From Bradyrhizobium diazoefficiens (GTDB taxonomy: Bacteria > Pseudomonadota > Alphaproteobacteria > Rhizobiales > Xanthobacteraceae): DNA of 64,000 nt. The notes below the pieces were generated by a model. It was not told where the DNA came from and did not search any database. It worked only from the letters and a program-made list of their open reading frames with translations. Position 1 is the first letter of the stretch. Each line of letters begins with the position of its first letter. Below are positions 1-64,000 of the stretch, piece after piece. The position numbers and the translations under genes are program-made. The stretch spans positions 2,294,001-2,358,000 of the forward strand of contig NZ_CP067101.1 in NCBI RefSeq assembly GCF_016616425.1, read 5' to 3'.

Positions 1-557
1 AGAAACGCCAGATCGCCGTTCCTGCCGAGGCAGATGGCGATCCCAACGAAGATCGGGGCCGTGAAGGCGATGGCTGCGATCGGGATGGTCGCGAAGGCGA
101 GCGCGCCGCCGGCCAGCATGCCCGAGCAGAGGCAGGTGATGACGAGCTGGCCGCCGGTCGAAGCATCGGCGAAAAAGGCGACCGGAACGATGCCCCAGGC
201 GGCGCCGAGAACGAAGGCATTTCGCACCAGCCGGTGCATGGCGCGGCGTGAGACGAATTGCGGCTTGGTGATGCGGTGCGCGGCGCGGGATTGCAGACCG
301 AATGCGATCGCGGCGCAGGCCACGGCGGCGGCCCAGACCAGGGCGAAACTCCTGTCCGGTGACTGCCAAAGCGCGATGGCGAGCACGATGGCGTTGCAGG
401 CATTGGCGAGCATGATGCCGACCGAATAGCCGAGCACCAGCGCCATCTGTTCGGCGCGGATATGGCCGGCCACGGCTTCGTCGGTTGCGGGGCCGCCAAA
501 GGCCGACAGATCGCCAGCGAACAGCCGCGCGACATAGCTGGTCGTTTGAGTCCGCAT
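1..557 (-). CDS. Multi-pass membrane signalling protein, N-terminal part (probable GGDEF/EAL protein), partial
   Basis: The reading frame starts with ATG at 557 on the minus strand and runs off the left edge without a stop, so only about 185 N-terminal residues are visible. A short soluble start (MRTQTTSYVARLFAGDL) is followed by about five hydrophobic segments, such as LVLGYSVGIMLANA, FALVWAAAVACAAIAFGL and AFVLGAAWGIVPVAFF. From general knowledge of Bradyrhizobium proteins, this kind of sensor region often precedes GGDEF or GGDEF/EAL output domains. That is inference, because the output domain lies outside the window. The gene itself is well supported by an unbroken frame with high third-position GC. 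The strand and start are more certain than the function. Confidence 0.6.
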   Translation of the reverse strand, partial: MRTQTTSYVARLFAGDLSAFGGPATDEAVAGHIRAEQMALVLGYSVGIMLANACNAIVLAIALWQSPDRSFALVWAAAVACAAIAFGLQSRAAHRITKPQFVSRRAMHRLVRNAFVLGAAWGIVPVAFFADASTGGQLVITCLCSGMLAGGALAFATIPIAAIAFTAPIFVGIAICLGRNGDLAF

Positions 558-869
558 TTCAGAGCCTGCAGCATGGGCCGATTGTCCGACCCGATCGGGA
601 GAATTCGCTGCAAAGCTTTGACGAACTATGAATTAACCTTGGCTGCGGCGTCCGCCGTAACCGCTTCTGCGTGTTCAAGTCGGTGTATTGCTAACAAATC
701 GATACAAAATGCGCGGCGACGCGCGAGCGGGCGCCAGTCCGCCGAGTAGTGCGCCCGCCGGCTTGGAGCGTGCAAACACGCTGCAGCGCAGCTACGGAAC
801 AACGTTACATCTGCAAAATTTGCGGAACGAAACCTGCCGTCGGTGTTTCTCGGCATTTGGGAGGTGCCC
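558..869. other. Intergenic region between divergent genes
   Basis: About 310 bases without a convincing gene. Short open frames exist on both strands but have no ribosome binding site or recognisable product. A possible EcfG-like promoter variant for the gene at 870 is GGAAC at 824-828, then 15 bases, then TGTT at 844-847. It departs from the GGAAC-N16-CGTT seen elsewhere in this window, so it is weak. Confidence 0.4.
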
Positions 870-1157
870 ATGACTTCTCAGGCCATAGAAGGTGCGTGTG
901 CATTCGCGTGGCGGAACTATCTGCTGCTCCATAGCGGCATCAGCGAGAACGACAACCGGCGTTCCGCTCTCCATCGCTACGTCACCAACCTGCGGGATAC
1001 CGGCGAAAATCGTTTCGATCTCCTGCAGATAGCGGCAGTCGCTTACTTGAAAAAGCTGGACGAACTGCATGACGAGCGATGTGCGAGACTCGCGGCTGAT
1101 CAGATCTTGGCTGAGTGCTTGGAATCACGCAGTGCACCGCGGACACTTGGGTCATGA
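870..1157 (+). CDS. Conserved hypothetical small protein (95 aa)
   Basis: ATG at 870 was chosen because GGGAGGTG lies directly upstream at about 859-866; an upstream in-frame start at 843 has no such site. The product MTSQAIEGACAFAWRNYLLLH... is soluble, with no signal peptide or membrane segment. It has a helical look (LLQIAAVAYLKKLDELHDERCARLAADQIL). I do not recognise a family. A weak EcfG-like promoter variant (824-847) sits at a fitting distance, and the next gene downstream is phasin-like, so a stress or storage link is possible but speculative. Moderate confidence that it is real, none about function. Confidence 0.5.
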   Translation: MTSQAIEGACAFAWRNYLLLHSGISENDNRRSALHRYVTNLRDTGENRFDLLQIAAVAYLKKLDELHDERCARLAADQILAECLESRSAPRTLGS

Positions 1158-1181
1158 AGCCAGACCGAAGGAGCGAACGAC

Positions 1182-1424
1182 ATGGCAGACAAGACCACGA
1201 ACGCAGATCGTTTCGCGCGCGATCCCCAACGCGGCATTGCCGCGGCAGCAGCAATCGGCATGAACGCCGTGAAGCCAATCATGAACTTTCAGATCTCAAT
1301 GCTGAGGATGTGGGCGGATAGCATTGAGAGGTTCGCGAGCAAGTACGACAAGGAATTGGAGGAAGCCGCGACCTCTGGAGATCAACAGCCGGATGCACGG
1401 GCAGATAAGGAACGCGCTGCGTAA
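1182..1424 (+). CDS. Phasin-like small helical protein (80 aa)
   Basis: Begins with MADKTTNADRFARDPQ after the ribosome binding site GGAGCG at about 1171-1176. The middle part, MNFQISMLRMWADSIERF, is an amphipathic helix like those of phasins and other Phasin_2-type proteins, which coat polyhydroxyalkanoate granules. The C-terminus is acidic and low in complexity (DKELEEAATSGDQQ). At 80 residues it is shorter than a typical phasin of 110-150, so it may be a truncated or distant relative. Only 24 bases separate it from the gene at 870, so the two could be co-transcribed. The family call is tentative. Confidence 0.5.
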   Translation: MADKTTNADRFARDPQRGIAAAAAIGMNAVKPIMNFQISMLRMWADSIERFASKYDKELEEAATSGDQQPDARADKERAA

Positions 1425-1499
1425 TTCGTGCGAATAGGTGAAGTCGGTTCTGGAGGCGCCTCGGCTTGGGCGTCAGGGGCCCGCTCGTGTCCGTACGGG

Positions 1500-1865
1500 T
1501 CAGCGCCCGAGCTGCTTCGGGTCGTAGTAGAAGCGCTCCTCGATCAACCGATCGTCCCGCCAGGTCTGCCACGCGATCTCATCGAGCGTTCGCGTGTCGC
1601 CTTCAGCATTGGTAAAGCTGAAGATCCAGCGCGTCGCGACATGGTCGGCCTCGATCAGGCTCGGGCCGATACGGACGGCCTTGACCTCGCTGAAGGCTGC
1701 CAGCACGCTGCGCTCCTTGGCGATGAGCTTGTCGCGGCCGATCGTCGGGACGGCGTTGTTCTCATAGGTCGCGGCATCGGGCGTGTAGAATTGTTCGATC
1801 GCGCCGACGAAATCCCCGTCCTCCAGGCGCCTGGCAAAAGCTTCGACGACGTCACGGCTCGGCAT
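1500..1865 (-). CDS. NTF2-like / SnoaL-like domain protein (121 aa)
   Basis: The product MPSRDVVEAFARRLEDGDF... has the layout of the NTF2-like (SnoaL, DUF4440-type) cone-shaped fold: an N-terminal helix, then FYTPDAATYENNAVPTIGR and a C-terminal sheet with DEIAWQTWRDDRLIEERFYY. The ATG at 1865 is preferred because GAGGTG lies four bases upstream; another ATG at 1877 lacks such a site. These proteins bind small ligands or act as isomerases or hydratases, and no specific substrate can be read. It faces a TetR gene across an operator at 1885-1918 and is probably one of its targets. Confidence 0.8.
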   Translation of the reverse strand: MPSRDVVEAFARRLEDGDFVGAIEQFYTPDAATYENNAVPTIGRDKLIAKERSVLAAFSEVKAVRIGPSLIEADHVATRWIFSFTNAEGDTRTLDEIAWQTWRDDRLIEERFYYDPKQLGR

Positions 1866-1884
1866 GGCGCACCTCATATAAAAC

Positions 1885-1918
1885 CGACTGATGGTCGGTA
1901 AATACCGACCGGCAGTCG
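1885..1918. promoter_or_regulatory. TetR-type operator between divergent genes
   Basis: An inverted repeat with 16-base arms, CGACTGATGGTCGGTA (1885-1900) and TACCGACCGGCAGTCG (1903-1918). The arms match at 14 of 16 positions around a 2-base centre. It lies 20 bases upstream of the NTF2-like start and 46 bases upstream of the TetR start, the usual place for autoregulation of both. The nested inner palindrome ACCGACC/GGTCGGT could seat two TetR dimers. Confidence 0.8.
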
Positions 1919-1964
1919 AAAAGTCAACTGGCCGCCTCCATCGAATTGAATTAGACGGAACAGC

Positions 1965-2555
1965 ATGGCCAAACAGGCGGAGCGACGGGCAGCGACGACC
2001 GAGGCGATCCTGACGGCAGCGCGCCGCCTGTTCGGGACGCAAGGCTTCGCCGCCACCACCATGGATGAGATCGCGGACGGAGCCCGCATCGCCAAGGGCG
2101 CGGTCTATCATCACTTCAGGACCAAGGAGGCGGTGTTCGAAGCCGTGTTCGACCGGGTCTCGCGCGACCTCGTCGTGGAGATCGACAGTGCCGCGCGCGC
2201 CGAGAAGGACGTGCTAGCCGCGCTGGTCGCCGGCACCCAGCATTATTTCGCGGCGACGGCAAAGGGCCCGACTGGCCGGATCATCCTGCGCGACGGCCCG
2301 GCCGTGCTCGGCTGGGAGCGCTGGCGTGAGATCGACGCCCGGCATTTCGGCGGCAAGCTGCCGCGCGCGATTGCGGCGGCGATGGAGGCCGGCCTGATCG
2401 CGCGACAGCCGGTCGAGCCGCTGGCGCGATTGCTGCTCGGCGCCGTGACGGAGGCCGCGGTCGCCTGCGCCGGATGCGCAGATATCGCAAGGGCTGGCGC
2501 GGAATATGCTCGTGCGTTCAAATCGCTGGTCGAGGCGCTGCGCGTCGCTGCCTGA
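1965..2555 (+). CDS. TetR/AcrR family transcriptional regulator
   Basis: 196 residues, a typical TetR length. The N-terminal helix-turn-helix spans about residues 10-58, with FAATTMDEIADGARIAKG followed by the family hallmark AVYHHFRTKEAVFEAVF. The C-terminal ligand domain (residues 70-190) contains a TetR_C-like segment (GRIILRDGPAVLGWERWREID). It most likely binds the palindrome at 1885-1918 to repress itself, the divergent NTF2-like gene and possibly the GMC oxidoreductase that follows on the same strand after 56 bases. The inducer is unknown. Confidence 0.93.
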   Translation: MAKQAERRAATTEAILTAARRLFGTQGFAATTMDEIADGARIAKGAVYHHFRTKEAVFEAVFDRVSRDLVVEIDSAARAEKDVLAALVAGTQHYFAATAKGPTGRIILRDGPAVLGWERWREIDARHFGGKLPRAIAAAMEAGLIARQPVEPLARLLLGAVTEAAVACAGCADIARAGAEYARAFKSLVEALRVAA

Positions 2556-2611
2556 GTGTGCTAAGTGACGAAACTGGAAACGTCCCGTAGCAAGAAGAAG
2601 ACTAGCAACAG

Positions 2612-4237
2612 ATGACCGCAAACTCCTCCTTCGCGCCGTCCGATCCTGAATTCGACTACATCATCGTCGGTGCAGGCTCTGCCGGCTGCGTGCTCGCCAA
2701 TCGGCTCTCCGCGAACGGCAAGCACAATGTCCTGCTGCTCGAGGCCGGCCCGAAGGATTCCAACATCTGGATCCACGTGCCGCTCGGCTACGGCAAGCTG
2801 TTCAAGGAGAAGACGGTCAACTGGATGTACCAGACCGAGCCGGAGCCCGAGCTGAAGGGCCGCCAGGTGTTTCAGCCGCGCGGCAAGACGCTGGGCGGCT
2901 CGAGCTCGATCAACGGCCTGCTCTATGTCCGCGGCCAGCACGAGGACTACGACCGCTGGCGCCAGCTCGGCAACACCGGCTGGGGCTATGACGACGTGCT
3001 GCCCTATTTCAAGAAGGCCGAGAACCAGTCGCGCGGCGCCGATCAATATCATGGCACCGGCGGGCCGCTGCCGGTCTCCAACCTGATCGTGACCGATCCG
3101 CTGTCGAAGGCCTTCATCGACGCAGCGGTCGAGAGCGGTCTGCCCTACAATCCTGATTTCAACGGCGCCACGCAGGAAGGCGTCGGCCTGTTCCAGACCA
3201 CGACGCGCAATGGTCGCCGCGCCTCGACATCCGTCGCCTATCTCGGCCCGGCAAAGACCCGCGGCAATCTCAAGGTCGAAACGTCCGCGCTCGGCCAGCG
3301 CTTGCTGTTCGAGGGACGCCGCGCCGTCGGCGTCGAGTATCGCCAGGGTGCGAACATACGCCGCGCCCGCGCGCGCAAGGAGATCGTGCTGTCGAGCGGC
3401 GCCTACAACTCGCCGCAGCTGCTGCAGCTCTCCGGCGTCGGTCCCGCCGATCTCCTGCGCCAGCACGGCATCGATGTCGTGCTGGACGCGCCGGGTGTCG
3501 GCCATGACCTTCAGGACCACATGCAGGTCCGCATCGTGATGCGCTGCTCGCAGAAGATCACGCTGAACGACACCATCAATCATCCGCTGCGCCGCACGAT
3601 GGCCGGCGCGCGCTATGCGCTGTTCCGGAAGGGTTGGCTGACGATCGCGGCGGGCACTGCGGGGGCGTTTTTCAAGACCAGCCCGCGGCTGGCTTCGCCC
3701 GACATCCAGGTGCACTTCCTGCCGTTCTCGACCGACAGGATGGGTGAGAAGCTGCACGATTTCTCCGGCTTCACCGCCTCGGTGTGCCAGCTCCGGCCTG
3801 AAAGCCGCGGGACCTTGCGCATCCGGAGCGCCGATCCCACGGTGCCGCCGGAGATCCGCATCAATTACATGTCGACCGAGACCGATCGCACCACCAACGT
3901 CGAGGCCCTGAAGATCCTGCGCAAGATCCTCAACGCGCCGGCGTTGAAGCCGTTCGTTGCCGGTGAGGTCGATCCCGGCACGAAGGTATCGTCGGACGCC
4001 GAGCTGCTGGATTTCTGCCGCGAGCGCGGCAGCACCATCTATCATCCGACCTCGACCTGTCGTATGGGCAATGATGCGCTCGCGGTGGTCGATCAGCGGT
4101 TGAAGGTGAGGGGGCTCGAAGGCCTTCGCGTCGTCGACGGCTCGATCATGCCGGACCTCGTGTCGGGAAACACCAACGCACCGATCATCATGATCGCCGA
4201 AAAGGCCTCCGACATGATATTGGAGGATGCGCACTGA
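2612..4237 (+). CDS. GMC family FAD-dependent oxidoreductase (choline/alcohol dehydrogenase-like)
   Basis: 541 residues, the usual size for the BetA/AlkJ group. The FAD-binding motif DYIIVGAGSAGCVLANRL is at residues 15-32. GMC signature 1 (GKTLGGSSSINGLLYVRGQ) and signature 2 (GAYNSPQLLQLSGVGP) are both present. The C-terminal catalytic motif YHPTSTCRMG carries the conserved His478, followed by GNTNAPIIMIAEKASD. Such enzymes oxidise alcohols to aldehydes with FAD and pass electrons to quinone or cytochrome. The substrate cannot be told from sequence. It follows a TetR gene closely and its end almost abuts hemC, but a functional link to haem synthesis is not evident. Confidence 0.93.
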   Translation: MTANSSFAPSDPEFDYIIVGAGSAGCVLANRLSANGKHNVLLLEAGPKDSNIWIHVPLGYGKLFKEKTVNWMYQTEPEPELKGRQVFQPRGKTLGGSSSINGLLYVRGQHEDYDRWRQLGNTGWGYDDVLPYFKKAENQSRGADQYHGTGGPLPVSNLIVTDPLSKAFIDAAVESGLPYNPDFNGATQEGVGLFQTTTRNGRRASTSVAYLGPAKTRGNLKVETSALGQRLLFEGRRAVGVEYRQGANIRRARARKEIVLSSGAYNSPQLLQLSGVGPADLLRQHGIDVVLDAPGVGHDLQDHMQVRIVMRCSQKITLNDTINHPLRRTMAGARYALFRKGWLTIAAGTAGAFFKTSPRLASPDIQVHFLPFSTDRMGEKLHDFSGFTASVCQLRPESRGTLRIRSADPTVPPEIRINYMSTETDRTTNVEALKILRKILNAPALKPFVAGEVDPGTKVSSDAELLDFCRERGSTIYHPTSTCRMGNDALAVVDQRLKVRGLEGLRVVDGSIMPDLVSGNTNAPIIMIAEKASDMILEDAH

Positions 4238-4250
4238 CCGCGCATCCCCG

Positions 4251-5243
4251 ATGGAGAAAGACTTGGCTACGCGATTGAGGATCGGCACCCGCAAAAGCGC
4301 GATGGCGCTGGCACAGACGGACGAGATCGCGCGCCGCCTGACCGCCGCCGTGCCCGGTCTCGACGTCGAGATCGTCAAGTTCGACACCACCGGCGATCTC
4401 GACCAGACCAGCAAGCTGCTGCCCCATGGCGGGAAGGGCGGTGCCTTCGTGGCGCAGATTCGCGCCGCCGTGCTATCGGGGGAATTGCAGGCGGCAATGC
4501 ACTCGCTCAAGGACATGCCGGGCAACGAGGACACGCCCGGCCTCGTCATCGGCGCCACGCTGTCGCGCGATCCGCCGGGCGACGCCCTGGTGCTGCGCGA
4601 CGGCGTGACGTTGGAGGCGCTGCGTCAGTCCGGCGGCAAAGGGTTCAAGATTGGCACCAATGCCGTCCGCCGCGCCGCCTATGCGCGACGGCTGTTTCCC
4701 GACGTCGAGATTATCCACTTCCGCGGCGCCGCCGACACGCGCGTGCGAAAACTGGACAATGGCGACATGCAGCGGCTGCCGGACGGCGGCGCGGTGGGAC
4801 CGGCGGATGCGCTGATCATGGCGCGCTCCGGCCTTGAGCGCGTCGGCTTGTCCCATCGTATTGCCTATGAGTTCACGGCTGTGGAGATGCTGCCCGCGGC
4901 GGGGCAGGGCATTGTCGCAGTCGAATGTGCCGCGCAGGATTGGCAGACGCGGCAGATCCTGTCATCGATCGACGATCCCGCCGCGCATGCCTGCGCCGAT
5001 GCCGAGCGCGAGGTGCTGTGGGTGCTGAACGGCCACTGCAATTCGCCGGTGGCGGGCTTCTCGACCATCGCGGGCGACCAGATGTCGCTCACCGCATCCG
5101 TGCTCGACCTCTCCGGCAACACCATCATCGAAGCCTCGCGCGAAGGCCCCGCCAATCGCCCGCGCGAGCTCGGCCGTGCGGTGGGTCTGGATCTGCTGAT
5201 GAAGGGCGCCGCCGAGATCATCGAGCGCAGCCGGCCGCGCTGA
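4251..5243 (+). CDS. hemC: Hydroxymethylbilane synthase (porphobilinogen deaminase), divergent form
   Basis: The enzyme joins four porphobilinogens into hydroxymethylbilane in haem and cobalamin precursor synthesis. Family motifs are visible: GTRKSAMALAQ near the start, FDTTGD, GGKGGAFVAQI, HSLKDMP with the catalytic Asp, GTNAVRRAAYARR and LPAAGQGIVAVEC. Cys263 in NGHCNSPV is the dipyrromethane cofactor attachment residue. Several motifs differ from the common form: RGAADTRVRKLDNG instead of RGNVGTRLxKL, with extra residues (QRLPDGGAVG) just after. ATG at 4251 is chosen. TTG at 4263 has a better-spaced GGAG (4253-4256) and is a serious alternative; an ATG at 4227 overlaps the GMC gene and is unlikely. 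hemE lies convergently downstream. Confidence 0.88.
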   Translation: MEKDLATRLRIGTRKSAMALAQTDEIARRLTAAVPGLDVEIVKFDTTGDLDQTSKLLPHGGKGGAFVAQIRAAVLSGELQAAMHSLKDMPGNEDTPGLVIGATLSRDPPGDALVLRDGVTLEALRQSGGKGFKIGTNAVRRAAYARRLFPDVEIIHFRGAADTRVRKLDNGDMQRLPDGGAVGPADALIMARSGLERVGLSHRIAYEFTAVEMLPAAGQGIVAVECAAQDWQTRQILSSIDDPAAHACADAEREVLWVLNGHCNSPVAGFSTIAGDQMSLTASVLDLSGNTIIEASREGPANRPRELGRAVGLDLLMKGAAEIIERSRPR

Positions 5244-5380
5244 GCCCAGCTACGGCGGCACAACCGGCCATTCTGTAATCCGCGCCTGTTTTGCCCGACG
5301 TGTCAAAAGGGCGTCTGAGCCGGGTCATGCCAGCCCAGCTTTTTCAATGACTTGTCTACTGTGCATGGGGTTGTTTTCGC

Positions 5381-5413
5381 GATTTTGTTTCCGCCCCTGA
5401 GGGCGGGGCAAAA

Positions 5414-5415
<2 letters not shown>
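5381..5415. terminator. Hairpin between convergent hemC and hemE
   Basis: Nested inverted repeat: outer arms GATTTTG (5381-5387) and CAAAATC (5409-5415), inner GC stem CCGCCC (5391-5396) and GGGCGG (5401-5406) around the loop CTGA. It sits at the end of hemE, overlapping its stop codon, and 138 bases after hemC. It can fold from either strand. A clean U-run is lacking, so termination is inferred. Confidence 0.5.
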
Positions 5416-6771
<1,356 letters not shown>

Positions 6772-6942
6772 CGGCAGGGACGCCGGATTCCGATAGGGGT
6801 GCTAATGTCCTGTTAGCGATGCGCCGATGCCGTCGTCCGTAGGACTACTGGAAAGCGGCTGATTGCCGCGTATTCCGATCGTGACTTCAGAGTTCAATAA
6901 TAGAAGCAGCAGAGGTTCCAGAGCATCGGAGACTTCTGCCGC

Positions 6943-8847
6943 ATGAGCCTTGCTACCCAACGAGCTGGATGGAGCCGTCTGCCGCTGCGCGCGGCGGCGT
7001 TCGTCGTGCTGACCTGCGCGACCATCCTCGGCGTCAGCAGTTGGCGCGAATGGGCCGCGCGCGATGCGGTGCTCAGGGGCGCTGAGACCGAAATGGCGAA
7101 CGTCGCCCGTTCGCTGACACAGCACGCCGAGGACAGCCTCGATCTCCTGGATTCCGGCGTCGTCGGCGTCGTCAGCCGGTTGGAGATGGACGGCACCGGC
7201 CCGACCACCATCGCCAAGCTCGGCAATGTGCTGGAGGCACGCAAGACGGCCGTCCCCCGCATCCACAGCCTCGCGATCATCGACGACCGGGGCAACTGGC
7301 TGACCTCGCCCGGTACAATCGCTTCGACGCTCAGCAACGATGGGTTCTTCCGCTATCATCAGCTCACCCCGAAACGGGAGCCCTATGTCGGCCGTCCTGT
7401 GAAGAGCCTCCTCGAAGGCGAATGGGTGGTCACCCTGTCGCGCCGCTTCAACAAGCATGACGGCAGCTTCGGCGGCGTGGTGCTCGCGACCATCAGTTCC
7501 CGATACCTCGCGCACTTCTACGAGCAATTCGAGATCGGCCGCAACAGCTCCGCGACGCTGGTACATGGCGACGGATTGATCATCGCGCGCAATCCCAGCA
7601 ACGACAAGTTCGTCGGCCGTAGCGTCGCCGACACCCCGCTGTTTCGCGACGCCAGCCTGCAACGGCCGAGCGGCGCCTATCATTTCAAGTCACGGCTCGA
7701 CGGTGCCGAGCGCGTCAGCTTCTTCAAGCGCAGCGCGCGCTATCCGCTCGTCATGCTCGCCACCGTCGACAGGAACGAATTGCTGGCGCCGTGGCGCGCC
7801 GCCGCGATTTCCCGCATGCTCTACGTGCTTGCGCTGGTCATGCTGATCGGGATCATCGGCGCCGTGCTGGTGCGGCAGTTGCAGCGCGGCCAGCACATGG
7901 CCGCGGCCCTGAGCGAGAAGGAGGCGCATTTCCGCCTGCTCGCCGAAGGCTCGAGCGACATGGTGACCCGCATCGGGCTCGACGAGCGGCTGCGCTATGT
8001 CTCGCCCGCGTCCGCGCGCGTCGTCGGCTGGCGCGCCAATCAATTGATCGGCACGCCTGCGCTGGCGGGCATCAATCCGGAGGATCTGCCGGAGGTTCGG
8101 GCGATCGTCGATGCGATGAAGCGCGGCGAGCGTGAGGAGGCGCGCCTCACCTACCGCAACTCGCACCGGCAGAACGGCGAGGTCTGGCTGGAATCGACCA
8201 TGCGGGTGACACGCAACGACAATGGCTGTGTCGACGGCGTGGTCGTGATCTCCCGTGACATCACCGAGCACAAGAAGCTGGAAACCAGGCTCGAGACGCT
8301 TGCGATCGAGGACAGCCTCACCGGCCTTGCCAATCGCCGCTGCTTCGACGAGCGGCTGAAGGAGGAATGGGCGCGCGCCTATCGCGACCGCTCGAGCCTC
8401 GCTTTGCTGATGATCGACGTGGACCACTTCAAGGCCTATAACGACGAATACGGCCATCCCGCGGGCGATGCCTGCCTGCGCCTGGTCGCAAAGATCATCG
8501 CGGCCGAGACGCAGCGCGCCGGCGATCTGGCGGCGCGCTATGGCGGCGAGGAATTCGCCATGCTGCTGCCGAACACCGATACCGACGGCTGCGCCTTGAT
8601 CGGCGAACGGATCCGCACTGCGATTCACGAGGCGGGCCTCGTTCATGCCAGCAATCTGGCATCTGGGTGCGTCACCGCCTCGGTCGGCGGCGCGACCTGC
8701 CGGCCGGCGCTGGAGCGCACGGCCGGAGTGACCTCGCTGGTTGAAGCTGCCGACCGGGCGCTCTATGCCGCCAAAGACGCAGGTCGCGATCGCCTGATGA
8801 TGTCCGGCGAACTCATGACCCTGCTGCCCAAGGCGTCTGGCCAGTAA
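6943..8847 (+). CDS. Membrane-bound diguanylate cyclase with extracytoplasmic sensor and PAS domain
   Basis: 634 residues. Transmembrane segment 1 is near residues 13-32. A periplasmic dCache-like domain (about 40-280, with VPRIHSLAIIDDRGNWL and GRNSSATLVHGDGLIIAR) leads to transmembrane segment 2 (about 290-310). A PAS domain follows (about 325-445, ending VVISRDITEHKKLE), then the GGDEF domain (about 460-620). The active-site motif GGEEF is at 534-538. An inhibitory I-site RAGD lies five residues before it, so product inhibition is expected. It makes cyclic di-GMP in response to an extracellular ligand. No EAL domain is present. The promoter was not identified. It converges on slyX. Confidence 0.95.
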   Translation: MSLATQRAGWSRLPLRAAAFVVLTCATILGVSSWREWAARDAVLRGAETEMANVARSLTQHAEDSLDLLDSGVVGVVSRLEMDGTGPTTIAKLGNVLEARKTAVPRIHSLAIIDDRGNWLTSPGTIASTLSNDGFFRYHQLTPKREPYVGRPVKSLLEGEWVVTLSRRFNKHDGSFGGVVLATISSRYLAHFYEQFEIGRNSSATLVHGDGLIIARNPSNDKFVGRSVADTPLFRDASLQRPSGAYHFKSRLDGAERVSFFKRSARYPLVMLATVDRNELLAPWRAAAISRMLYVLALVMLIGIIGAVLVRQLQRGQHMAAALSEKEAHFRLLAEGSSDMVTRIGLDERLRYVSPASARVVGWRANQLIGTPALAGINPEDLPEVRAIVDAMKRGEREEARLTYRNSHRQNGEVWLESTMRVTRNDNGCVDGVVVISRDITEHKKLETRLETLAIEDSLTGLANRRCFDERLKEEWARAYRDRSSLALLMIDVDHFKAYNDEYGHPAGDACLRLVAKIIAAETQRAGDLAARYGGEEFAMLLPNTDTDGCALIGERIRTAIHEAGLVHASNLASGCVTASVGGATCRPALERTAGVTSLVEAADRALYAAKDAGRDRLMMSGELMTLLPKASGQ

Positions 8848-8853
8848 GAGAGC

Positions 8854-9072
8854 TTAATAATGAGGCGGAGGCTCGTTGGCAGGTCCAGGCGCATTGGCCT
8901 CGGCTTCCTGCAGCCGCTCGCCGAGCTCTGCGATCTTCCGCATCAGCAGGTCGATCTGCTTCCACTGTGCAGTGATGGTCTGGTTCAGCGTCTCGATCGT
9001 GTCGTCCTGATAGGCGAGCCGCGTCTCCAGCGTGTCGATGCGCTGGCCCAGACTCTTGATCTCATTCGTCAC
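8854..9072 (-). CDS. slyX: SlyX family protein
   Basis: 72 residues, forming one long coiled coil (RIDTLETRLAYQDDTIETLN, then QWKQIDLLMRKIAELGERL) and a Pro-rich tail ending in PPPHY, all typical of SlyX. Function is unknown in the family. The start is GTG at 9072 with AAGGGG upstream. The first codons overlap the last 11 bases of trhO, so translation is probably coupled. It converges on the diguanylate cyclase gene with only six bases between the stops. Confidence 0.9.
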   Translation of the reverse strand: MTNEIKSLGQRIDTLETRLAYQDDTIETLNQTITAQWKQIDLLMRKIAELGERLQEAEANAPGPANEPPPHY

Positions 9073-9829
9073 GGCGTTGCCCCTTGTCCCGCTCACGCAA
9101 ACCATGGCCGAGCGCGACGCGCTCGTCGAACACGAAGCATTCGCCGCGCCAGCAGCTGTGCGCCTCCGGCACCTCTTCGAGATATTTGAGGATGCCGCCC
9201 TTGAGGTGATAGATCTCGGCAAAGCCGCGCGCCAGCAGATGCGCGCTCGCTTTCTCGCAGCGGATGCCGCCGGTGCAGAACATCGCGATCCTGCGGTGCT
9301 TGGCCGGATCGAGCTCGATCGCGGCAAATTCCTTGAACTGGCCAAAGCTCCTGATGCCGGGATCGACGGCGCCTTCGAACGTTCCCATTGCGACCTCGAA
9401 CGCATTGCGCGTGTCGAGCAGCAGCGTGCCGGGCGCAGAGATCAGCGCGTTCCATTCGCTTGCATCGACGTAGGTGCCGACCTGGCGGGTCGGATCGGCA
9501 GCTTCATCGCCGAGCGTGACGATCTCCTTCTTCAGCCGCACCTTGAGCCGTCCGAACGGCATTGCTGCGGCGGTCGACAGTTTCAATTCGAGATTGTCGA
9601 GCCTGCCGCCGAACATGTCGCCGTGCACCAGCTCATGTGCGAGGGCGTCGATCGCCTCCGGCGCACCGGCGAGCGTGCCGTTGATGCCTTCCTGGGCCAG
9701 CAGCACGCTGCCCTTCAGCTTAAGGCCGGCGCAGAACGCGCGCAGCGGCTCGCGCAGCTCGCGGTAATCCGGGAGGGCGGCAAATTGGTAGAAGGCGACG
9801 ACCTTGATGACCGAATTCGGATCAGACAT
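9062..9829 (-). CDS. trhO: tRNA uridine(34) hydroxylase, rhodanese-type
   Basis: 255 residues, matching TrhO/YceA. The enzyme hydroxylates U34 of tRNA in an oxygen-dependent way, a first step toward 5-methoxyuridine or 5-carboxymethoxyuridine. An N-terminal acylphosphatase-like domain (KVVAFYQFAALPDYRELREP, GSVLLAQEGINGTLAG) precedes a rhodanese domain with LLLDTRNAFEV and the Cys loop MFCTGGIRCEKAS. The end is Cys-rich (HSCWRGECFVFDERV), as usual. ATG at 9829 opens MSDPNSVIKVV; the much longer frame upstream is antisense to another gene. slyX overlaps its 3' end. Confidence 0.95.
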   Translation of the reverse strand: MSDPNSVIKVVAFYQFAALPDYRELREPLRAFCAGLKLKGSVLLAQEGINGTLAGAPEAIDALAHELVHGDMFGGRLDNLELKLSTAAAMPFGRLKVRLKKEIVTLGDEAADPTRQVGTYVDASEWNALISAPGTLLLDTRNAFEVAMGTFEGAVDPGIRSFGQFKEFAAIELDPAKHRRIAMFCTGGIRCEKASAHLLARGFAEIYHLKGGILKYLEEVPEAHSCWRGECFVFDERVALGHGLRERDKGQRRDE

Positions 9830-10027
9830 GACGGCTCGTTTAGCAGGCGGCCGGCGCTCAGAAAACCCGCATGGGTCGCCAGCTCCGCAAGGTCTATACG
9901 CCCAGCGGATGGCAGCCATTTCCCTGGTATGCCAGCATTGCCGAGGGCCGCGGGAATGTGTCATGTAGACCCGGTTTTTTCGAGACGGCGCTACGCGCTT
10001 CTCCACGGCCAAGAGAGCAAGAATTCG

Positions 10028-11614
10028 ATGAGAAACTTCCATTTCCCCGGCAGGTCTACGGTCCACGCCACCAATGCGATGGTGGCGACCTCGCACCCGC
10101 AGGCCTCGCTCGCGGCGATCGAGGTGCTGCGCGAGGGCGGTACCGCGGTGGACGCGGCGGTCGCGGGCTCGGCCCTGCTCGGCGTGATCGAGCCGCAATC
10201 GACCGGCATCGGCGGCGACTGTTTCGCGCTGATCCAGCCGCGCGGCGAAGGCAAGATCATCGCCTATAACGGTTCCGGCCGCGCTCCGAAGGCGGCGAAC
10301 GCCGACTGGTATCTCGAGCGCAGGATCAACTCCGTGCCGTTGACCTCGGCGCATGCGGTTTCGATTCCGGGCGTGGTCGATGCCTTTGCAACCGTTTTGC
10401 GCGATCACGGCAAGTTCGGCTTCGACCGGCTGCTCCAGCCCGCGATCAAGGCGGCCGAGGAAGGCTACGTCGTCGCGCCCCGCATCGCCTTCGACTGGAA
10501 GAACCAGTTCGAGAAGCTGAAGGGTGGCACCAACACCGTGCGTTACCTGCTGCCGGGCGGCAAGCCGCCGGTGGCCGGCGACGTCATCCGCCAGGCCGAG
10601 CTCGGCAAGACCCTGCGCGCGATTGCCAAGGACGGCCGCGATGCCTTCTACAAGGGCCCGATCGCGGAAGACATGGTCGAGACCCTCAGGGGAATCGGCG
10701 GCCTTCATACGCTCGATGATTTCGCCGCGCATACCACTGAGGCGACGACGCCGATCGGAACCATGTACAAGGACTACGACGTCTGGCAGTGCCCGCCGAA
10801 CGGACCCGGCCTCACCATGCTGCTGATGCTGAACATTCTGTCGCGGTTCGACCTGACGAAATATGCGCCGCTCAGCATCGAACGTTTCCATCTCGAAGCG
10901 GAAGCTGCGCGCATCGCCTACATGCATCGCGAGCTGCATGTTGCCGACCCCGAGCACATGCAGATCGAGGTCGCCAAGGTCCTCGCCAGGGAGTTTTGCG
11001 ACGAGCACATCGCCAAGATCCGCATGGACGGCATGCTGGACTTGCCGAACGTCGCGCCGCCGATGAACCCGTCGACGATCTACATCACCGTCGTGGACAA
11101 GGACCGCAACGTCTGCTCGTTCATCAACTCGATCGCGCATTCCTTCGGCTCGGCGATCGTCTCGAACAAGACCGGCGTCCTGTTCCAGAACCGCGCCGGC
11201 GGCTTCCGCATCCAGCCGGGGCACCCCAACTGCATCGCCGGCGGCAAGCGCCCGCTGCATACGATCATGCCGAGCCTGCTCACCAAGGGTGGCCGTTCCG
11301 TGATGCCGTTCGCGGTGATGGGCGGGCAGTATCAGCCGGTCGGCCAGACCCGCGTGCTGACCAACATCCTCGATTACGGTTGCGACGTACAGGAGGCGAT
11401 CGACATGCCGCGCGGCCTGCACTACGAGGGCCAGTATCAGCTCGAGGACAGTGTGCCGGCCGCAATCGTCGAGGGCCTGAAGAAGCTCGGCCACAAGACC
11501 ACCAGTGTGGTCGGCCCGCTCGGCGGCGCCCAGGCGATCTGGATCGATTGGGACAAGGGCACGCTGACCGGCGGTTCCGATCCGCGTAAGGACGGCTGCG
11601 CGTTGGGCTATTGA
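10028..11614 (+). CDS. ggt: Gamma-glutamyltransferase family protein, atypical active site
   Basis: 528 residues. Ggt enzymes are self-cleaving N-terminal nucleophile hydrolases that act on glutathione. The large-subunit part shows ATSHPQASLAAIEVLREGG and STGIGGDCFALI. The processing site reads PSTIYITVVDKDRNV, where the usual block is TTHYSVVD: the nucleophile Thr is kept but the following Thr-His is replaced by Ile-Tyr. GKRPLHTIMPSL replaces the usual RPLSSM, so the conserved Ser pair is missing. No signal peptide is seen, so it may be cytoplasmic, and the substrate may not be glutathione. ATG 10028 is chosen at the start of homology. A strong terminator follows. Confidence 0.88.
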   Translation: MRNFHFPGRSTVHATNAMVATSHPQASLAAIEVLREGGTAVDAAVAGSALLGVIEPQSTGIGGDCFALIQPRGEGKIIAYNGSGRAPKAANADWYLERRINSVPLTSAHAVSIPGVVDAFATVLRDHGKFGFDRLLQPAIKAAEEGYVVAPRIAFDWKNQFEKLKGGTNTVRYLLPGGKPPVAGDVIRQAELGKTLRAIAKDGRDAFYKGPIAEDMVETLRGIGGLHTLDDFAAHTTEATTPIGTMYKDYDVWQCPPNGPGLTMLLMLNILSRFDLTKYAPLSIERFHLEAEAARIAYMHRELHVADPEHMQIEVAKVLAREFCDEHIAKIRMDGMLDLPNVAPPMNPSTIYITVVDKDRNVCSFINSIAHSFGSAIVSNKTGVLFQNRAGGFRIQPGHPNCIAGGKRPLHTIMPSLLTKGGRSVMPFAVMGGQYQPVGQTRVLTNILDYGCDVQEAIDMPRGLHYEGQYQLEDSVPAAIVEGLKKLGHKTTSVVGPLGGAQAIWIDWDKGTLTGGSDPRKDGCALGY

Positions 11615-11654
11615 TCGCAGCCAGTTCCCCGCGCGAGATCAGGAAAAGTTGACG

Positions 11655-11686
11655 AAGGGCGATGCGGCTTTTGCTGCATCGCCCTT
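11655..11686 (+). terminator. Terminator after the ggt-like gene
   Basis: Perfect 11-bp stem AAGGGCGATGC (11655-11665) with GCATCGCCCTT (11676-11686), extended inward by three more pairs around a TTTT loop, and followed by TCTCGTTC. It separates the ggt-like gene from the molybdenum hydroxylase operon. A GGAAC-N16-GGTT sequence at 11695-11719 is too far from the EcfG consensus to call a promoter. Confidence 0.75.
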
Positions 11687-11777
11687 TCTCGTTCGGAACG
11701 GAGCTCATTGCTTTAGGTTAAGGGCCGATGGGCGGTGCAGGCGTGCGCCGCTTTGCAGTTATGCGGCGGAGGCGTCG

Positions 11778-12392
11778 ATGCCCGATACATCAGGTTCCAA
11801 ACAATCAGCATTCGATCGGCGAGCCTTTCTGGCCGGCGCGGCTGGCAGCGCGCTGGTCCCGATCACGGCGCGCGCGGCCGCAGAGGAGGCCAGGGCCCCA
11901 GCCGCACAGGATCCGGCACTTCCCGTCGACATCACGCTGCGGGTCAATGGCAAGGACAAGCGCCTGCACATCGATGCGCGTACCACAGTGCTCGATGCGC
12001 TGCGCGAGCATCTCAAGCTCACCGGCAGCAAGAAGGGCTGCGACCATGGCCAGTGCGGCGCCTGCACGGTGCTGATCGACGATCGGCGGGTGGTGTCGTG
12101 CCTCACGCTGGCGCTCGCGGCCGAGGGGCAGGAGATCACGACGATCGAAGGCCTTGCCACCGACGAACGCCTGCATCCGATGCAGCAGGCCTTCATCGAC
12201 AACGACGCGTTCCAGTGCGGCTATTGTACGCCTGGCCAGATCATGTCCGCGGTTGCCTGCGTCAAGGAGGGCCATGCAAACAGCGAGGCCGACATCCGCG
12301 AATATATGAGCGGCAATATCTGCCGCTGCGCCGCCTATCCCAACATCGTCGCCGCGGTGAAGCAGGCCGCGCCCGAGATCATGAAAGGCTAG
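11778..12392 (+). CDS. paoA: Periplasmic aldehyde oxidoreductase, 2Fe-2S subunit (PaoA-like)
   Basis: 204 residues with a twin-arginine signal (FDRRAFLAGAAGSALVPITARA, residues 13-34), so the assembled complex is exported folded. A ferredoxin-type 2Fe-2S domain has CDHGQCGACT and a Cys in VVSC. A second helical 2Fe-2S domain has FQCGYCTPGQIM and GNICRCAAYP. It passes electrons from the molybdenum cofactor site to FAD in a xanthine-oxidase family enzyme. ATG at 11778 lies after GGAGG; longer frames upstream cross the terminator. It is the first gene of a three-gene operon, with only 4 bases before the next gene. Confidence 0.93.
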   Translation: MPDTSGSKQSAFDRRAFLAGAAGSALVPITARAAAEEARAPAAQDPALPVDITLRVNGKDKRLHIDARTTVLDALREHLKLTGSKKGCDHGQCGACTVLIDDRRVVSCLTLALAAEGQEITTIEGLATDERLHPMQQAFIDNDAFQCGYCTPGQIMSAVACVKEGHANSEADIREYMSGNICRCAAYPNIVAAVKQAAPEIMKG

Positions 12393-12396
12393 GCGC

Positions 12397-13413
12397 ATGC
12401 GACCGTTTTCGTATCAAAGGGCAACAGACCCAGACATGGCCGTGCAGGCGCTCAGCGCCGCTGCGGCCGCGAACAATCCGCTGACCCAGGCCTCCGCGCA
12501 GCCGCTCGCCGGCGGCACCACACTGATCGATTTGATGAAGCTCGACGTGATGCGGCCCGCCGCGATCGTCGACATCAATCCGCTCGCCCGCGGCTGGTCG
12601 GCGATCGAGCCCAGGAGCGACGGCTTGCGGCTCGGCGCGCTCGCGAAGATGTCGGATGTCGCCGCCCATGCCGAGATCCAGCGCAATTATCCGGTGATCG
12701 CCAATTCCCTGAAGCTCGCGGCCAGCGCCCAGCTGCGCAACATGGCGACGCTCGGCGGCAATGTGATGCAGCGGACGCGTTGCAGCTATTTTCGCGATGT
12801 CTCCTACGACAGTTGCAACAAGCGCAATCCCGGCTCCGGCTGTGCCGCAGTGGACGGCGTCAACCGCATGCATGCCGTGCTCGGCACGTCCGATCAATGC
12901 ATTGCGACCTATCCCGGCGATTTTGCCCAGGCGCTGATCGCGCTGGACGCCATGGTCGAGGTCACCGGCAGGTCCGGCACGCGCAACATGCCGTTCGCAG
13001 AGCTGCACAAGGCGCCCGGCAATACGCCCGACATCGAGACCACCCTTCAGCCGGGCGAACTGATTTCGGCCTTCTCCATTTCCGGCCGCTGGCCGCGTTC
13101 GGTGTATCTCAAGGCGCGCGACCGGCAATCCTATGAGTTCGCGCTGTCATCGGCTGCGATTGCACTCGACGTGCAGGACGGCACGATCGGTGATGCGCGG
13201 GTTGCGCTGGGCGGCGTCGCCACCGTGCCCTGGCGCGCGCGAGAAGCGGAGGCGCTGTTGAAGGGACAGAAGTTCGATGACGGCCTCGCGCAGCGGGTTG
13301 CGGATGCCGCTTTTGCAGACGCGCGCGGCCGCCGGCACAACAGCTTCAAGATCGCGCTCGGCAAGCGCGTGGTGGCGCGCGCGCTCCAGCAGGCCGTAAC
13401 GATGGAGATCTGA
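12397..13413 (+). CDS. paoB: Periplasmic aldehyde oxidoreductase, FAD / 4Fe-4S subunit (PaoB-like)
   Basis: 338 residues of the CO-dehydrogenase flavoprotein type. The FAD-binding N-terminal domain has PLAGGTTLIDLMKLDVMRPA and LRNMATLGGNVMQRTRC. A Cys-rich insertion with Cys129, Cys140, Cys149 and Cys168 (CSYF, SCNKR, GCAA, QCIAT) matches the extra 4Fe-4S cluster of the E. coli PaoB group. This separates it from ordinary xanthine dehydrogenases. It has no signal peptide and would be carried through the Tat system with PaoA. It is co-transcribed with its flanking genes. Confidence 0.93.
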   Translation: MRPFSYQRATDPDMAVQALSAAAAANNPLTQASAQPLAGGTTLIDLMKLDVMRPAAIVDINPLARGWSAIEPRSDGLRLGALAKMSDVAAHAEIQRNYPVIANSLKLAASAQLRNMATLGGNVMQRTRCSYFRDVSYDSCNKRNPGSGCAAVDGVNRMHAVLGTSDQCIATYPGDFAQALIALDAMVEVTGRSGTRNMPFAELHKAPGNTPDIETTLQPGELISAFSISGRWPRSVYLKARDRQSYEFALSSAAIALDVQDGTIGDARVALGGVATVPWRAREAEALLKGQKFDDGLAQRVADAAFADARGRRHNSFKIALGKRVVARALQQAVTMEI

Positions 13414-13415
13414 TC

Positions 13416-15710
13416 ATGACCGCTGCTGCTGCTCCCGAGCCGAAGACGAACATGGGCCAGCCTGTGCCGCGTTATGACGCGGTCGTAAAGGTAACGGGAC
13501 GCGCGACCTATGCGTCCGACATGCCGCTCGCCGACCCCGCCTATGCGTTCCTCGTCACCAGCGCCATCGCCAAGGGGCGGGTGGATCGCTTCGATCTCGA
13601 TGAGGCCAGACGTGTCCGCGGCGTGATCGATATCATCACCCACGAGAACGCACCGAAGCTGAAGGAGTCGAAGCTCTTCAGCAATGGCGGCTATGCGGGC
13701 ACGACGATCCAGCCGCTGAAATCGGCCGAGATCGCCCATGACGGACAGATCATCGCGGTAATCATTGCCGAGACCTACGAGGGGGCGCGCGAGGCCGCCA
13801 ACCGCGTCAAGGTCAGCTACAAGGCCACCGCGCCAAGCGCGACTTTCGGCTCGCCCGGAACGACCACGGCGGCCGCGAAGGGGCAGAATGCCCGGTTCAA
13901 GGAAGACCCGAAGGTGGGCGATTTCGCCAAGGCGTTCGACGAGGCCGAGGTCAAGCTGATGGCCGCCTACGACACGCCGACGCAGCATCACAATCCCATG
14001 GAGCTGTTCTCGACGAGCTGCGCGTGGATGGGCGACGAGCTCGTCATCTACGAGCCGAGCCAGTTCGTCTACGGCCTGAAGAACGGCGTCGCCGAACAGC
14101 TCGGCATCGACGCCGACAAGGTGCGCGTGGTCAATCCCTATGTCGGCGGCGCCTTCGGCTCGCGCGGCTCGATGACGCCGCGCACCGCCATCATCGCCGG
14201 CATCGCCAAGCGCCTGAACCGCCCGATCAAGCTGGTCCCGACCCGCGACCAGGGGTTTACCATTGCGACCTATCGCGCCGAGACGCGGCACGAGATCAAG
14301 CTCGGCGCGAGCCGGGACGGCAAACTGCTCGCTTTGAGGCATGAGGGAGCCGAGATCTCCTCGCGTCCGGATGCCTATTGCGTCGGCGGCACCAAGACGA
14401 CGACGCGGCTCTATGCCTGTCCGAATGTCGACAGCCTCGTCTCGATCGTGCGGGCCGACCGCAACACGCCCGGCTTCATGCGCTCGCCACCCGAGGTGCC
14501 GTATCTGTTCGCGCTGGAGAGCGCGATGGACGAACTGGCGGTGAAACTGAACATGGATCCGGTCGAGCTTCGCCGTATCAACGACACCACCAACGAGCCG
14601 ATCAGTGGCAAGCCCTATACGTCGCGCTCGCTGATGGCCTGTTTCGACGAAGCCGCCAAGGCATTCGGCTGGGCGCAGCGTTCGCCTCAGCCGAAATCGA
14701 TGTCGGACGGGGACTGGCTGATCGGTTATGGCTGCGCCGCCACCTGCTATCCGACCCAGATGGGACCCGCCGCAGCACGCGTACGTCTGCAGCGCGACGG
14801 CCGCACCCGGGTCGAGATCGCCGGCCACGAAATCGGGACCGGCGCCTACACCGTTATTGCTCAAACTGCGGCCGAAAGGCTCGGCGTGCCGCTTGAGAAG
14901 GTGGCCGTTTTCATCGGTGATAGCGATCTGCCGCCGGCGCCCGTTGCCGGAGGCTCGAATTCCACGGCCAGCACCTGCTCCGTGGTGATGATGGTGTGCG
15001 ATCAGATTCGGCAGCGCCTGTTCAAGGCGGTGATGCCGAGCCAGAGCCTGACGGACAAGGCCAAGGAGACCGTGGGTCTCGGTCAGACGCCGGCCACGGA
15101 GGCGGCGAAGGGCGACCACCCCCTCGACCTGGAGAAGGCGTTCGACGGGCTCGGTGTCGGCGTCGTCGAGGAATATGGCGAGTGGAAGCCGGAAGGCGCG
15201 CCGCCGGACGCCTTCCGCGCCATGCATAGCGGGCACGTGCGGCTAGTGGGCGGTCACGCGATGAAGGACCAGATCGCCTATGCGTTCGGCGCGGAGTTCG
15301 TCGAGGTCCGCATCAACCGCTTCACGCACGAGATCCGCTGCCCCCGCCTGGTCGGGGCCTTCGCTGCAGGCCGCATCATGAACCCGCGCACCGCGCGCAG
15401 CCAGCTGATGGGCGGCTTGATCTGGGGCATGTCTTCGGCGCTGCTGGAGGCCACCGAGATCGACGAGCGCAATGCGCGCTACGTCAACGACAATCTTGCC
15501 GATTATCTCGTGCCCGTGAATGCGGACGTGCGCGGCGTCGAGGTGATCCTGCTCTCCGAACAGGACGATCATATCAACCCGGCAGGCGTCAAGGGGCTTG
15601 GCGAGCTCGCCAATGTCGGCACCAATGCCGCGATCTGTAACGCGATCCACCACGCCACCGGCCAGCGCATTCGCAAGCTCCCGGTCCGGCTGGAAAATAT
15701 CGAGGTGTGA
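13416..15710 (+). CDS. paoC: Periplasmic aldehyde oxidoreductase, molybdenum cofactor subunit (PaoC-like)
   Basis: 764 residues, the catalytic subunit of a molybdenum hydroxylase. It shows the N-terminal KVTGRATYASDMPLADPAYA, the substrate-channel segment YVGGAFGSRGSMTPRTAI, and VAGGSNSTASTCSV. The C-terminal GVKGLGELANVGTNAAICNA contains the catalytic base Glu730. PaoABC enzymes oxidise aldehydes, often aromatic ones, to acids. It begins 3 bases after paoB. A dedicated cofactor chaperone (PaoD/XdhC type) would be expected but is not in this window; the next gene encodes a FKBP. Confidence 0.94.
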   Translation: MTAAAAPEPKTNMGQPVPRYDAVVKVTGRATYASDMPLADPAYAFLVTSAIAKGRVDRFDLDEARRVRGVIDIITHENAPKLKESKLFSNGGYAGTTIQPLKSAEIAHDGQIIAVIIAETYEGAREAANRVKVSYKATAPSATFGSPGTTTAAAKGQNARFKEDPKVGDFAKAFDEAEVKLMAAYDTPTQHHNPMELFSTSCAWMGDELVIYEPSQFVYGLKNGVAEQLGIDADKVRVVNPYVGGAFGSRGSMTPRTAIIAGIAKRLNRPIKLVPTRDQGFTIATYRAETRHEIKLGASRDGKLLALRHEGAEISSRPDAYCVGGTKTTTRLYACPNVDSLVSIVRADRNTPGFMRSPPEVPYLFALESAMDELAVKLNMDPVELRRINDTTNEPISGKPYTSRSLMACFDEAAKAFGWAQRSPQPKSMSDGDWLIGYGCAATCYPTQMGPAAARVRLQRDGRTRVEIAGHEIGTGAYTVIAQTAAERLGVPLEKVAVFIGDSDLPPAPVAGGSNSTASTCSVVMMVCDQIRQRLFKAVMPSQSLTDKAKETVGLGQTPATEAAKGDHPLDLEKAFDGLGVGVVEEYGEWKPEGAPPDAFRAMHSGHVRLVGGHAMKDQIAYAFGAEFVEVRINRFTHEIRCPRLVGAFAAGRIMNPRTARSQLMGGLIWGMSSALLEATEIDERNARYVNDNLADYLVPVNADVRGVEVILLSEQDDHINPAGVKGLGELANVGTNAAICNAIHHATGQRIRKLPVRLENIEV

Positions 15711-15770
15711 GGGGTGGAAAGCTCGGGCGCGTTGCGCTAGACACCCTCCGCCTCAAACGGAAGGTTTCTT

Positions 15771-16235
15771 ATGCAGCGTTTCCAGCGCGCGCTCCTCACC
15801 CTGATGTCGGCACTCGCGATCACCGCGATCGCAGGCGTGTCGCATTTCGTTTCCACCACGGCCTCGGCCCAGACCGCAGGAAAGATCATGACCACAGCTT
15901 CAGGCTTGCAGATCATCGACGGCGTCGTCGGCACTGGCGCTTCGCCGAAGCCGGGCCAAATCTGCGTGATGCATTATACCGGCTGGCTCTATGAGAACGG
16001 CCAGAAGGGCAAGAAATTCGATAGTTCCGTCGATCGCAAGGAGCCGTTCGAATTTCCGATCGGCAAGGGCCGCGTCATCGGCGGCTGGGACGAGGGCGTC
16101 GCCTCCATGAAGGTCGGCGGCAAGCGCACGCTGATCATCCCGCCGCAGCTTGGCTATGGCGCGCGCGGTGCCGGCGGAGTCATCCCGCCGAACGCGACGT
16201 TGATGTTCGACGTGGAATTGCTCGCGGTGAAGTGA
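15771..16235 (+). CDS. Secreted FKBP-type peptidyl-prolyl isomerase
   Basis: 154 residues. A signal peptide (residues 1-33, ending TTASAQ) sends it to the periplasm. A single FKBP domain follows, with [21 protein letters not shown], the ligand pocket residues in [18 protein letters not shown], and the C-terminal [24 protein letters not shown]. It should speed proline isomerisation of exported proteins. It starts 60 bases after paoC and could be read from the same transcript. A bidirectional hairpin follows its stop. Confidence 0.95.
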
Positions 16236-16257
16236 GCGCCACGGATGAGATAACAAA

Positions 16258-16279
16258 AGATCGGCCTTGCGGCCGGTCT
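16258..16279. terminator. Bidirectional terminator between FKBP gene and csbD-like gene
   Basis: Nine-pair stem AGATCGGCC (16258-16266) with GGCCGGTCT (16271-16279) around the loop TTGC, with one G-U type pair. Read on the minus strand, the loop is GCAA and the stem is followed by TTTGTTATC, so it is best as a terminator of the csbD-like gene. It also ends the FKBP transcript on the plus strand. Confidence 0.75.
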
Positions 16280-16301
16280 TTGCGCTTTCAGTCTACGCGC
16301 G

Positions 16302-16520
16302 CTACTCTGCCGCGCGCTTTGCAGCGGCCGCGGCACGATCCATCGCGTCCTTCGCGGCGTCCTTGGCATCGCCCATGGCCTGTTGGCCCTTGCCCTTCAC
16401 TTCCTGGACCGCGCCTTCGCCCTTCGTGCGGTCGGAACCGGTGGCTTCACCGATGCCCTGCTTGGCCTTGCCGATGGTCTCGTTGGCGTTGCCCTTGATC
16501 TTGTCGGTCGTGCTGCCCAT
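16302..16520 (-). CDS. CsbD family stress protein
   Basis: 72 residues: [20 protein letters not shown] and [23 protein letters not shown] are the two family motifs, followed by an Ala/Lys/Asp-rich helical tail. CsbD proteins are small, abundant, disordered or helical stress proteins of unknown biochemical role. GGAGAG (16525-16530) is the ribosome binding site. A well-formed EcfG promoter lies 32 bases upstream, which places the gene in the general stress regulon. Confidence 0.95.
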
Positions 16521-16551
16521 GAAACTCTCCTTTCATTTTGCTCGCAAAGGC

Positions 16552-16576
16552 AACGTCCCGCAGCTCCGACCGTTCC
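16552..16576 (-). promoter_or_regulatory. EcfG-type general stress promoter for csbD
   Basis: On the minus strand GGAAC (16572-16576), 16 bases, then CGTT (16552-16555). It is identical in form and spacing to the sites at 6509 and 39013, and sits 32 bases upstream of the csbD-like start codon. Confidence 0.82.
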
Positions 16577-16649
16577 GATTTTGGTATGGCCCGCGGGCGA
16601 AGCTTCGGGTTAGTTTGCCGCGCAAAGGAACCAACAGAAAGCAAGTCCC

Positions 16650-17162
16650 ATGACCGGCCATGACCATTCGCATTCCCACCACGACCACGATCGCGACGAT
16701 CGCTGGAAACACGACGGCGTGCGCGTCATTCCCGGCAACCAACTGGACACCAACGTGCCGTCGACGGCAGGCATGGACCGCGCGGCCGCGATCAATTTCG
16801 CGCGCGTCGGCGCGCAGAAATTGTGGGCGGGCACCGTCAGCATCAAGCCAGATGCCAAGACCGGTGCGCATCACCACGGCCATCTCGAAAGCGTCATTTA
16901 TGTCGTGAAGGGCAGGGCGCGGATGCGTTGGGGCGAGAGCCTGCAATTCACCGCGGAGGCCGGCCCTGGCGATTTCATCTTCGTTCCGCCCTACGTGCCT
17001 CATCAGGAGATCAACGCCAGCCCCGACGAGGTGCTGGAATGCGTGCTGGTGCGCAGCGACGGCGAGGCGGTGGCGATCAATCTCGACATCGAGCCGGTCG
17101 AGAAGCCCGAGACCGTGCTGTGGATCGACCCGGTCCACCGCGATCCAAACGAGAAGAGGTAA
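16650..17162 (+). CDS. Cupin domain protein with His-rich N-terminus
   Basis: 170 residues. The N-terminus is unusually rich in His and Asp (HDHSHSHHDHDRDDRWKHDG), suggesting metal binding. The cupin domain has motif 1 AHHHGHLESVIYVVKGRARM with the metal-ligand His residues and Glu, and motif 2 PGDFIFVPPYVPHQEIN with the last His. A small metal-dependent enzyme or sensor is likely; the substrate is unknown. It is divergent from csbD with 129 bases between starts. The His tail is distinctive and may deliver or store metal. Confidence 0.88.
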   Translation: MTGHDHSHSHHDHDRDDRWKHDGVRVIPGNQLDTNVPSTAGMDRAAAINFARVGAQKLWAGTVSIKPDAKTGAHHHGHLESVIYVVKGRARMRWGESLQFTAEAGPGDFIFVPPYVPHQEINASPDEVLECVLVRSDGEAVAINLDIEPVEKPETVLWIDPVHRDPNEKR

Positions 17163-17292
17163 GCCTGTTCTGAGGGGGCGCGGGGTGGTGCGACAGAACC
17201 CCGCAGATTCGGGGTCAAAAAATAGTCGGAGGCGGTGTCGGATTGCGGTCTGGCCGTCCGTCCTTGAGCAGAACCCCGCCAAGGAGCTTCCG

Positions 17293-17721
17293 ATGCCCAA
17301 GATGATCTTCGTCAACCTGCCGGTGACCGACCTGAAGCGCGCCACCGCCTTTTACGAGGCGGTCGGCGCGGTCAAGAATCCGCAATTCAGCGACGAGACC
17401 GCGAGCTGCATGGTCTTCTCCGAGACCATTTTCGCCATGCTGCTGACCCACGACAAATTCCGCCAGTTCACGCCGAAGCCGATCGCGGACGCCAAGACCT
17501 CGAACCAGGTGCTGCTCTGCCTGTCCGCGGACAGCCGCAGCGATGTCGACGACATCGTCGGCAAGGCCGAGGCCGCGGGCGGGACGGCCGATCCCAGCCC
17601 GAAGGACGAGTACAGCTTCATGTACGGCCGCAGCTTCGAGGATCCCGACGGCCATATGTGGGGTGTGAACTGGATGGATCTCGCGGCCGCCCCTCTGCAG
17701 CCCGACATGGCGAACGCCTGA
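17293..17721 (+). CDS. VOC (glyoxalase/bleomycin resistance) family protein
   Basis: 142 residues, one VOC module pair. MIFVNLPVTDLKRATAFYEAVGA opens the first beta-alpha-beta-beta-beta unit. The second ends with YGRSFEDPDGHMWGVNWMD, the usual C-terminal metal-ligand stretch. AAGGAG at 17281-17286 fixes the start at 17293. The family includes lyases, isomerases and binding proteins; this one resembles the general glyoxalase/extradiol group without a known substrate. A second VOC gene follows after 42 bases, so the two are probably co-transcribed. Confidence 0.9.
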   Translation: MPKMIFVNLPVTDLKRATAFYEAVGAVKNPQFSDETASCMVFSETIFAMLLTHDKFRQFTPKPIADAKTSNQVLLCLSADSRSDVDDIVGKAEAAGGTADPSPKDEYSFMYGRSFEDPDGHMWGVNWMDLAAAPLQPDMANA

Positions 17722-17763
17722 TTGAAATCAACAAGGTCAAAGAACTGAAGAGGAGCATTCACG

Positions 17764-18252
17764 ATGTCCAAGCTCGTACCCTGCATGTGGTTCAACGGCG
17801 ACGCCGAAGAAGCCGCGAAGTTCTACACCTCGCTCGTGCCGAATTCGGCCATCACGCATGTCCAGCGCAACGTCTCGGATAATCCTTCCGGCAAGGAAGG
17901 CTCCGTGCTGGTCGTCGAGTTCACGGTGGCCGGGCAGCCGCTGGTCGCGCTCAACGGCGGCACGAAGATGGAATACACCCACGCGCTCTCGCTGATGATC
18001 CATTGCGACGACCAGGCCCAGGTCGACAGCGTCTGGAGCGCGTTCCTCGCCCATGGCGGCAAGGAGGAGCAGTGCGGCTGGCTCAGGGATCGCTGGGGCG
18101 TGGCCTGGCAGGTGGTGCCGAAAGTGATGTTCGAGTTCCTGTCGAGCTCCGACAAGGCGGCCGCCGCACGCGCAATGCAGGCGATGATGAAAATGGTGAA
18201 ACTGGACGTCGACACGCTGCGCCGCGCCTTCGAGGGCAAGTCAGCGGCGTGA
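17764..18252 (+). CDS. VOC family protein, PhnB/3-demethylubiquinone-methyltransferase-like
   Basis: 162 residues. LVPCMWFNGDAEEAAKFYTSLVPNS is the hallmark start of the PhnB-like VOC group, and CGWLRDRWGVAWQVVPKVM the typical middle. The tail (AAARAMQAMMKMVKLDVDTLRRA) is the helical extension of this group. Annotation as 3-demethylubiquinone methyltransferase is common in databases but not supported by any methyltransferase motif. GAGGAG upstream marks the start. It lies directly downstream of another VOC gene. Confidence 0.92.
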   Translation: MSKLVPCMWFNGDAEEAAKFYTSLVPNSAITHVQRNVSDNPSGKEGSVLVVEFTVAGQPLVALNGGTKMEYTHALSLMIHCDDQAQVDSVWSAFLAHGGKEEQCGWLRDRWGVAWQVVPKVMFEFLSSSDKAAAARAMQAMMKMVKLDVDTLRRAFEGKSAA

Positions 18253-18279
18253 GGGCGACAGGGTTTCCCACACACTTGC

Positions 18280-18555
18280 TGTCATCGCCCGGCTTGACCC
18301 TATTAGATTCACACATCTCAAAAACAGAATCATCTTCAATGGCTTAGCCGAATGCCTGCCTTCGGCAATCCAATGTCGTCACAGCCGAAGCAAGTGACTC
18401 TGACGACTCACGTTTTCGTCTCGCCCACCAAGAAGTTCGAATCAGAAGTGTGCATATCGTAGGGCTTGACCGGGCGATCCAGTACTCTGAGACGGAGTGA
18501 TTGAATCGATAGACCGCGGCGTACCTGGATGCCCCGGTCAAGCTGGGGCATGACA
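18280..18555. repeat. REP palindrome interrupted by a small mobile element
   Basis: The outer parts (TGTCATCGCCCGGCTTGACC on the left, CGGGCGATCCAGTACTC to GGGGCATGACA on the right) match the intact REP at 57818-57920. That REP reads straight through CGGCTTGACCGGGCGATCC. Here the sequence is split by 163 bases (18300-18462), and GGCTTGACC appears on both sides. The region holds no gene. Confidence 0.85.
18300..18462. mobile_element. 163-bp MITE-like element, copy 1
   Basis: The 163 bases are identical to 52382-52544. The ends form imperfect inverted repeats: CCTATTAGATTCACACATCT (from 18299) against the complement of the right end, CCTACGATATGCACACTTCT, matching at 15 of 21 positions. A direct duplication GGCTTGACC flanks it (18291-18299 and 18463-18471). 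There is no convincing coding frame, so it would move only with a transposase supplied elsewhere. Internal stems include TTCGGC (18361-18366) with GCCGAA (18384-18389). Confidence 0.8.
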
Positions 18556-18589
18556 GCGGAAGTTGGGGCTGCCTTGCGCGAACTTCGTC

Positions 18590-19732
18590 CTAATAATTGA
18601 TCCTTAGGCCGACGCCGCCGTGGATGGTGTTGCCGACCGGCTGCGGGCCGCGCGTGCCGTTGGCGAAGAGATCCACGATCCAGCCCTTTTGCACGCGGAA
18701 GCCGAGCCGGCCCCCATATTCGAACCAGCCCTGGTTGCCCATGGTCGGCACCACCATGCCCTCGCCAGTCACGGCGGCGACGATGCCGCTGTGGCTCGCA
18801 AACGACTGCACCCAGCCGCCATTGATGTTGGCCTCGATGCTGCTGCCATAGAGATGCGTCCATTGGCCGCCAATCTTGACGAGGCTGGTGCGGTCGGTGC
18901 CGGTCGCGATGGTAGTGTCGAACGGATTGAAAGCCACCGCATTGTCGCTGTAGCCGGACACGCGCTGCCAGAGCTGCCAGACTTCGATCGAAGCTGCGAC
19001 CTCGTCGCGCGGAGAGAGGCGGCTCATCCAGCCGGCGCGGCCGTAGACCGCGTAGTTCGAGGCGTTGGTCGAGCTCGTCACGCTCACCGGACCGAGGCTG
19101 GTGTCGTAGTTGCGGGTGTAGCGCGCCTTTTCCCACGGCGTCAGGATCGTGCCGACGTCGAAGAATGGACGCGACGAGCCCCAGTCAGTGAAGTCGTAAC
19201 GCAGCGCGAAGGCGCCGATCGGTGCGCTCGTAATCTTGTAGCCGCCTTCGTTGTATTGCGTGTAGGCGATGCCGGCGAGCAGCGACAGATTATTGGTGAG
19301 CTCCTTGCGGCCGTGAATGCCGGCCGACAACGAACCGGCCGAGCCGAACGCGCTGATGCAATCGCTGCAATTGACCTGCTCGTTGACGCCGAGCAGCACC
19401 GTGCCCAGCATCCGGTTGGTGATCATCTGGTTGAAGCGCTGGCTTGCGAGACCGCCGATCGAATTGCCGCTGGAATCCGCACCGGTCGGTGTCGGGGTCG
19501 GGGTCGGGGATGGAGATGGACTCGGCGAGGGCGAGGGATAGGGGCTCGGCGAAGGAGAGGGTGTCGAAGACGGCGAATAGGTCCGCGCAGGCGCCGGCTG
19601 GCCGCATTCGGACCCGCATGTCGCCTGGGCCGAGGCCGGACGAATATCGAGCGCGACAAACGCAAGCCCAGTCAAGGCTGTCAGCGTGCCAGCGAGGACG
19701 AAGGCCTTCAAGCGGTGTTGCGCCATTGTCAT
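18590..19732 (-). CDS. Outer-membrane autotransporter-type beta-barrel protein with Ser/Thr-Pro linker
   Basis: 380 residues. A signal peptide (about 1-35, ending RPASA) is followed by a short Cys-containing piece (TCGSECGQ). A strictly alternating Ser/Thr-Pro linker spans residues 51-83. A C-terminal barrel of about 280 residues, rich in alternating aromatic strands, ends in RINY, an aromatic C-terminus as in outer-membrane proteins. It looks like an autotransporter beta-domain with almost no passenger. ATG at 19732 overlaps the stop of the upstream FecR-like gene as ATGA, so the two are translationally coupled. The divergent protein O-mannosyltransferase makes glycosylation of the linker a reasonable guess. 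Confidence 0.85.
   Translation of the reverse strand: MTMAQHRLKAFVLAGTLTALTGLAFVALDIRPASAQATCGSECGQPAPARTYSPSSTPSPSPSPYPSPSPSPSPSPTPTPTPTGADSSGNSIGGLASQRFNQMITNRMLGTVLLGVNEQVNCSDCISAFGSAGSLSAGIHGRKELTNNLSLLAGIAYTQYNEGGYKITSAPIGAFALRYDFTDWGSSRPFFDVGTILTPWEKARYTRNYDTSLGPVSVTSSTNASNYAVYGRAGWMSRLSPRDEVAASIEVWQLWQRVSGYSDNAVAFNPFDTTIATGTDRTSLVKIGGQWTHLYGSSIEANINGGWVQSFASHSGIVAAVTGEGMVVPTMGNQGWFEYGGRLGFRVQKGWIVDLFANGTRGPQPVGNTIHGGVGLRINY
19484..19582 (-). repeat. Tandem short repeat encoding the Ser/Thr-Pro linker
   Basis: About 100 bases of degenerate 6-base repeats, reading as Ser-Pro and then Thr-Pro codons in the barrel-protein gene. Unit changes by slippage would keep frame and alter only linker length. 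Confidence 0.8.
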
Positions 19733-20430
19733 CGCCCGCACAGCATGCCGTCATCCTGGACGGCGGGGGTGATGGTCGGCGAGGCGGCGGCATATTGGTT
19801 GACCGCGCAAAGCCCGGCGCTTGCGGCGCAGTTGGCGGCAAAGGTCCAGGGCGGCGTGTTGGTCTTGGTGATGCTGACCTTGCCGCTGGTCGACGTGATG
19901 ATTGCGGTGTCGCCCGGCTGGGTGAGCTGTACGCATTGCAAGCTCGTCGTGCAGACGCTGGCTGCGCCATCCTGGAGCACGACGACGGAGCGACCGCGCT
20001 GCGAGAGGATGTCGAGCGTCGTGCCGCGCACGCCGATGGTTGCCAGCGGCGTCGTGATCTTGTAGGCGGTCTTCTCGGAATGTCCGGTGACGAAGCGGAA
20101 TGCGCCGGTGGTCATGCGGATCGCCACGTCGCGATAGCTGTGCTCATCGTTGAAGACGGCGCGGTCGAGCTTCAGCGTCGCGCCTGGGCCGAGCGACAAA
20201 TTGGTGCTGTCGGCCATCACGAAGCGCGCCGCGCTGTCAGCGCCGGTGCGCACGGTCTCGTCGCGCAGCATGCCGTCGCCGACTTTGATCGGCGTTGTGG
20301 TCGCGGCCACGCGCACCACTTCCTTCTGGATCACGACGGCTTCGCCGACGCGAGTCTGCGCCAGCGCGCACGGCGCCGCGCACAATGCGGCCGACAACAG
20401 GGTGGAGAAAAGCCAGAAACGCAAATTCAT
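19729..20430 (-). CDS. Secreted FecR domain protein
   Basis: 233 residues with a signal peptide (MNLRFWLFSTLLSAALCAAP to CALAQ). The FecR domain covers about residues 40-160: VGDGMLRDETVRTGADSAAR, LGPGATLKLDR, then TPLATIGVRGTTLDI and VVVLQDGAASV. In this setting FecR is a periplasmic or surface protein rather than an anti-sigma factor, as no inner-membrane segment or sigma factor gene is present. The Cys residues near the C-terminus (SVCTTSLQCVQL, FAANCAASAGLC) could form disulfides. ATG at 20430 is preferred because it opens a proper signal peptide. It is the first gene of a two-gene unit with the barrel protein. Confidence 0.85.
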   Translation of the reverse strand: MNLRFWLFSTLLSAALCAAPCALAQTRVGEAVVIQKEVVRVAATTTPIKVGDGMLRDETVRTGADSAARFVMADSTNLSLGPGATLKLDRAVFNDEHSYRDVAIRMTTGAFRFVTGHSEKTAYKITTPLATIGVRGTTLDILSQRGRSVVVLQDGAASVCTTSLQCVQLTQPGDTAIITSTSGKVSITKTNTPPWTFAANCAASAGLCAVNQYAAASPTITPAVQDDGMLCGR

Positions 20431-20552
20431 TTCGCAACCGATCGATATGTCTCTGATCGTACCGGATCGCGCAGGCTTGCGATGTGGCGAAATTATCACA
20501 AGCGGCGCGGGACTGCGCTATGCTTAGTGACAGTTGCGGCGGAATGCGTTCA

Positions 20553-21911
20553 ATGAAATCTATGATGCTTGTTTTTGTCCGCGGTGACGCAAATTTGCCA
20601 CGTAAAACGCTCCCACAGCAGTCGCTTGAATTGTCCGCAGTTCCAAAGGTGTCGCGGAGCGCAGTGATTGCTGTCGCGATTTTCCTGGTCGCCCATCTCG
20701 CGCTGCTGATCGGAGTGACGACGCCGGAGAAGTTCGTCTTCGACGAGGTGCATTACGTGCCGGCGGCGCGGCAGATGCTGGCGCCGGCGATATCGCAGCC
20801 GATGCTCAATCCGATGCACCCGCCGCTGGCCAAGGAGCTGATGGCGGTCTCGATCGCGGCCTTCGGCGACAGCGCGCTCGGCTGGCGTTATCCCGCGACA
20901 TTGTTCGGCGCATTGGCGATCGTCGCGATCTATCTGTGCGGCCTCGCGCTGTTTCGCGCACAGGGGCCAGCGATCGCCGCAGCGCTGATCGCGGGATTGA
21001 ACCAGATGCTGTACGTGCAGGCGCGCATCGCAATGCTCGATATCTTTGCGCTCGGCCTCGGTCTGCTCGCGACCGCAGCCTTCATGCATGGTTTTCGAGG
21101 AGAGCGGCCACAGGCGCTGTTCGCGCTCGCCGGCAGCCTGTTTGGCCTGGCCGCAGCCTGCAAATGGAGCGGTCTGTTTCCGCTCGGCGTCTGCATCGTC
21201 ATCGTTGCGGTGGTCCGCCTGATGCAGGGCTGGCGCACGCTGTTCACCGATGCGAAGCCGGACGACTGGTATCGGCCGGACCTCTGGCCCGGCTTGGGGC
21301 TGCATCATGTCGTGCTCTGCTTCACCGTCTTGCCGAGCGTGGCTTATCTTGCGGCGTTCGTTCCGCTCTACGGGCTGTCGTTGCCGGATCTGATCGAGGC
21401 GCAGCGCCGGATCTTCGCCGACAACACCACGACCGCGATCGCCGGTCACACTTATATGAGCCCGTGGCCATCCTGGCCTTTGCTCGCGCGCCCGGTGTGG
21501 TTCCTGTTCGACAAGACCTCGGAAGACAACGTCTCCGCAGTCGTCTTCCTCGGCAATCCGCTGGTGTTGTGGCCGGCCCTGCTCGCGCTCGCGCTCGTGC
21601 TGCGCGATTTCGTCGTTGAGCGCCGCTGGGATGCGTTCCTGATCGCGGCGTTCTATTTCGGTCCCTGGCTCGCCTGGGCGTTGCTGCCGCGCACGCTGGG
21701 TTTCATCTACTATTATCTGCCGGCCGCCACCGCGGCGTCGCTCGCGCTGGTCTATGTGCTATGCCGGGACGGACTGCCGCGCTGGCTGCTCTGGGCCTAT
21801 GTCGGCACCGCCGCGATCGGTTTTGCAATCATGCTGCCGATCTCGGCGGCTTTCGTCAGCACCTCGATGCAGACCTTCAACCGGTTGATGCTGTTCCAGA
21901 GCTGGATCTGA
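20553..21911 (+). CDS. Dolichyl-phosphate-mannose-protein mannosyltransferase (PMT/GT39-like)
   Basis: About 452 residues and 10 or more membrane segments. Typical family marks: KFVFDEVHYVPAARQML with the catalytic Asp-Glu, NPMHPPLAKELMAVS, WRYPATLFGALAIVAIYL, QARIAMLDIFALG, and LAAACKWSGLFPLGV. The C-terminal four-helix part reads LPRTLGFIYYYLPAA. Such enzymes move mannose from a lipid carrier to Ser/Thr of exported proteins; some relatives modify lipid A or polysaccharide. The start is uncertain: ATG 20553 and 20544 and GTG 20484 are all in frame, and GCGGA (20538-20542) fits 20553 best. It faces the FecR gene and ends at a strong hairpin. Confidence 0.87.
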   Translation: MKSMMLVFVRGDANLPRKTLPQQSLELSAVPKVSRSAVIAVAIFLVAHLALLIGVTTPEKFVFDEVHYVPAARQMLAPAISQPMLNPMHPPLAKELMAVSIAAFGDSALGWRYPATLFGALAIVAIYLCGLALFRAQGPAIAAALIAGLNQMLYVQARIAMLDIFALGLGLLATAAFMHGFRGERPQALFALAGSLFGLAAACKWSGLFPLGVCIVIVAVVRLMQGWRTLFTDAKPDDWYRPDLWPGLGLHHVVLCFTVLPSVAYLAAFVPLYGLSLPDLIEAQRRIFADNTTTAIAGHTYMSPWPSWPLLARPVWFLFDKTSEDNVSAVVFLGNPLVLWPALLALALVLRDFVVERRWDAFLIAAFYFGPWLAWALLPRTLGFIYYYLPAATAASLALVYVLCRDGLPRWLLWAYVGTAAIGFAIMLPISAAFVSTSMQTFNRLMLFQSWI

Positions 21912-21913
21912 CA

Positions 21914-21944
21914 ACGCCGCCTGCCAGGGGAGGGCAGGCGGCGT
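21914..21944. terminator. Bidirectional terminator hairpin
   Basis: Perfect 12-bp stem ACGCCGCCTGCC (21914-21925) with GGCAGGCGGCGT (21933-21944) around a 7-base loop, between the convergent mannosyltransferase and OmpA-like genes. The U-run is weak on both strands. Confidence 0.7.
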
Positions 21945-21966
21945 GCGTCTTGACGATTGCCTTGGC

Positions 21967-22608
21967 TTATTTCGACGCGGTCTTGGTGTCCATGTTCACG
22001 ACCTGGACGCGGCGGTTGATCGGATCGGCGCCGTTGGCGGGATCCTTCAGCTTGGTCTCGCCGTAGCCGACGGTGACAAGATCGGCGCCGTTGAGGCCGT
22101 AGTTCTGCACCAGGTACTTCTTGATCGTGTCGGCGCGCCGCTCGGAGAGCCCTTGATTGTACTCTTCGCTGCCGATCGCGTCGGTGTGGCCGGCGACCAC
22201 GAAGGTCGAGCCCTTGAGCGCCGGATCGGACAGAGCCTTGCCCAGTGCCTGCACCGATGCCACCGAGGTCTTGGCGATGTCGGCCGAGTTGTAGTCGAAC
22301 TGGATCTCCAGGTCGATTTTCGGCTTGGTTGCGGCGAGCTCGGCGATCTGCTCGCGCTCGCCCATCGAGAGCGACCGGGTCGGGCGGTTGCGTACGGTAT
22401 TCAGGAAGGTGACTTCCTTGGCCTGCGCGGCCGTGTCGGCCTGCGGACCGGCGGACAGGCTGCGGGTCGCCGGCTTCGGCTTCAGCGCATCCAGGATCTG
22501 GCCAGTGGAGACGTTGTGGTCGCCGGCCAGAGCCAGGCCCGCCGTCATCGACAGCGCGGCGGAAAGAGTAATCGCCTTCAGTCCAAAGAGCCTATCAAAA
22601 CGGGTCAT
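21967..22608 (-). CDS. OmpA family outer-membrane/peptidoglycan-binding lipoprotein-like protein
   Basis: 213 residues. A signal peptide (to about residue 28, LALA) precedes a variable linker (LDALKPKPATRSLSAGPQAD) and a C-terminal OmpA domain. The domain has IDLEIQFDYNSADIAKTS, the core VVAGHTDAIGSEEYNQGLSERRADTIKKYL with the Asp and Arg that bind diaminopimelate, and ADPINRRVQVV. It tethers the envelope to peptidoglycan. There is no lipobox Cys, so it is a soluble periplasmic or loosely outer-membrane protein. It is monocistronic, bounded by a terminator on the 3' side. Confidence 0.93.
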   Translation of the reverse strand: MTRFDRLFGLKAITLSAALSMTAGLALAGDHNVSTGQILDALKPKPATRSLSAGPQADTAAQAKEVTFLNTVRNRPTRSLSMGEREQIAELAATKPKIDLEIQFDYNSADIAKTSVASVQALGKALSDPALKGSTFVVAGHTDAIGSEEYNQGLSERRADTIKKYLVQNYGLNGADLVTVGYGETKLKDPANGADPINRRVQVVNMDTKTASK

Positions 22609-22950
22609 TGTCGTATCCTCGCTGTTACGCCTGATAGCGATTTGATGCTGCGAGCATAGGGCAGGTTCAAAGGTGCTGATGTGATCTTGGTCACGGTGGC
22701 TGCAGCCGCTTCCAGGCTCATCCTAGCGCATTTGCAGCCTTCCCGGCGGGCGGACCGGGGCCGACGCCCTGGGGGTCGCCACCGGCGGCCTCGGTGATCG
22801 GCCCAAGGCGCCCAAGGATGGCCGCTGAGGCGCCCGTCTTTGCATTGCAGCAAGAAAATTGTCTTCTCCACGAAACGTCTCTGCAGGAAGATACGTAACT
22901 GCGAGGCCGGCATAACGCCGGTTTCATTTTTAATTTGAGGAGACGTCTCG
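22609..22950. other. Intergenic region with leader of the Met-rich gene
   Basis: 342 bases between the divergent OmpA-like and Met-rich protein genes. No coding frame is convincing. Toward the right end, GAAACGTCTC (22872-22881) and a perfect palindrome GAGACGTCTC (22940-22949) are near-copies of each other; the palindrome covers the ribosome binding site of the gene at 22951. A hairpin is described separately. Confidence 0.5.
22907..22930 (+). promoter_or_regulatory. Terminator-like hairpin in the leader of the Met-rich gene
   Basis: CCGGC (22907-22911) pairs with GCCGG (22917-22921) around ATAAC and is followed by TTTCATTTTT (22922-22931). The layout resembles a weak intrinsic terminator placed 20-30 bases before a start codon, so transcription attenuation or a 5' regulatory leader is possible. 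No known riboswitch was recognised. Confidence 0.4.
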
Positions 22951-23199
22951 ATGAAGACCTTGCTGATGGCCGCAGCCTTTGTCGCATTTGCTTTTTCGCC
23001 CGCCTCTGCCGCGATGATGGGGTGCACCAAGGACAATATGATGAAGTCCGCTGCGGCGATGGGCGGTACGCCCGACACACCAGCCAAGGTGGCGGCGAAC
23101 AAGGAAATGGCTATGGCCAATACGGACATGAGCAACGGCAAGATGAAGAGCGCCTGCATGCATTACATGAAGTCGCAAAAGGCCATGATGGCGAAATAG
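22951..23199 (+). CDS. Small secreted Met-rich protein (82 aa)
   Basis: A signal peptide (MKTLLMAAAFVAFAFSPASA, residues 1-20) leads to a mature chain of about 62 residues. It contains many Met residues, one Cys near each end and repeated Met-containing pairs (AMMGCTKDNMMKS, ACMHYMKSQKAMM). GAGGAG upstream and a strong terminator downstream mark a single-gene unit. Met-rich periplasmic peptides often bind copper(I), but no metal site is proven here, and oxidant scavenging is another option. I do not recognise a named family. Confidence 0.78.
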   Translation: MKTLLMAAAFVAFAFSPASAAMMGCTKDNMMKSAAAMGGTPDTPAKVAANKEMAMANTDMSNGKMKSACMHYMKSQKAMMAK

Positions 23200-23218
23200 G
23201 CGCAGGACGCGCATATTC

Positions 23219-23257
23219 GGCCGCGCTGTCAGCAGATGGCAGCGCGGCCTTTTTCTT
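23219..23257 (+). terminator. Rho-independent terminator after the Met-rich gene
   Basis: Stem GGCCGCGCTG (23219-23228) with CAGCGCGGCC (23240-23249), closely followed by TTTTTCTT (23250-23257). A textbook intrinsic terminator. Confidence 0.9.
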
Positions 23258-23315
23258 CGTCGGTTCTGCTCAGGTTCTTTCTCCCGGCGCGAATCTCGCT
23301 ACATTCCTAGCTGCA

Positions 23316-24476
23316 ATGTCACGCGCGCCCAAACCGTTCCCACTCACCACGACGCAAGCCCGGCAGATCTGGCTACATGCCCAGCGGCTGGATCAGCGCA
23401 CGCCGTTTGGCGACGGAGCGCAGGCCGTCGCGGACGCGGTCGCGCATCTCGGTTATGTGCAGATCGATACGATCAACGTCATCGAGCGCTGCCACCATCA
23501 CATCCTGTTCAGCCGTATCCCGTCCTACCGCCGCGCCGATCTGCGCCACGCCCAGAGCGTCGACAGAAGCGTGTTCGAATACTGGACTCACGCGCTCTCT
23601 TATGTGCCGGCCGGCGACTTCCGCTTCTTCCTGCCGGCGATGCGCGAGCACCGCCGCGAGGGGCACAAATGGTTCGCCTCAGTGAAGCCGGCCGATACGC
23701 GCAAGGTGATGCGGTTGCTGCGCGCCGGTCCGCTGACGATCCGCGACATCGAGGACGACGTCCTCGCCGAGAAGGAGCATCTGTGGCAGAGCCGCAAGCC
23801 GTCGAAGCGGGCGTTGCAACTCGCCTTCTATACCGGCGCCGTAACCATCAGCGCGCGGCAGGGCATGCTCAAGACCTACGAGCTGATGACGCGCCATTTC
23901 GGCTGGGACAAGCTGCCGAGGCCCGCCTCGGCAAGGGAGATCACGGCCTATCTGCTCGACCGGGCATTGCGGTCGCAAGGTGTGGTGAGCCTCGATTCCA
24001 TCTGCCATCTCGACGCGCCGCGCAAGAAGGCCGTGGCCGGCCTGATCGCCTCCCGCGTCCGCCGCGGCGACCTCGTGCCTGTTGCGATCGAGGGCGCCGG
24101 CAAGCAGGAGCATTGGGCGGCGCCGGCAGCGCTGGAGCCGTATGAGATGTCACCCGATCTCGTCCACATCCTTTCGCCGTTCGATCCTCTCATCATCCAA
24201 CGCAAGCGCACCAATCTCATCTTCGGCTACAACCATCTATTCGAGGCCTATGTGCCGAAGGCCAAGCGCAAGCTCGGCTATTTTGCGCTGCCGGTGCTGG
24301 TCGGCGACGAGATCGTCGCTGCGCTCGATCTGAAGACCGACCGGCAGGCGAAGAAGCTGTTGATGCAGAAATGGACTTGGGTCGGGCAGGGGAAGAAGAC
24401 CGCGGGGCGCAAGGAGCTCAAGCGCCAGATCGAGGACGAACTCGACCGTTTCGAGCGGTTTCAACTGGCGGAGTGA
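23316..24476 (+). CDS. YcaQ/AlkX-type DNA glycosylase, winged-helix protein
   Basis: 386 residues of the COG3214 (HTH_42) family. Known members unhook DNA interstrand crosslinks and remove alkylated bases. The catalytic QxD motif is present as Q49-I50-D51 in GYVQIDTINVIERCHHHI. Other family marks are VFEYWTHALSYVP, REGHKWF and the C-terminal LSPFDPLIIQRKRTNLIFGY with AYVPKAKRKLGYFALPVLVG. ATG at 23316 is chosen. Longer in-frame extensions run through the terminator and the Met-rich gene, so they are rejected. It stands alone and ends near a BIME-type repeat. Confidence 0.92.
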   Translation: MSRAPKPFPLTTTQARQIWLHAQRLDQRTPFGDGAQAVADAVAHLGYVQIDTINVIERCHHHILFSRIPSYRRADLRHAQSVDRSVFEYWTHALSYVPAGDFRFFLPAMREHRREGHKWFASVKPADTRKVMRLLRAGPLTIRDIEDDVLAEKEHLWQSRKPSKRALQLAFYTGAVTISARQGMLKTYELMTRHFGWDKLPRPASAREITAYLLDRALRSQGVVSLDSICHLDAPRKKAVAGLIASRVRRGDLVPVAIEGAGKQEHWAAPAALEPYEMSPDLVHILSPFDPLIIQRKRTNLIFGYNHLFEAYVPKAKRKLGYFALPVLVGDEIVAALDLKTDRQAKKLLMQKWTWVGQGKKTAGRKELKRQIEDELDRFERFQLAE

Positions 24477-24506
24477 AGGCTGCTTGCCACAGCGTCGGTC
24501 CCGTAG

Positions 24507-24615
24507 GGTGGATTAGTTAGCGGAGCGTAATCCACCACTGCTCGTATCCGCAGAGACAGAAGAGGTGGGTTACGCCGGCGGACTGCGCTTCGCGCAGCCG
24601 CAAGGCTAACCCACC
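24507..24615. repeat. BIME-type double palindrome
   Basis: Two hairpins: GGTGGATTA with TAATCCACC (24507-24536), and GGTGGGTTA with TAACCCACC (24564-24615). They are related in sequence and arranged as a bacterial interspersed mosaic element. The right end overlaps the last codons and stop of the DUF2809 gene on the minus strand. Confidence 0.8.
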
Positions 24616-25046
24616 CTGCGCAGTTCAGCGAGCCAATCGATCCAGACGCCGACCCCAATCCCGATCGCATAGGCCACCAGATTCCATAGCGAAAAGATCC
24701 GCCCAAGCAGCAGGGCACCGGTCGTCGTCAGCCGAAACGCATCGAGCCATGGCGTGTGCAGCAGCCGAGAGAATTCCACGACGAGTGCGATCATCGCCGC
24801 GATGGCCGCAATCTGCGTCCGCGTGAGTTGCGGCAGCAAAACCCCGACCAGCAGAAACACCATCGTGGCCCACAACAGCGAGCCGCCATACTTCACGACG
24901 AGCGCGGGCAGTCCGAGCGGAAAGCCGTACCAGCGCAGGGACAGCCCGCAGACGATCACCCCAAGCGCGAGGGCGGCGCGGATCAGCGATGCCCGTAGCA
25001 GCGCAACAGGTTGATCCGGTTGCGCTCCGTGCATTGCTCGCTCCAT
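24606..25046 (-). CDS. DUF2809 family membrane protein
   Basis: About 146 residues with four membrane segments (for example ALALGVIVCGLSLRWYGFP and LLWATMVFLLVGVLLPQ). It includes VVEFSRLLHTPWLDAFRLTT, the recognisable DUF2809 core. Function is unknown. ATG at 25046 with AAGAG upstream is chosen; GTG at 25079 would add 11 residues. The last four codons (RRVG and stop) lie inside the BIME repeat, so the C-terminus has been shaped by the repeat. It is divergent from the MFS transporter. Confidence 0.85.
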   Translation of the reverse strand: MERAMHGAQPDQPVALLRASLIRAALALGVIVCGLSLRWYGFPLGLPALVVKYGGSLLWATMVFLLVGVLLPQLTRTQIAAIAAMIALVVEFSRLLHTPWLDAFRLTTTGALLLGRIFSLWNLVAYAIGIGVGVWIDWLAELRRVG

Positions 25047-25113
25047 TGACTCTTTGCCAGCGATGCTCAAAACCGCCACTCAGCCCTAGAAAAGCAACAA
25101 CCAAGGGGAAGCC

Positions 25114-26454
25114 ATGAGCCAGACCACCATCCATGCCGGTTCCGCCGGCGGCGCCAAGGATGCCAAGAGCGAAATCGAAATATCGACGATCCGCACCATC
25201 TCCTGGCGCCTGATTCCGTTCCTGGTGCTGGCCTATTTCTTCTCCTATCTCGACCGCGTCAATCTCGGCTTCGCTGCGCTGACCATGAATGCGGAACTGA
25301 AGTTCACGCCGCTGATCTTCTCCTGGGGCGCCGGCATCTTCTTCATCGGCTATTTCATCTTCGAGGTGCCGAGCAATCTGGCGCTGGAGAAATTCGGTGC
25401 CAGCCGCTGGATCGCCCGCATCATGGTGACCTGGGGCATCATCTCCGCCCTGATGGCGATGGTGAGCGGCGTCACGAGCTTCTACGTCCTGCGTTTCCTG
25501 CTCGGTGTCGCCGAGGCCGGCTTCTTCCCTGGCATCATCCTCTACCTCACCTACTGGTATCCGGCCGAATATCGCGCCCGCTTCCTTGCGGCCTTCGCCA
25601 TCGCGGTGCCGGTTTCGACCGTGATCGGTGCGCCGATCTCGGGCCTGCTGCTCGGGCTCGATGGCACGATGGGTCTGAAGGGCTGGCAGTGGCTGTTCAT
25701 TATCGAGGGCATTCCTTCCGTGCTGCTCGGCATCGTCACGTGGTTCTATCTCACAGACAAGCCGGAGAAGGCGGATTGGCTGTCGGGCGAGCAGAGGGCG
25801 TGGCTCAAGGCGAAGCTCGATTCGGAGATCGCGGCCAAGCAGGCGGTGAAGCGTTTCTCGCTCGGCGAAGCGCTGTCCTCGCCCAAAGTGATCGCGCTCA
25901 GCCTGATCTATTTCGGCTTCGTCGGGGCGCTCTATGGCATGCAGTTCTGGCTGCCGCAGATCGTCAAGGCGTTCGGGCTGACCAACGCGCAGACCGGCTT
26001 CGTCACCGCGATCCCGTATCTATTCGGCACCATCGCCATGATCGTGTGGGCGCGTCACTCCGATGCCACGCGCGAGCGCGTGATGCATGTCGGTGCGCCG
26101 CTGCTGCTCACCGCCGTCGCGCTCGGCGTCTCCTCCCATCTCACAGATCCGACCATGACGATGGCGGTGCTGACGGTCGCGGCGATCGGCGTGTTCTGCT
26201 GCTTTGGCGTGTTCTGGACCCTGCCGACCGCCTGGCTCTCTGGCACCGCGGCCGCCGGCGCCATTGCCCTGATCAACTCGATCGGCAATCTCGCCGGCTT
26301 CGGCGGCCCCTATCTGATCGGCTGGGTCAAGGAAGCCACGGGTCAGACCTCGACCGGCCTGCTGGTGCTCGCCGTGCTGCCTCTGATCGCCGGCATCCTG
26401 GTGTTTGTAGGCGGCCATGACAGTAAGCACGAGTTCGCCGGGCCGGGGCAATAA
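25114..26454 (+). CDS. MFS transporter, anion:cation symporter family
   Basis: 446 residues, 12 predicted membrane segments. RLIPFLVLAYFFSYLDRVNLGF, IFEVPSNLALEKFGASRW and FLLGVAEAGFFPGIILYLTYW are typical of the ACS family that imports organic anions such as tartrate, phthalate, hexuronates or 4-hydroxyphenylacetate. The central cytoplasmic loop (DKPEKADWLSGEQRAWLKAKL) also fits. AAGGGGAAG precedes the ATG. No catabolic gene adjoins it, so the substrate is unknown. Confidence 0.95.
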   Translation: MSQTTIHAGSAGGAKDAKSEIEISTIRTISWRLIPFLVLAYFFSYLDRVNLGFAALTMNAELKFTPLIFSWGAGIFFIGYFIFEVPSNLALEKFGASRWIARIMVTWGIISALMAMVSGVTSFYVLRFLLGVAEAGFFPGIILYLTYWYPAEYRARFLAAFAIAVPVSTVIGAPISGLLLGLDGTMGLKGWQWLFIIEGIPSVLLGIVTWFYLTDKPEKADWLSGEQRAWLKAKLDSEIAAKQAVKRFSLGEALSSPKVIALSLIYFGFVGALYGMQFWLPQIVKAFGLTNAQTGFVTAIPYLFGTIAMIVWARHSDATRERVMHVGAPLLLTAVALGVSSHLTDPTMTMAVLTVAAIGVFCCFGVFWTLPTAWLSGTAAAGAIALINSIGNLAGFGGPYLIGWVKEATGQTSTGLLVLAVLPLIAGILVFVGGHDSKHEFAGPGQ

Positions 26455-26470
26455 AAGGAAGCTTCCTTAG

Positions 26471-26556
26471 GGGTGGCAAAGCGCAGCGTGCCCACCGCTG
26501 GTCTTGGGGATCAATCCATGCAGCCGTGGCACGGCGCTAACGCGCCTTTGCCACCC
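26471..26556. repeat. BIME-type palindrome
   Basis: GGGTGGCAAAGCGC (26471-26484) is complementary to GCGCCTTTGCCACCC (26542-26556). It belongs to the same general class as the repeat at 24507. No gene lies between the MFS transporter and the efflux adaptor. Confidence 0.75.
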
Positions 26557-26664
26557 GGATTGCGCTGCGCTCCATCCGGCCATCGGTCTCCGCGTACTCT
26601 AAGAGAACACCCTCCTGGGGACCCTCCTCTCGCTCCTCACCACCCCCTTAACGATCACGCTTTT

Positions 26665-26695
26665 CTGATGAATGACGATTATTGACTTTCATCAG
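26665..26695. promoter_or_regulatory. Candidate operator/promoter of the RND efflux operon
   Basis: Inverted repeat CTGATGAA (26665-26672) and TTCATCAG (26688-26695) with a 15-base spacer. TTGACT, a fair -35 box, lies within it at 26682-26687. The site is 47 bases before the adaptor gene start. It could bind the TetR protein encoded at the end of the operon. The -10 box is not clear. Confidence 0.45.
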
Positions 26696-26741
26696 TGATT
26701 AATCGACATTCCTCTCATTCGATATGCAGGAGTGTCCTTCG

Positions 26742-27848
26742 ATGTTCGTCCGGTTGGTTTTGTCGAGCTATTCCAGGCTGTTGGCAGGCGTGTCGCTGGC
26801 CCTGATGGCCGTTGCGCTGGCCGGGTGCAATGATACCGTCGCCGAGAAGGCCGAGCCGCCGCGGCCGGTTCTGGTCGCGACTGCACATTATGATGCCGAG
26901 ACACCGGAGCGCAGCTTTGTCGGCACCATCAGGCCCCGGATCGAGAGCGATCTTGGCTTCCGCGTCGCCGGCAAGGTTGCCAAACGCCTCGTGGAAGTCG
27001 GCCAGGCCGTCGAGATCGGCCAGCCGCTCGCCACCCTCGACGAGGCCGATTTGCAGCTTCAGGCCGAGCAGGCCGTCGCCGAGCAGACCGCCGCGACCGG
27101 TGTGCTGGCCCAGGCCGCCGCCGCCGAGCAGCGAGCCAAGGAGCTGAAGGCCAAGGGCTGGACCACCGATGCCCAACTCGACCAGAGCCGCGCAGCCGCC
27201 GACGAGGCTCGTGCGCGCCTCGACCGTGCCGTTCGCTCCGTCGAACTGACCAAGAATGCCCTTTCCTACGCGACGCTTGTTGCCGACGCCCGCGGTGTCG
27301 TCACCGCAACGCTGATCGAGCCCGGCCAGGTGGTCGCCGCGGGCCAGGCTTCGATCCGTGTCGCCCGCTTTGCCGAAAAGGAAGCGGTCGTCGCGATTCC
27401 TGAGACGCTGGTTGGACGCGCCAAGTCGGGCGTCGCCAGCGTCACCCTTTGGTCCGAGCCGGGCAAGAAGTACACCGCCAAGCTGCGCGAGATCGCGCCG
27501 GCGGCCGATCCGGCCACGCGCACCTATCTGGCAAAGTTCTCGCTGCCTGAGGCCGACGACAAGGTCGCGCTCGGCATGACCGCGACGCTGACGCTGTCGG
27601 ACGCCGCGACCGAGCGCGTCGCGCGCTTGCCGCTGTCGGCATTGTTCAACGAAGGCGGCAAGCCCTCCTTCTTCGTCGTCGACGACAAGGGTGGGGTCAC
27701 GCTGAAGCCGGTCGTGGTGAAGTCGTACGAGAGCAACGACGTGGTCATCACCAGTGGTGTCGAAGAGGGCGCCAAGATCGTCGCGCTCGGCGTGCAGAAG
27801 CTCGATCCGGGCCAGCGGGTGCGAATCGTGTCGTCACTGTCGTTCTGA
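26742..27848 (+). CDS. RND efflux periplasmic adaptor subunit (membrane fusion lipoprotein)
   Basis: 368 residues. A lipoprotein signal (LMAVALAGC, Cys at about residue 28) anchors it to the inner membrane. The barrel-sandwich and hairpin region (about 60-200) has VEVGQAVEIGQPLATLDEADL, a coiled coil (EQTAATGVLAQAAAAEQRAKE) and ARGVVTATLIEPGQVVAAGQ. The beta-barrel domain ends with LPLSALFNEGGKPSFFVVD. AGGAG at 26728-26732 fixes ATG 26742; an in-frame start at 26724 is less likely. It partners the permease downstream, from which it is separated by a 180-base gap holding a REP. Confidence 0.94.
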   Translation: MFVRLVLSSYSRLLAGVSLALMAVALAGCNDTVAEKAEPPRPVLVATAHYDAETPERSFVGTIRPRIESDLGFRVAGKVAKRLVEVGQAVEIGQPLATLDEADLQLQAEQAVAEQTAATGVLAQAAAAEQRAKELKAKGWTTDAQLDQSRAAADEARARLDRAVRSVELTKNALSYATLVADARGVVTATLIEPGQVVAAGQASIRVARFAEKEAVVAIPETLVGRAKSGVASVTLWSEPGKKYTAKLREIAPAADPATRTYLAKFSLPEADDKVALGMTATLTLSDAATERVARLPLSALFNEGGKPSFFVVDDKGGVTLKPVVVKSYESNDVVITSGVEEGAKIVALGVQKLDPGQRVRIVSSLSF

Positions 27849-27863
27849 GTTTCCTACGAGTTC

Positions 27864-27974
27864 CGTCGTTGCGAGGCGAGTTTCGGCCCGAGCGCAAATG
27901 CGAAGGCTGAAGCGGCGAAGCGATCCAGAACCTGCCCAGCCCCCTGGATTGCTTCGCAGCCTCGCGATGACGGG
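27864..27974. repeat. REP palindrome inside the efflux operon
   Basis: CCGTCGTTGCGAGG (27864-27877) is complementary to CTCGCGATGACGG (27961-27973). Inner arms GCGAAGCGATCCAG and CTGGATTGCTTCGC also pair. It lies between the adaptor and permease genes and could form a long hairpin in their shared mRNA. Confidence 0.8.
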
Positions 27975-28030
27975 TTGAACAGAGTGGCTGTCGTTTTTTT
28001 GGCAATTGGATCGTCTTTTCGGAGAGAGCG

Positions 28031-31000
28031 ATGAAACGCTTCAATCTTTCGGCCTGGGCCGTCAGCCATCCGACGCTGGTGCTCTTCCTGATGCTCGTGC
28101 TCGGCGTCGCCGGCTTCTTCTCGTATCAGAAGCTCGGCCGCGCCGAGGATCCGTTCTTCACGGTCAAGGTAGTCAACGTCTCCGTGATGTGGCCGGGCGC
28201 AACCGCGCAGGAGATGCAGGCGCAGGTCGCCGATCCCATCGAGAAGAAGATCCAGGAGCTGCCCTATTTCGAGAAGGTGCAGACCTATTCCAAGCCTGGC
28301 TTCACCGCGCTCCAGGTGACTTTCCGCGACTCCACGCCGCCGAAGGACGTGCCTTATCTCTTCTACTTGCTGCGCAAGAAGCTGGTCGACGTGCAGGGCC
28401 AGCTGCCCTCGGGGATTCTGGGCCCCGTCGTCAACGACGAGTTCTCCGACGTCGATTCCATCCTCTACATGATGACCGGCGACGGCGCTGATTACGCCCA
28501 GCTCAAGAAGGTCGCCGAAGGTTTCCGCCAGCGCCTGCTCAAGGTGCCGGGCGTGACCAAGGTCGATATGTACGGCAACCAGGACGAGCGCATCTTCGTC
28601 GAGTTCAGCCACGCCAAGCTCGCCACCCTCGGCATCACGCCGCAGGCGCTGTTCGATTCGCTCGCCAAGCAGAACAACGTGACCCCCGCTGGCACGGTCG
28701 AGACCTCCTCGCAGCGCGTGCCGCTGCGCGTCACCGGCGCGCTCGACGGCGCCAAGGCCGTCGCCGAAACACCGGTCGAGAGCAACGGCCGCGTCTTCCG
28801 CCTGGGCGACATCGCCACCGTCACCCATGGCTATGTCGATCCGCCGAGCTTCGTCGTGCGTCAGGAAGGCAAGCCGGCGATCGGCATTGGCGTCGTCACC
28901 GCCAAGGGCGCCAACATCCTCGATCTCGGCAAGGAGGTCGAGAAGGCGACCAGCGACTTCATGAAGGCCGTGCCGCAGGGCATCGACGTCAAGCTGATCG
29001 CAGACCAGCCCAAGGTGGTCGAGCACGCCGTCGGCGAGTTCGTGCACTCCTTCATGGAGGCGCTCGTCATCGTGCTGTTCGTCTCGTTCCTGGCGCTGGG
29101 CTGGCGCACCGGCATCGTGGTCGCGCTGTCGGTACCCCTGGTGCTCGGCATCGTCTTCATCGTCATGAACACGATGTCGCTCGACCTGCACCGCATCACG
29201 CTCGGCGCGCTGATCATCGCGCTCGGCCTGCTCGTCGACGACGCCATCATCGCCGTGGAGATGATGGTGGTGAAGATGGAGCAGGGCTGGGACCGCATGC
29301 GCGCGGCGTCCTTTGCCTGGGAATCGACTGCGTTTCCGATGCTCACGGGAACGCTGGTCACGGCTGCTGGCTTCCTCCCCATCGGCTTTGCCAATTCCGC
29401 GGTCGGCGAATATGCCGGCAGCATCTTCTGGATCGTGGCGATCGCGCTGGTCGCCTCCTGGTTCGTGGCGGTGATCTTCACGCCCTATATCGGCGTCAAG
29501 CTGCTGCCCAATATAAAGGTGCATGCCAATCACGATCCGCATGCGGTCTACGAGACCCGCATGTACCGGGCCTTGCGTGCCATCGTGCAATGGTGTGTCA
29601 AGCACCGCATCACCGTGGTGGCCGCGACCGTCGGCGTCTTCGTCGCCTCGGTCGTCGGGTTCGGCCATGTCCAGCAGCAGTTCTTCCCGCTATCGGAGCG
29701 GCCCGAGCTGTTCTTGCAGCTGCGCCTGCCGGAAGGTACCGCCTTCAACGTCACCGAGAAGGCGGTGAAGAAGGCCGAGACGCTGCTGAAGGACGACAAG
29801 GACATCGAGACTTATACCGCCTATGTCGGCCAGGGTTCGCCGCGGTTCTGGCTCGGCCTCAATCCGCAGCTGCCGAACGAGGCCTTTGCCGAGATCGTCA
29901 TCGTCGCCAAGGGCGTCGAGGCGCGTGAGCGCGTCAAGGCCAAGATCGAGAATGCGGCTGCCGAGGGCTTCCTGTCCGAGGCGCGCGTGCGCGTCGATCG
30001 CTTCAATTTCGGTCCGCCCGTCGGTTTCCCCGTGCAGTTCCGCGTGATCGGCCCCGACGCCAACAAGGTGCGCGAGATCGCCTACCAGGTCCGCGACGTC
30101 ATGCGGCAGAACAAGAGCGTCAAGGACGTCCAGCTCGACTGGAACGAACAGTCGCCTTATCTGAAACTCGTCGTCGACCAGGACCGTGCCCGTGCCATGG
30201 GCCTGACCCCGCAGGACGTGTCGCAGGCGCTGTCGATGCTGATTTCGGGCGCGCAGGTCACGACCGTGCGCGATGGTATCGAGAAGGTCGGCGTGGTCGC
30301 CCGTGCGATCCCGTCCGAGCGCCTCGACCTCGGCGGCGTCGGCGATCTCACCATCACCTCGAAGAACGGCGTCGCCGTGCCACTCCAGCAGATCGCCAGG
30401 ATCGAATATTCGCACGAGGAGCCGATCCTGTGGCGGCGCAACCGTGACATGGCCATCACCGTGCGCTCCGATGTCGTCGACGGCGTGCAGGCGCCCGATG
30501 TGACGGGCCAGATCGCGCCGAAGCTGAAGGAGATCAAGGATCACCTCGAGCCGGCCTACCGCATCGAGGCGGGCGGCGCGTTCGAGGAATCGGCCAAGGG
30601 CAACGCCTCGATCTTCGTTCTCTTCCCGGTGATGATCATGGTGATGCTGACGCTTCTGATGATTCAGCTTCAGAGCTTCTCGCGCCTGATCCTGGTGTTC
30701 CTGACAGCGCCGCTCGGCATCGTCGGCGCCTCCCTCGGGCTCAACGTCGCCAACGCTCCGTTCGGCTTCGTGGCGCTGCTCGGTCTGATCGCGCTCGCCG
30801 GTATGATCATGCGCAACGCGGTCATCCTGGTCGACCAGATCGAAAGCGATGTCTCCCACGGCCTGACCCGGCGCGAGGCGATCGTGGAGGCAACCGTCCG
30901 CCGCGCCCGTCCGGTGGTGCTGACGGCGCTCGCCGCCATCCTCGCCATGATCCCGCTGTCGCGTTCCGCCTTCTGGGGGCCGATGGCGATCACGATCATG

Positions 31001-31168
31001 GGCGGCTTGTTCGTGGCGACCTTCCTCACGCTGCTGTACCTGCCGGGCCTCTATGCGCTTTGGTTCAGGAAGAGCTTGGACGAGGCCGGTTCTGCCGAAC
31101 AACCTACCGCATCGCAGCATGGGAGCGATGACCGTCCTGCTATTCCGCTTGCTGAAGCGGCTGAATAA
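28031..31168 (+). CDS. RND efflux permease (AcrB/MexF-like superfamily)
   Basis: 1045 residues, full length, with 12 membrane segments and two large periplasmic loops. TM1 follows SHPTLVLFLMLVLGVAGFF. TM4 contains LGLLVDDAIIAVEMMVVKME with the paired Asp residues that carry the proton relay. TM10 is near FVALLGLIALAGMIMRNAVILVDQI, the family motif. It pumps small hydrophobic or toxic compounds out by proton exchange. No outer-membrane channel gene is linked, so a TolC-like protein from elsewhere is expected. GGAGAG precedes ATG 28031. A TetR gene follows after 34 bases. Confidence 0.96.
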   Translation: MKRFNLSAWAVSHPTLVLFLMLVLGVAGFFSYQKLGRAEDPFFTVKVVNVSVMWPGATAQEMQAQVADPIEKKIQELPYFEKVQTYSKPGFTALQVTFRDSTPPKDVPYLFYLLRKKLVDVQGQLPSGILGPVVNDEFSDVDSILYMMTGDGADYAQLKKVAEGFRQRLLKVPGVTKVDMYGNQDERIFVEFSHAKLATLGITPQALFDSLAKQNNVTPAGTVETSSQRVPLRVTGALDGAKAVAETPVESNGRVFRLGDIATVTHGYVDPPSFVVRQEGKPAIGIGVVTAKGANILDLGKEVEKATSDFMKAVPQGIDVKLIADQPKVVEHAVGEFVHSFMEALVIVLFVSFLALGWRTGIVVALSVPLVLGIVFIVMNTMSLDLHRITLGALIIALGLLVDDAIIAVEMMVVKMEQGWDRMRAASFAWESTAFPMLTGTLVTAAGFLPIGFANSAVGEYAGSIFWIVAIALVASWFVAVIFTPYIGVKLLPNIKVHANHDPHAVYETRMYRALRAIVQWCVKHRITVVAATVGVFVASVVGFGHVQQQFFPLSERPELFLQLRLPEGTAFNVTEKAVKKAETLLKDDKDIETYTAYVGQGSPRFWLGLNPQLPNEAFAEIVIVAKGVEARERVKAKIENAAAEGFLSEARVRVDRFNFGPPVGFPVQFRVIGPDANKVREIAYQVRDVMRQNKSVKDVQLDWNEQSPYLKLVVDQDRARAMGLTPQDVSQALSMLISGAQVTTVRDGIEKVGVVARAIPSERLDLGGVGDLTITSKNGVAVPLQQIARIEYSHEEPILWRRNRDMAITVRSDVVDGVQAPDVTGQIAPKLKEIKDHLEPAYRIEAGGAFEESAKGNASIFVLFPVMIMVMLTLLMIQLQSFSRLILVFLTAPLGIVGASLGLNVANAPFGFVALLGLIALAGMIMRNAVILVDQIESDVSHGLTRREAIVEATVRRARPVVLTALAAILAMIPLSRSAFWGPMAITIMGGLFVATFLTLLYLPGLYALWFRKSLDEAGSAEQPTASQHGSDDRPAIPLAEAAE

Positions 31169-31202
31169 GTGAGATGAAGTGCTGATTGACGAGTCCAGAC
31201 AG

Positions 31203-31802
31203 ATGACGCTGATTGCGGAACATATCGAAGGCGACACCCGGGATCGTATCCTCGAGGTGGCCGAGCGGCTGTTCCGCCAGATCGGATACCAGAAGACCAC
31301 GGTCGGAGACATCGCCAAGGAGCTCCGGATGAGCCCCGCCAATGTTTATCGCTTCTTCGAATCGAAAAAGGCGATTCATCAGGCGGTGGCGCGGGGCCTG
31401 ATGGGCGAAGTCGAGCTCGAGGCACAGCGGATCGTGGCGAGGCCCGGTCCGGTGCCGGAGCGCTTCCGGGAACTGCTCACCACCATCCATCGCATGAACA
31501 CCGAGCGCTATGTCGGCGACAACAAGTTGCACGAGATGGTCGAGATCGCCATGCAGGAGGATTGGGACGTCTGCGTCAATCACATGGAGTCCATTGCCGG
31601 AATGGTCGGCCAGATGATCGCGCAAGGCGTGGCCTCCGGCGAGTTCGAAGCGCCCGACTTGCAATTGGCTGCGCTCTGCTCCTGCACGGCGATGATGCGC
31701 TTCTTCCACCCCCAGATGATCGCCCAATGCGCCACCAAGCCGGGCCCGACCATCGACCAGATGATCGATTTCGTCATCGCGGGTCTGTCGCCGCGCCACT
31801 GA
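31203..31802 (+). CDS. TetR family regulator of the RND efflux operon
   Basis: About 199 residues. Helix-turn-helix at residues 18-62: RILEVAERLFRQIGYQKTTV, then DIAKELRMSPANVYRFFESKK. The C-terminal domain resembles TetR_C_7-type regulators of efflux pumps. It is the third gene of the efflux unit and probably represses it; a candidate operator lies at 26665-26695. The start is either ATG 31203 or GTG 31179, and neither has a strong ribosome binding site. Confidence 0.92.
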   Translation: MTLIAEHIEGDTRDRILEVAERLFRQIGYQKTTVGDIAKELRMSPANVYRFFESKKAIHQAVARGLMGEVELEAQRIVARPGPVPERFRELLTTIHRMNTERYVGDNKLHEMVEIAMQEDWDVCVNHMESIAGMVGQMIAQGVASGEFEAPDLQLAALCSCTAMMRFFHPQMIAQCATKPGPTIDQMIDFVIAGLSPRH

Positions 31803-31883
31803 CGGGCGGGAGCATTTCCTTTTATAGATGCCTTCCCACCGCCCAGTAACGGCCGATGGTAGGCAATGGCGGATCAACAAACT

Positions 31884-31966
31884 CCGTCATTGCGAGCGCA
31901 GCGAAGCAAATCCAGGCTTTCTCCGCGGAGGGATTCTGGATTGCTTCGCTCCGCTCGCGATGACGG
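31884..31966. repeat. REP palindrome
   Basis: CCGTCATTGCGAGCG (31884-31898) is complementary to CGCTCGCGATGACGG (to 31966), with inner arms GAAGCAAATCCAG and CTGGATTGCTTCG. It lies between the TetR gene and the flavin reductase gene; an alternative start of the latter (ATG 31960) falls within it. Confidence 0.85.
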
Positions 31967-31980
31967 GAAGGAAACAGAGC

Positions 31981-32604
31981 GTGAGCGAAAAAGACCTCCA
32001 CTTCTACGAGCCCGCCAAGGGCCACGGCCTCAAGCACGATCCCTTCAACGCCATCATCGCGCCGCGGCCGATCGGCTGGATCTCCTCCCGCGACACCAAG
32101 GGCCACGTCAATCTCGCGCCCTACAGCTTTTTCAACGCCTTCGCTTACGTGCCACCGATCATCGGGTTTTCCTCCACCAATTGGAAGGACACGGTCGAGA
32201 ATATCCAGCAGACCGGCGAGTTCGTCTGGAATCTCGCCACGATGGACCTTGCCAGGCACATGAACGCGACCGCCGCGCATGTCGCGCCCGAGGTCGATGA
32301 ATTCGAGCTTGCAGGGCTCACCGCCGTGCCCGGCAAGCTCGTCAACGTGCCGCGCGTGGCTGAGAGCCCTGTCGCCTTCGAATGCAAGGTGTCCGACATC
32401 ATCCGCCTCAAGGGTGCCGATGGCAAAGAGGCTGACGCCTGGCTGACACTCGGCGAGGTGGTCGCCGTGCACATCGACAAGGCCATGATCAAGGACGGCG
32501 TCTACCAGACCGCCGCCGCCCGTCCGATCGTCCGCGCCGGCCGCCGCGGCGATTATTTCGAGATCAGGCCGGAAAATATGTTCGAGATGGCGCGGCCGGA
32601 TTAG
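31981..32604 (+). CDS. Flavin reductase-like / FMN-binding split-barrel protein
   Basis: 207 residues of the DIM6/NTAB flavin reductase family. HGLKHDPFNAIIAPRPIGWISS and HVNLAPYSFFNAFAYVPPII form the FMN-binding split barrel. VENIQQTGEFVWNLAT is also characteristic. Members reduce free flavins or act as small FMN enzymes. GTG at 31981 is chosen because AAGGAAA lies 9-15 bases upstream and the protein alignment begins MSEKDLHFYEP. The alternative ATG at 31960 comes from the REP sequence. Confidence 0.9.
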   Translation: MSEKDLHFYEPAKGHGLKHDPFNAIIAPRPIGWISSRDTKGHVNLAPYSFFNAFAYVPPIIGFSSTNWKDTVENIQQTGEFVWNLATMDLARHMNATAAHVAPEVDEFELAGLTAVPGKLVNVPRVAESPVAFECKVSDIIRLKGADGKEADAWLTLGEVVAVHIDKAMIKDGVYQTAAARPIVRAGRRGDYFEIRPENMFEMARPD

Positions 32605-32762
32605 GCGGGCGAAGCCCGCTGCCCTCCCGGAACTGCCGTCGCACCCTGGCCGTTATGGTCTGGGGCTGCCGGGCCGCGTCAATTTCGCAGCCGAAGTCTT
32701 CACTCACCCCGGCTAATTTCCGCTAAAATACCTGACAACCGCGCCGATGCATGAGGTCAGCC

Positions 32763-35030
32763 ATGAGCTTCCGCCGCGACACCGTGACAAAGCCGATCTT
32801 CTCCTGGGCGCGCGGCGTGCTGCCGGCGATGTCCGGCACCGAGCGCGAGGCGCTGGAGGCGGGGGACGTCTGGTGGGACGCCGATCTCTTCACCGGCAAT
32901 CCTGACTGGTCGAAATTGCTGAAAATTGCGCCAGCCAAATTGACCGAGGAGGAGCACGCCTTCCTCAACGGCCCCGTCGACGAGCTCTGCGCCATGCTCG
33001 ACGAGTGGAAGATCTTCTGGGAATGGCGGGACCTGCCGCAGGACGTCTGGCACTTCATCAAGCGAGAGAAATTCTTCGGCATGATCATTCCGAAGGAGTT
33101 CGGCGGCCTCGGCTTCTCGCCCTACGCGCATTCGGAAGTGGTGCGCAAGATCTCGACCCGCTCGATTGCCGCCGCCGTCACCGTGATGGTGCCGAACTCG
33201 CTGGGGCCGGGCGAGCTCCTGATACGGTTCGGCACCACGCGGCAGCAAGAGCACTGGCTGCCGCGCCTCGCCGACGGCCGCGATATTCCCTGTTTCGGGC
33301 TCACCAGTCCTGAAGCGGGCTCCGATGCCGCCTCGATGGTCGACAGCGGCATCATCTGCAGGGGTACCTTCGAGGGTCGCGACGTCCTCGGCCTCAGGCT
33401 CAACTGGCACAAGCGCTACATCACCCTCGGCCCCGTCGCGACGCTGCTTGGCCTTGCCTTCAAGGCTTATGACCCCGATCACTTCGTGGGCAGCCGGGAA
33501 GATCTCGGCATCACCGTGGCGCTGATCCCGACCAATCTGCCCAGCGTCGAGATCGGCCAGCGCCATATGCCGTCGATGCAGGTTTTCCAGAACGGCCCGA
33601 ACTGGGGCCGCGACGTTTTCATTCCGCTCGACTATGTCATCGGTGGCGAGGCACGCCTTGGACAAGGCTGGAAGATGCTGATGACGGCGCTCGCCGCCGG
33701 CCGCGGCATCTCGCTGCCGTCATTATCCGCCGCCGGAGCCGCCTATGCAGCACGCACCACGGGCGCCTATGCCCGCATCCGCGAACAGTTCGGCATCTCC
33801 ATCTCCAAGTTCGAAGGCGTCGAGGAGCCGCTCGCGCGCATCGTCGCGACCGCTTATCAGTTGGATGCGGCGCGGCGACTGACCTGCGCGGCGCTGAATG
33901 CCGGCGTCCATCCCGCTGTCATCTCCGGCATCATGAAGCTGCACGCGACGGAGCGGATGCGTACTGCGATCGACGACGCCATGGATATTCATGGCGGCAA
34001 GGCCGTGATCGACGGTCCGCAAAACTATCTCGGTAATCTGCACCGCGCCGTGCCGGTCGGCATCACCGTCGAGGGCGCCAACATCCTGACCCGCAACCTC
34101 ATCGTGTTCGGGCAGGGCGCGATCCGCGCGCATCCCTATCTGCTCGACGAGATGAATGCGCTCGCCGATTCCGATCGCGAGCGTGGGCTCACCGCATTCG
34201 ACAAAGCCTTCTGGAAACATGTCGGCCACAGCTTCGGGACGCTGTTTCGCGCCTTCGGCCGGAGCTGGACTTTTGGTGCGTTCGCGCCGGCGCCCGATGC
34301 AGGCGAGGCCACGCCATTCTATCGCCAGCTCTCGCGCTACTCCGCGGCGTTTGCGCTCTGCGCCGACATGGCGCTGCTGACGCTTGGCGGCGCGCTCAAG
34401 CGCAAGGAGATGCTTTCGGCGCGTTTCGGCGACATCCTGTCCGAGCTGTATCTGCTCTCGGCTGCGCTGAAGCGCTGGCAGGACGAGGGCCTGCAGAAGG
34501 AGGACTTTGCCGTGCTGGAATGGTGCATGGCGAGCGGCTTCAGGACGATCGAGAACCGCCTTGCCGAAATTCTCGCCAACCTGCCCAACCGCTTTGTCGC
34601 CGGCTTTCTCAAGCTCGTGATCCAGCCGTTCGGCGCCCGCGTGCTCGGCCCCTCCGACCGCGTCGTGCACCAATGCGCGAGCCTGGTGCTGGAGCCGTCG
34701 GCGGCGCGCGAGCGCCTGACGCCGGATCTGGCCCATGTCGATGATGACGGCGGGTTTGCCCGGCTGGAGCGCGCCTTCAAGCTGGTCGCAGGCACGGAGG
34801 CCATCGCCAAGCGCATGCGCGCTGCACATGTTCGCGACTGGAAGGAAGCGGTCACCAAAGGCGTGATCACGCACGCTGAGGGCGAGCAGCTCTCAGCGGC
34901 CCGTCAGGCCGTCACGGAAGTGATCGAGGTCGACGATTTTGCTCCGGAGGCGCTGTCGCCGATTTACAAGAAAACCGTCAATGTGCATCAGTTCTTCCAG
35001 GAACTCGGTGAACAGAGGGCGGCGAGCTGA
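32763..35030 (+). CDS. fadE: Acyl-CoA dehydrogenase, FadE-like (large form)
   Basis: 755 residues, the large FadE type. It catalyses the first, FAD-dependent step of fatty-acid beta-oxidation. The N-terminal helical region is followed by FFGMIIPKEFGGLGFSPYAHSEV. The substrate/FAD segment has LTSPEAGSDAASM and WHKRYITLGPVATLLGLAFK, and IHGGKAVIDGPQNYLGNLHR lies in the flavin domain. A DUF1974-like C-terminal extension is typical of FadE. ATG 32763 has GAGGT upstream. Its stop overlaps the next start by one base (TGATG), so the operon is translationally coupled. Confidence 0.94.
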   Translation: MSFRRDTVTKPIFSWARGVLPAMSGTEREALEAGDVWWDADLFTGNPDWSKLLKIAPAKLTEEEHAFLNGPVDELCAMLDEWKIFWEWRDLPQDVWHFIKREKFFGMIIPKEFGGLGFSPYAHSEVVRKISTRSIAAAVTVMVPNSLGPGELLIRFGTTRQQEHWLPRLADGRDIPCFGLTSPEAGSDAASMVDSGIICRGTFEGRDVLGLRLNWHKRYITLGPVATLLGLAFKAYDPDHFVGSREDLGITVALIPTNLPSVEIGQRHMPSMQVFQNGPNWGRDVFIPLDYVIGGEARLGQGWKMLMTALAAGRGISLPSLSAAGAAYAARTTGAYARIREQFGISISKFEGVEEPLARIVATAYQLDAARRLTCAALNAGVHPAVISGIMKLHATERMRTAIDDAMDIHGGKAVIDGPQNYLGNLHRAVPVGITVEGANILTRNLIVFGQGAIRAHPYLLDEMNALADSDRERGLTAFDKAFWKHVGHSFGTLFRAFGRSWTFGAFAPAPDAGEATPFYRQLSRYSAAFALCADMALLTLGGALKRKEMLSARFGDILSELYLLSAALKRWQDEGLQKEDFAVLEWCMASGFRTIENRLAEILANLPNRFVAGFLKLVIQPFGARVLGPSDRVVHQCASLVLEPSAARERLTPDLAHVDDDGGFARLERAFKLVAGTEAIAKRMRAAHVRDWKEAVTKGVITHAEGEQLSAARQAVTEVIEVDDFAPEALSPIYKKTVNVHQFFQELGEQRAAS

Positions 35031-36313
35031 TGGCACGACCGGTTTTCATCGTCGACGGCAGCCGGACGCCGTTTCTGAAGGCGCGCTCGGGGCCGGGGCC
35101 GTTCACGCCGGTCGATCTCGCCGTGCAATGCGGACGGCCGCTCCTGGCACGCCAGCCATTTTCACCTGATAGCTTCGATCAGGTCATCCTCGGCTGCGTC
35201 AACGTGATCGCGGACGAGATGAACCCGGCGCGCGTCGCGGCGCTCCGGCTCGGCATGGGCGAGGACATGGTCGCCTTCACCGTGCAGATCAATTGCGGCT
35301 CCGGCATGCAGTCGATCGATAGTGCCTACCGCTATATCCGCGAGGGCCATGCCGACATGATCCTCGCCGGCGGTACCGAGGCGCTGAGCCACGCACCGCT
35401 GGTCTGGCCCAATTCGGGAGTGCGCTGGTTTGCCGGTCTTGCCACCGCCAAGGGCGTGGCGGCGAAGCTGGCTGCGGTCTTCAAGCTGCGCCCGCGTTAT
35501 CTCAAGCCGATCATCGGCCTCGAGCGCGGGCTGACCGATCCCGTCACCGATCTGAACATGGGCCAGACCGCCGAGGTCGTCGGCCATCTCTTCGGCATCA
35601 CCCGCGCACAGTCCGATGCCTATGCCGCCGAGAGCCACCGCCGGCTTGCGCATGCGCAAGGCACGGGCTTTCTGAAGGGCGAGGTCGAGACAGCGTTCTC
35701 CCGCGACGGAAAGTTCTTCGATCATGACGACGGCGTACGTCCGGACTCCACGGCAGAGACGCTGGCAAAACTCCGGCCGGTGTTCGAGCGCCCCTGGGGC
35801 CAGGTCACTGCGGGCAATTCCTCGCAGATCACCGATGGCGCCTCCTGGGTGATCCTGGCCTCCGACGCAGCGGTGGCAAAGCACAGACTGACGCCGAAGG
35901 CGGTCATTGTCGACAGCAACTGGGCGGCGCTCGATCCTGCCATCATGGGGCTCGGTCCGGTGATGTCGGCGACGCCGCTGCTCCAACGCAATGGATTAGC
36001 TCTCAACGACATCGAGACCTGGGAGCTGAACGAGGCCTTTGCCACCCAGGTGCTCGGCTGCCTTGCGGCCTGGAAGGACGACAAGTTCTGCCGCGAGATC
36101 ATCGGTCTGGACGGTGCCGCCGGTGAGATCGACCGTGAAAAGCTCAATGTCGATGGCGGCGCCATCTCGCTCGGCCATCCCGTCGGCACCTCTGGCAACC
36201 GTATCGTGCTGCATCTCGTCAACGCAATGAAGCGGCTCGGCACGCGGCGCGGCGTTGCCACCGAATGCATCGGTGGCGGGCTCGGTGGGGCCATGCTGAT
36301 CGAGGCGGTGTGA
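35030..36313 (+). CDS. Acetyl-CoA C-acyltransferase (thiolase, FadI/FadA type)
   Basis: 427 residues. It performs the last, thiolytic step of beta-oxidation. The acylation Cys89 sits in QINCGSGMQSIDSAY. The other active-site blocks are ELNEAFATQVLGC with the catalytic His equivalent region, GGAISLGHPVGTSGNRIVLH and the final CIGGGLGGAMLIEAV with its Gly-rich loop. In the usual pattern Cys, His and Cys act together, and CIGGG provides the last. It starts on the stop of fadE and ends 2 bases before fadJ, so it forms the beta subunit of a trifunctional-type complex. Confidence 0.95.
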   Translation: MARPVFIVDGSRTPFLKARSGPGPFTPVDLAVQCGRPLLARQPFSPDSFDQVILGCVNVIADEMNPARVAALRLGMGEDMVAFTVQINCGSGMQSIDSAYRYIREGHADMILAGGTEALSHAPLVWPNSGVRWFAGLATAKGVAAKLAAVFKLRPRYLKPIIGLERGLTDPVTDLNMGQTAEVVGHLFGITRAQSDAYAAESHRRLAHAQGTGFLKGEVETAFSRDGKFFDHDDGVRPDSTAETLAKLRPVFERPWGQVTAGNSSQITDGASWVILASDAAVAKHRLTPKAVIVDSNWAALDPAIMGLGPVMSATPLLQRNGLALNDIETWELNEAFATQVLGCLAAWKDDKFCREIIGLDGAAGEIDREKLNVDGGAISLGHPVGTSGNRIVLHLVNAMKRLGTRRGVATECIGGGLGGAMLIEAV

Positions 36314-36315
36314 TC

Positions 36316-38412
36316 ATGGATTCGAAGATCATGACCGCACTCGCTGATCGCGTGCTGACGCTGGGCCCCCAGCCTGCGGCCGATGGTCCGTACAAGCACT
36401 TCAAGCTGACGCGCGACGCCGACGGCGTCGCCTGGCTGCTGTTCGACCGTGCCGAGACAAGCGCCAACACGCTGTCGTTCGAGGTGATGGAGGAGTTCGA
36501 TGCCGTTCTCGCGGCGATCGAGACCGAGCGGCCGGCCGGCCTCGTGATCCGCTCCGCAAAACCGTCCGGTTTCATCGCGGGCGCCGACGTCAACGAATTC
36601 CGTGGCGCGTCCGATCCCGAAATGGTGGAGACGCGTATCCGCGCCGCGCATGCGGTGATCGACCATCTGGAGGTGTTGAAGCTGCCGACGGTCGCGGTCA
36701 TCCATGGCTTCTGCCTCGGCGGCGGGCTCGAGGTCGCGCTGGCCTGCCAGTCGCGCATCGCGATCGAGGGCGCGCGCTTCGGCTTTCCGGAGGTGATGCT
36801 TGGGCTGCATCCCGGCCTCGGCGGCACTGCGCGGTTCACCGCGCTGGTCAACCCTGCCCAGTCGATGGCGTTGATGCTGACCGGCCGCACCATCGATGCG
36901 CGCCGCGCCAGATCGCTCGGCCTCGTTGATACGGTGACGCAGGAGCGCCACGTCCAGGGCGCGGTGAAGGATGCGCTGTTCGGCCGCCTGAAGCGGGCGC
37001 GTCCGGGACTTCTGACGCGCGCCGCTAATTTCGGCGTCGTGCGCGGGCTCCTTGCCAGGCGCATGCGCTCGGAGGCGGCGAAGGCCGCGTCCCGCGAGCA
37101 CTATCCCGCGCCTTACGCACTGATCGACCTATGGGAGACGCATGGCAGCAGCAAGGCGGCAATGCTGAAGGCGGAGCAGGCTTCCTTCGCCAGGCTGATG
37201 GTGACGCCGACCGCCCAAAACCTGATCCGCGTGTTCTTCCTGCGCGAGCAGATGAAGAAGACGGCAGGCACCGGCAGCACGATCAAGCATGTCCACGTCA
37301 TTGGCGCCGGCGCCATGGGCGGCGATATCGCCGCGTGGTGCGCGGGGCAGGGGCTGCGCGTCTCGCTCGCCGACATGAAAGCCGAGCCGATCGCAGGCGC
37401 GGTGCAGCGCGCCGCCGAGCTCTACGGCAAGATCATCCGCAAGCCGACCGAGGTGCGCGACGCGCTCGACCGTCTGATCCCGGATATGGACGGGGAGGGG
37501 GTTCGCAACGCCGATCTCATCATCGAGGCGGTGCCGGAGAAGCTCGAGCTCAAGCAGAAGGTCTATGCCGCTCTCGAGCCGCGGATGAAGCCGGCCGCGA
37601 TCCTTGCCACCAACACGTCGAGCATTCCGCTTCAGGACCTGCGTAACGGCCTGGCGCGGCCGGAGCGGCTGGTCGGTCTGCATTTCTTCAATCCGGTGTC
37701 GCGGCTGCAGTTGGTCGAAGTCGTCAGTCACGATGGCAATGACCCGCAGGTGCTGAAGCACGCACTCGCTTTCGTCGGTGCGATCGACCGTCTGCCGTTG
37801 CCTGTGAAGAGCTCGCCCGGCTTCCTCGTCAACCGCGCGTTGACGCCCTACATGCTGGAGGCGATGGTGATGCTGGACGAGAAGATCGACCCGCGCCTGA
37901 TCGACGCCGCGGCCGAGCAGTTCGGCATGCCGATGGGGCCGATCGAGCTGGCCGATCAGGTCGGGCTCGACATCTGCCTCGACGTCGGCGACATGCTGCG
38001 CACCAAGTTCGGTGATCTCCTGCCGCCAACGCCGGCCTGGCTGCGCGACAAGGTCGCCAAGGGCGAGCTCGGCCGCAAGACCGGCAAGGGATTTTACACC
38101 TGGAAGGACGGCAAGGCGGAGAAGGCTGCGCTCCCCGAGACCGGTCCGCGCGTCACCGACCAGATGATCGACCGTCTGGTGCTGCCGATGTCCAATGTCT
38201 GCGTTGCGGCGCTTCGCGAGGGCATCGTCGACGATGCCGATGCGGTCGACGGTGCCATGATCTTCGGCACGGGCTATGCCCCGTTCCGTGGCGGCCCGCT
38301 GAACTATGCGCGCACGCGCGGCGTGGATAATGTCGTATCGACTCTGCGCGCGCTGGCCGAGCGATTCGGCGGACGCTTCGCGCCGGACGCCGGCTGGGAC
38401 GGTTTCAAGTGA
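36316..38412 (+). CDS. fadJ: Multifunctional fatty-acid oxidation protein (enoyl-CoA hydratase / 3-hydroxyacyl-CoA dehydrogenase)
   Basis: 698 residues, two enzymes in one chain. The hydratase half (about 30-230) has FIAGADVNEFRG, the two catalytic Glu residues in FCLGGGLEVALACQ and GFPEVMLGLHPGLGGTARF. The dehydrogenase half has the NAD motif VHVIGAGAMGGDIAAWCAGQG at about 330. It also has NTSSIPLQDL and HFFNPVSRLQLVEVV with the catalytic His, plus two C-terminal helical domains (SSPGFLVNRALTPYMLEA, GKKTGKGFY-like block). It carries out steps two and three of beta-oxidation and pairs with the thiolase upstream. Confidence 0.95.
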   Translation: MDSKIMTALADRVLTLGPQPAADGPYKHFKLTRDADGVAWLLFDRAETSANTLSFEVMEEFDAVLAAIETERPAGLVIRSAKPSGFIAGADVNEFRGASDPEMVETRIRAAHAVIDHLEVLKLPTVAVIHGFCLGGGLEVALACQSRIAIEGARFGFPEVMLGLHPGLGGTARFTALVNPAQSMALMLTGRTIDARRARSLGLVDTVTQERHVQGAVKDALFGRLKRARPGLLTRAANFGVVRGLLARRMRSEAAKAASREHYPAPYALIDLWETHGSSKAAMLKAEQASFARLMVTPTAQNLIRVFFLREQMKKTAGTGSTIKHVHVIGAGAMGGDIAAWCAGQGLRVSLADMKAEPIAGAVQRAAELYGKIIRKPTEVRDALDRLIPDMDGEGVRNADLIIEAVPEKLELKQKVYAALEPRMKPAAILATNTSSIPLQDLRNGLARPERLVGLHFFNPVSRLQLVEVVSHDGNDPQVLKHALAFVGAIDRLPLPVKSSPGFLVNRALTPYMLEAMVMLDEKIDPRLIDAAAEQFGMPMGPIELADQVGLDICLDVGDMLRTKFGDLLPPTPAWLRDKVAKGELGRKTGKGFYTWKDGKAEKAALPETGPRVTDQMIDRLVLPMSNVCVAALREGIVDDADAVDGAMIFGTGYAPFRGGPLNYARTRGVDNVVSTLRALAERFGGRFAPDAGWDGFK

Positions 38413-38419
38413 GAGCGAC

Positions 38420-38830
38420 ATGAGTGAACAAGCCACGAGCGGGCCGAGCGGGGATCTCTGCATCCGCACGCTGGCGATGCCTGCCGACACCAACGCGAAT
38501 GGCGACATCTTCGGCGGCTGGCTGCTGAGCCAGATGGATGTCGGCGGCGGCGTGTTTGCGTCAAAGGCCGCGAAGTCGCGTACCGTGACGGTCGCGATCG
38601 AGGCGATGAATTTTCGCAAAGCGGTCTATGTCGGCGATCTCGTGTCGGTCTACGCCAATCTCGTCCGTGTGGGCCGCACCTCGCTCACCGTGCATCTGGA
38701 AGCGTGGGCGCTGCGTCGCGGGGAGGAGCATCCGTTTCTCGTCACCGACGGCAACTTCACCTACGTCTCGATCGACGAACACGGTCGCCCGCAAGCGGTT
38801 CGCTCAACCGATACCGCGATCGCGACATAA
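38420..38830 (+). CDS. Acyl-CoA thioesterase (YciA-like hotdog fold)
   Basis: 136 residues. MPADTNANGDIFGGWLLSQMD carries the catalytic Asp of the acyl-CoA thioesterase hotdog family, and FRKAVYVGDLVSVYANLVRVG continues the fold. It starts 7 bases after fadJ, so it is the fourth gene of the beta-oxidation operon. It may release free acids from CoA to protect the CoA pool. ATG at 38420 lies after GAGAG. Confidence 0.93.
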   Translation: MSEQATSGPSGDLCIRTLAMPADTNANGDIFGGWLLSQMDVGGGVFASKAAKSRTVTVAIEAMNFRKAVYVGDLVSVYANLVRVGRTSLTVHLEAWALRRGEEHPFLVTDGNFTYVSIDEHGRPQAVRSTDTAIAT

Positions 38831-38918
38831 TCGCGCGCGACGCTCCGCCTCATCTCACGAACCCGCGGCAAGCACCGCCAAATACGGGGCGAGTGAGTCA
38901 TCCTCGTCGCGGCTTCGC

Positions 38919-38940
38919 CAAGAACCAGTCAAGAACCAGT
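38919..38940 (+). repeat. Tandem 11-bp duplication
   Basis: CAAGAACCAGT occurs twice in a row (38919-38929 and 38930-38940) in the 236-base gap between the thioesterase gene and the 63-aa gene. It is probably a slippage product with no evident role. Confidence 0.6.
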
Positions 38941-39012
38941 CATAAAACGGATGAGGTCCCCGCGTACTCAGTTGCGTGTCGATTCGGGGTGAAAACGGCC
39001 TCAAAATGCCTG

Positions 39013-39037
39013 GGAACCTTTGGGCAGGAGTGTCGTT
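39013..39037 (+). promoter_or_regulatory. EcfG-type general stress promoter
   Basis: GGAAC (39013-39017), 16 bases, CGTT (39034-39037), located 29 bases before the start codon at 39067. It has the same form and spacing as the sites at 6509 and 16552. Confidence 0.8.
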
Positions 39038-39066
39038 ATTTGCCCGCACTGAGGAATCCACGGACC

Positions 39067-39258
39067 ATGCCGGACAGCTACATCATCGAAGTCGACTCGC
39101 AGACCGCAGGTATCGTCGTTCGTTCTTCCGGAGGCTATTGCTTCTTCGCCTCGTCCCACCGCTTCAACCGTCTCGAAGGCCAGCTTTTCCGCAACGCGCG
39201 CGAAGCCGAGCGCGCCGCGCGCAAGCTGATCAACGGTGATGTGAAGGAAGCGGCGTAA
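39067..39258 (+). CDS. Small stress-regulated hypothetical protein (63 aa)
   Basis: MPDSYIIEVDSQTAGIVVRS opens a short beta-rich domain with SGGYCFFASSHRFNRLEGQLF, followed by a helix (REAERAARKLING). It resembles small rhizobial proteins of unknown function. ATG at 39067 is chosen because the promoter lies just upstream; a longer frame upstream would cross it. The EcfG-type promoter makes membership of the general stress response likely. No catalytic motif or signal peptide is visible. Confidence 0.75.
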   Translation: MPDSYIIEVDSQTAGIVVRSSGGYCFFASSHRFNRLEGQLFRNAREAERAARKLINGDVKEAA

Positions 39259-39271
39259 GCGCCTGCTGATC

Positions 39272-39369
39272 ATTCCGGGGCGCGCGCAGCGCGAGCCCGG
39301 AATCCACTGCGCCTCAAATCATGTTGATAAATGGATTCCGGGCGCGCGCCTTTTCGGTGCGCCCCGGAA
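39272..39369. repeat. REP-like palindrome (CCGGGGCGCGC type)
   Basis: ATTCCGGGGCGCGCGC (from 39272) pairs with GGTGCGCCCCGGAA (to 39369), with inner arms GAGCCCGGAATCC and GGATTCCGGGC. It lies between convergent genes. The same repeat type occurs at 62261-62361. Confidence 0.8.
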
Positions 39370-39381
39370 CGACCTCGTTGA

Positions 39382-39834
39382 TCACAGCTTCGTCGCTGAG
39401 CGCGACAGGAGCTTCCACTCGTCGCCCTGCTTCTGCCAGTTCATCAGGATGTGGAGATTGGTCGGCACTTTTTTCCCATCGGCCGCCATCTCCTGTTCCG
39501 CGACCCAGTGGAAGCGCACGATCGCTGCTGGGCCGACGACCTTGATGGTCGGGTCCTTGTACTCGACCGACAGGAACTTCGACTTGCCGTTGGTGGCATT
39601 GGCGATGAAGGTGGTTTTGTCCTCGACCTTGCCGCTGGAGTGGCTGTAGCTGAGATCGTCCCAGCACAGTGCGCCGAGCGCCTTCGGGTCGGCCGCGATC
39701 TGGGCGAGGCGGAAGGCCTCGACCTTCTTCGCCACAGCATCCTCGTCTGCCGAAGCGGCGAGCGCTGGTGTCGTGAGCGCGAGCGCGGAGACGGCGAGAG
39801 TCGAGAGAGCCAGATCGCGTCGGTTGATCGCCAT
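39382..39834 (-). CDS. Secreted NTF2-like / DUF4440 domain protein
   Basis: 150 residues. An N-terminal export signal (INRRDLALSTLAVSALALTT to PALAA) contains an Arg pair, so Tat export is possible. The mature part is one NTF2-like cone (EDAVAKKVEAFRLAQIAADP, DLSYSHSSGKVEDK, HWVAEQEMAADGKKVPTNLH). Calcium/calmodulin-kinase-associated or DUF4440 relatives bind small molecules. AAGGAGG five bases upstream of ATG 39834 is a near-perfect ribosome binding site. It stands alone. Confidence 0.88.
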   Translation of the reverse strand: MAINRRDLALSTLAVSALALTTPALAASADEDAVAKKVEAFRLAQIAADPKALGALCWDDLSYSHSSGKVEDKTTFIANATNGKSKFLSVEYKDPTIKVVGPAAIVRFHWVAEQEMAADGKKVPTNLHILMNWQKQGDEWKLLSRSATKL

Positions 39835-39988
39835 CGTTTCCTCCTTCTTGGTCTTGCGGCGAGTGTTGCAGTTGCGCTCGGCTTTGTCGAGTGTCGCATT
39901 GTCGTCATGCGGATGCGTCATTGCGCGGTCGAGGTCGTATTGATACGTCTCGCGCATCAATGCGCCGCGGATTTTGGAAGATAGGGAA

Positions 39989-40675
39989 ATGATCGAAGCC
40001 AAAACGGAAGCGATGGGCAGAGCTTTGCTGTTCGACATCGACGGCACACTGGCCGACACCGACCCGCTGCACTTGAAGGCCTTCAACCAGGTGCTCGGCC
40101 CTTACGGCCATGCCTTCGATCACGCGCGCTTCTCCAGGGAGCTGCAGGGTTTCGCCAATGTGTCGATCGGTGAGCGATTTTTGCCCGACGAGGCCCCGGA
40201 ACGCCGCGCCTTGATCCTCGATGAGAAGGAGGAAGTCTTCCGTACGCTCGTGGCCGGGCAGATCGAGCCACTGCCGGGCCTGATGGCGCTGCTAGACCGG
40301 GCGAACGCTGCCGGCATTCCCATGGTGGCCGTGACCAACGCGCCGCGTCTCAACGCCGAGCTGCTGCTCTCCGGCCTCGGCATAACGCATCGTTTCGAGG
40401 CGCTCGTGATCGGCGCCGAGCTGCCGCACGGCAAGCCGCATCCGCTGCCCTATCGGGAAGGGCTGCGTTTCGTCGGCGCCAATGCGCAGGCCTCGGTCGC
40501 ATTCGAGGACTCCCGCACCGGCGTACAATCGGCCACGGCTGCCGGCATTCCGACCATCGGCGTCCGGACCAGCCTCAGCCATGCCGATCTGGTTGCAGCC
40601 GGCGCAATCGCCTCCGCCAGCGCCTTCGATGATCCGGAGCTGCTAGCGTTTCTCGCGAGCGCCATGGCGTGGTGA
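39989..40675 (+). CDS. HAD superfamily phosphatase
   Basis: 228 residues. The catalytic motif LLFDIDGTLADTD has the nucleophile Asp16 and acid Asp18. The cap domain follows (about 25-90), then motif II VAVTNAPRLNAELLL, motif III Lys in ELPHGKPHPLPY and motif IV AFEDSRTGVQSATAAG. It resembles phosphoglycolate or sugar phosphatases (CbbY/Gph type). It lies 90 bases upstream of glpR on the same strand, so action on glycerol phosphate or a related triose is possible but unproven. AGGG precedes ATG 39989. Confidence 0.92.
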   Translation: MIEAKTEAMGRALLFDIDGTLADTDPLHLKAFNQVLGPYGHAFDHARFSRELQGFANVSIGERFLPDEAPERRALILDEKEEVFRTLVAGQIEPLPGLMALLDRANAAGIPMVAVTNAPRLNAELLLSGLGITHRFEALVIGAELPHGKPHPLPYREGLRFVGANAQASVAFEDSRTGVQSATAAGIPTIGVRTSLSHADLVAAGAIASASAFDDPELLAFLASAMAW

Positions 40676-40765
40676 GGGGCCCGCAATCGTTAACCGTGAT
40701 CGTCGCACATTGACCGCAGCTGCGAACCGCCGCACCATGCAGCTTTCTGATTTGAGGCCCTTGCC

Positions 40766-41599
40766 GTGACCGGACTGACCCATCGCCAAGCCGAAATCCT
40801 CAACATCGCGCGCGCCTCTGGCCGCGTCATGGTCGAGGAGCTCGCGCGCCGGTTTGAGGTCTCGGCGCAGACCATTCGCAAGGACCTCAACGATCTCTGC
40901 GAGCGGAGATCGCTGACCCGCATCCATGGCGGCGCCATTATCGCCTCCGGCGTCGAAAACCTCGCTTATGAGGCAAGGCGCTTCGTCGCCGCCGACGAGA
41001 AGAAGGCGATCGGGGCTGCGGCTGCCGCGCTGATCCCGAACGGCTGCTCCCTCTTCATCAACATCGGCACCACGACGGAAGAGGTAGCGAGCGCGCTGAC
41101 CTCGCACGAGGATCTCCTCGTCATCACCAACAATCTCAACGTCGCGATGCTGCTCTATCGTCACCCCCGCATCGAGGTCGTGGTCGCCGGCGGCACGGTC
41201 CGGCGCGCCGACGGCGCCGTGGTCGGCTCGACCGCAACGCAGCTGATCGGACAGTTCAAGGTCGACTACGCCATCATCGGCGCGTCCGCGATCGACGAAG
41301 AGGGCGCGCTGCTCGACTTCGACTATCGCGAGGTGCAGGTGGCCCAGGCCATCATCGCCAATGCCCGCAGCGTCATGCTGGTCGCCGATTCCACCAAGCT
41401 TCGCCGCAGCGCGCCGGTGCGCATCGCCCACATCACGCAGATCCAGACGTTCGTCACCGACCAGGAGCTTCCCGAGCGCCTCGCCACGATCTGCCACAGC
41501 AAGGGCATCGAGGTGGTGGCCGCGATGCCGAAGGGCGCGGAGATGGATGATGCTCAGGATGCGGCACCGGAAGCCGCACCGGTTGTGCGGCTGCGCTGA
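40766..41599 (+). CDS. glpR: DeoR family regulator, probable glycerol regulon repressor
   Basis: 277 residues. The N-terminal winged helix has HRQAEILNIARASGRVMVEE, FEVSAQTIRKDLNDLCERRS and the DeoR hallmark LTRIHGGAI. The C-terminal DeoRC sugar-phosphate sensor has INIGTTTEEVASAL, NNLNVAMLL, GGTVRRADGAVVG and FDYREVQVAQA. It starts with GTG at 40766 (GAGG upstream). The gene order resembles the rhizobial glpR-glpD-glpSTPQUV locus, which supports the name. Glycerol-3-phosphate is the expected inducer. A vapBC pair on the opposite strand separates it from glpD. Confidence 0.9.
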   Translation: MTGLTHRQAEILNIARASGRVMVEELARRFEVSAQTIRKDLNDLCERRSLTRIHGGAIIASGVENLAYEARRFVAADEKKAIGAAAAALIPNGCSLFINIGTTTEEVASALTSHEDLLVITNNLNVAMLLYRHPRIEVVVAGGTVRRADGAVVGSTATQLIGQFKVDYAIIGASAIDEEGALLDFDYREVQVAQAIIANARSVMLVADSTKLRRSAPVRIAHITQIQTFVTDQELPERLATICHSKGIEVVAAMPKGAEMDDAQDAAPEAAPVVRLR

Positions 41600-41602
41600 G
41601 AC

Positions 41603-42019
41603 TTATGGACTGCTCCACGGGTTGAGCAATTTTACGCCCGTAGGTTCAAAATCCCCAACGTTGCGTGTAACGACGGTCAAGCCGTGAATAAGCGCGGTGG
41701 CCGCAATGAGGGCGTCGCGTTCGGCTCGCGGATTGGGAACGTGAAGTTGCGCACAACGCTGCGCCACGGCCGTATCGATAGCTAGGATCCGCCCCTCGAA
41801 GCGAGCCAGAATATGATTATCGATCCAGGCGCGCAGGATAGCACCTTGCACCGCGTCTTTGCGTTCGATCAGGCGCGCGCCGAGTTCAATCTCGAGAATC
41901 GAGATGGCTGACATGAAGAAGTTCGCAGCGGGCACAGCATTGGCCCAAGCGAGCACATTGCGATCAGCCTTATCCTGCCGCCTCAGTTCGGAAATGACGT
42001 TGGTATCCAGAAGAAACAT
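41603..42019 (-). CDS. vapC: Type II toxin, VapC/FitB-like PIN-domain ribonuclease
   Basis: 138 residues. PIN-domain acidic residues are present: Asp5 in FLLDTNVISELRR, Glu43 in SAISILEIELGARL, and the later Asp residues in NPRAERDALIAATALIHG and VVTRNVGDFEP. It is an endoribonuclease held in check by the antitoxin. Its ATG overlaps the antitoxin stop by one base (TGATG). Its stop lies only 3 bases from the stop of glpR, to which it is convergent. Confidence 0.95.
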   Translation of the reverse strand: MFLLDTNVISELRRQDKADRNVLAWANAVPAANFFMSAISILEIELGARLIERKDAVQGAILRAWIDNHILARFEGRILAIDTAVAQRCAQLHVPNPRAERDALIAATALIHGLTVVTRNVGDFEPTGVKLLNPWSSP

Positions 42020-42270
42020 CAATCGAGATCGGCCGGCCTGGAGATGCCCCCCGTGATGCGAGGCGGATCGAAATCGAAGTCCGCGTTCGCCTGTGCCAGA
42101 GCTTCGGCAAGGCTCATGTGCCCGCCGCTCAGGCGCAGATAGTCTTGGATGGTCAGCAGGACATGGGCCGGACGGCCGCGATCCGTGATGAAGACGGGTC
42201 CCTGCGCTGCCGCTTTCTTGGCGCCGCTCGTGTCCTGATTGAACTCTCGGCTGGTCAGGGTCGTCACCAC
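42019..42270 (-). CDS. vapB: Antitoxin, Phd/YefM-like (VapB partner)
   Basis: About 83 residues: VTTLTSREFNQDTSGAKKAA, then VFITDRGRPAHVLLTIQDYLRL is the Phd/YefM DNA-binding fold. The C-terminal tail (DFDFDPPRI) wraps the toxin. The start is GTG at 42270 (or 42267), with GAGGA 8-10 bases upstream. A longer frame reaching 42447 would begin upstream of the promoter found at 42307-42335, so it is rejected. It should neutralise VapC and repress its own promoter. Confidence 0.9.
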   Translation of the reverse strand: MVTTLTSREFNQDTSGAKKAAAQGPVFITDRGRPAHVLLTIQDYLRLSGGHMSLAEALAQANADFDFDPPRITGGISRPADLD

Positions 42271-42306
42271 CGTCTGGATCCTCGCGCCATGATGCTGGTG
42301 GCTCAA

Positions 42307-42335
42307 GTTATATGTAGATACATTGCTACATTCAA
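42307..42335 (-). promoter_or_regulatory. vapBC promoter with embedded operator
   Basis: On the minus strand, TTGAAT (-35; 42330-42335), a 17-base spacer and TATAAC (-10; 42307-42312) form a near-consensus housekeeping promoter. Within it the inverted repeat ATGTAG (42312-42317) and CTACAT (42326-42331), with 8 bases between, is a fitting operator for the antitoxin-toxin complex. Confidence 0.8.
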
Positions 42336-42419
42336 GTTCCTCGGCGTATTTTGTTGGGAAGCAAGGCTCAGCCCGTTTGGCGCCGATTTCTAGGTCAAAC
42401 GGGACGCTAAAAACATCCG

Positions 42420-42488
42420 CTTTCGCTTTCTTTCGCCTCTCTTTCATCTTGCTTTCGTTTTCAGGTATGATCTAATCAAAAACGAAAG
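42420..42488 (+). promoter_or_regulatory. Candidate GlpR operator and glp operon promoter
   Basis: CTTTCG is repeated at 42420-42425, 42430-42435 and 42452-42457. The last is part of a perfect inverted repeat CTTTCGTTTT (42452-42461) and AAAACGAAAG (42479-42488) with a 17-base spacer. A -10-like TATGAT (42466-42471) lies inside the spacer, so bound repressor would block polymerase. The -35 (TTCATC, 42443-42448) is weak. The glpD start is 42 bases downstream. Confidence 0.7.
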
Positions 42489-42530
42489 TAGCCGCTTGAC
42501 GGAACGAGCGGTCGCCGGGGGACGCGTCTG

Positions 42531-44072
42531 TTGGAGCGTATTTTCGACCTCGCCATCATCGGAGGCGGTGTGAATGGCTGCGGCATCGCGCGCGACGCGG
42601 TGGGCCGCGGCAACACGGTTTTCTTGTGCGAAATGAACGATCTGGCGAGCGGGACGTCGTCCTGGTCGACCAAGCTCGTCCATGGCGGCCTGCGCTATCT
42701 CGAATATTATGAGTTTCGCCTGGTCCGCGAGGCGCTGATCGAGCGCGAGATCCTCTGGGGCATCGCCCCCCACATCATCCGCCCCCTGCGTTTCGTTTTG
42801 CCGCATCACGCCGGCCTGCGCCCCGCCTGGCTGCTGCGGCTCGGTCTCTTCCTCTACGATCATATTGGCGGCCGCCATCTGTTGCCGGCGACCCGCTCGG
42901 TCGATCTTGGACGAGACGAGGTCGGCAAGCCGCTGATCCCGAATCGCTACAGCCGCGCCTTCGAATACTCGGATTGCTTCGTCGATGATGCCCGCCTCGT
43001 CGTGCTCAACGCGCGCGATGCCGCCGACAAGGGTGCCGAGATTCGCACCCGTACCCGCGCCACCGAGATCCGCCAGTCCGATGGCCTCTGGACCGTAGGC
43101 ATGGTCAACACGCTGACCGGCGAGCGCTCGCAGGTCCAGGCGCGCGCGCTGGTCAATGCCGGCGGCCCCTGGGTCGAGGACGTGCTCGGCCGCGGCGCCG
43201 GCGTCAATGCAAAAGCCAAGGTGCGCCTGGTGCAGGGCTCGCACATCGTGGTCAGGAAGCTCTACGACCACGATCGCGCCTACATGTTCCAGAACGCGGA
43301 CGGCCGCATCATCTTCGTGATCCCGTATCAGGACGATTTCACCCTGATTGGCACCACCGACCGCGACTATGACGGCGATCCCTCCAAGGTGAAGGCGACG
43401 GCCGAGGAGATCCAATATCTCTGCTCGGCGGCGAGCGAATATCTGGCCAAGCCGGTGACATCCGACGAGGTGGTATGGACCTATTCGGGCGTGCGCCCGC
43501 TCTATGACGACGGCGCCAGCGAAGCCAAGGCTGCGACGCGCGACTATGTGTTTGAGCTCGACACGCCTGGTGGGGTGCCGCTGCTGTCGATCTATGGCGG
43601 CAAGATCACGACCTATCGTCGCCTCGCCGAAGAAGCGCTGGAGCGGCTAGCGCCCTATCTTCGCAGCGCAAAAGCGCGGGAGGGTTGGACCGGAAAATGG
43701 CCGCTGCCTGGCGGCGACATGAATGTGTCCGATATCGACGGGCTGATTGCCGAGCTCCAGCGCGGTTATCCCTTCATCAGCCACGAGCATGCGCGACGTC
43801 TCGCCCGCGCCTATGGCACAAGGGCGATGAGGCTGCTCGGCGATGCAAAATCGGCGGCCGATCTCGGCCAATCCTTTGGCGCGACGCTGACCGAGCGCGA
43901 GGTCCGCTACCTCATGGCCAACGAATGGGTTGTGACCGCCGAGGACGTCGTCTGGCGCCGTTCCAAGCTCGGCCTGCGACTATCTGCCGATGAGATCGCC
44001 GCGCTCGACGACTGGATCAGGACCCGCGTCATGCCGCAAACTCCCCTGCTGGAAGCAGGAGGACGCTCATGA
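42531..44072 (+). CDS. glpD: Glycerol-3-phosphate dehydrogenase, FAD-dependent
   Basis: 513 residues. It oxidises sn-glycerol-3-phosphate to dihydroxyacetone phosphate and feeds electrons to quinone at the inner membrane. The FAD motif is DLAIIGGGVNGCGIARDAVG. LASGTSSWSTKLVHGGLRYLE and GGPWVEDVL are typical, and IPYQDDFTLIGTTDRDYDGDP and YGGKITTYRRLAEEALE complete the core. The start is TTG at 42531, with GGGGGAC nine bases upstream. The last four bases overlap the start of glpS (ATGA). It is the first gene of a long operon. Confidence 0.95.
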   Translation: MERIFDLAIIGGGVNGCGIARDAVGRGNTVFLCEMNDLASGTSSWSTKLVHGGLRYLEYYEFRLVREALIEREILWGIAPHIIRPLRFVLPHHAGLRPAWLLRLGLFLYDHIGGRHLLPATRSVDLGRDEVGKPLIPNRYSRAFEYSDCFVDDARLVVLNARDAADKGAEIRTRTRATEIRQSDGLWTVGMVNTLTGERSQVQARALVNAGGPWVEDVLGRGAGVNAKAKVRLVQGSHIVVRKLYDHDRAYMFQNADGRIIFVIPYQDDFTLIGTTDRDYDGDPSKVKATAEEIQYLCSAASEYLAKPVTSDEVVWTYSGVRPLYDDGASEAKAATRDYVFELDTPGGVPLLSIYGGKITTYRRLAEEALERLAPYLRSAKAREGWTGKWPLPGGDMNVSDIDGLIAELQRGYPFISHEHARRLARAYGTRAMRLLGDAKSAADLGQSFGATLTEREVRYLMANEWVVTAEDVVWRRSKLGLRLSADEIAALDDWIRTRVMPQTPLLEAGGRS

Positions 44073-45145
44073 CCGTGACGCTCGATCACGTGACCCGGAC
44101 TGTCGAGGGTGTCCCGCATATCCGCGACGTCTCGCTGACGCTCGAGAGCGGCACACTGAACGTGCTGCTTGGGCCGACGCTGTCAGGCAAGACCTCGATC
44201 ATGCGGCTGCTCGCCGGCCTCGACAAGCCGACATCAGGCAAGGTGCTGGTCAACGGCAAGGACGTCACCGGCGCCGACGTGCGCCAGCGTTCGGTGGCGA
44301 TGGTCTATCAGCAGTTCATCAACTACCCCTCGCTCTCGGTTTATGAGAACATCGCCTCGCCCTTGCGGGTGCAGGGAAAGCCGCGCGGCGAGATCGAGAC
44401 GCGCGTGGCAGAGGCCGCAAAGCTGCTGCGGCTCGAGCCGTTCCTGAAGCGCACCCCGCTGCAGCTCTCCGGCGGCCAGCAACAGCGCACCGCGATCGCG
44501 CGGGCACTGGTCAAGGGCGCCGATCTCGTGCTGCTCGACGAGCCGCTCGCCAATCTCGATTACAAGCTGCGCGAGGAGCTGCGCGCCGAACTGCCGCGCA
44601 TCTTCGAGGCCTCGGGCGCCATCTTCGTCTATGCCACGACGGAGCCGACCGAAGCGCTTTTGCTCGGGGGCAACACAGTGTGCATGTGGGAGGGCGAGGC
44701 GCTTCAGATGGGCGAGACCGCCAACGTCTACCGCCGGCCGCAGACGCTGCGCGTCGCCCAGGTGTTCTCCGATCCGCCGCTCAACCTCGTCGGTATCGAG
44801 AAGAAGAACGGGCACATCGCCTATGCCGGGGGCACGGCTTCGCCGGCCTCGGGGCTCTATGCCGGCCTTGCCGACGGCGTCTACCGCGTCGGCTTTCGCG
44901 CGCATCAGCTCGCGCTCGCCAATGGCGAGGCCGACCGCCATGCGTTCCATGCCACGGTGACGGTGACCGAGATCACCGGTTCGGAGAGTTTCGTGCATCT
45001 GACCCGCGAAGGATCGAGCTGGGTGGCGGTGCTGCACGGCGTGCACGAGTTCGAGTCCGGCCAGATGCTCGACGCCGTGCTCGATCCCAATGACGTCTTC
45101 GTTTTTGACGCGGCCGACCGCCTGGTCGCTGCGCCGAATTCCTGA
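44069..45145 (+). CDS. glpS: Glycerol ABC transporter ATPase GlpS
   Basis: 358 residues. Walker A GPTLSGKTS (residues 35-43), the signature LSGGQQQR (133-140) and Walker B LVLLDEPLANLD are intact. The H-loop, however, reads YATTEPTEAL: the switch His found in YVTHDQTEAL of the partner is Thr191 here. A C-terminal TOBE-like domain follows. In the rhizobial GlpSTPQUV system two different ATPases form one heterodimer. This subunit should supply a good signature motif but a poor nucleotide site of its own. It is translationally coupled to glpD. Confidence 0.92.
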   Translation: MTVTLDHVTRTVEGVPHIRDVSLTLESGTLNVLLGPTLSGKTSIMRLLAGLDKPTSGKVLVNGKDVTGADVRQRSVAMVYQQFINYPSLSVYENIASPLRVQGKPRGEIETRVAEAAKLLRLEPFLKRTPLQLSGGQQQRTAIARALVKGADLVLLDEPLANLDYKLREELRAELPRIFEASGAIFVYATTEPTEALLLGGNTVCMWEGEALQMGETANVYRRPQTLRVAQVFSDPPLNLVGIEKKNGHIAYAGGTASPASGLYAGLADGVYRVGFRAHQLALANGEADRHAFHATVTVTEITGSESFVHLTREGSSWVAVLHGVHEFESGQMLDAVLDPNDVFVFDAADRLVAAPNS

Positions 45146-45157
45146 GGGAGATGCGCC

Positions 45158-46243
45158 ATGGCCCGCATTGACCTCGTCGATCTCGCGCACTCCTACGGCG
45201 GCAATGATGCGCCTGAGGAGAGCTTTGCGCTGAAGCCGGTCACCATGACCTGGCGGCAGGGCGGCGCGTATGCGCTGCTAGGGCCTTCCGGCTGCGGCAA
45301 GACCACGCTGCTCAACGTCATCTCCGGCATCATCACGCCGTCGCGGGGGGAAATCCTGTTCGACGGGGTGGACATCACACCGCTGTCAACCCAGAAGCGC
45401 AACATCGCCCAGGTGTTCCAGTTTCCGGTGATCTACGACACCATGACGGTGGGACAGAACCTGGCGTTTCCGCTGAAGAACCGCGGCGTGCCGAAGGCCG
45501 AGATCGACAAGCGCGTCGCCGAAATCGGCCGTCTGCTCGATCTCGAATCCCATCTGAACCGCAAGGCAACGCGGCTGACCGCCGATGCCAAGCAGAAGAT
45601 CTCGCTCGGCCGCGGTCTGGTCCGCTCCGACGTCGCCGCCGTGCTGTTCGACGAGCCGCTGACGGTGATCGATCCCGAGCTGAAATGGCAGCTCCGCTCG
45701 AAGCTGAAGGCGCTGCATCGCGAGCTCGACCTCACGATGATCTACGTCACCCACGACCAGACCGAGGCGCTGACCTTCGCCGACACCGTGGTCGTCATGC
45801 ATGATGGTCGCGTCGTGCAGAGCGGCACCCCGGCCGAGCTGTTCGACAAGCCGGCGCACACCTTCGTCGGCTATTTCATCGGCTCGCCCGGCATGAACAT
45901 CCTGCCGGCCGAGGTGAGGGGGCGCGAGGCGCGGCTCGGCGGCCATGTCATTCCGCTCAACCGCAGCTACGACAATCTGCGTTCCGGCGCGAAGATCGAG
46001 ATCGGCGTCCGGCCCGAATTCGTGGAGGTCGTTGCGCCAGCGCCTGGCCTGCTCACCGCGAAGATCGAGCGCATCGATGATCTCGGCCGCATCCGTTTCG
46101 CGCGTGCGCGCCTCGGGGATACAAAGCTCGCCGCGCGCGCGCCTGGCGGCTTCACCAGCCCGGACGGCACAGCCGGGCTGAAATTTGATCCGTCGCATGT
46201 CCACGTCTATGCCGACAGCCTTCTGGTGGAGGGAGTCGCCTGA
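45158..46243 (+). CDS. glpT: Glycerol ABC transporter ATPase GlpT
   Basis: 361 residues. Walker A GPSGCGKTT (42-50), Walker B AAVLFDEPLTVIDPE and the H-loop VTHDQTEAL (His199) are intact. The signature motif is lost: where LSGGQ is expected the chain reads LTADAKQKISLGRGL (from residue 140). This is the mirror image of GlpS, which keeps LSGGQ but lacks the switch His. A C-terminal TOBE domain is present (VRPEFVEVVAPAPGLL). The stop overlaps the start of glpP by one base. Confidence 0.92.
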   Translation: MARIDLVDLAHSYGGNDAPEESFALKPVTMTWRQGGAYALLGPSGCGKTTLLNVISGIITPSRGEILFDGVDITPLSTQKRNIAQVFQFPVIYDTMTVGQNLAFPLKNRGVPKAEIDKRVAEIGRLLDLESHLNRKATRLTADAKQKISLGRGLVRSDVAAVLFDEPLTVIDPELKWQLRSKLKALHRELDLTMIYVTHDQTEALTFADTVVVMHDGRVVQSGTPAELFDKPAHTFVGYFIGSPGMNILPAEVRGREARLGGHVIPLNRSYDNLRSGAKIEIGVRPEFVEVVAPAPGLLTAKIERIDDLGRIRFARARLGDTKLAARAPGGFTSPDGTAGLKFDPSHVHVYADSLLVEGVA

Positions 46244-47211
46244 TGGACAAGACCGTCAACCAAAAAGCCTGGCTCCTGGTGCTGCCGGTGTTCCTGGTCG
46301 TCGCCTTCTCCGCGGTGCTGCCGCTGATGACTGTGGTGAACTATTCGATGCAGGACACTTTCGGCAACAACCAATTCTTCTGGAACGGCGTCGGCTGGTT
46401 CAAGGAGTTGCTCGATCCCTCGACCGATCTCGGCGGCCGCTTCCTCGCCTCGCTCGGCCGCAACCTGTTCTTCTCGCTGGTGATCCTTGCCATCGAGGTG
46501 CCGCTCGGTATCGTCATCGCGCTGTCGATGCCGCGCCAGGGCTGGACGGTCGCGGCCTGCCTCGTGATCCTCGCGCTGCCGCTGCTGATTCCGTGGAACG
46601 TGGTCGGTACGATCTGGCAGATCTTTGGCCGGCCCGACATCGGCCTGCTCGGCTATGTCCTCAACGCCATCGGGCTCGATTACAATTACGTCTCGAACGA
46701 GATCGACGCCTGGGCCACCGTCATCGTGATGGACGTCTGGCACTGGACCAGCCTCGTCGCGCTGCTCTGCTATGCCGGCCTGAAGTCGATTCCCGAAGCC
46801 TATTACCAGGCCGCCCAGATCGACGGCGCCTCGCGCTGGGCCGTGTTCAAGGCAATCCAGCTGCCGAAGATGAACCGCGTGCTCCTGATCGCCGTGCTGC
46901 TGCGCTTCATGGACAGTTTCATGATCTACACCGAGCCCTTCGTCGTCACCGGCGGGGGACCCGGCAACTCCACGACCTTCGTGTCGATCGAGCTGGTCAA
47001 GATCGCGCTCGGCCAGTTCGACCTCGGCAAGGCTGCTGCACTCTCGCTGGTCTATAACCTGATCATCCTGATCGTCTGCTGGATCTTCTACACCGTCATG
47101 ACCAATGCGGGTGCCGAGCGGAAAGTCCAGGTGGAGCGCGAGCCGGCGGCGGAGCCCAAGCCTTCGGCCGCCCTCAAGCCAGCGCTCAAGCCAAAGGAAG
47201 GAGTGGCCTGA
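46243..47211 (+). CDS. glpP: Glycerol ABC transporter permease GlpP
   Basis: 322 residues, six membrane segments, MalF-like. The first is AWLLVLPVFLVVAFSAVLPL. The EAA loop that contacts the ATPases reads EAYYQAAQIDGASRWAVFKA, followed by IQLPKMN. The C-terminal tail is charged and Pro/Lys-rich (EPKPSAALKPALKPKEG). It starts on the stop of glpT and ends on the start of glpQ, each by one-base overlap. Confidence 0.94.
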   Translation: MDKTVNQKAWLLVLPVFLVVAFSAVLPLMTVVNYSMQDTFGNNQFFWNGVGWFKELLDPSTDLGGRFLASLGRNLFFSLVILAIEVPLGIVIALSMPRQGWTVAACLVILALPLLIPWNVVGTIWQIFGRPDIGLLGYVLNAIGLDYNYVSNEIDAWATVIVMDVWHWTSLVALLCYAGLKSIPEAYYQAAQIDGASRWAVFKAIQLPKMNRVLLIAVLLRFMDSFMIYTEPFVVTGGGPGNSTTFVSIELVKIALGQFDLGKAAALSLVYNLIILIVCWIFYTVMTNAGAERKVQVEREPAAEPKPSAALKPALKPKEGVA

Positions 47212-48017
47212 TGCATTCGATTCCCGGCCGCCGCCTCATCATGGGGCTGTTCCTGATCTTCCTGCTGCTGCCGATCTACTGGCTCGTCAACATGAGCTTC
47301 AAGACCAATGCCGAGATCGTGTCGACCATGAACCTGTGGCCGCACACGCCGACGCTCCAGCACTACAAACGCATCTTCACCGACGAGAGCTGGTATTCAG
47401 GCTACATCAACTCGCTGGAATACGTCGTTCTCAACACCATCATCTCGATTTCGGTGGCGTTGCCGGCGGCCTACGCTTTCTCGCGCTACCGTTTTCTCGG
47501 CGACAAGCACCTGTTCTTCTGGCTCTTGTCGAACCGCATGGCACCGGCCGCGGTCTACGCACTGCCGTTCTTCAATCTCTATTCGGCGATTGGCCTGTTC
47601 GATACGCCTTGGGCGGTGGCGCTCGCGCACTGCATCTTCAACGTGCCGCTGGCGGTGTGGATCCTGGAGGGCTTCGTCTCCGGCGTGCCGCGTGAGATCG
47701 ACGAGACCGCTTTCCTCGACGGCTATTCGTTCCCGCGCTTCTTCGTGAAGATACTGATCCCGCTGATTGCCAGCGGCATCGGCGTCGCCGCCTTCTTCTG
47801 CTTCATGTTCTCCTGGGTCGAGCTGCTGCTGGCGCGCACGTTGACGTCGGTGCAGACCAAGCCGATCGCAGCGATCATGACGCGCACGGTGTCGGCCGCC
47901 GGCATGGACTGGGGCTTGCTGGCTGCCGCCGGCGTGCTGACCATCATTCCGGGCGCGCTGGTGATCTGGTTCGTCCGCAACTACATCGCGCGCGGCTTTG
48001 CGCTCGGCCGGGTGTAG
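47211..48017 (+). CDS. glpQ: Glycerol ABC transporter permease GlpQ
   Basis: 268 residues, six membrane segments, MalG-like. The first is LIMGLFLIFLLLPIYWLVNMS. The EAA loop reads PREIDETAFLDGYSFPRFFV, and the C-terminus RNYIARGFALGRV matches the MalG-type ending that reaches toward the ATPases. It is coupled by one-base overlap to glpP and lies 9 bases before glpU. Confidence 0.94.
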   Translation: MHSIPGRRLIMGLFLIFLLLPIYWLVNMSFKTNAEIVSTMNLWPHTPTLQHYKRIFTDESWYSGYINSLEYVVLNTIISISVALPAAYAFSRYRFLGDKHLFFWLLSNRMAPAAVYALPFFNLYSAIGLFDTPWAVALAHCIFNVPLAVWILEGFVSGVPREIDETAFLDGYSFPRFFVKILIPLIASGIGVAAFFCFMFSWVELLLARTLTSVQTKPIAAIMTRTVSAAGMDWGLLAAAGVLTIIPGALVIWFVRNYIARGFALGRV

Positions 48018-48026
48018 GGGGCTGAG

Positions 48027-48356
48027 ATGGAATCCATTGCATGGATGGCTTGGACGCTGCCGACGGCGATCTTCTTCGCCGGCCTTGCCTGCACGCTTCT
48101 GGTGATGACATGGCTCGCCGTCCGCTATCCCGAGGCCGAGCGCGTCGGCATCCTGCGCATCCCGACGACGCGCGGCGACCGCCTTTTCATCTCGCTGATC
48201 ATGGCAGCCGTCATTCACCTGCTGTGGATCGCCTTCGCCGGCACTGATGCGATCGCGACGCTGCCGATCGGCGAGGAGGGTTTTGAAATTTCGAGCCTGT
48301 GGCTCGCCAGTGGAATTTCGCTTGTCATGGCCGTGTTCATTTTTCGCACGGTCTGA
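48027..48356 (+). CDS. glpU: GlpU, DUF2160 small membrane protein
   Basis: 109 residues with three membrane segments (LPTAIFFAGLACTLLVMTWLAV, LFISLIMAAVIHLLWIAFAG and LWLASGISLVMAVFIF). It belongs to DUF2160, a family found almost only in this type of glycerol transport operon; its task is unknown. The conserved signature ERVGILRIPTTRGDRLF is present. It lies between the permease and binding-protein genes. Confidence 0.92.
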   Translation: MESIAWMAWTLPTAIFFAGLACTLLVMTWLAVRYPEAERVGILRIPTTRGDRLFISLIMAAVIHLLWIAFAGTDAIATLPIGEEGFEISSLWLASGISLVMAVFIFRTV

Positions 48357-48432
48357 AGCACGCGAAGGGACGGCCAGATCCGGGGGCAATCCGGGTCTGT
48401 ATAAAAGTTTGTCGCTGCAACGGAGGAACAAC

Positions 48433-50229
48433 ATGCGACAGTTTAGGAGAAGGAAAGGTCCATTGACCAAGAGCAGTTTTCTGACCATGTCGAGCGTCGC
48501 CGCGATTGTTGCGGTGTCGTTCGCCGTCTCGGCGCCGGTCCGCGCCGCGGACGACGCTGTGATCCAGAAGTGGATCGCGGAATTCCAGCCCTCGACGCTG
48601 TCGAAGGAAGACCAGAAGAAGGAGCTGGAATGGTTCGCCAAGGCAGCCGAACCGTTCAAGGGCATGGAGATCAACGTCGTCTCCGAGACGATCACGACCC
48701 ACGAATACGAATCGCAGACGCTCGCCAAGGCGTTCTCCGAGATCACCGGCATCAAGCTCAAGCACGATATCATCCAGGAAGGTGACGTGGTCGAGAAGCT
48801 GCAGACCCAGATGCAGTCCGGCAAGAACGTTTATGACGGCTGGATCAACGACTCCGACCTGATCGGCACTCATTTCCGCTACGGCCAGACGATCGTGCTG
48901 TCGGACTATATGACCGGCGAGGGCAAGGACGTCACCGATCCCATGCTCGACGTCAACGACTTTATCGGCAAGTCGTTCACGACCGCGCCGGACGGCAAGC
49001 TCTACCAGCTGCCCGACCAGCAGTTCGCCAACCTCTACTGGTTCCGCTACGACTGGTTCACCAACCCGGACTACAAGGCCAAGTTCAAGGCCAAGTACGG
49101 CTACGATCTCGGCGTGCCCGTGAACTGGTCGGCTTATGAAGATATCGCCGAGTTCTTCACCAACGACATCAAGGAGATCAACGGCGTCAAGGTCTACGGC
49201 CATATGGACTATGGCAAGAAGGATCCCTCGCTCGGCTGGCGCTTCACCGACGCTTGGCTGTCGATGGCCGGCAACGGCGACAAGGGCATTCCGAACGGTC
49301 TGCCGGTCGACGAATGGGGCATCCGCATGGAGGGCTGCCGTCCGGTCGGCTCTTCGATCGAGCGCGGCGGCGACACCAACGGTCCGGCTGCGGTCTACTC
49401 GATCACCAAGTATCTCGACTGGCTGAAAAAGTATGCTCCGCCGCAGGCCCAGGGCATGACGTTCTCCGAAGCCGGTCCGGTGCCGGCGCAGGGCAACATC
49501 GCCCAGCAGATCTTCTGGTACACCGCCTTCACCGCCGACATGGTGAAGCCGGGCATCGCCGTGATGAACGCGGACGGTACGCCGAAATGGCGTATGGCTC
49601 CGTCGCCGCACGGCGCGTACTGGAAGGAAGGCATGAAGCTCGGCTACCAGGATGCCGGCTCAGCGACGCTGCTGAAGTCGACTCCGCCCGATCGCCGCAA
49701 GGCGGCCTGGCTCTATCTCCAGTTCATCGTCTCCAAGTCGGTGTCGCTGAAAAAGAGCCATGTCGGTCTCACCTTCATCCGTGAATCCGACATCTGGGAC
49801 AAGTCGTTCACCGAGCGTGCGCCGAAGCTCGGCGGCCTGATCGAGTTCTACCGCTCGCCCGCGCGCGTGCAGTGGACCCCGACCGGCAACAACGTGCCCG
49901 ATTATCCGAAGCTCGCACAGTTGTGGTGGCAGAACATCGGCGATGCGTCGTCCGGTTCGAAGACGCCGCAGCAGGCGATGGATGCCCTTGCGGCTGCTCA
50001 GGACTCGGTCATGGAGCGCCTGGAGAAGTCCGGCGTGCAGGGTGCCTGCGGTCCGAAGCTCCACAAGAAGGAGAAGCCGGAGTACTGGTTTGCGAAGGCC
50101 GAGAAGGACGGCACCATCGCGCCCCAGCGCAAGCTCGCCAACGAGAAGCCGAAGGGCGAGACGATCGACTACGACACCCTGATCAAGTCGTGGCCTGCGA
50201 CTCCCCCGAAGCGCGCAGAAGCCAAGTAA
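48433..50229 (+). CDS. glpV: Glycerol ABC transporter substrate-binding protein GlpV
   Basis: 598 residues, larger than most binding proteins, as expected for GlpV. The signal peptide has a long basic start (MRQFRRRKGPLTKSSF) and ends near SAPVRAAD. The bilobed domain has INVVSETITTHEYESQTLAK and KNVYDGWINDSDLIGTHFRY. Its C-terminal lobe includes FSEAGPVPAQGNIAQQIFWY and FYRSPARVQWTPTG. GGAGG at 48422-48426 fixes ATG 48433. A strong terminator closes the operon after it; the glycerol kinase gene (glpK) that follows glpV in some rhizobia is absent. Confidence 0.94.
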   Translation: MRQFRRRKGPLTKSSFLTMSSVAAIVAVSFAVSAPVRAADDAVIQKWIAEFQPSTLSKEDQKKELEWFAKAAEPFKGMEINVVSETITTHEYESQTLAKAFSEITGIKLKHDIIQEGDVVEKLQTQMQSGKNVYDGWINDSDLIGTHFRYGQTIVLSDYMTGEGKDVTDPMLDVNDFIGKSFTTAPDGKLYQLPDQQFANLYWFRYDWFTNPDYKAKFKAKYGYDLGVPVNWSAYEDIAEFFTNDIKEINGVKVYGHMDYGKKDPSLGWRFTDAWLSMAGNGDKGIPNGLPVDEWGIRMEGCRPVGSSIERGGDTNGPAAVYSITKYLDWLKKYAPPQAQGMTFSEAGPVPAQGNIAQQIFWYTAFTADMVKPGIAVMNADGTPKWRMAPSPHGAYWKEGMKLGYQDAGSATLLKSTPPDRRKAAWLYLQFIVSKSVSLKKSHVGLTFIRESDIWDKSFTERAPKLGGLIEFYRSPARVQWTPTGNNVPDYPKLAQLWWQNIGDASSGSKTPQQAMDALAAAQDSVMERLEKSGVQGACGPKLHKKEKPEYWFAKAEKDGTIAPQRKLANEKPKGETIDYDTLIKSWPATPPKRAEAK

Positions 50230-50254
50230 GCGGCGGATAACGTCGTTAAATACG

Positions 50255-50287
50255 AAAGGCCGGGAGCGATCCCGGCCTTTTTCTTTT
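50255..50287 (+). terminator. Terminator of the glp operon
   Basis: Perfect 11-bp stem AAAGGCCGGGA (50255-50265) with TCCCGGCCTTT (50270-50280) around the stable tetraloop GCGA, followed by TTCTTTT. A clear intrinsic terminator. Confidence 0.92.
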
Positions 50288-50332
50288 GTGCTTGTGGTGA
50301 CGAGCTGTGGCACGCGCGTCCCACACACTCGA

Positions 50333-50434
50333 TGTCATTGCCCGCGAAGGCGGGCAATCCAGTATCCAGAGGCGGCTGTGATTGAACCGAGAGGCCGCGG
50401 CGTACTGGATGCCCCGCTTTCGCGGAGCATGACA
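50333..50434. repeat. REP palindrome (TGTCATTGCCCGC type)
   Basis: TGTCATTGCCCGCG (from 50333) pairs with CGCGGAGCATGACA (to 50434), with inner GGGCAATCCAGTA and TACTGGATGCCCC. It is an intact relative of the split REPs at 18280 and 52363. Confidence 0.85.
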
Positions 50435-50457
50435 GCAATCATGGATGGATGATCCCC

Positions 50458-51558
50458 TTACTCCGCCGGCTCGGCCGCGAGCGTCGGGTAGTCCGTGTAC
50501 CCCTTCTTGCCGCCGCCGTAGAAGGTGGCCTTGTCCCAGTCGTTCAGCGCTGCGCCCTGCTTCAGCCGCTCGACGAGGTCCGGGTTGGAGATGAACGGTT
50601 TGCCGAACGCGATGAGATCGGCCGCGTTGGCGTCCAGCACTTTGGTTGCGAGATCGAAATCATAGCCGTTGTTGGCAACGTAGGCGCCGGAGAAGCGCTT
50701 GCGCAAGGATGCATAGTCGAACGGCGCGAAGTCGCGCGGCCCGCCGGTGGCGCCTTCGACGACGTGGAGATAGACGAGCCTCAACGCGCTGAGGCCGTCG
50801 ACGATGTGATCGAACAGCGGTTGCGGATTGCTGTCGGAGATGTCGTTGGCCGGCGTCACCGGCGAGATGCGAATGCCGGTGCGGTCGGCGCCGGCCTCAG
50901 TGGCGACAGCCTTCGAGACTTCGAGCATCAGCTTGGCGCGGTTCTCGATGGAGCCGCCATAGGCATCGGTGCGCTTGTTGGCGCCGTCCTTGGCGAACTG
51001 GTCGAGCAGATAGCCGTTGGCGCCGTGGATCTCGACGCCATCGAATCCGGCCTCCAGTGCGTTCTGCGCCGCGCGCTTGAAATCGTCGATGATCCCTGGA
51101 ATTTCGGACAGCTCGAGCGCGCGCGGCTCGGAGACGTCGGCAAAGGTGCCGTTCACGAACGTCTTGCCCTTGGCGCGGATCGCGCTCGGCGCCACCGGGG
51201 CGGCTCCGTTCGCCTGGAGGTCGACATGCGAGATGCGGCCGACGTGCCAGAGCTGGATGAAGATCTTTCCGCCGTGCTCATGCACGCGGTTTGTGACCCT
51301 GCGCCAGCCGGCGACCTGATCCTTGCTGTAGATGCCGGGCGTGTCCTGGTAGCCTTGTCCCTGCTGCGAGACCTGGCTCGCTTCGGTGATCAGAAGCCCT
51401 GCGGAGGCGCGCTGGCCGTAATAGTCGGCGGCGAGCGGGCTGGGCACGAATGTACCGGGCGCCGCTCGGTTGCGTGTCAGCGGCGCCATCACGAGACGAT
51501 TGGCCAGCGTGATCGGGCCGAGCTTGTAGGTCTCAAACAACTTGGTCGAACGGCTCAT
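50458..51558 (-). CDS. Alkene reductase, old yellow enzyme family
   Basis: 366 residues, an FMN-containing TIM barrel of the NemA/XenB type. LGPITLANRLVMAPLTRNRA opens the barrel, followed by LLITEASQVSQQGQGY, KIFIQLWHVGRISH with the family Trp, GFDGVEIHGANGYLLDQF with the His and Asn that bind substrate, and TDAYGGSIENRAKL. It reduces activated C=C bonds, nitro compounds or nitrate esters with NADPH. ATG at 51558 has GGAAG upstream. It stands alone next to a DUF1993 gene on the same strand. Confidence 0.96.
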   Translation of the reverse strand: MSRSTKLFETYKLGPITLANRLVMAPLTRNRAAPGTFVPSPLAADYYGQRASAGLLITEASQVSQQGQGYQDTPGIYSKDQVAGWRRVTNRVHEHGGKIFIQLWHVGRISHVDLQANGAAPVAPSAIRAKGKTFVNGTFADVSEPRALELSEIPGIIDDFKRAAQNALEAGFDGVEIHGANGYLLDQFAKDGANKRTDAYGGSIENRAKLMLEVSKAVATEAGADRTGIRISPVTPANDISDSNPQPLFDHIVDGLSALRLVYLHVVEGATGGPRDFAPFDYASLRKRFSGAYVANNGYDFDLATKVLDANAADLIAFGKPFISNPDLVERLKQGAALNDWDKATFYGGGKKGYTDYPTLAAEPAE

Positions 51559-51728
51559 GGGAATGCTTCCAGGGGTGAGAGGTCCGGAACACTTGTGCAT
51601 CGCGACATCCAGCGCAAGTGAGGAGCCATACGGAAAGTGCAGGCGAGCTACGCGGCCGGGACCGCGTAGCATAATTCATGTGCGATTTTAGCCGCGACAG
51701 CAGAATCCCGCTGCCGCAGCGTGCGATG

Positions 51729-52232
51729 TCAGTTCACACCGAGGAAATCGCGCTTGCCAATCTCAACGCCGTTGTGACGCAAAATGCCGTGAGCGGTCGT
51801 GGCGTGGAAATAGAGGTTCGGCAGCGAGAAGGCGCTCAGGAATTGCTGGCCCGTCATGGTGATGGATTTGTCCGGGCCGGCCGGGAAGGTGACGTCTTTG
51901 GTCTCGGCACCCTCGAACTGCTCGGGCTTGAACGATTTCACATACTCGATGGTCTTCGCCAGCCGCTGCTTCAATTCCGCAAAGCTGGTCTCGGTGTCGG
52001 GCGTGGTCGGCACGTCGCTGTGGGTCAGCCGGGCGCAGCCCTTGGCGGCGAAATCGCTGACGAGCTGGATCTGCCGCGACAGCGGCAGCATGTCCGGGAA
52101 GAGGCGGGAGCCGAGCAGGACGCTCGGGTCGACCTTTTTGGCTGCGCAGTGCGCCTCAGCCTTGGTGAGCAACCCGCTCACGCTGTTCAGCATTTGCAGA
52201 TAGGCGGGGACGACGGCGTCATAGAAGGACAT
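51729..52232 (-). CDS. DUF1993 family protein (DinB-like helical bundle)
   Basis: 167 residues beginning MSFYDAVVPAYLQMLNSVSG. DUF1993 proteins are helical bundles distantly like DinB. HCAAKKVDPSVLLGSRLFPDM, PLSRQIQLVSDFAAKGCARL and LPNLYFHATTAHGILRHNGV are the conserved blocks; the last contains His residues that may bind metal. ATG at 52232 is chosen at the start of homology; an in-frame start at 52286 is less likely. Function is unknown. Confidence 0.9.
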   Translation of the reverse strand: MSFYDAVVPAYLQMLNSVSGLLTKAEAHCAAKKVDPSVLLGSRLFPDMLPLSRQIQLVSDFAAKGCARLTHSDVPTTPDTETSFAELKQRLAKTIEYVKSFKPEQFEGAETKDVTFPAGPDKSITMTGQQFLSAFSLPNLYFHATTAHGILRHNGVEIGKRDFLGVN

Positions 52233-52362
52233 GTGATCGCTCGCTTCGATGGTGGGATATCTCAGGAGGAAACCTGAGCCACTCACATGGGAACGTCATG
52301 GAAAAATACAATCGCGGGGAGTAGCCGGTGCAATGCGAAAATTCTACATCGTCGCCCTTCGC

Positions 52363-52635
52363 TGTCATCGCCCGGCTTGGCCTATTAGATTCACACATCT
52401 CAAAAACAGAATCATCTTCAATGGCTTAGCCGAATGCCTGCCTTCGGCAATCCAATGTCGTCACAGCCGAAGCAAGTGACTCTGACGACTCACGTTTTCG
52501 TCTCGCCCACCAAGAAGTTCGAATCAGAAGTGTGCATATCGTAGGGCTTGGCCGGGCGATCCAGTAATCCGAGACGGTGGTGGTTGAATCGAGAAGCCGC
52601 GGCGTACTGGATTTCCCGCTTTCGCGGGGAATGAC
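52363..52635. repeat. REP palindrome interrupted by a small mobile element, second case
   Basis: The outer REP parts (TGTCATCGCCCGGCTTGG on the left, CCGGGCGATCCAGTAATCC to CGGGGAATGAC on the right) flank the 163-base element. The REP here had G where the first locus had A (GCTTGGC against GCTTGAC), and that base is the same on both sides of the insert, as a target-site duplication requires. The 416-base gap between the DUF1993 and transglycosylase genes holds no gene. Confidence 0.85.
52382..52544. mobile_element. 163-bp MITE-like element, copy 2
   Basis: Identical at all 163 positions to 18300-18462 and in the same orientation relative to the REP. Flanked by GGCTTGGC (52374-52381) and GGCTTGGCC (52545-52553). 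Ends are imperfect inverted repeats beginning CCTA. It has no transposase gene. Confidence 0.8.
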
Positions 52636-52648
52636 TATGGATAGATTA

Positions 52649-53950
52649 TTAGCGGATCGTCGCTTGAGGCTGCGCCTGCGCCGTACCGCCGCGCATGCGG
52701 GCGAGCAGCTCCGCGGTCGGCCAGGAATCGGCTGGCAGGCCGAACTTGATCTGCATCGCCTTCACGGCGGCGCGGCTCTGCTGGCCCAGCACGCCGTCGA
52801 CCTTGCCGACATTGAAGCCGGCGCGCACCAGGAGCTGCTGCAATTCCTTGAGCTCTTTGAACGGCAGTTGCGGGATCGGTTGGATCGGCTTGCGCATGGG
52901 GGCTGCGCCCGCAATGCGCGAGGCGAGATAGCCCGCCGTGGTCGAATAGATCAGCGAGTTATTCCACTCGGTGTAGGCCGCGAAATTCGCGTACGCCATG
53001 AAGGCCGGCCCGAAGCGTCCCATCGGCAGCAGCACGGAGCCGGCAAGATTGTCGTTCGGCAGAGGACGGCCGTCGGGATAGGTGACCCCTAGCTGCGCCC
53101 ATGTCGAGCGCGGCTCCCGCACCGTGAGATCGGTCTTGTCCCACGGCAGGTTCGGCGGCACCTTGATCTCTTCCAGCCACGGCTCGCCGCGCCGCCACTT
53201 CAAGCCATTGGCGATGTAGTTCGCGGTCGAGCCGATCACGTCGGCTCCCGAGCGCAACAGGTCGCGCCGTCCGTCGCCATCATAGTCGACGGCGTAATTG
53301 ACGTAATGCACGGGCAGGAACTGCGTCTGTCCGAGTTCGCCGGCCCAGGAGCCGATCATCTCGTCGGGCTGCAGATCGCCGCGGTCGATGATCTTCAGCG
53401 CGGCGATCGTCTCGCCCACGAACATCTCGGAGCGGCGGCAGTCATAGGCGAGCGACACCAGCGATTTCAGCGTTGGCAGATTGCCCATGTTGGCGCCGAA
53501 GTCGCTCTCCAGCCCCCAGAACGCGGCGATCACCGCCGGCGGCACGCCATACTCTTTCTCGGCGCGCGCGAATGCGGCGGCGTATTTCTTGATGTGCTGC
53601 TGGCCGTTCTGCATGCGATAGGACGCGGCCATGCGGCCGGCGAATTCGGTGAAGAGCTGGCCGAACACGCGCTGGCCGCGGTCGCGGTTGACGATGCCCT
53701 GGTCGTAGACGAGATAGGGCGAGGCCTCCACGATCGTCCGCTGCGACACGCCGGCCGCGACGGCCTGCTGCTTCACGTCGGCCAGGAAGCGGTCGAAGCT
53801 CGCGCCATTGTGGCACGCCGCCGCTCGCGGCGAGGGGGCGGTCGCCTTGGGGGCAGCGGGCCTGATGGGCTGCGGCAAGAGCTGGGCGGAGGCGGGAGCG
53901 GACAGCGCAGCGAGAGTGACGGCCGCGATCGCAAGTCGGGTCTGGAGCAT
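52649..53950 (-). CDS. Lytic murein transglycosylase (MltB-like) with peptidoglycan-binding domain
   Basis: 433 residues. A signal peptide (LAIAAVTLAALSAPASA) sends it to the periplasm; no lipobox is seen. The MltB catalytic domain (about 45-330) has VPPAVIAAFWGLESDFGANMG with catalytic Glu148, then GSWAGELGQTQFLPVHYVNY and NAVDYDGDGRRDL-like residues. The C-terminal peptidoglycan-binding module (about 365-425) has LKELQQLLVRAGFNVGKVDG and QSRAAVKAMQIKFGL. It cleaves glycan strands to anhydromuropeptides. Confidence 0.95.
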   Translation of the reverse strand: MLQTRLAIAAVTLAALSAPASAQLLPQPIRPAAPKATAPSPRAAACHNGASFDRFLADVKQQAVAAGVSQRTIVEASPYLVYDQGIVNRDRGQRVFGQLFTEFAGRMAASYRMQNGQQHIKKYAAAFARAEKEYGVPPAVIAAFWGLESDFGANMGNLPTLKSLVSLAYDCRRSEMFVGETIAALKIIDRGDLQPDEMIGSWAGELGQTQFLPVHYVNYAVDYDGDGRRDLLRSGADVIGSTANYIANGLKWRRGEPWLEEIKVPPNLPWDKTDLTVREPRSTWAQLGVTYPDGRPLPNDNLAGSVLLPMGRFGPAFMAYANFAAYTEWNNSLIYSTTAGYLASRIAGAAPMRKPIQPIPQLPFKELKELQQLLVRAGFNVGKVDGVLGQQSRAAVKAMQIKFGLPADSWPTAELLARMRGGTAQAQPQATIR

Positions 53951-54136
53951 GGATTTTCCGGCGGGGAGGGACGCTTGGATTCCGGACGGAGTTTAATGGA
54001 AGTATCCTGCGCAAACCAGTGCCGCGGCTCCGCGACGCACCTTGAAACCTTGCACCCAGGCCGGGGTCATCCCTAACTCATGTTTGCCAGCCTGCGGACG
54101 CCTCCAGCGGCCCGCTGCGGGCCTCAGGAGACGGCC

Positions 54137-55084
54137 ATGAACTATCTTCGTACCGCAATGCTGCTTGCAGGCCTCACCGCCCTGTTCATGGGCGTCGGCT
54201 ATCTGATCGGCGGTGCCTCGGGCGCGGTGATCGCGCTCGTCATTGCCGCCGCGACCAATCTTTTCACCTACTGGAACTCCGACCGCATGGTGCTCTCGAT
54301 GTACGGCGCCCATGAGGTCGACCGTGCCAGCGCACCGGAACTGGTCGGGCTCGTTGCCGAGCTTGCGGGCCGCGCGGGCTTGCCGATGCCGCGGGTGTTC
54401 CTGATGGATCAGCCGCAGCCCAACGCGTTCGCGACCGGACGAAACCCGGACAATGCCGCGGTTGCCGTCACCACCGGCCTGATGCGCCAGCTCAGCCGCG
54501 AGGAGCTCGCCGGCGTGATCGCGCACGAGCTCGCTCATATCAAGCATCACGATACGCTGCTGATGACTGTTACCGCGACCATCGCGGGCGCGATCTCCAT
54601 GCTGGCGCAGTTCGGGATGTTCTTTGGCGGCAATCGCGACAACAACAATGGTCTGGGCATCGTCGGCTCGATCCTGATGATGATCCTCGCGCCGCTCGGC
54701 GCCATGCTGGTGCAGATGGCGATCAGCCGGACGCGTGAATATGCCGCGGACAATCTCGGTGCGCGCATCGCGGGACAACCGATGTGGCTGGCCTCCGCGC
54801 TGGTGAAGATCGAGGGCGCCGCGCATCAGGTTCCGAACTATGAGGCCGAGCGAAACCCCGCGACGGCGCACATGTTCATCATCAATCCGCTGTCGGGCCA
54901 TGGGATGGACAATCTGTTCGCCACCCATCCCTCGACGCAGAACCGCATCGCGGCGCTTCAGCAGCTCGCGGCTGAACTCGGCACGCAGGCCGCGCCATCG
55001 GTCGGCGCCAACGAAAATTATCCGCCGCGCGGCCCGTGGGGCCGCTCGTCATCTCGTGGTCCCTCGCGAGGTCCTTGGGGCTGA
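54137..55084 (+). CDS. htpX: Zinc metalloprotease HtpX
   Basis: 315 residues. An inner-membrane M48 protease for quality control of membrane proteins. Two N-terminal membrane segments ([32 protein letters not shown]) precede the zinc site [13 protein letters not shown] (His130, Glu131, His134). Two more membrane segments and the third ligand Glu in [13 protein letters not shown] follow. The C-terminus has a Gly/Arg/Ser-Pro tail ([17 protein letters not shown]). CAGGAG precedes ATG 54137. It is divergent from the transglycosylase gene. Confidence 0.96.
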
Positions 55085-55219
55085 CGAAACCGCTGAGGAT
55101 TTGCGTCCGGCTTTGTGACCTGGCGCACACGGGATCGTCGGAGCCGGTGTTAACACCCCACCGAGACACTTCCTTCGAAAGGGGATGCGTGGCCGGCGAG
55201 TTGCCGGTCACCTTCGAAG

Positions 55220-55861
55220 ATGACCAGAACTGCCGTACTATTGCTGATTGTCCTTTGCGTGCTCATCGGCCTGTCCGCGCACATGGTCGTCAATTGCGGC
55301 GACGAGGACGATCCCGACATCTGCTCGGCCGTGATCGGCTTCTCGCCGCTGCGCGGCTCGCTGATCGCCTTTGCCTATGAGGGGCGCGGACGGATCGCGC
55401 TGCGTCATGGCGACTTCAGGCGGGCGATCGCCGATTTCGACGAGGCCATTCACCTCAATCCCAACCGCGCTGCGCTCTATCGAGACCGCGGGCTCGCGCG
55501 CCATCAGAACGACGATCTCGAACTCGCCATCGCCGACTATGACGAGGCGATCGCGCATGATCCCAGGCTCGCCGCGCCGTATCGCCAGCGTGGTCTCGCG
55601 CTCGCCGCCACGGGCGATTTCGATCGCGCCATCCTCAGCTACAACACGGCGGTGCGACTCGATCCCTCGGATGCAGAGGCCCGCCTCGACCGTGGCCTGG
55701 CGTTCCTTGCCCGTGGCCAGGCCGACGACGCGCGCGCCGATTTCGAGGCGGCGCTGGCGCTGTCCGGCGGCAAGGACGGCCGCGCGCGCGAAGCTGCGCG
55801 CGCCAGGCTCGCCGAACTCGTGAGCGCCGAGGCGACCCGGCTCGCCGCGCCGGGAAGGTGA
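55220..55861 (+). CDS. TPR repeat protein with N-terminal membrane anchor
   Basis: 213 residues. An N-terminal hydrophobic segment (AVLLLIVLCVLIGLSAHMVV) acts as a signal or anchor. Three to four tetratricopeptide repeats follow (HGDFRRAIADFDEAIHLNPN, DDLELAIADYDEAIAHDPRL, TGDFDRAILSYNTAVRLDPS, RGQADDARADFEAALALS). Such repeats are protein-docking scaffolds. Two Cys residues near the start (VNCGDEDDPDICS) could pair in the periplasm. Partners are not evident. Confidence 0.92.
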   Translation: MTRTAVLLLIVLCVLIGLSAHMVVNCGDEDDPDICSAVIGFSPLRGSLIAFAYEGRGRIALRHGDFRRAIADFDEAIHLNPNRAALYRDRGLARHQNDDLELAIADYDEAIAHDPRLAAPYRQRGLALAATGDFDRAILSYNTAVRLDPSDAEARLDRGLAFLARGQADDARADFEAALALSGGKDGRAREAARARLAELVSAEATRLAAPGR

Positions 55862-55918
55862 GAAGAAGCTCGCCCTCTTCCCGTTCTTGCGGGGAGAGGT
55901 GAATGACACCAGCAGCGC

Positions 55919-56272
55919 CTATTTCGCCTTCTTGGCTTTGGCCTTCTCCGCCTTCGCGGTCTTCTTGTCCGGCTTTCCCTTCGCCTTCTTCTCCACCTTC
56001 ACCGCAACGGGCGTGCTGGCGGCAATCCGCATCGACCGCGCGTAGCTGTCGGCAACGTTGTCGGCGGACATCTGCAGGCGCTTGGCGGCGGCGGCGGCCT
56101 GCTCCATGGTGGCCTTGGCCATCATCTTGAAGCGGTCGGCGGTCTCCTTGCCCTTGGCCTTGGCCGCAAGGCCGTTGAAGCGATCGCGCCGCTCCTTGGC
56201 GCGGGTCATCAGGCCCGTATGCAGCTGTCTGGCCAGTTGCCGGATCACGACATCCAGGTCGGCGTCCGCCAT
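55919..56272 (-). CDS. Conserved protein with Lys/Ala-rich histone-like tail (117 aa)
   Basis: Residues 1-80 form a helical domain (DLDVVIRQLARQLHTGLMTR, RFKMMAKATMEQAAAAAKRL). The last 30 residues are almost only Lys and Ala with some Gly/Pro/Asp, ending KAKAKKAK, similar to histone H1 or AlgP-like tails. Non-specific binding to DNA or RNA is likely, but no function is known. It lies downstream of a terminator in the same orientation as the metallopeptidase gene. Confidence 0.8.
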   Translation of the reverse strand: MADADLDVVIRQLARQLHTGLMTRAKERRDRFNGLAAKAKGKETADRFKMMAKATMEQAAAAAKRLQMSADNVADSYARSMRIAASTPVAVKVEKKAKGKPDKKTAKAEKAKAKKAK

Positions 56273-56385
56273 GTTGTTCTATCCTCTTCGAAAAACGGTA
56301 TCGATGCGGGCGGGACTATGCAGATCGGGCCCCACCTTGGCAATTCCCGCCTGGGCATCATCCGCAGCTTCCGGCCTGCGAAACA

Positions 56386-56414
56386 AAAGAGCCGCGCATT
56401 TCGCGCGGCTCTTT
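56386..56414 (-). terminator. Terminator after the metallopeptidase-like gene
   Basis: Perfect 12-bp stem AAAGAGCCGCGC (56386-56397) with GCGCGGCTCTTT (56403-56414) around a 5-base loop. On the minus strand the stem is followed by TGTTTCG, giving the run TCTTTTGTTTC. It ends the gene at 56464-57264. Confidence 0.85.
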
Positions 56415-56463
56415 GACTGGTTGGCTTGAGGAGCGCCAAGTCTGCCCGACTTCAGCGTCGGCC

Positions 56464-57264
56464 TCACTTCAGCGAGGCAACCGGGCCGTTTGCCGCCGCC
56501 GGCTCGGGGTCGAAGCCGAACACGCCGACCAGGTATTTGTAATAGTCCGGCATTTTCTCCTTGAGCGTCTCACGCGACTTCGGATCATGGAATTCGCTCT
56601 TGCCGGCCAGGAAGATGCTGGCGGTCACGGCAAAGAATTCCATCGGATTCTTCATCGCATAGCTGTCCTTGGGCAACAGGTCCTTGGACTTGGCAAGGGC
56701 GTAGTAGGCGATCACCCCCTTGTTGGCATAGCCGTCCGGCAGCAGCCGCGCGTGATAGGCGTGGAGAAGCTCGTGCAACAGCACGGCCTCCTTCTCGTAG
56801 CGCATCATGTCCGGCCGCAGCATGATCACGCCCAGCCCGGAATCGACCGCGAGGTCGACGGCATTCGGATTGGTCCAGCGCTGCTTGTTCGGGTCCCACA
56901 CTGTGAGCGTCCGTGGAGCAGTGCGGTGGATGTCCGGCGTGACCCGGCCGTAGCAAGCGGTCGCGGCACCTTCGTCGAGGCAGGCCAGCTCGCTCGCGAC
57001 GATCGGCACGGTGCGGAAGAAGCGCAGCACACGCGGCGATAGGCCGGCCGTCTCGACGACGTCGATCTGCTGCTTCACGTTGTCGGTGAGCTTGTCGATA
57101 TCCTTGCGGTCGGAGGCCTCCGACAGGTCGAACATGTAGCCGCGGTAGCTCTGGAAGCCGGGCGGCAGCGGCGGCGCTGCCCCGGCATCGGGCGATCCGG
57201 CATGGGATGGACTGGCGAAGAGCGCGCCGACAATGGTCGCGGTCAGCAGCAACGCAATGCGCAT
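56464..57264 (-). CDS. Secreted zinc metallopeptidase-like protein
   Basis: 266 residues. A signal peptide (MRIALLLTATIVGALFASPS to HAG) is followed by a domain with the zinc motif HELLHAYH (His164, Glu165, His168). A likely third ligand, Glu, lies downstream in NPMEFFAVTASIFLAG, the layout of short gluzincin-type peptidases. A Cys pair (ASELACLDEGAATACYG) may form a disulfide. The substrate is unknown. ATG 57264 with AGGGGG upstream is chosen. Confidence 0.85.
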   Translation of the reverse strand: MRIALLLTATIVGALFASPSHAGSPDAGAAPPLPPGFQSYRGYMFDLSEASDRKDIDKLTDNVKQQIDVVETAGLSPRVLRFFRTVPIVASELACLDEGAATACYGRVTPDIHRTAPRTLTVWDPNKQRWTNPNAVDLAVDSGLGVIMLRPDMMRYEKEAVLLHELLHAYHARLLPDGYANKGVIAYYALAKSKDLLPKDSYAMKNPMEFFAVTASIFLAGKSEFHDPKSRETLKEKMPDYYKYLVGVFGFDPEPAAANGPVASLK

Positions 57265-57491
57265 GATGAACCCCCTGATGTCACTTCGCCCGGCAGGATA
57301 GGCCACCGCTGTTTGCGAAAAGTGAGTGGGGCGAGACTAAGGCACCGATGTTGAGGCGTGCTTAATCGTTGGTTGCAGATCGCGGAGGCGGATTAGGATG
57401 GGGTTAACCAAGCGTGGATGGGCGGCGCGCTTCGGGGTATCATGTCGTGCGGGGACCATGCCCCGATTCAGACAGCCGGAAGGAGGATGCC

Positions 57492-57785
57492 ATGTATGCC
57501 GCCATCCGTCAGGCCAAGGCGAAGAGCGGAAGCGCTGAAGAGCTGGCGCGCCGCATCAAGGACGGCGCCGTTCCGATCATCAGCGACGTCGACGGTTTCC
57601 GCGCCTATTACGTCGTCTATGCCGGCGACGACACGGTTACCGCGATCTCGATTTTCGACAAGTTCGAGCAGGCCGAGGAGGCGAACAGGCGCGCGATCGC
57701 CTGGATCGAGAAGGATCTCGGCCCACTGCTCGCGGGGCATGCCAGCGCGGCGGCCGGGCCGGTGATCGTGCATACGCTGGCGTAG
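57492..57785 (+). CDS. Small dimeric alpha/beta-barrel (ABM-like) protein (97 aa)
   Basis: MYAAIRQAKAKSGSAEELAR opens a ferredoxin-like alpha/beta fold with FRAYYVVYAGDDTVTAISIF and DKFEQAEEANRRAIAWIEKD. This is the pattern of antibiotic-biosynthesis-monooxygenase-like small proteins. GGAGG lies six bases upstream of ATG 57492. The role is unknown. A REP follows. Confidence 0.85.
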   Translation: MYAAIRQAKAKSGSAEELARRIKDGAVPIISDVDGFRAYYVVYAGDDTVTAISIFDKFEQAEEANRRAIAWIEKDLGPLLAGHASAAAGPVIVHTLA

Positions 57786-57817
57786 GGGCCGGGGCGCGCT
57801 GCCGGCACTCTCTCCAC

Positions 57818-57920
57818 TGTCATCGTCCGGCTTGACCGGGCGATCCAGTACTCAGTGACAGCAGTGATAGAGCCGATGGGGCGCGGCATACTGGATGCCC
57901 CGCTTTCGCGGAGCATGACA
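57818..57920. repeat. Intact REP palindrome (TGTCATCGTCCGG type)
   Basis: TGTCATCGTCCGGCTTGACC (from 57818) runs directly into GGGCGATCCAGTACTC, and the right arm ends GGAGCATGACA (57920). This is the uninterrupted form of the REPs split at 18280 and 52363, and it serves as the empty-site reference. Confidence 0.88.
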
Positions 57921-57961
57921 GGGTGTGATTGGCGCGTGCGCAGCCCTTAAGCGTGCCCCCC

Positions 57962-59407
57962 TCACAACTCCCGAGCATTCGAGAACGCGAAGCTCGACAC
58001 CCTTCTTGTCGTCTCGTCCAGGATCAGCGTGCGCGTGATCGGCGGCTCGGCGCGCTGGGCGCAGTTTTCACGCTCGCACAGGCGGCAATTGACACCGATC
58101 GGCGTGCCCTCCGTCTTCTCGAGGTCCATGCCGGCGGCGTAGGTCAGGCGCGCGGCGTGGCGGATCTCGCAGCCGAGGCCGATGGCGAAGCGCGGTTGCG
58201 GCAGCGGGTGCGGCGCGACTGGGCGGCGCACCATCTGCGCGATCGAAAAATAGCGCGTGCCGTCGGAGAGCTCGATCACCTGCTTGAGCAGGCGATCGGG
58301 CGTGTCGAAAGTCGAGTGCACGTTCCACAGCGGACAGGTGCCGCCGAACTTCGAGAACGGGAAGGTGCCGGAGGAGAAACGCTTGGAGACGTTGCCGGCA
58401 TTGTCGACGCGCAAGAGAAAGAACGGAATGCCGCGCGCGTTAGGCCGCTGCAGAGTGGTGAGCCGGTGACAGACCTGCTCGAAGCCGGAATTGAAGCGCT
58501 GTGCCAGCACGTGGATGTCGTAGTTGAGTGCTTCCGCCGCGGCCAGGAATGCGGGGTAGGGCATCATCACGGCTGCCGCAAAGTAGTTGCCGAGCGTGAT
58601 GCGGAACAGGCGGCGCGGCGCGTCGTCGAGCGGTCCGGCCCGGCCGATGATGCTCTCCAGATGCTGTGCGCATTCCCCCAAGCCGAGCTGGAAGGCGAGC
58701 TGGAAGGCGCGGCCGGGCGGGTCGACCAGCTCGGAGATCAGCAACTGGCGGCGATGGCGATCGAACCGCCGAAGCGTCTCGCGCATCACGTCGACCGGCA
58801 TGATGCGGGTCTGGATCGAATGCTTCTCACGCAGCCGCGCTGCGAGCGCTGCATAGAGTCCCTCGGCCGGGACGTTCAACTCATCCCGAAGGGTTTCCGC
58901 GGCCTGCTCGAGCTCCGGAAAATAGTTGCGGTTGGCCTCGATCAGTTCACGCACCCGTTCGACCGGATTGGCCTCATAGCGCGTGCCGACGTCGCGGTCG
59001 GCCATCTGGGCTGCCGCCAGCGTCTCGCCCTGGCGGGCCTCGGTGTAGGCGGCGTAGAGCCGCTGCAGCGCATGGGTGACGCCGGGGCAGAGTTCGGCGA
59101 GATCGCGCAGCTCCTGCTTGGGAACGTCGATCTGGCGAAACAGGGGATCGGAGAAGATCTCGTTGAGCTCGGCGAAGAAGCGGTCCTCGTCGGCGGTGGC
59201 GAGATCGCGCAAATCGAGGTCATAGGTCTCGGCCAGCCGCAGCAGGATCTGCGCCGTCACCGGGCGCTGGTTGCGCTCGATCAGGTTAACATAGCTCGGC
59301 GAGATCCCGAGCCCCTCGGCGATCTGGGTCTGCGATAGCCCCAATTGCTGCCGGACCCTCCGGAAGCGCGGGCCGACGAAGAGTTTCTTGCCGGAACTGG
59401 CAGGCAT
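57962..59407 (-). CDS. ScfR/RamB-type short-chain fatty acyl transcriptional regulator
   Basis: 481 residues. The N-terminal XRE helix-turn-helix (about 10-65) has LGLSQTQIAEGLGISPSYVN followed by LIERNQR. An IrrE/DUF955-like middle part follows, then a DUF2083-type C-terminal domain with GTCPLWNVHSTFDTPDRLLK. A Cys cluster at the end (NCRLCERENCAQR) may sense redox or bind a cluster. Relatives such as RamB control glyoxylate and acetate genes. It is divergent from aceA, the expected target. Confidence 0.92.
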   Translation of the reverse strand: MPASSGKKLFVGPRFRRVRQQLGLSQTQIAEGLGISPSYVNLIERNQRPVTAQILLRLAETYDLDLRDLATADEDRFFAELNEIFSDPLFRQIDVPKQELRDLAELCPGVTHALQRLYAAYTEARQGETLAAAQMADRDVGTRYEANPVERVRELIEANRNYFPELEQAAETLRDELNVPAEGLYAALAARLREKHSIQTRIMPVDVMRETLRRFDRHRRQLLISELVDPPGRAFQLAFQLGLGECAQHLESIIGRAGPLDDAPRRLFRITLGNYFAAAVMMPYPAFLAAAEALNYDIHVLAQRFNSGFEQVCHRLTTLQRPNARGIPFFLLRVDNAGNVSKRFSSGTFPFSKFGGTCPLWNVHSTFDTPDRLLKQVIELSDGTRYFSIAQMVRRPVAPHPLPQPRFAIGLGCEIRHAARLTYAAGMDLEKTEGTPIGVNCRLCERENCAQRAEPPITRTLILDETTRRVSSFAFSNAREL

Positions 59408-59450
59408 TTCTCAGATCTCCGTGACCATAAAGGGGAAGCTTCCTTGACCG

Positions 59451-59501
59451 ACATGTTACAAAAATTACAAAATAACATCTATTACATGTTTTGATGTTAC
59501 A
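59451..59501. promoter_or_regulatory. Candidate operator cluster between the ScfR-type gene and aceA
   Basis: An AT-rich block, unlike the surrounding high-GC DNA. It has four TTACA elements (starting at 59457, 59465, 59482 and 59498) and two ACATGT palindromes (59451-59456 and 59484-59489). TTGACC at 59444-59449 could be a -35 box for aceA. It lies 44 bases from the regulator start and 136 bases from aceA. Confidence 0.55.
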
Positions 59502-59636
59502 TGACATCATCAATAAAAGACAAGCCATCTGTACGAAATTTCCGTTTTCGCGTTTACCTCCTGACACGCATCTCGCAATGCACTGTCAAGGATGTCGATG
59601 GCCAGCATCGCCGTCGTCAGCGAAAGGATTAGGCAC

Positions 59637-61271
59637 ATGAACTACCAGCCACGCGGCATCAGCACCCTTCAGGGCCCGGGTTCGTATCAGAACGAGATCG
59701 AGGCGGCCCAGGCGCTCCTTCAGACCCAGCCGACCTGGAACGGGGTGACGGCCGAGGCCGTCGCACGCATGCGCCTCCAGAACCGCTTCAAGACCGGCCT
59801 CGACGTCGCCCGCTACACCGCGGCCCTGATGCGGGCCGACATGGCGGCCTATGACAACGACCCGACCAAATACACCCAGTCGCTGGGCTGCTGGCACGGC
59901 TTCATCGCCCAGCAGAAGCTGATCTCGGTCAAGAAGCATTTCGGCGGCAAGACCGATCGCACCTATCTCTACCTCTCGGGCTGGATGATCGCGGCGCTGC
60001 GCTCCGAGTTCGGCCCGCTGCCCGACCAGTCGATGCATGAGAAGACCTCGGTGCCGGCCCTGATTGAGGAGCTCTACACCTTCCTGCGTCAGGCGGATTC
60101 CCGTGAGCTCAATGACATCTTCCGCCTCCTCGACAAGGCGCGCAAGGAAGGCGACAAGACCAGGGAGAAGGAGTTGATTGCAAAGATCGACAACTTCCAG
60201 ACCCACGTCGTCCCCGTCATTGCCGACATCGACGCCGGCTTCGGCAACGCCGAGGCGACCTATCTGCTCGCCAAGAAGATGATCGAAGCGGGCGCCTGTG
60301 CGCTCCAGATCGAGAACCAGGTCTCGGACGAGAAGCAGTGCGGCCACCAGGACGGCAAGGTCACGGTGCCGCATGACGTCTTCCTCGCGAAGATCCGCGC
60401 CTGCCGCCACGCCTTCCTCGAGCTCGGCGTCGAAGACGGCGTCGTCGTGACCCGCACCGATTCGCTCGGCGCCGGGCTGACGCAGCAGATCGCCGTCAGT
60501 CACAAGCCCGGCGATCTCGGCGACCAATACAACAGCTTCCTGGATTGCGAGGAAGTGACGGCGGAGAACGCCAAAAACGGCGACGTCATCATCAACCGCA
60601 ACGGCAAGATGATGCGCCCGAAGCGGCTGCCCTCCAATCTCTATCAGTTCCGTCCGGGCACCGGCGAAGACCGCTGCGTGCTGGACTGCATCACCTCGCT
60701 GCAGAACGGCGCGGACCTGCTCTGGATCGAGACCGAGAAGCCGCATATCGAGCAGATCGCCAAGATGGTCGATCGCATCCGCAAGGTCGTCCCGAACGCG
60801 AAGCTGGCCTACAACAACTCGCCGTCCTTCAACTGGACGCTGAACTTCCGTTGGCAGGTCTACGACGCGATGAAGGAAGCCGGCAAGGACGTCAGCAAGT
60901 ACAACCGTGCCGAGCTGATGAAGGCGGAGTACGACGACACGCCGCTGGCGAAGGAAGCCGACGAGCGCATCCGCACCTTCCAGGCGGATTCGGCCAAGCG
61001 CGCCGGCATCTTCCACCACCTGATCACGTTGCCGACCTATCACACGGCGGCGCTCTCGACCGACAATCTGGCGCGGGAGTATTTCGGCGAACAGGGCATG
61101 CTCGGCTACGTCAAGAACGTCCAGCGCGCCGAGATCCGTCAGGGCATCGCCTGCGTGAGACATCAGAACATGGCCGGCTCCGACATCGGCGACGATCACA
61201 AGGAATACTTCGCCGGCGAGGCTGCCCTGAAGGCGGGCGGCGCTCACAACACCATGAACCAGTTCGGCTAA
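59637..61271 (+). CDS. aceA: Isocitrate lyase
   Basis: 544 residues, the long form of the enzyme. It splits isocitrate to succinate and glyoxylate, the first step of the glyoxylate shunt used on acetate and fatty acids. The active-site loop reads EKQCGHQDGKV with catalytic Cys235 (K-Q-C-G-H rather than the usual K-K-C-G-H). VPVIADIDAGFGNAEATYLL, YNNSPSFNWTLNF and ACVRHQNMAGSDIGDDH complete the core. AAAGGA precedes ATG 59637; the in-frame ATG 59592 is less likely. The DUF4170 gene follows after 32 bases. Confidence 0.95.
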   Translation: MNYQPRGISTLQGPGSYQNEIEAAQALLQTQPTWNGVTAEAVARMRLQNRFKTGLDVARYTAALMRADMAAYDNDPTKYTQSLGCWHGFIAQQKLISVKKHFGGKTDRTYLYLSGWMIAALRSEFGPLPDQSMHEKTSVPALIEELYTFLRQADSRELNDIFRLLDKARKEGDKTREKELIAKIDNFQTHVVPVIADIDAGFGNAEATYLLAKKMIEAGACALQIENQVSDEKQCGHQDGKVTVPHDVFLAKIRACRHAFLELGVEDGVVVTRTDSLGAGLTQQIAVSHKPGDLGDQYNSFLDCEEVTAENAKNGDVIINRNGKMMRPKRLPSNLYQFRPGTGEDRCVLDCITSLQNGADLLWIETEKPHIEQIAKMVDRIRKVVPNAKLAYNNSPSFNWTLNFRWQVYDAMKEAGKDVSKYNRAELMKAEYDDTPLAKEADERIRTFQADSAKRAGIFHHLITLPTYHTAALSTDNLAREYFGEQGMLGYVKNVQRAEIRQGIACVRHQNMAGSDIGDDHKEYFAGEAALKAGGAHNTMNQFG

Positions 61272-61303
61272 CGCATATCGCGCCATTCGACAGGAGACCG
61301 ACA

Positions 61304-61513
61304 ATGACCAACGGCAGCAATTTCTGGGTGATCGGCGGCGAGTTCGGTTCGATGAACTTCCACAAGCTCGTGGAAGGCTCGGCCCAGGTCAAAGGTCCGT
61401 TCAAGACCCGCAAGGAGGCCGAGGACTGCTGGAAGGAAGTCTCGGAAGAGAGCCGCCACAAGGCCGGCGTCCGCTTCTCGATCGTGGAGGAGCCGTCGCG
61501 CGTCTCGGCCTGA
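61304..61513 (+). CDS. DUF4170 family protein downstream of aceA
   Basis: 69 residues. NFWVIGGEFGSMNFHKLVEG, then FKTRKEAEDCWKEVSEESRH and VRFSIVEEP match DUF4170. The family often lies near isocitrate lyase or in other spots in alphaproteobacteria, with unknown function. CAGGAG is the ribosome binding site before ATG 61304. It is probably co-transcribed with aceA and ends at a hairpin. Confidence 0.88.
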   Translation: MTNGSNFWVIGGEFGSMNFHKLVEGSAQVKGPFKTRKEAEDCWKEVSEESRHKAGVRFSIVEEPSRVSA

Positions 61514-61548
61514 CGCCCCTGCTTAAGAAGACGTCCAAGGACGGATGG

Positions 61549-61575
61549 TCCCATCCAGGCTCTGCCTGGGTGGGA
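61549..61575 (+). terminator. Hairpin after the aceA-DUF4170 unit
   Basis: TCCCATCCAGGC (61549-61560) pairs with GCCTGGGTGGGA (61564-61575), with one G-T pair, around the loop TCT; TCGTCTGCTTTTGG follows. A likely terminator with an imperfect U-run. Confidence 0.65.
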
Positions 61576-61697
61576 TCGTCTGCTTTTGGCACAGGTAAAG
61601 CGGCTGTGGGCGTCGTAAGTATCTGGAATTGTAGGCCTTTGCGGAGGGTTTGGTTGCTGATAGGTTAATGGAGGATAGTCGAGGACGAGGCCGACCA

Positions 61698-62252
61698 ATG
61701 TCAGAGCCCGAGACCAGCGGGACCCATCCCGGCCAGCCGCGCCCGGTGCGGCTGCGCGATGCGCTGCTGCGAGCGCGGATCGAGGCCGCCGACCGGACCG
61801 GCGTCGTCGTCGATCTCAGGGACGCCGAGGTGGCGCGGCTCGAGATCCTCAACGACGCGCTCGATCCCTTGTTCGCGCAGGTGCCGGAGCAGATTGACCT
61901 GTTCGACCGCGGCATCAGCCAGGGCGATACGCCAAGACTGTGGATCGACGTCGTCGCCCACATCGTGATGGGGCGCGACAAGCGGATGTACCGCTTCGTC
62001 CAGGACACCCGCTTTGGCCGCATCGTGCTCGCCGAATCGCACGACACCGCCGTGATCGTCGAAGCCGTCACCGACTATGTCGCGCGCCGCATGGTCGAGC
62101 GCGAGCATGCGATGGTGGTCTCGCCCGAACCGCTGCCCGCGGCCGCCGCGCCGCCGCGCCGCTCGCGCCTCTGGCCGTTCGTGTTCGGCTTCGTCCTCGG
62201 TGCCGCCGCGTTGTTCGGGGTTGCGGTGGTGGCGGCCTTGCGGAACTGGTGA
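61698..62252 (+). CDS. Hypothetical protein with C-terminal membrane anchor (184 aa)
   Basis: Residues 1-145 are soluble (LRDALLRARIEAADRTGVVV, LEILNDALDPLFAQVPEQID, LWIDVVAHIVMGRDKRMYRF, VIVEAVTDYVARRMVERE). One hydrophobic segment near the C-terminus (LWPFVFGFVLGAAALFGVAVVAAL) marks it as tail-anchored in the inner membrane. It is conserved-looking, with high third-position GC. I do not recognise a family. ATG 61698 with GAGG upstream is chosen over 61650. Confidence 0.75.
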   Translation: MSEPETSGTHPGQPRPVRLRDALLRARIEAADRTGVVVDLRDAEVARLEILNDALDPLFAQVPEQIDLFDRGISQGDTPRLWIDVVAHIVMGRDKRMYRFVQDTRFGRIVLAESHDTAVIVEAVTDYVARRMVEREHAMVVSPEPLPAAAAPPRRSRLWPFVFGFVLGAAALFGVAVVAALRNW

Positions 62253-62260
62253 AGGTCTCG

Positions 62261-62361
62261 TCATTCCGGGGCGCGCGAAGCGCGAACCCGGAATCCATTT
62301 TTCGCCATGCGCTGACGCCCGATGGATCCCGGGTTCATGCTTCGCATGCCCCGGACTGACA
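62261..62361. repeat. REP-like palindrome (CCGGGGCGCGC type)
   Basis: TCATTCCGGGGCGCGC (from 62261) pairs with GCATGCCCCGGACTGA (to about 62361), with inner CGAACCCGGAATCCA and GGATCCCGGGTTC. Same repeat type as 39272-39369, again between convergent genes. Confidence 0.8.
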
Positions 62362-62367
62362 GCGGGT

Positions 62368-63267
62368 CTAAATCAACCTCACATGCTTGATCTGCCCGAT
62401 TTGAAACCCCGCCCCGAGCCCCCGCACCGTCTGCTCGCAGCGCCAGCCGGCATTGTCCTTCTCGATTCTGAGCAGATTATAAGCCGCCGCCGGATAGCGC
62501 CCGTGCGCGAGTGCGGAGGCCGAGGGCACGCCGAGTGCGGGAATGTTGCCGTTGGGGCCTTCGACCCATATCGTCGAATGAATGTGGTCGTGCCCGTGCA
62601 GGATCAGCTCGACGCCGTGCCGCCTGAGCAGCGCCAACAGATCGGCGGCGTCCGTCATCCGCTTCTGGCGCGCGTCGGATTTCAATGGATGATGCACCAG
62701 CAGCACGCGGAACACGTCCTCGGCCGCGAACCGTTCGAGGACCTCTTCGAGCGAGGCGAGCTGATCGCGCCCGAGCGTGCCTGTCGCCATCAGCGGCAGG
62801 GTGGGCACCGCCGTCGACAGGCTGATCAGCGCGAGCGGCCCGCGCCGGCGTACGGCGGGGAAGGCCGCGGCGCCGGGTGTATCCGCGGCGATGTAGTGCA
62901 GGAACGTCTCGCCGAAGCGATGACGCGTCGCGCTGACATAGGCGTCGTGATTGCCGGGAATCGCGGTGACGCGGTCGGGCGGGCCGACGCTTTCGAGCCA
63001 GGCCAAGGCCGGCGCGAATTCCGCCTCCAGTGCGAGGTTGACGAGATCGCCCGTCACCGCGATGTGGTCGGGCGCCTGCGCCTTCATGTCGGCGACCAGC
63101 GCGTCGAGCACCTCGCGGCGCTGGTATTTGTGGCGGTTGCGCGTCCAGTTGACGTAGCCGAGCGCGCGCTTGCCCGCGAGCTCGATCAGCCGCGGCTTCG
63201 GCAGGGGCGCTAGATGCGGATCGGACAGATGGGCGAGCGTGAAGGGAGCCAGCCTGTTGTGAGTCAT
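62368..63267 (-). CDS. Metallophosphoesterase (calcineurin-like)
   Basis: 299 residues. All metal-binding blocks are present: LAHLSDPHL (Asp-x-His), HIAVTGDLVN, AIPGNHDAY, LLVHHPL and ILHGHDHIHSTIW. It is a dimetal phosphohydrolase of the cyclic-nucleotide or Icc-like type; the substrate is not fixed by these motifs. ATG 63267 opens MTHNRLAPFTLAHLS. It is divergent from the NUDIX gene by 92 bases. Confidence 0.94.
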   Translation of the reverse strand: MTHNRLAPFTLAHLSDPHLAPLPKPRLIELAGKRALGYVNWTRNRHKYQRREVLDALVADMKAQAPDHIAVTGDLVNLALEAEFAPALAWLESVGPPDRVTAIPGNHDAYVSATRHRFGETFLHYIAADTPGAAAFPAVRRRGPLALISLSTAVPTLPLMATGTLGRDQLASLEEVLERFAAEDVFRVLLVHHPLKSDARQKRMTDAADLLALLRRHGVELILHGHDHIHSTIWVEGPNGNIPALGVPSASALAHGRYPAAAYNLLRIEKDNAGWRCEQTVRGLGAGFQIGQIKHVRLI

Positions 63268-63359
63268 GGCGCGCGATTGCCTCGCTATTGCACCGCTGTA
63301 ATGGCAAGGTCGCGCCCGGCGCGCAAGCCGGGCCTGAAACGGGGCGTCAAGGAAGCCTG

Positions 63360-63851
63360 ATGGGAGAACGACTGGACAGTGTCCGACGAAAAGCCGAGCC
63401 TCTGCTGCGGCGATTCTTCCATGCCTATTTCCTCGTTGTCCGCGGCATGACGCTTGGCGTCCGCGCCGTGGTGCTGGACGCGGACGACCGGGTGTTCCTG
63501 GTCAGGCACAGCTATGTCAGCGGCTGGCATTTGCCCGGCGGGGGCGTCGACTTCGGCGAGACCATGGAGCAAGCGATGCGGCGCGAGCTCAAGGAGGAGG
63601 GCGACATCGACCTCACCGGAGCAGCCGCGCTGCACGGCATCTTCCTCAACAGCCACGTCTCGCGCCGCGACCACGTCGCGGTCTATGTGGTCAGGCAGTT
63701 CAGGCAGGACTGCCTGCCCGAGCCCAACCGCGAGATCGTCGAATCCGGGTTCTTCGCGATCACGGCGCTGCCTGAGGGGACGACGCGAGGGACGCGGCTG
63801 CGGATCGCGGAAGTGCTTGACGGCCGGCCCTTGATTGCGACGTGGCGCTGA
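63360..63851 (+). CDS. NUDIX hydrolase
   Basis: 163 residues. A complete Nudix box is present: GGGVDFGETMEQAMRREL followed by KEEGDI, with all the metal-binding Glu residues. The preceding strands (MTLGVRAVVLDADDRVFLVR) are typical. It hydrolyses a nucleoside diphosphate linked to another group; the substrate is unknown. ATG 63360 has AAGGA 7 bases upstream; the longer in-frame extension is unsupported. Confidence 0.94.
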   Translation: MGERLDSVRRKAEPLLRRFFHAYFLVVRGMTLGVRAVVLDADDRVFLVRHSYVSGWHLPGGGVDFGETMEQAMRRELKEEGDIDLTGAAALHGIFLNSHVSRRDHVAVYVVRQFRQDCLPEPNREIVESGFFAITALPEGTTRGTRLRIAEVLDGRPLIATWR

Positions 63852-63902
63852 GGGCGGCCTGTGCTAGTAAGCAGCCCCCAAAAGGGTACCTGAGGAAACC
63901 GG

Positions 63903-64000
63903 ATGAAGATTGCCAAGCCCGCTGTCGGCCTGATCTGCCTTCCGATCCCCGCCAGCAACATCGGCACGATGTCGCATTGGAGCGAGGTGCGCGCGCTGCC
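63903..64000 (+). CDS. Start of an unidentified gene, partial
   Basis: ATG 63903 follows GAGGAAACC and opens MKIAKPAVGLICLPIPASNI, then GTMSHWSEVRALP, cut by the window edge after about 32 codons. The ribosome binding site and position (51 bases after the NUDIX gene) make it a real gene start, but nothing can be said about its product. Confidence 0.5.
   Translation, partial: MKIAKPAVGLICLPIPASNIGTMSHWSEVRAL

Follow-up and report, generated by a model that had tools for sequence, protein, structure and literature searches.

Gene-less elements of about 160 bp at palindrome axes in Bradyrhizobium and their probable mobilisation by transposases of the IS50 subgroup

The stretch of 64,000 nucleotides analysed here (the window) carries two copies of a gene-less element, MITE-A, each inserted within a REP; the genome that contains the window, a single contig of 7,144,346 bp, is labelled G000. 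We consider, with a probability of about 93%, that MITE-A and its relatives are MITEs of ~160 bp moved in trans, by a DDE transposase of the IS50 subgroup, into the axes of palindromes. This reading draws on the copies of the element and their duplications, the palindrome axes in which they are found, the empty sites at the locus of copy 1, the ends of related insertion sequences (ISs), and the family to which the transposases of these ISs belong.

Results

Copy 1 of MITE-A (CTATTAG...CGTAG, 163 bp) occupies positions 18300..18462 of the window on the + strand, where it splits a REP with the core TCGCCCGG-CTTGA-CCGGGCGA into a left part (18285..18299, +) and a right part (18463..18477, +). The target duplication, GGCTTGACC, stands at 18291..18299 and at 18463..18471. 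The original prediction had described this insertion and the bases repeated at its borders, together with an intact REP near 57818, and its coordinates proved right. It had also stated that the terminal inverted repeats, CTATTAGATTCACACATCTCA at the left end (18300..18320, +) and CTACGATATGCACACTTCTGA at the right end (18442..18462, -), match at 15 of 21 positions, which holds, and that both start with CCTA, which does not: the element begins with CTA, and the extra C is target sequence of copy 1. A conserved box, AAAANNGANTC (18320..18331, +), contains a GANTC, i.e. a CcrM-type site. Copy 2 (52382..52544, +) is identical to copy 1 as had been claimed, and is bordered by GGCTTGGC at 52374..52381 and 52545..52552; the C that follows the left duplication (52382) already belongs to the element, as its first base, and a C also comes next after the right one. 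The duplication of this copy is 8 bp long, or alternatively 9 bp (GGCTTGGCC) should the junction have lost one C.

A whole-genome sequence search with the 163 bases retrieved five copies from G000, all 100% identical and each in a different REP. The host REPs have five different spellings and occur in both orientations, and every copy is bordered by a duplication from its own REP: GGCTTGACC, GGCTTGGC(C), GGTTTAGCC, GGTCAAGCC, where the REP is in the opposite orientation, and GGCCTTGACT. The duplication is perfect and 9-10 bp long at four of the five copies, 9 bp where the REP is odd and 10 bp where it is even; with the 8 bp of copy 2, the length of 7-9 bp that had been anticipated becomes 8-10 bp. 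Beyond the REP, the flanks show 24-34% identity in all 10 pairs of copies and on both sides, which rules out extended flanks shared between copies. Chance is ruled out by the own-REP duplication at each of the five copies together with these unrelated outer flanks, from which it also follows that MITE-A spread by insertion.

No likely gene was found in MITE-A among ORFs of at least 100 aa, as had been noted from the letters of the window; an Rfam scan of positions 18000-18800 gave no match, and the RNA folding of the element was unremarkable (z -1.2). With its terminal inverted repeats, its duplications and its several copies, this short non-coding element has the characters of a MITE. The neighbours of copy 1 are convergent, an ORF with a 3-dmu-9_3-mt domain (+) and an ORF without a Pfam match (-), and those of copy 2 are a DUF1993 ORF and an ORF with a lytic-transglycosylase domain, both on the - strand; no likely gene is interrupted by either window copy. 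By eye, a second hairpin (...ctggat-CCCC...GGGG-atgac) follows each REP, at ~18520-18556, 52600-52637 and 57880-57922, giving a BIME-like pair; a hairpin of this type is itself targeted by the IS of another genome, G183 (L094, L099).

Copy 1 with its flanks was searched against 265 genomes of the genus, G000 included, and 248 of them matched the query. In G265, the relative with the best match, bases 1-541 of the query join bases 704-1201 with a 10-base overlap, which denotes an empty site. The MITE is absent from the orthologous place in all 29 sister loci (L172-L200), and the orthologous REP is uninterrupted in at least 10 of them; the other 19 either fail to align over the junction or have REPs that are different or decayed, with at least one more (L187) that looks intact. 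A single chance-like match of 19 bases to the MITE in L173 lies elsewhere. The identity of the five copies, the lack of relation between their outer flanks, their individual duplications and the empty sites at the locus of copy 1 agree with the proposal of the original prediction that this is a non-autonomous element of recent activity.

A search with the terminal inverted repeats reached a second family in G000, MITE-B (159 bp), represented by six copies (L035-L040; contig C1, 837746-837904, 1287415-1287573, 1360162-1360320, 1441042-1441200, 1504656-1504814 and 1519646-1519804) that form two variants one base apart, with three copies each. Five copies are hosted by REP cores, and the sixth by CCGG-TGACG-CCGG (CCGG-N5-CCGG type) at the 3' end of a Ku-domain ORF, between that ORF and the next. 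Hence, 10 of the 11 MITE-A and MITE-B copies of G000 interrupt one place within REPs, the core TCGCCCGG-N5/6-CCGGGCGA. A distant blastn comparison of MITE-B with plasmids returned five records, with only short matches of 23-33 bp.

A scan of G000 for the REP core gave 46 sites at up to 2 mismatches, as compared with 13 for the reversed control pattern. Seven of the ten perfect cores with a 5-nt loop are occupied by MITEs and three are empty, versus one filled and seven empty among the one-mismatch cores with a 5-nt loop (one-sided Fisher p 0.023); the remaining two REP-hosted MITE copies are in 6-nt loops. Nine sites whose arms are perfectly complementary and differently spelled (four TCGTCCGG, three TCGCCCGA and two with the outermost base changed) are all empty, which points to a sequence preference besides symmetry.

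The MITEs of G000 belong to a wider group. Fifteen distinct MITEs show a pairwise identity of 39-85% (mean 54%) and have in common their ends, an inner box AAAAnnGAnTC and a TTAG block. In species-representative genomes the end-and-box pattern was found in 40 stretches, from Bradyrhizobium and from MAGs labelled Xanthobacteraceae, Reyranella and Rhodospirillales, MAG labels being of a kind that can be wrong. A partner end is present at 34 of the 40 stretches (one of them, L210, a false short partner), and 28 of these 34 show a duplication of 9-12 bp.

The terminal repeat pattern CTANNNNRTNYACACATCT was found in 50 of the 265 genomes of the genus, and its reversed control in 0. Among the matches listed, some end pairs are ~160 bp apart and correspond to MITEs, and others are separated by 1416-1495 bp and correspond to ISs, the search having allowed IS lengths of 1200-1800 bp. 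The length of these partner ISs falls inside the range of the IS50 subgroup (1350-1550 bp), and the ends CTAnnnnATnCACACATCT, the left repeat of MITE-A included, fit its consensus, CW------Y---CA-A--W-, in a by-eye comparison with the table in the accessible part of PMC2266710. Four transposases (420-476 aa) were scanned; all four match NF033590 (IS4_3; E 4e-73 to 2e-93) and PF01609, and neither PF14706 nor PF02281 was reported for them. The one protein compared with the PDB, the transposase of L063, matches the Tn5 transposase (3ecp and 1muh, E 2e-28) over residues 13-418, and the DDE and YREK (Y-2-R-3-E-6-K) motifs are present in all six transposases checked. One end of the L063 IS agrees with the outer 19 bp of the right repeat of MITE-A at 18 positions. 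The interiors of MITEs and ISs do not match beyond ~19-29 bp of the ends, and the idea that the MITEs are simple deletion derivatives of the ISs seen was therefore rejected. The direct repeats of the IS50 subgroup are 8-9 bp and the duplications found here are 9-12 bp, mostly 10; for this reason we take the partner ISs as a variant of the subgroup and not as typical members of it, and the MITEs as its non-autonomous relatives, likewise variant.

A transposase gene with the same terminal repeats, which the original prediction had suggested looking for, is thus present in other Bradyrhizobium genomes, and none was found in G000. NF033590 gave no match in G000 and matches in all 10 other genomes chosen (9 above the cut-off), PF14706 gave none in G000, and a protein search of G000 for the transposase, run without a positive control, was empty. 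Nine PF01609 hits in G000 were discarded, as the stretches around them carry no element end pair at up to 2 mismatches. Since no transposase of the IS50 type was found there, both MITE families look orphaned in the G000 assembly, and the mobiliser is proposed from other species. A different element of the IS4 family (NF033592, ends CACGGCTGTCCGGCAC) was observed in genome G122 at positions 571-1916 of L150, with a 9-bp duplication in the axis of the REP-like GCCCGGCACAAGGCCGGGC; it is the one inspected among six weak matches of this kind listed for that genome, and possibly is of the ISRm22 type (IS4Sa).

The target was analysed at 97 distinct insertion sites from all fetched loci, using flanks of 25 bp per side and dropping those with short flanks or with ends that failed the pattern. 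A perfect duplication is present at 83 sites, with a length of 9 bp in 19 (copy 2 of the window included), 10 bp in 46, 11 bp in 16 and 12 bp in 2. When a strong palindrome is taken as at least 7 of 10 pairs, 73 of the 83 sites are hosted by strong palindromes and 57 lie exactly on the axis, the baselines at 20,000 random window positions being 11.4% and 0.73%, respectively. Of the strong sites, 16 of 73 are off-axis by 0.5-1 bp, and the offset is integral in 71 of 73, meaning that the duplication length follows the parity of the palindrome. Grouping the sites by target core leaves 54 different cores, of which 44 are strong and 31 are centred, and 43 of the 44 strong ones match in parity; no p value is attached to these counts, given that related sites are not independent. 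Ten of the 83 sites are outside strong palindromes, L092 clearly so and the others (L035, L053, L054, L093, L097, L164, L166, L170 and L219) with scores of 5-6/10.

The centre of REP palindromes, the target originally predicted, is therefore supported and at the same time too narrow, since the wider family uses the axes of several unrelated palindromes: the TCGCCCGG REPs, GTCCCTGCG-CGCAGGGAC, and the GTCCCGGC, CTCTCCCC-GGGGAGAG and ATCCCCGC types. Ten relatives on plasmids (from Sinorhizobium, Rhizobium, Ochrobactrum, Methylosinus, Bradyrhizobium and two cyanobacteria), inspected by eye, are mostly in similar hairpins; for Ochrobactrum (L164) and Picosynechococcus (L168) the hairpin is weak or doubtful, and the duplication is missing in some relatives.

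A transposase with a mere sequence preference, for a 9-12-bp core preceded by CCC or TCC and followed by GGG or GGA, a motif of which REPs would be common intergenic carriers, is the alternative that retains most weight, and we regard it as unlikely. Exact CCC...GGG flanks are present in 17 of 36 insertion contexts, the nine perfect palindromes of G000 with other arm letters are empty, and the unpalindromic CCCC site L092 has been used, all of which would fit such a preference. However, not one of the 48 CCC-N9-11-GGG sites of the window (only 7 of them outside a crude coding mask) reaches the palindrome score attained by 18 of the 36 insertion contexts, so that CCC/GGG flanks alone are an insufficient explanation; furthermore, a single IS (G183, 9 copies) is found in several unrelated palindromes, and the duplication length tracks palindrome parity. 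A mere sequence preference would have a parallel in Tn5, which prefers a symmetric 9-bp target. In our main reading, the transposase would instead read the symmetry of the target rather than one sequence.

No matching duplication was found at 14 of the 97 sites, which need recombination or decay. Some show halves of two different REPs around the insertion (L105, L122 and L152), and the spelling or the orientation of the REP differs between the two sides at L059, L063, L105, L122, L125 and L152; recombination between element copies, or decay, is the probable cause of such mismatched sides. Recombination between copies, proposed for ISRm22 in the available part of PMC1525189, would be expected to give the two-REP halves at L105, L122 and L152. 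These 14 sites fit later recombination between copies; that homologous recombination or gene conversion, and not insertion, carried the block as a whole along with its REP is highly improbable, and for the window copies is already refuted by their own duplications and unrelated flanks, to which the five REP spellings in both orientations, the outer identity of 24-34% and the empty orthologous REPs at copy 1 are added. It is just as improbable that the element, for all its location in REPs, is part of a REP/REPIN system moved by a RAYT (REP-associated tyrosine transposase), because its inverted terminal repeats are accompanied by target duplications of 8-10 bp, its ends are common to DDE ISs, and the REP is the interrupted target and not the ends of the mobile unit.

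Copy 1 contains GANTC at window positions 18306, 18327, 18396, 18405 and 18439. Such sites cluster close to the MITE ends and, in the ISs (IS ends in L054-L169), on the presumed side of the transposase promoter. The fifteen MITEs hold 38 GANTC, against 3.9 expected from the window density and 15.3 from dinucleotide shuffles; singly, only 3 of the 15 exceed their own shuffles at p <0.05, and the site in the conserved box is kept in 15 of 15. The stretches L201-L240 were left out of these counts, as their search pattern itself demanded GANTC. In 9 Bradyrhizobium ISs (<90% identity) GANTC occupies 21 of the 882 positions that lie at a distance of 21-70 bp from an end, and 19 of the 11,962 interior ones (p 1e-14). 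General composition was discarded as the mere cause, because GANTC ranks first among the 16 half-palindromic 5-mers, though CTNAG (p 5e-6) and AGNCT (p 6e-4) are also enriched. A GANTC lies 21-60 bp from the transposase-promoter-side end in 17 of 17 alphaproteobacterial ISs (one pair 91% identical, the rest <86%), with 0.77 expected and a binomial p of 2e-23 that ignores shared descent, and another is present in the 3' terminal repeat of 10 of the 17. The two cyanobacterial relatives do not serve as a clean negative control, since GANTC is absent near the ends of one and present three times in the other. A RAMA-domain protein with an open frame of 377-379 aa was found in G000 and in six other genomes of 7 searched, and among 14 control genomes only Caulobacter gave matches; the copy in L241 combines the N6_N4_Mtase and RAMA domains and is a candidate CcrM.

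Discussion

The mechanism that best accounts for these elements would start with a Tn5-like DDE transposase of the IS50 subgroup (IS4 family) that recognises the ~20-bp ends CTAnnnnATnCACACATCT of the MITE and acts in trans, probably by cut-and-paste. Insertion would take place on the axis of symmetry of C-rich/G-rich inverted repeats or close to it, with a staggered cut mostly symmetric about the axis, which would leave duplications of 9 or 11 bp in odd palindromes and of 10 or 12 bp in even ones. In G000 the autonomous IS may have once been present and then lost, or may arrive occasionally.

In the available text of PMC5390034, the GATC of Tn10 and Tn5 has two locations, one at the -10 of the promoter that drives the transposase and the other in the repeat lying downstream of that gene. 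The arrangement of GANTC described here resembles these Dam sites, a likeness that we use as a working analogy. In the accessible part of a review (PMC10073500), a table whose entry for Dam contains IS10 transposition gives 'Unknown yet' for CcrM. By this analogy CcrM could control the alphaproteobacterial IS50-like elements and their MITEs through the GANTC near the putative promoter of the transposase, through those found in many 3' terminal repeats and through that of the MITE box AAAAnnGAnTC. Such a control would tie transposition to the hemimethylated, just-replicated state, the link that Dam provides in Tn5/Tn10, while a transpososome that reads symmetry would lead the elements to hairpin axes, where the target would determine how long the duplication is. 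We give this reading as a whole about even odds.

Repeat hairpins serve as landing sites for a MITE family whose inner blocks are conserved, and a similar behaviour is seen in other Alphaproteobacteria for related MITEs and for the Tn5-like ISs that would move them. Insertion at the axis together with GANTC, a cell-cycle methylation site, near the ends suggests how the place, and perhaps the time, of a jump is chosen. With the parity rule, a Tn5-like system lends itself to a direct test of whether structure or sequence decides the choice of target, and the placement of GANTC provides a testable example in which methylation may have come to control transposition by convergence, with CcrM replacing Dam. 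REP-targeting ISs, MITEs and IS50 are already known; a literature search, with subscription journals largely outside its reach, turned up no publication on MITEs like these at hairpin axes, although a title on MITEs of Coxiella was among its results, nor any on CcrM sites in IS50-like elements.

Several known systems share part of these features. MITEPsy1 of Pseudomonas syringae (100 nt, probably derived from ISPsy2, with a 4-bp duplication at CTAG or YTAA) is, like the elements described here, short, gene-less and with IS-like ends, and no REP target is described for it in the accessible part of PMC3189936. What is available of PMC3733652 deals with the REPs of Bradyrhizobium and mentions only a few fortuitous associations between CGTC repeats and other transposase genes. 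IS231A, also of the IS4 family, resembles the present elements in that its target is a palindrome, GGG-N5-CCC. Its insertion specificity and repeats of 10-12 bp appear in the available part of PMC2266710, and its long variable duplication is a further likeness, but it is a Bacillus element of another subgroup with CAT ends. Other ISs that target REPs are ISPsy8 (IS3) and ISPa11, ISPpu9, ISPpu10 and ISRm19 (IS110), as listed in the accessible text of PMC1525189; the target is alike, whereas their transposases are of other families and their duplications, where stated, are of 0-3 bp. From the same partial source, all 10 copies of ISRm22, an IS4-family element of Sinorhizobium meliloti, are in REPs and inserted at the axis of palindromy, so that the family, the order Rhizobiales, the REP axis and the hybrid duplications of some copies are shared with the elements of this work; in contrast, ISRm22 is autonomous with a reported duplication of 6 bp (PMC1525189, whose available part mentions no MITE), and belongs to the subgroup IS4Sa with CA ends (PMC2266710, likewise in part). 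The closest likeness in ends and transposase is to the IS50 subgroup (IS4 family, Tn5): the end consensus, the size of 1350-1550 bp, the YREK and DDE motifs and a nearly full-length homology to the Tn5 transposase are alike. The elements of this work differ from IS50 in that they target palindromes, carry GANTC where IS50 has GATC, include MITEs without a gene, and have, instead of the 8-9 bp duplications of IS50, duplications of 9-12 bp matched to the symmetry of the target.
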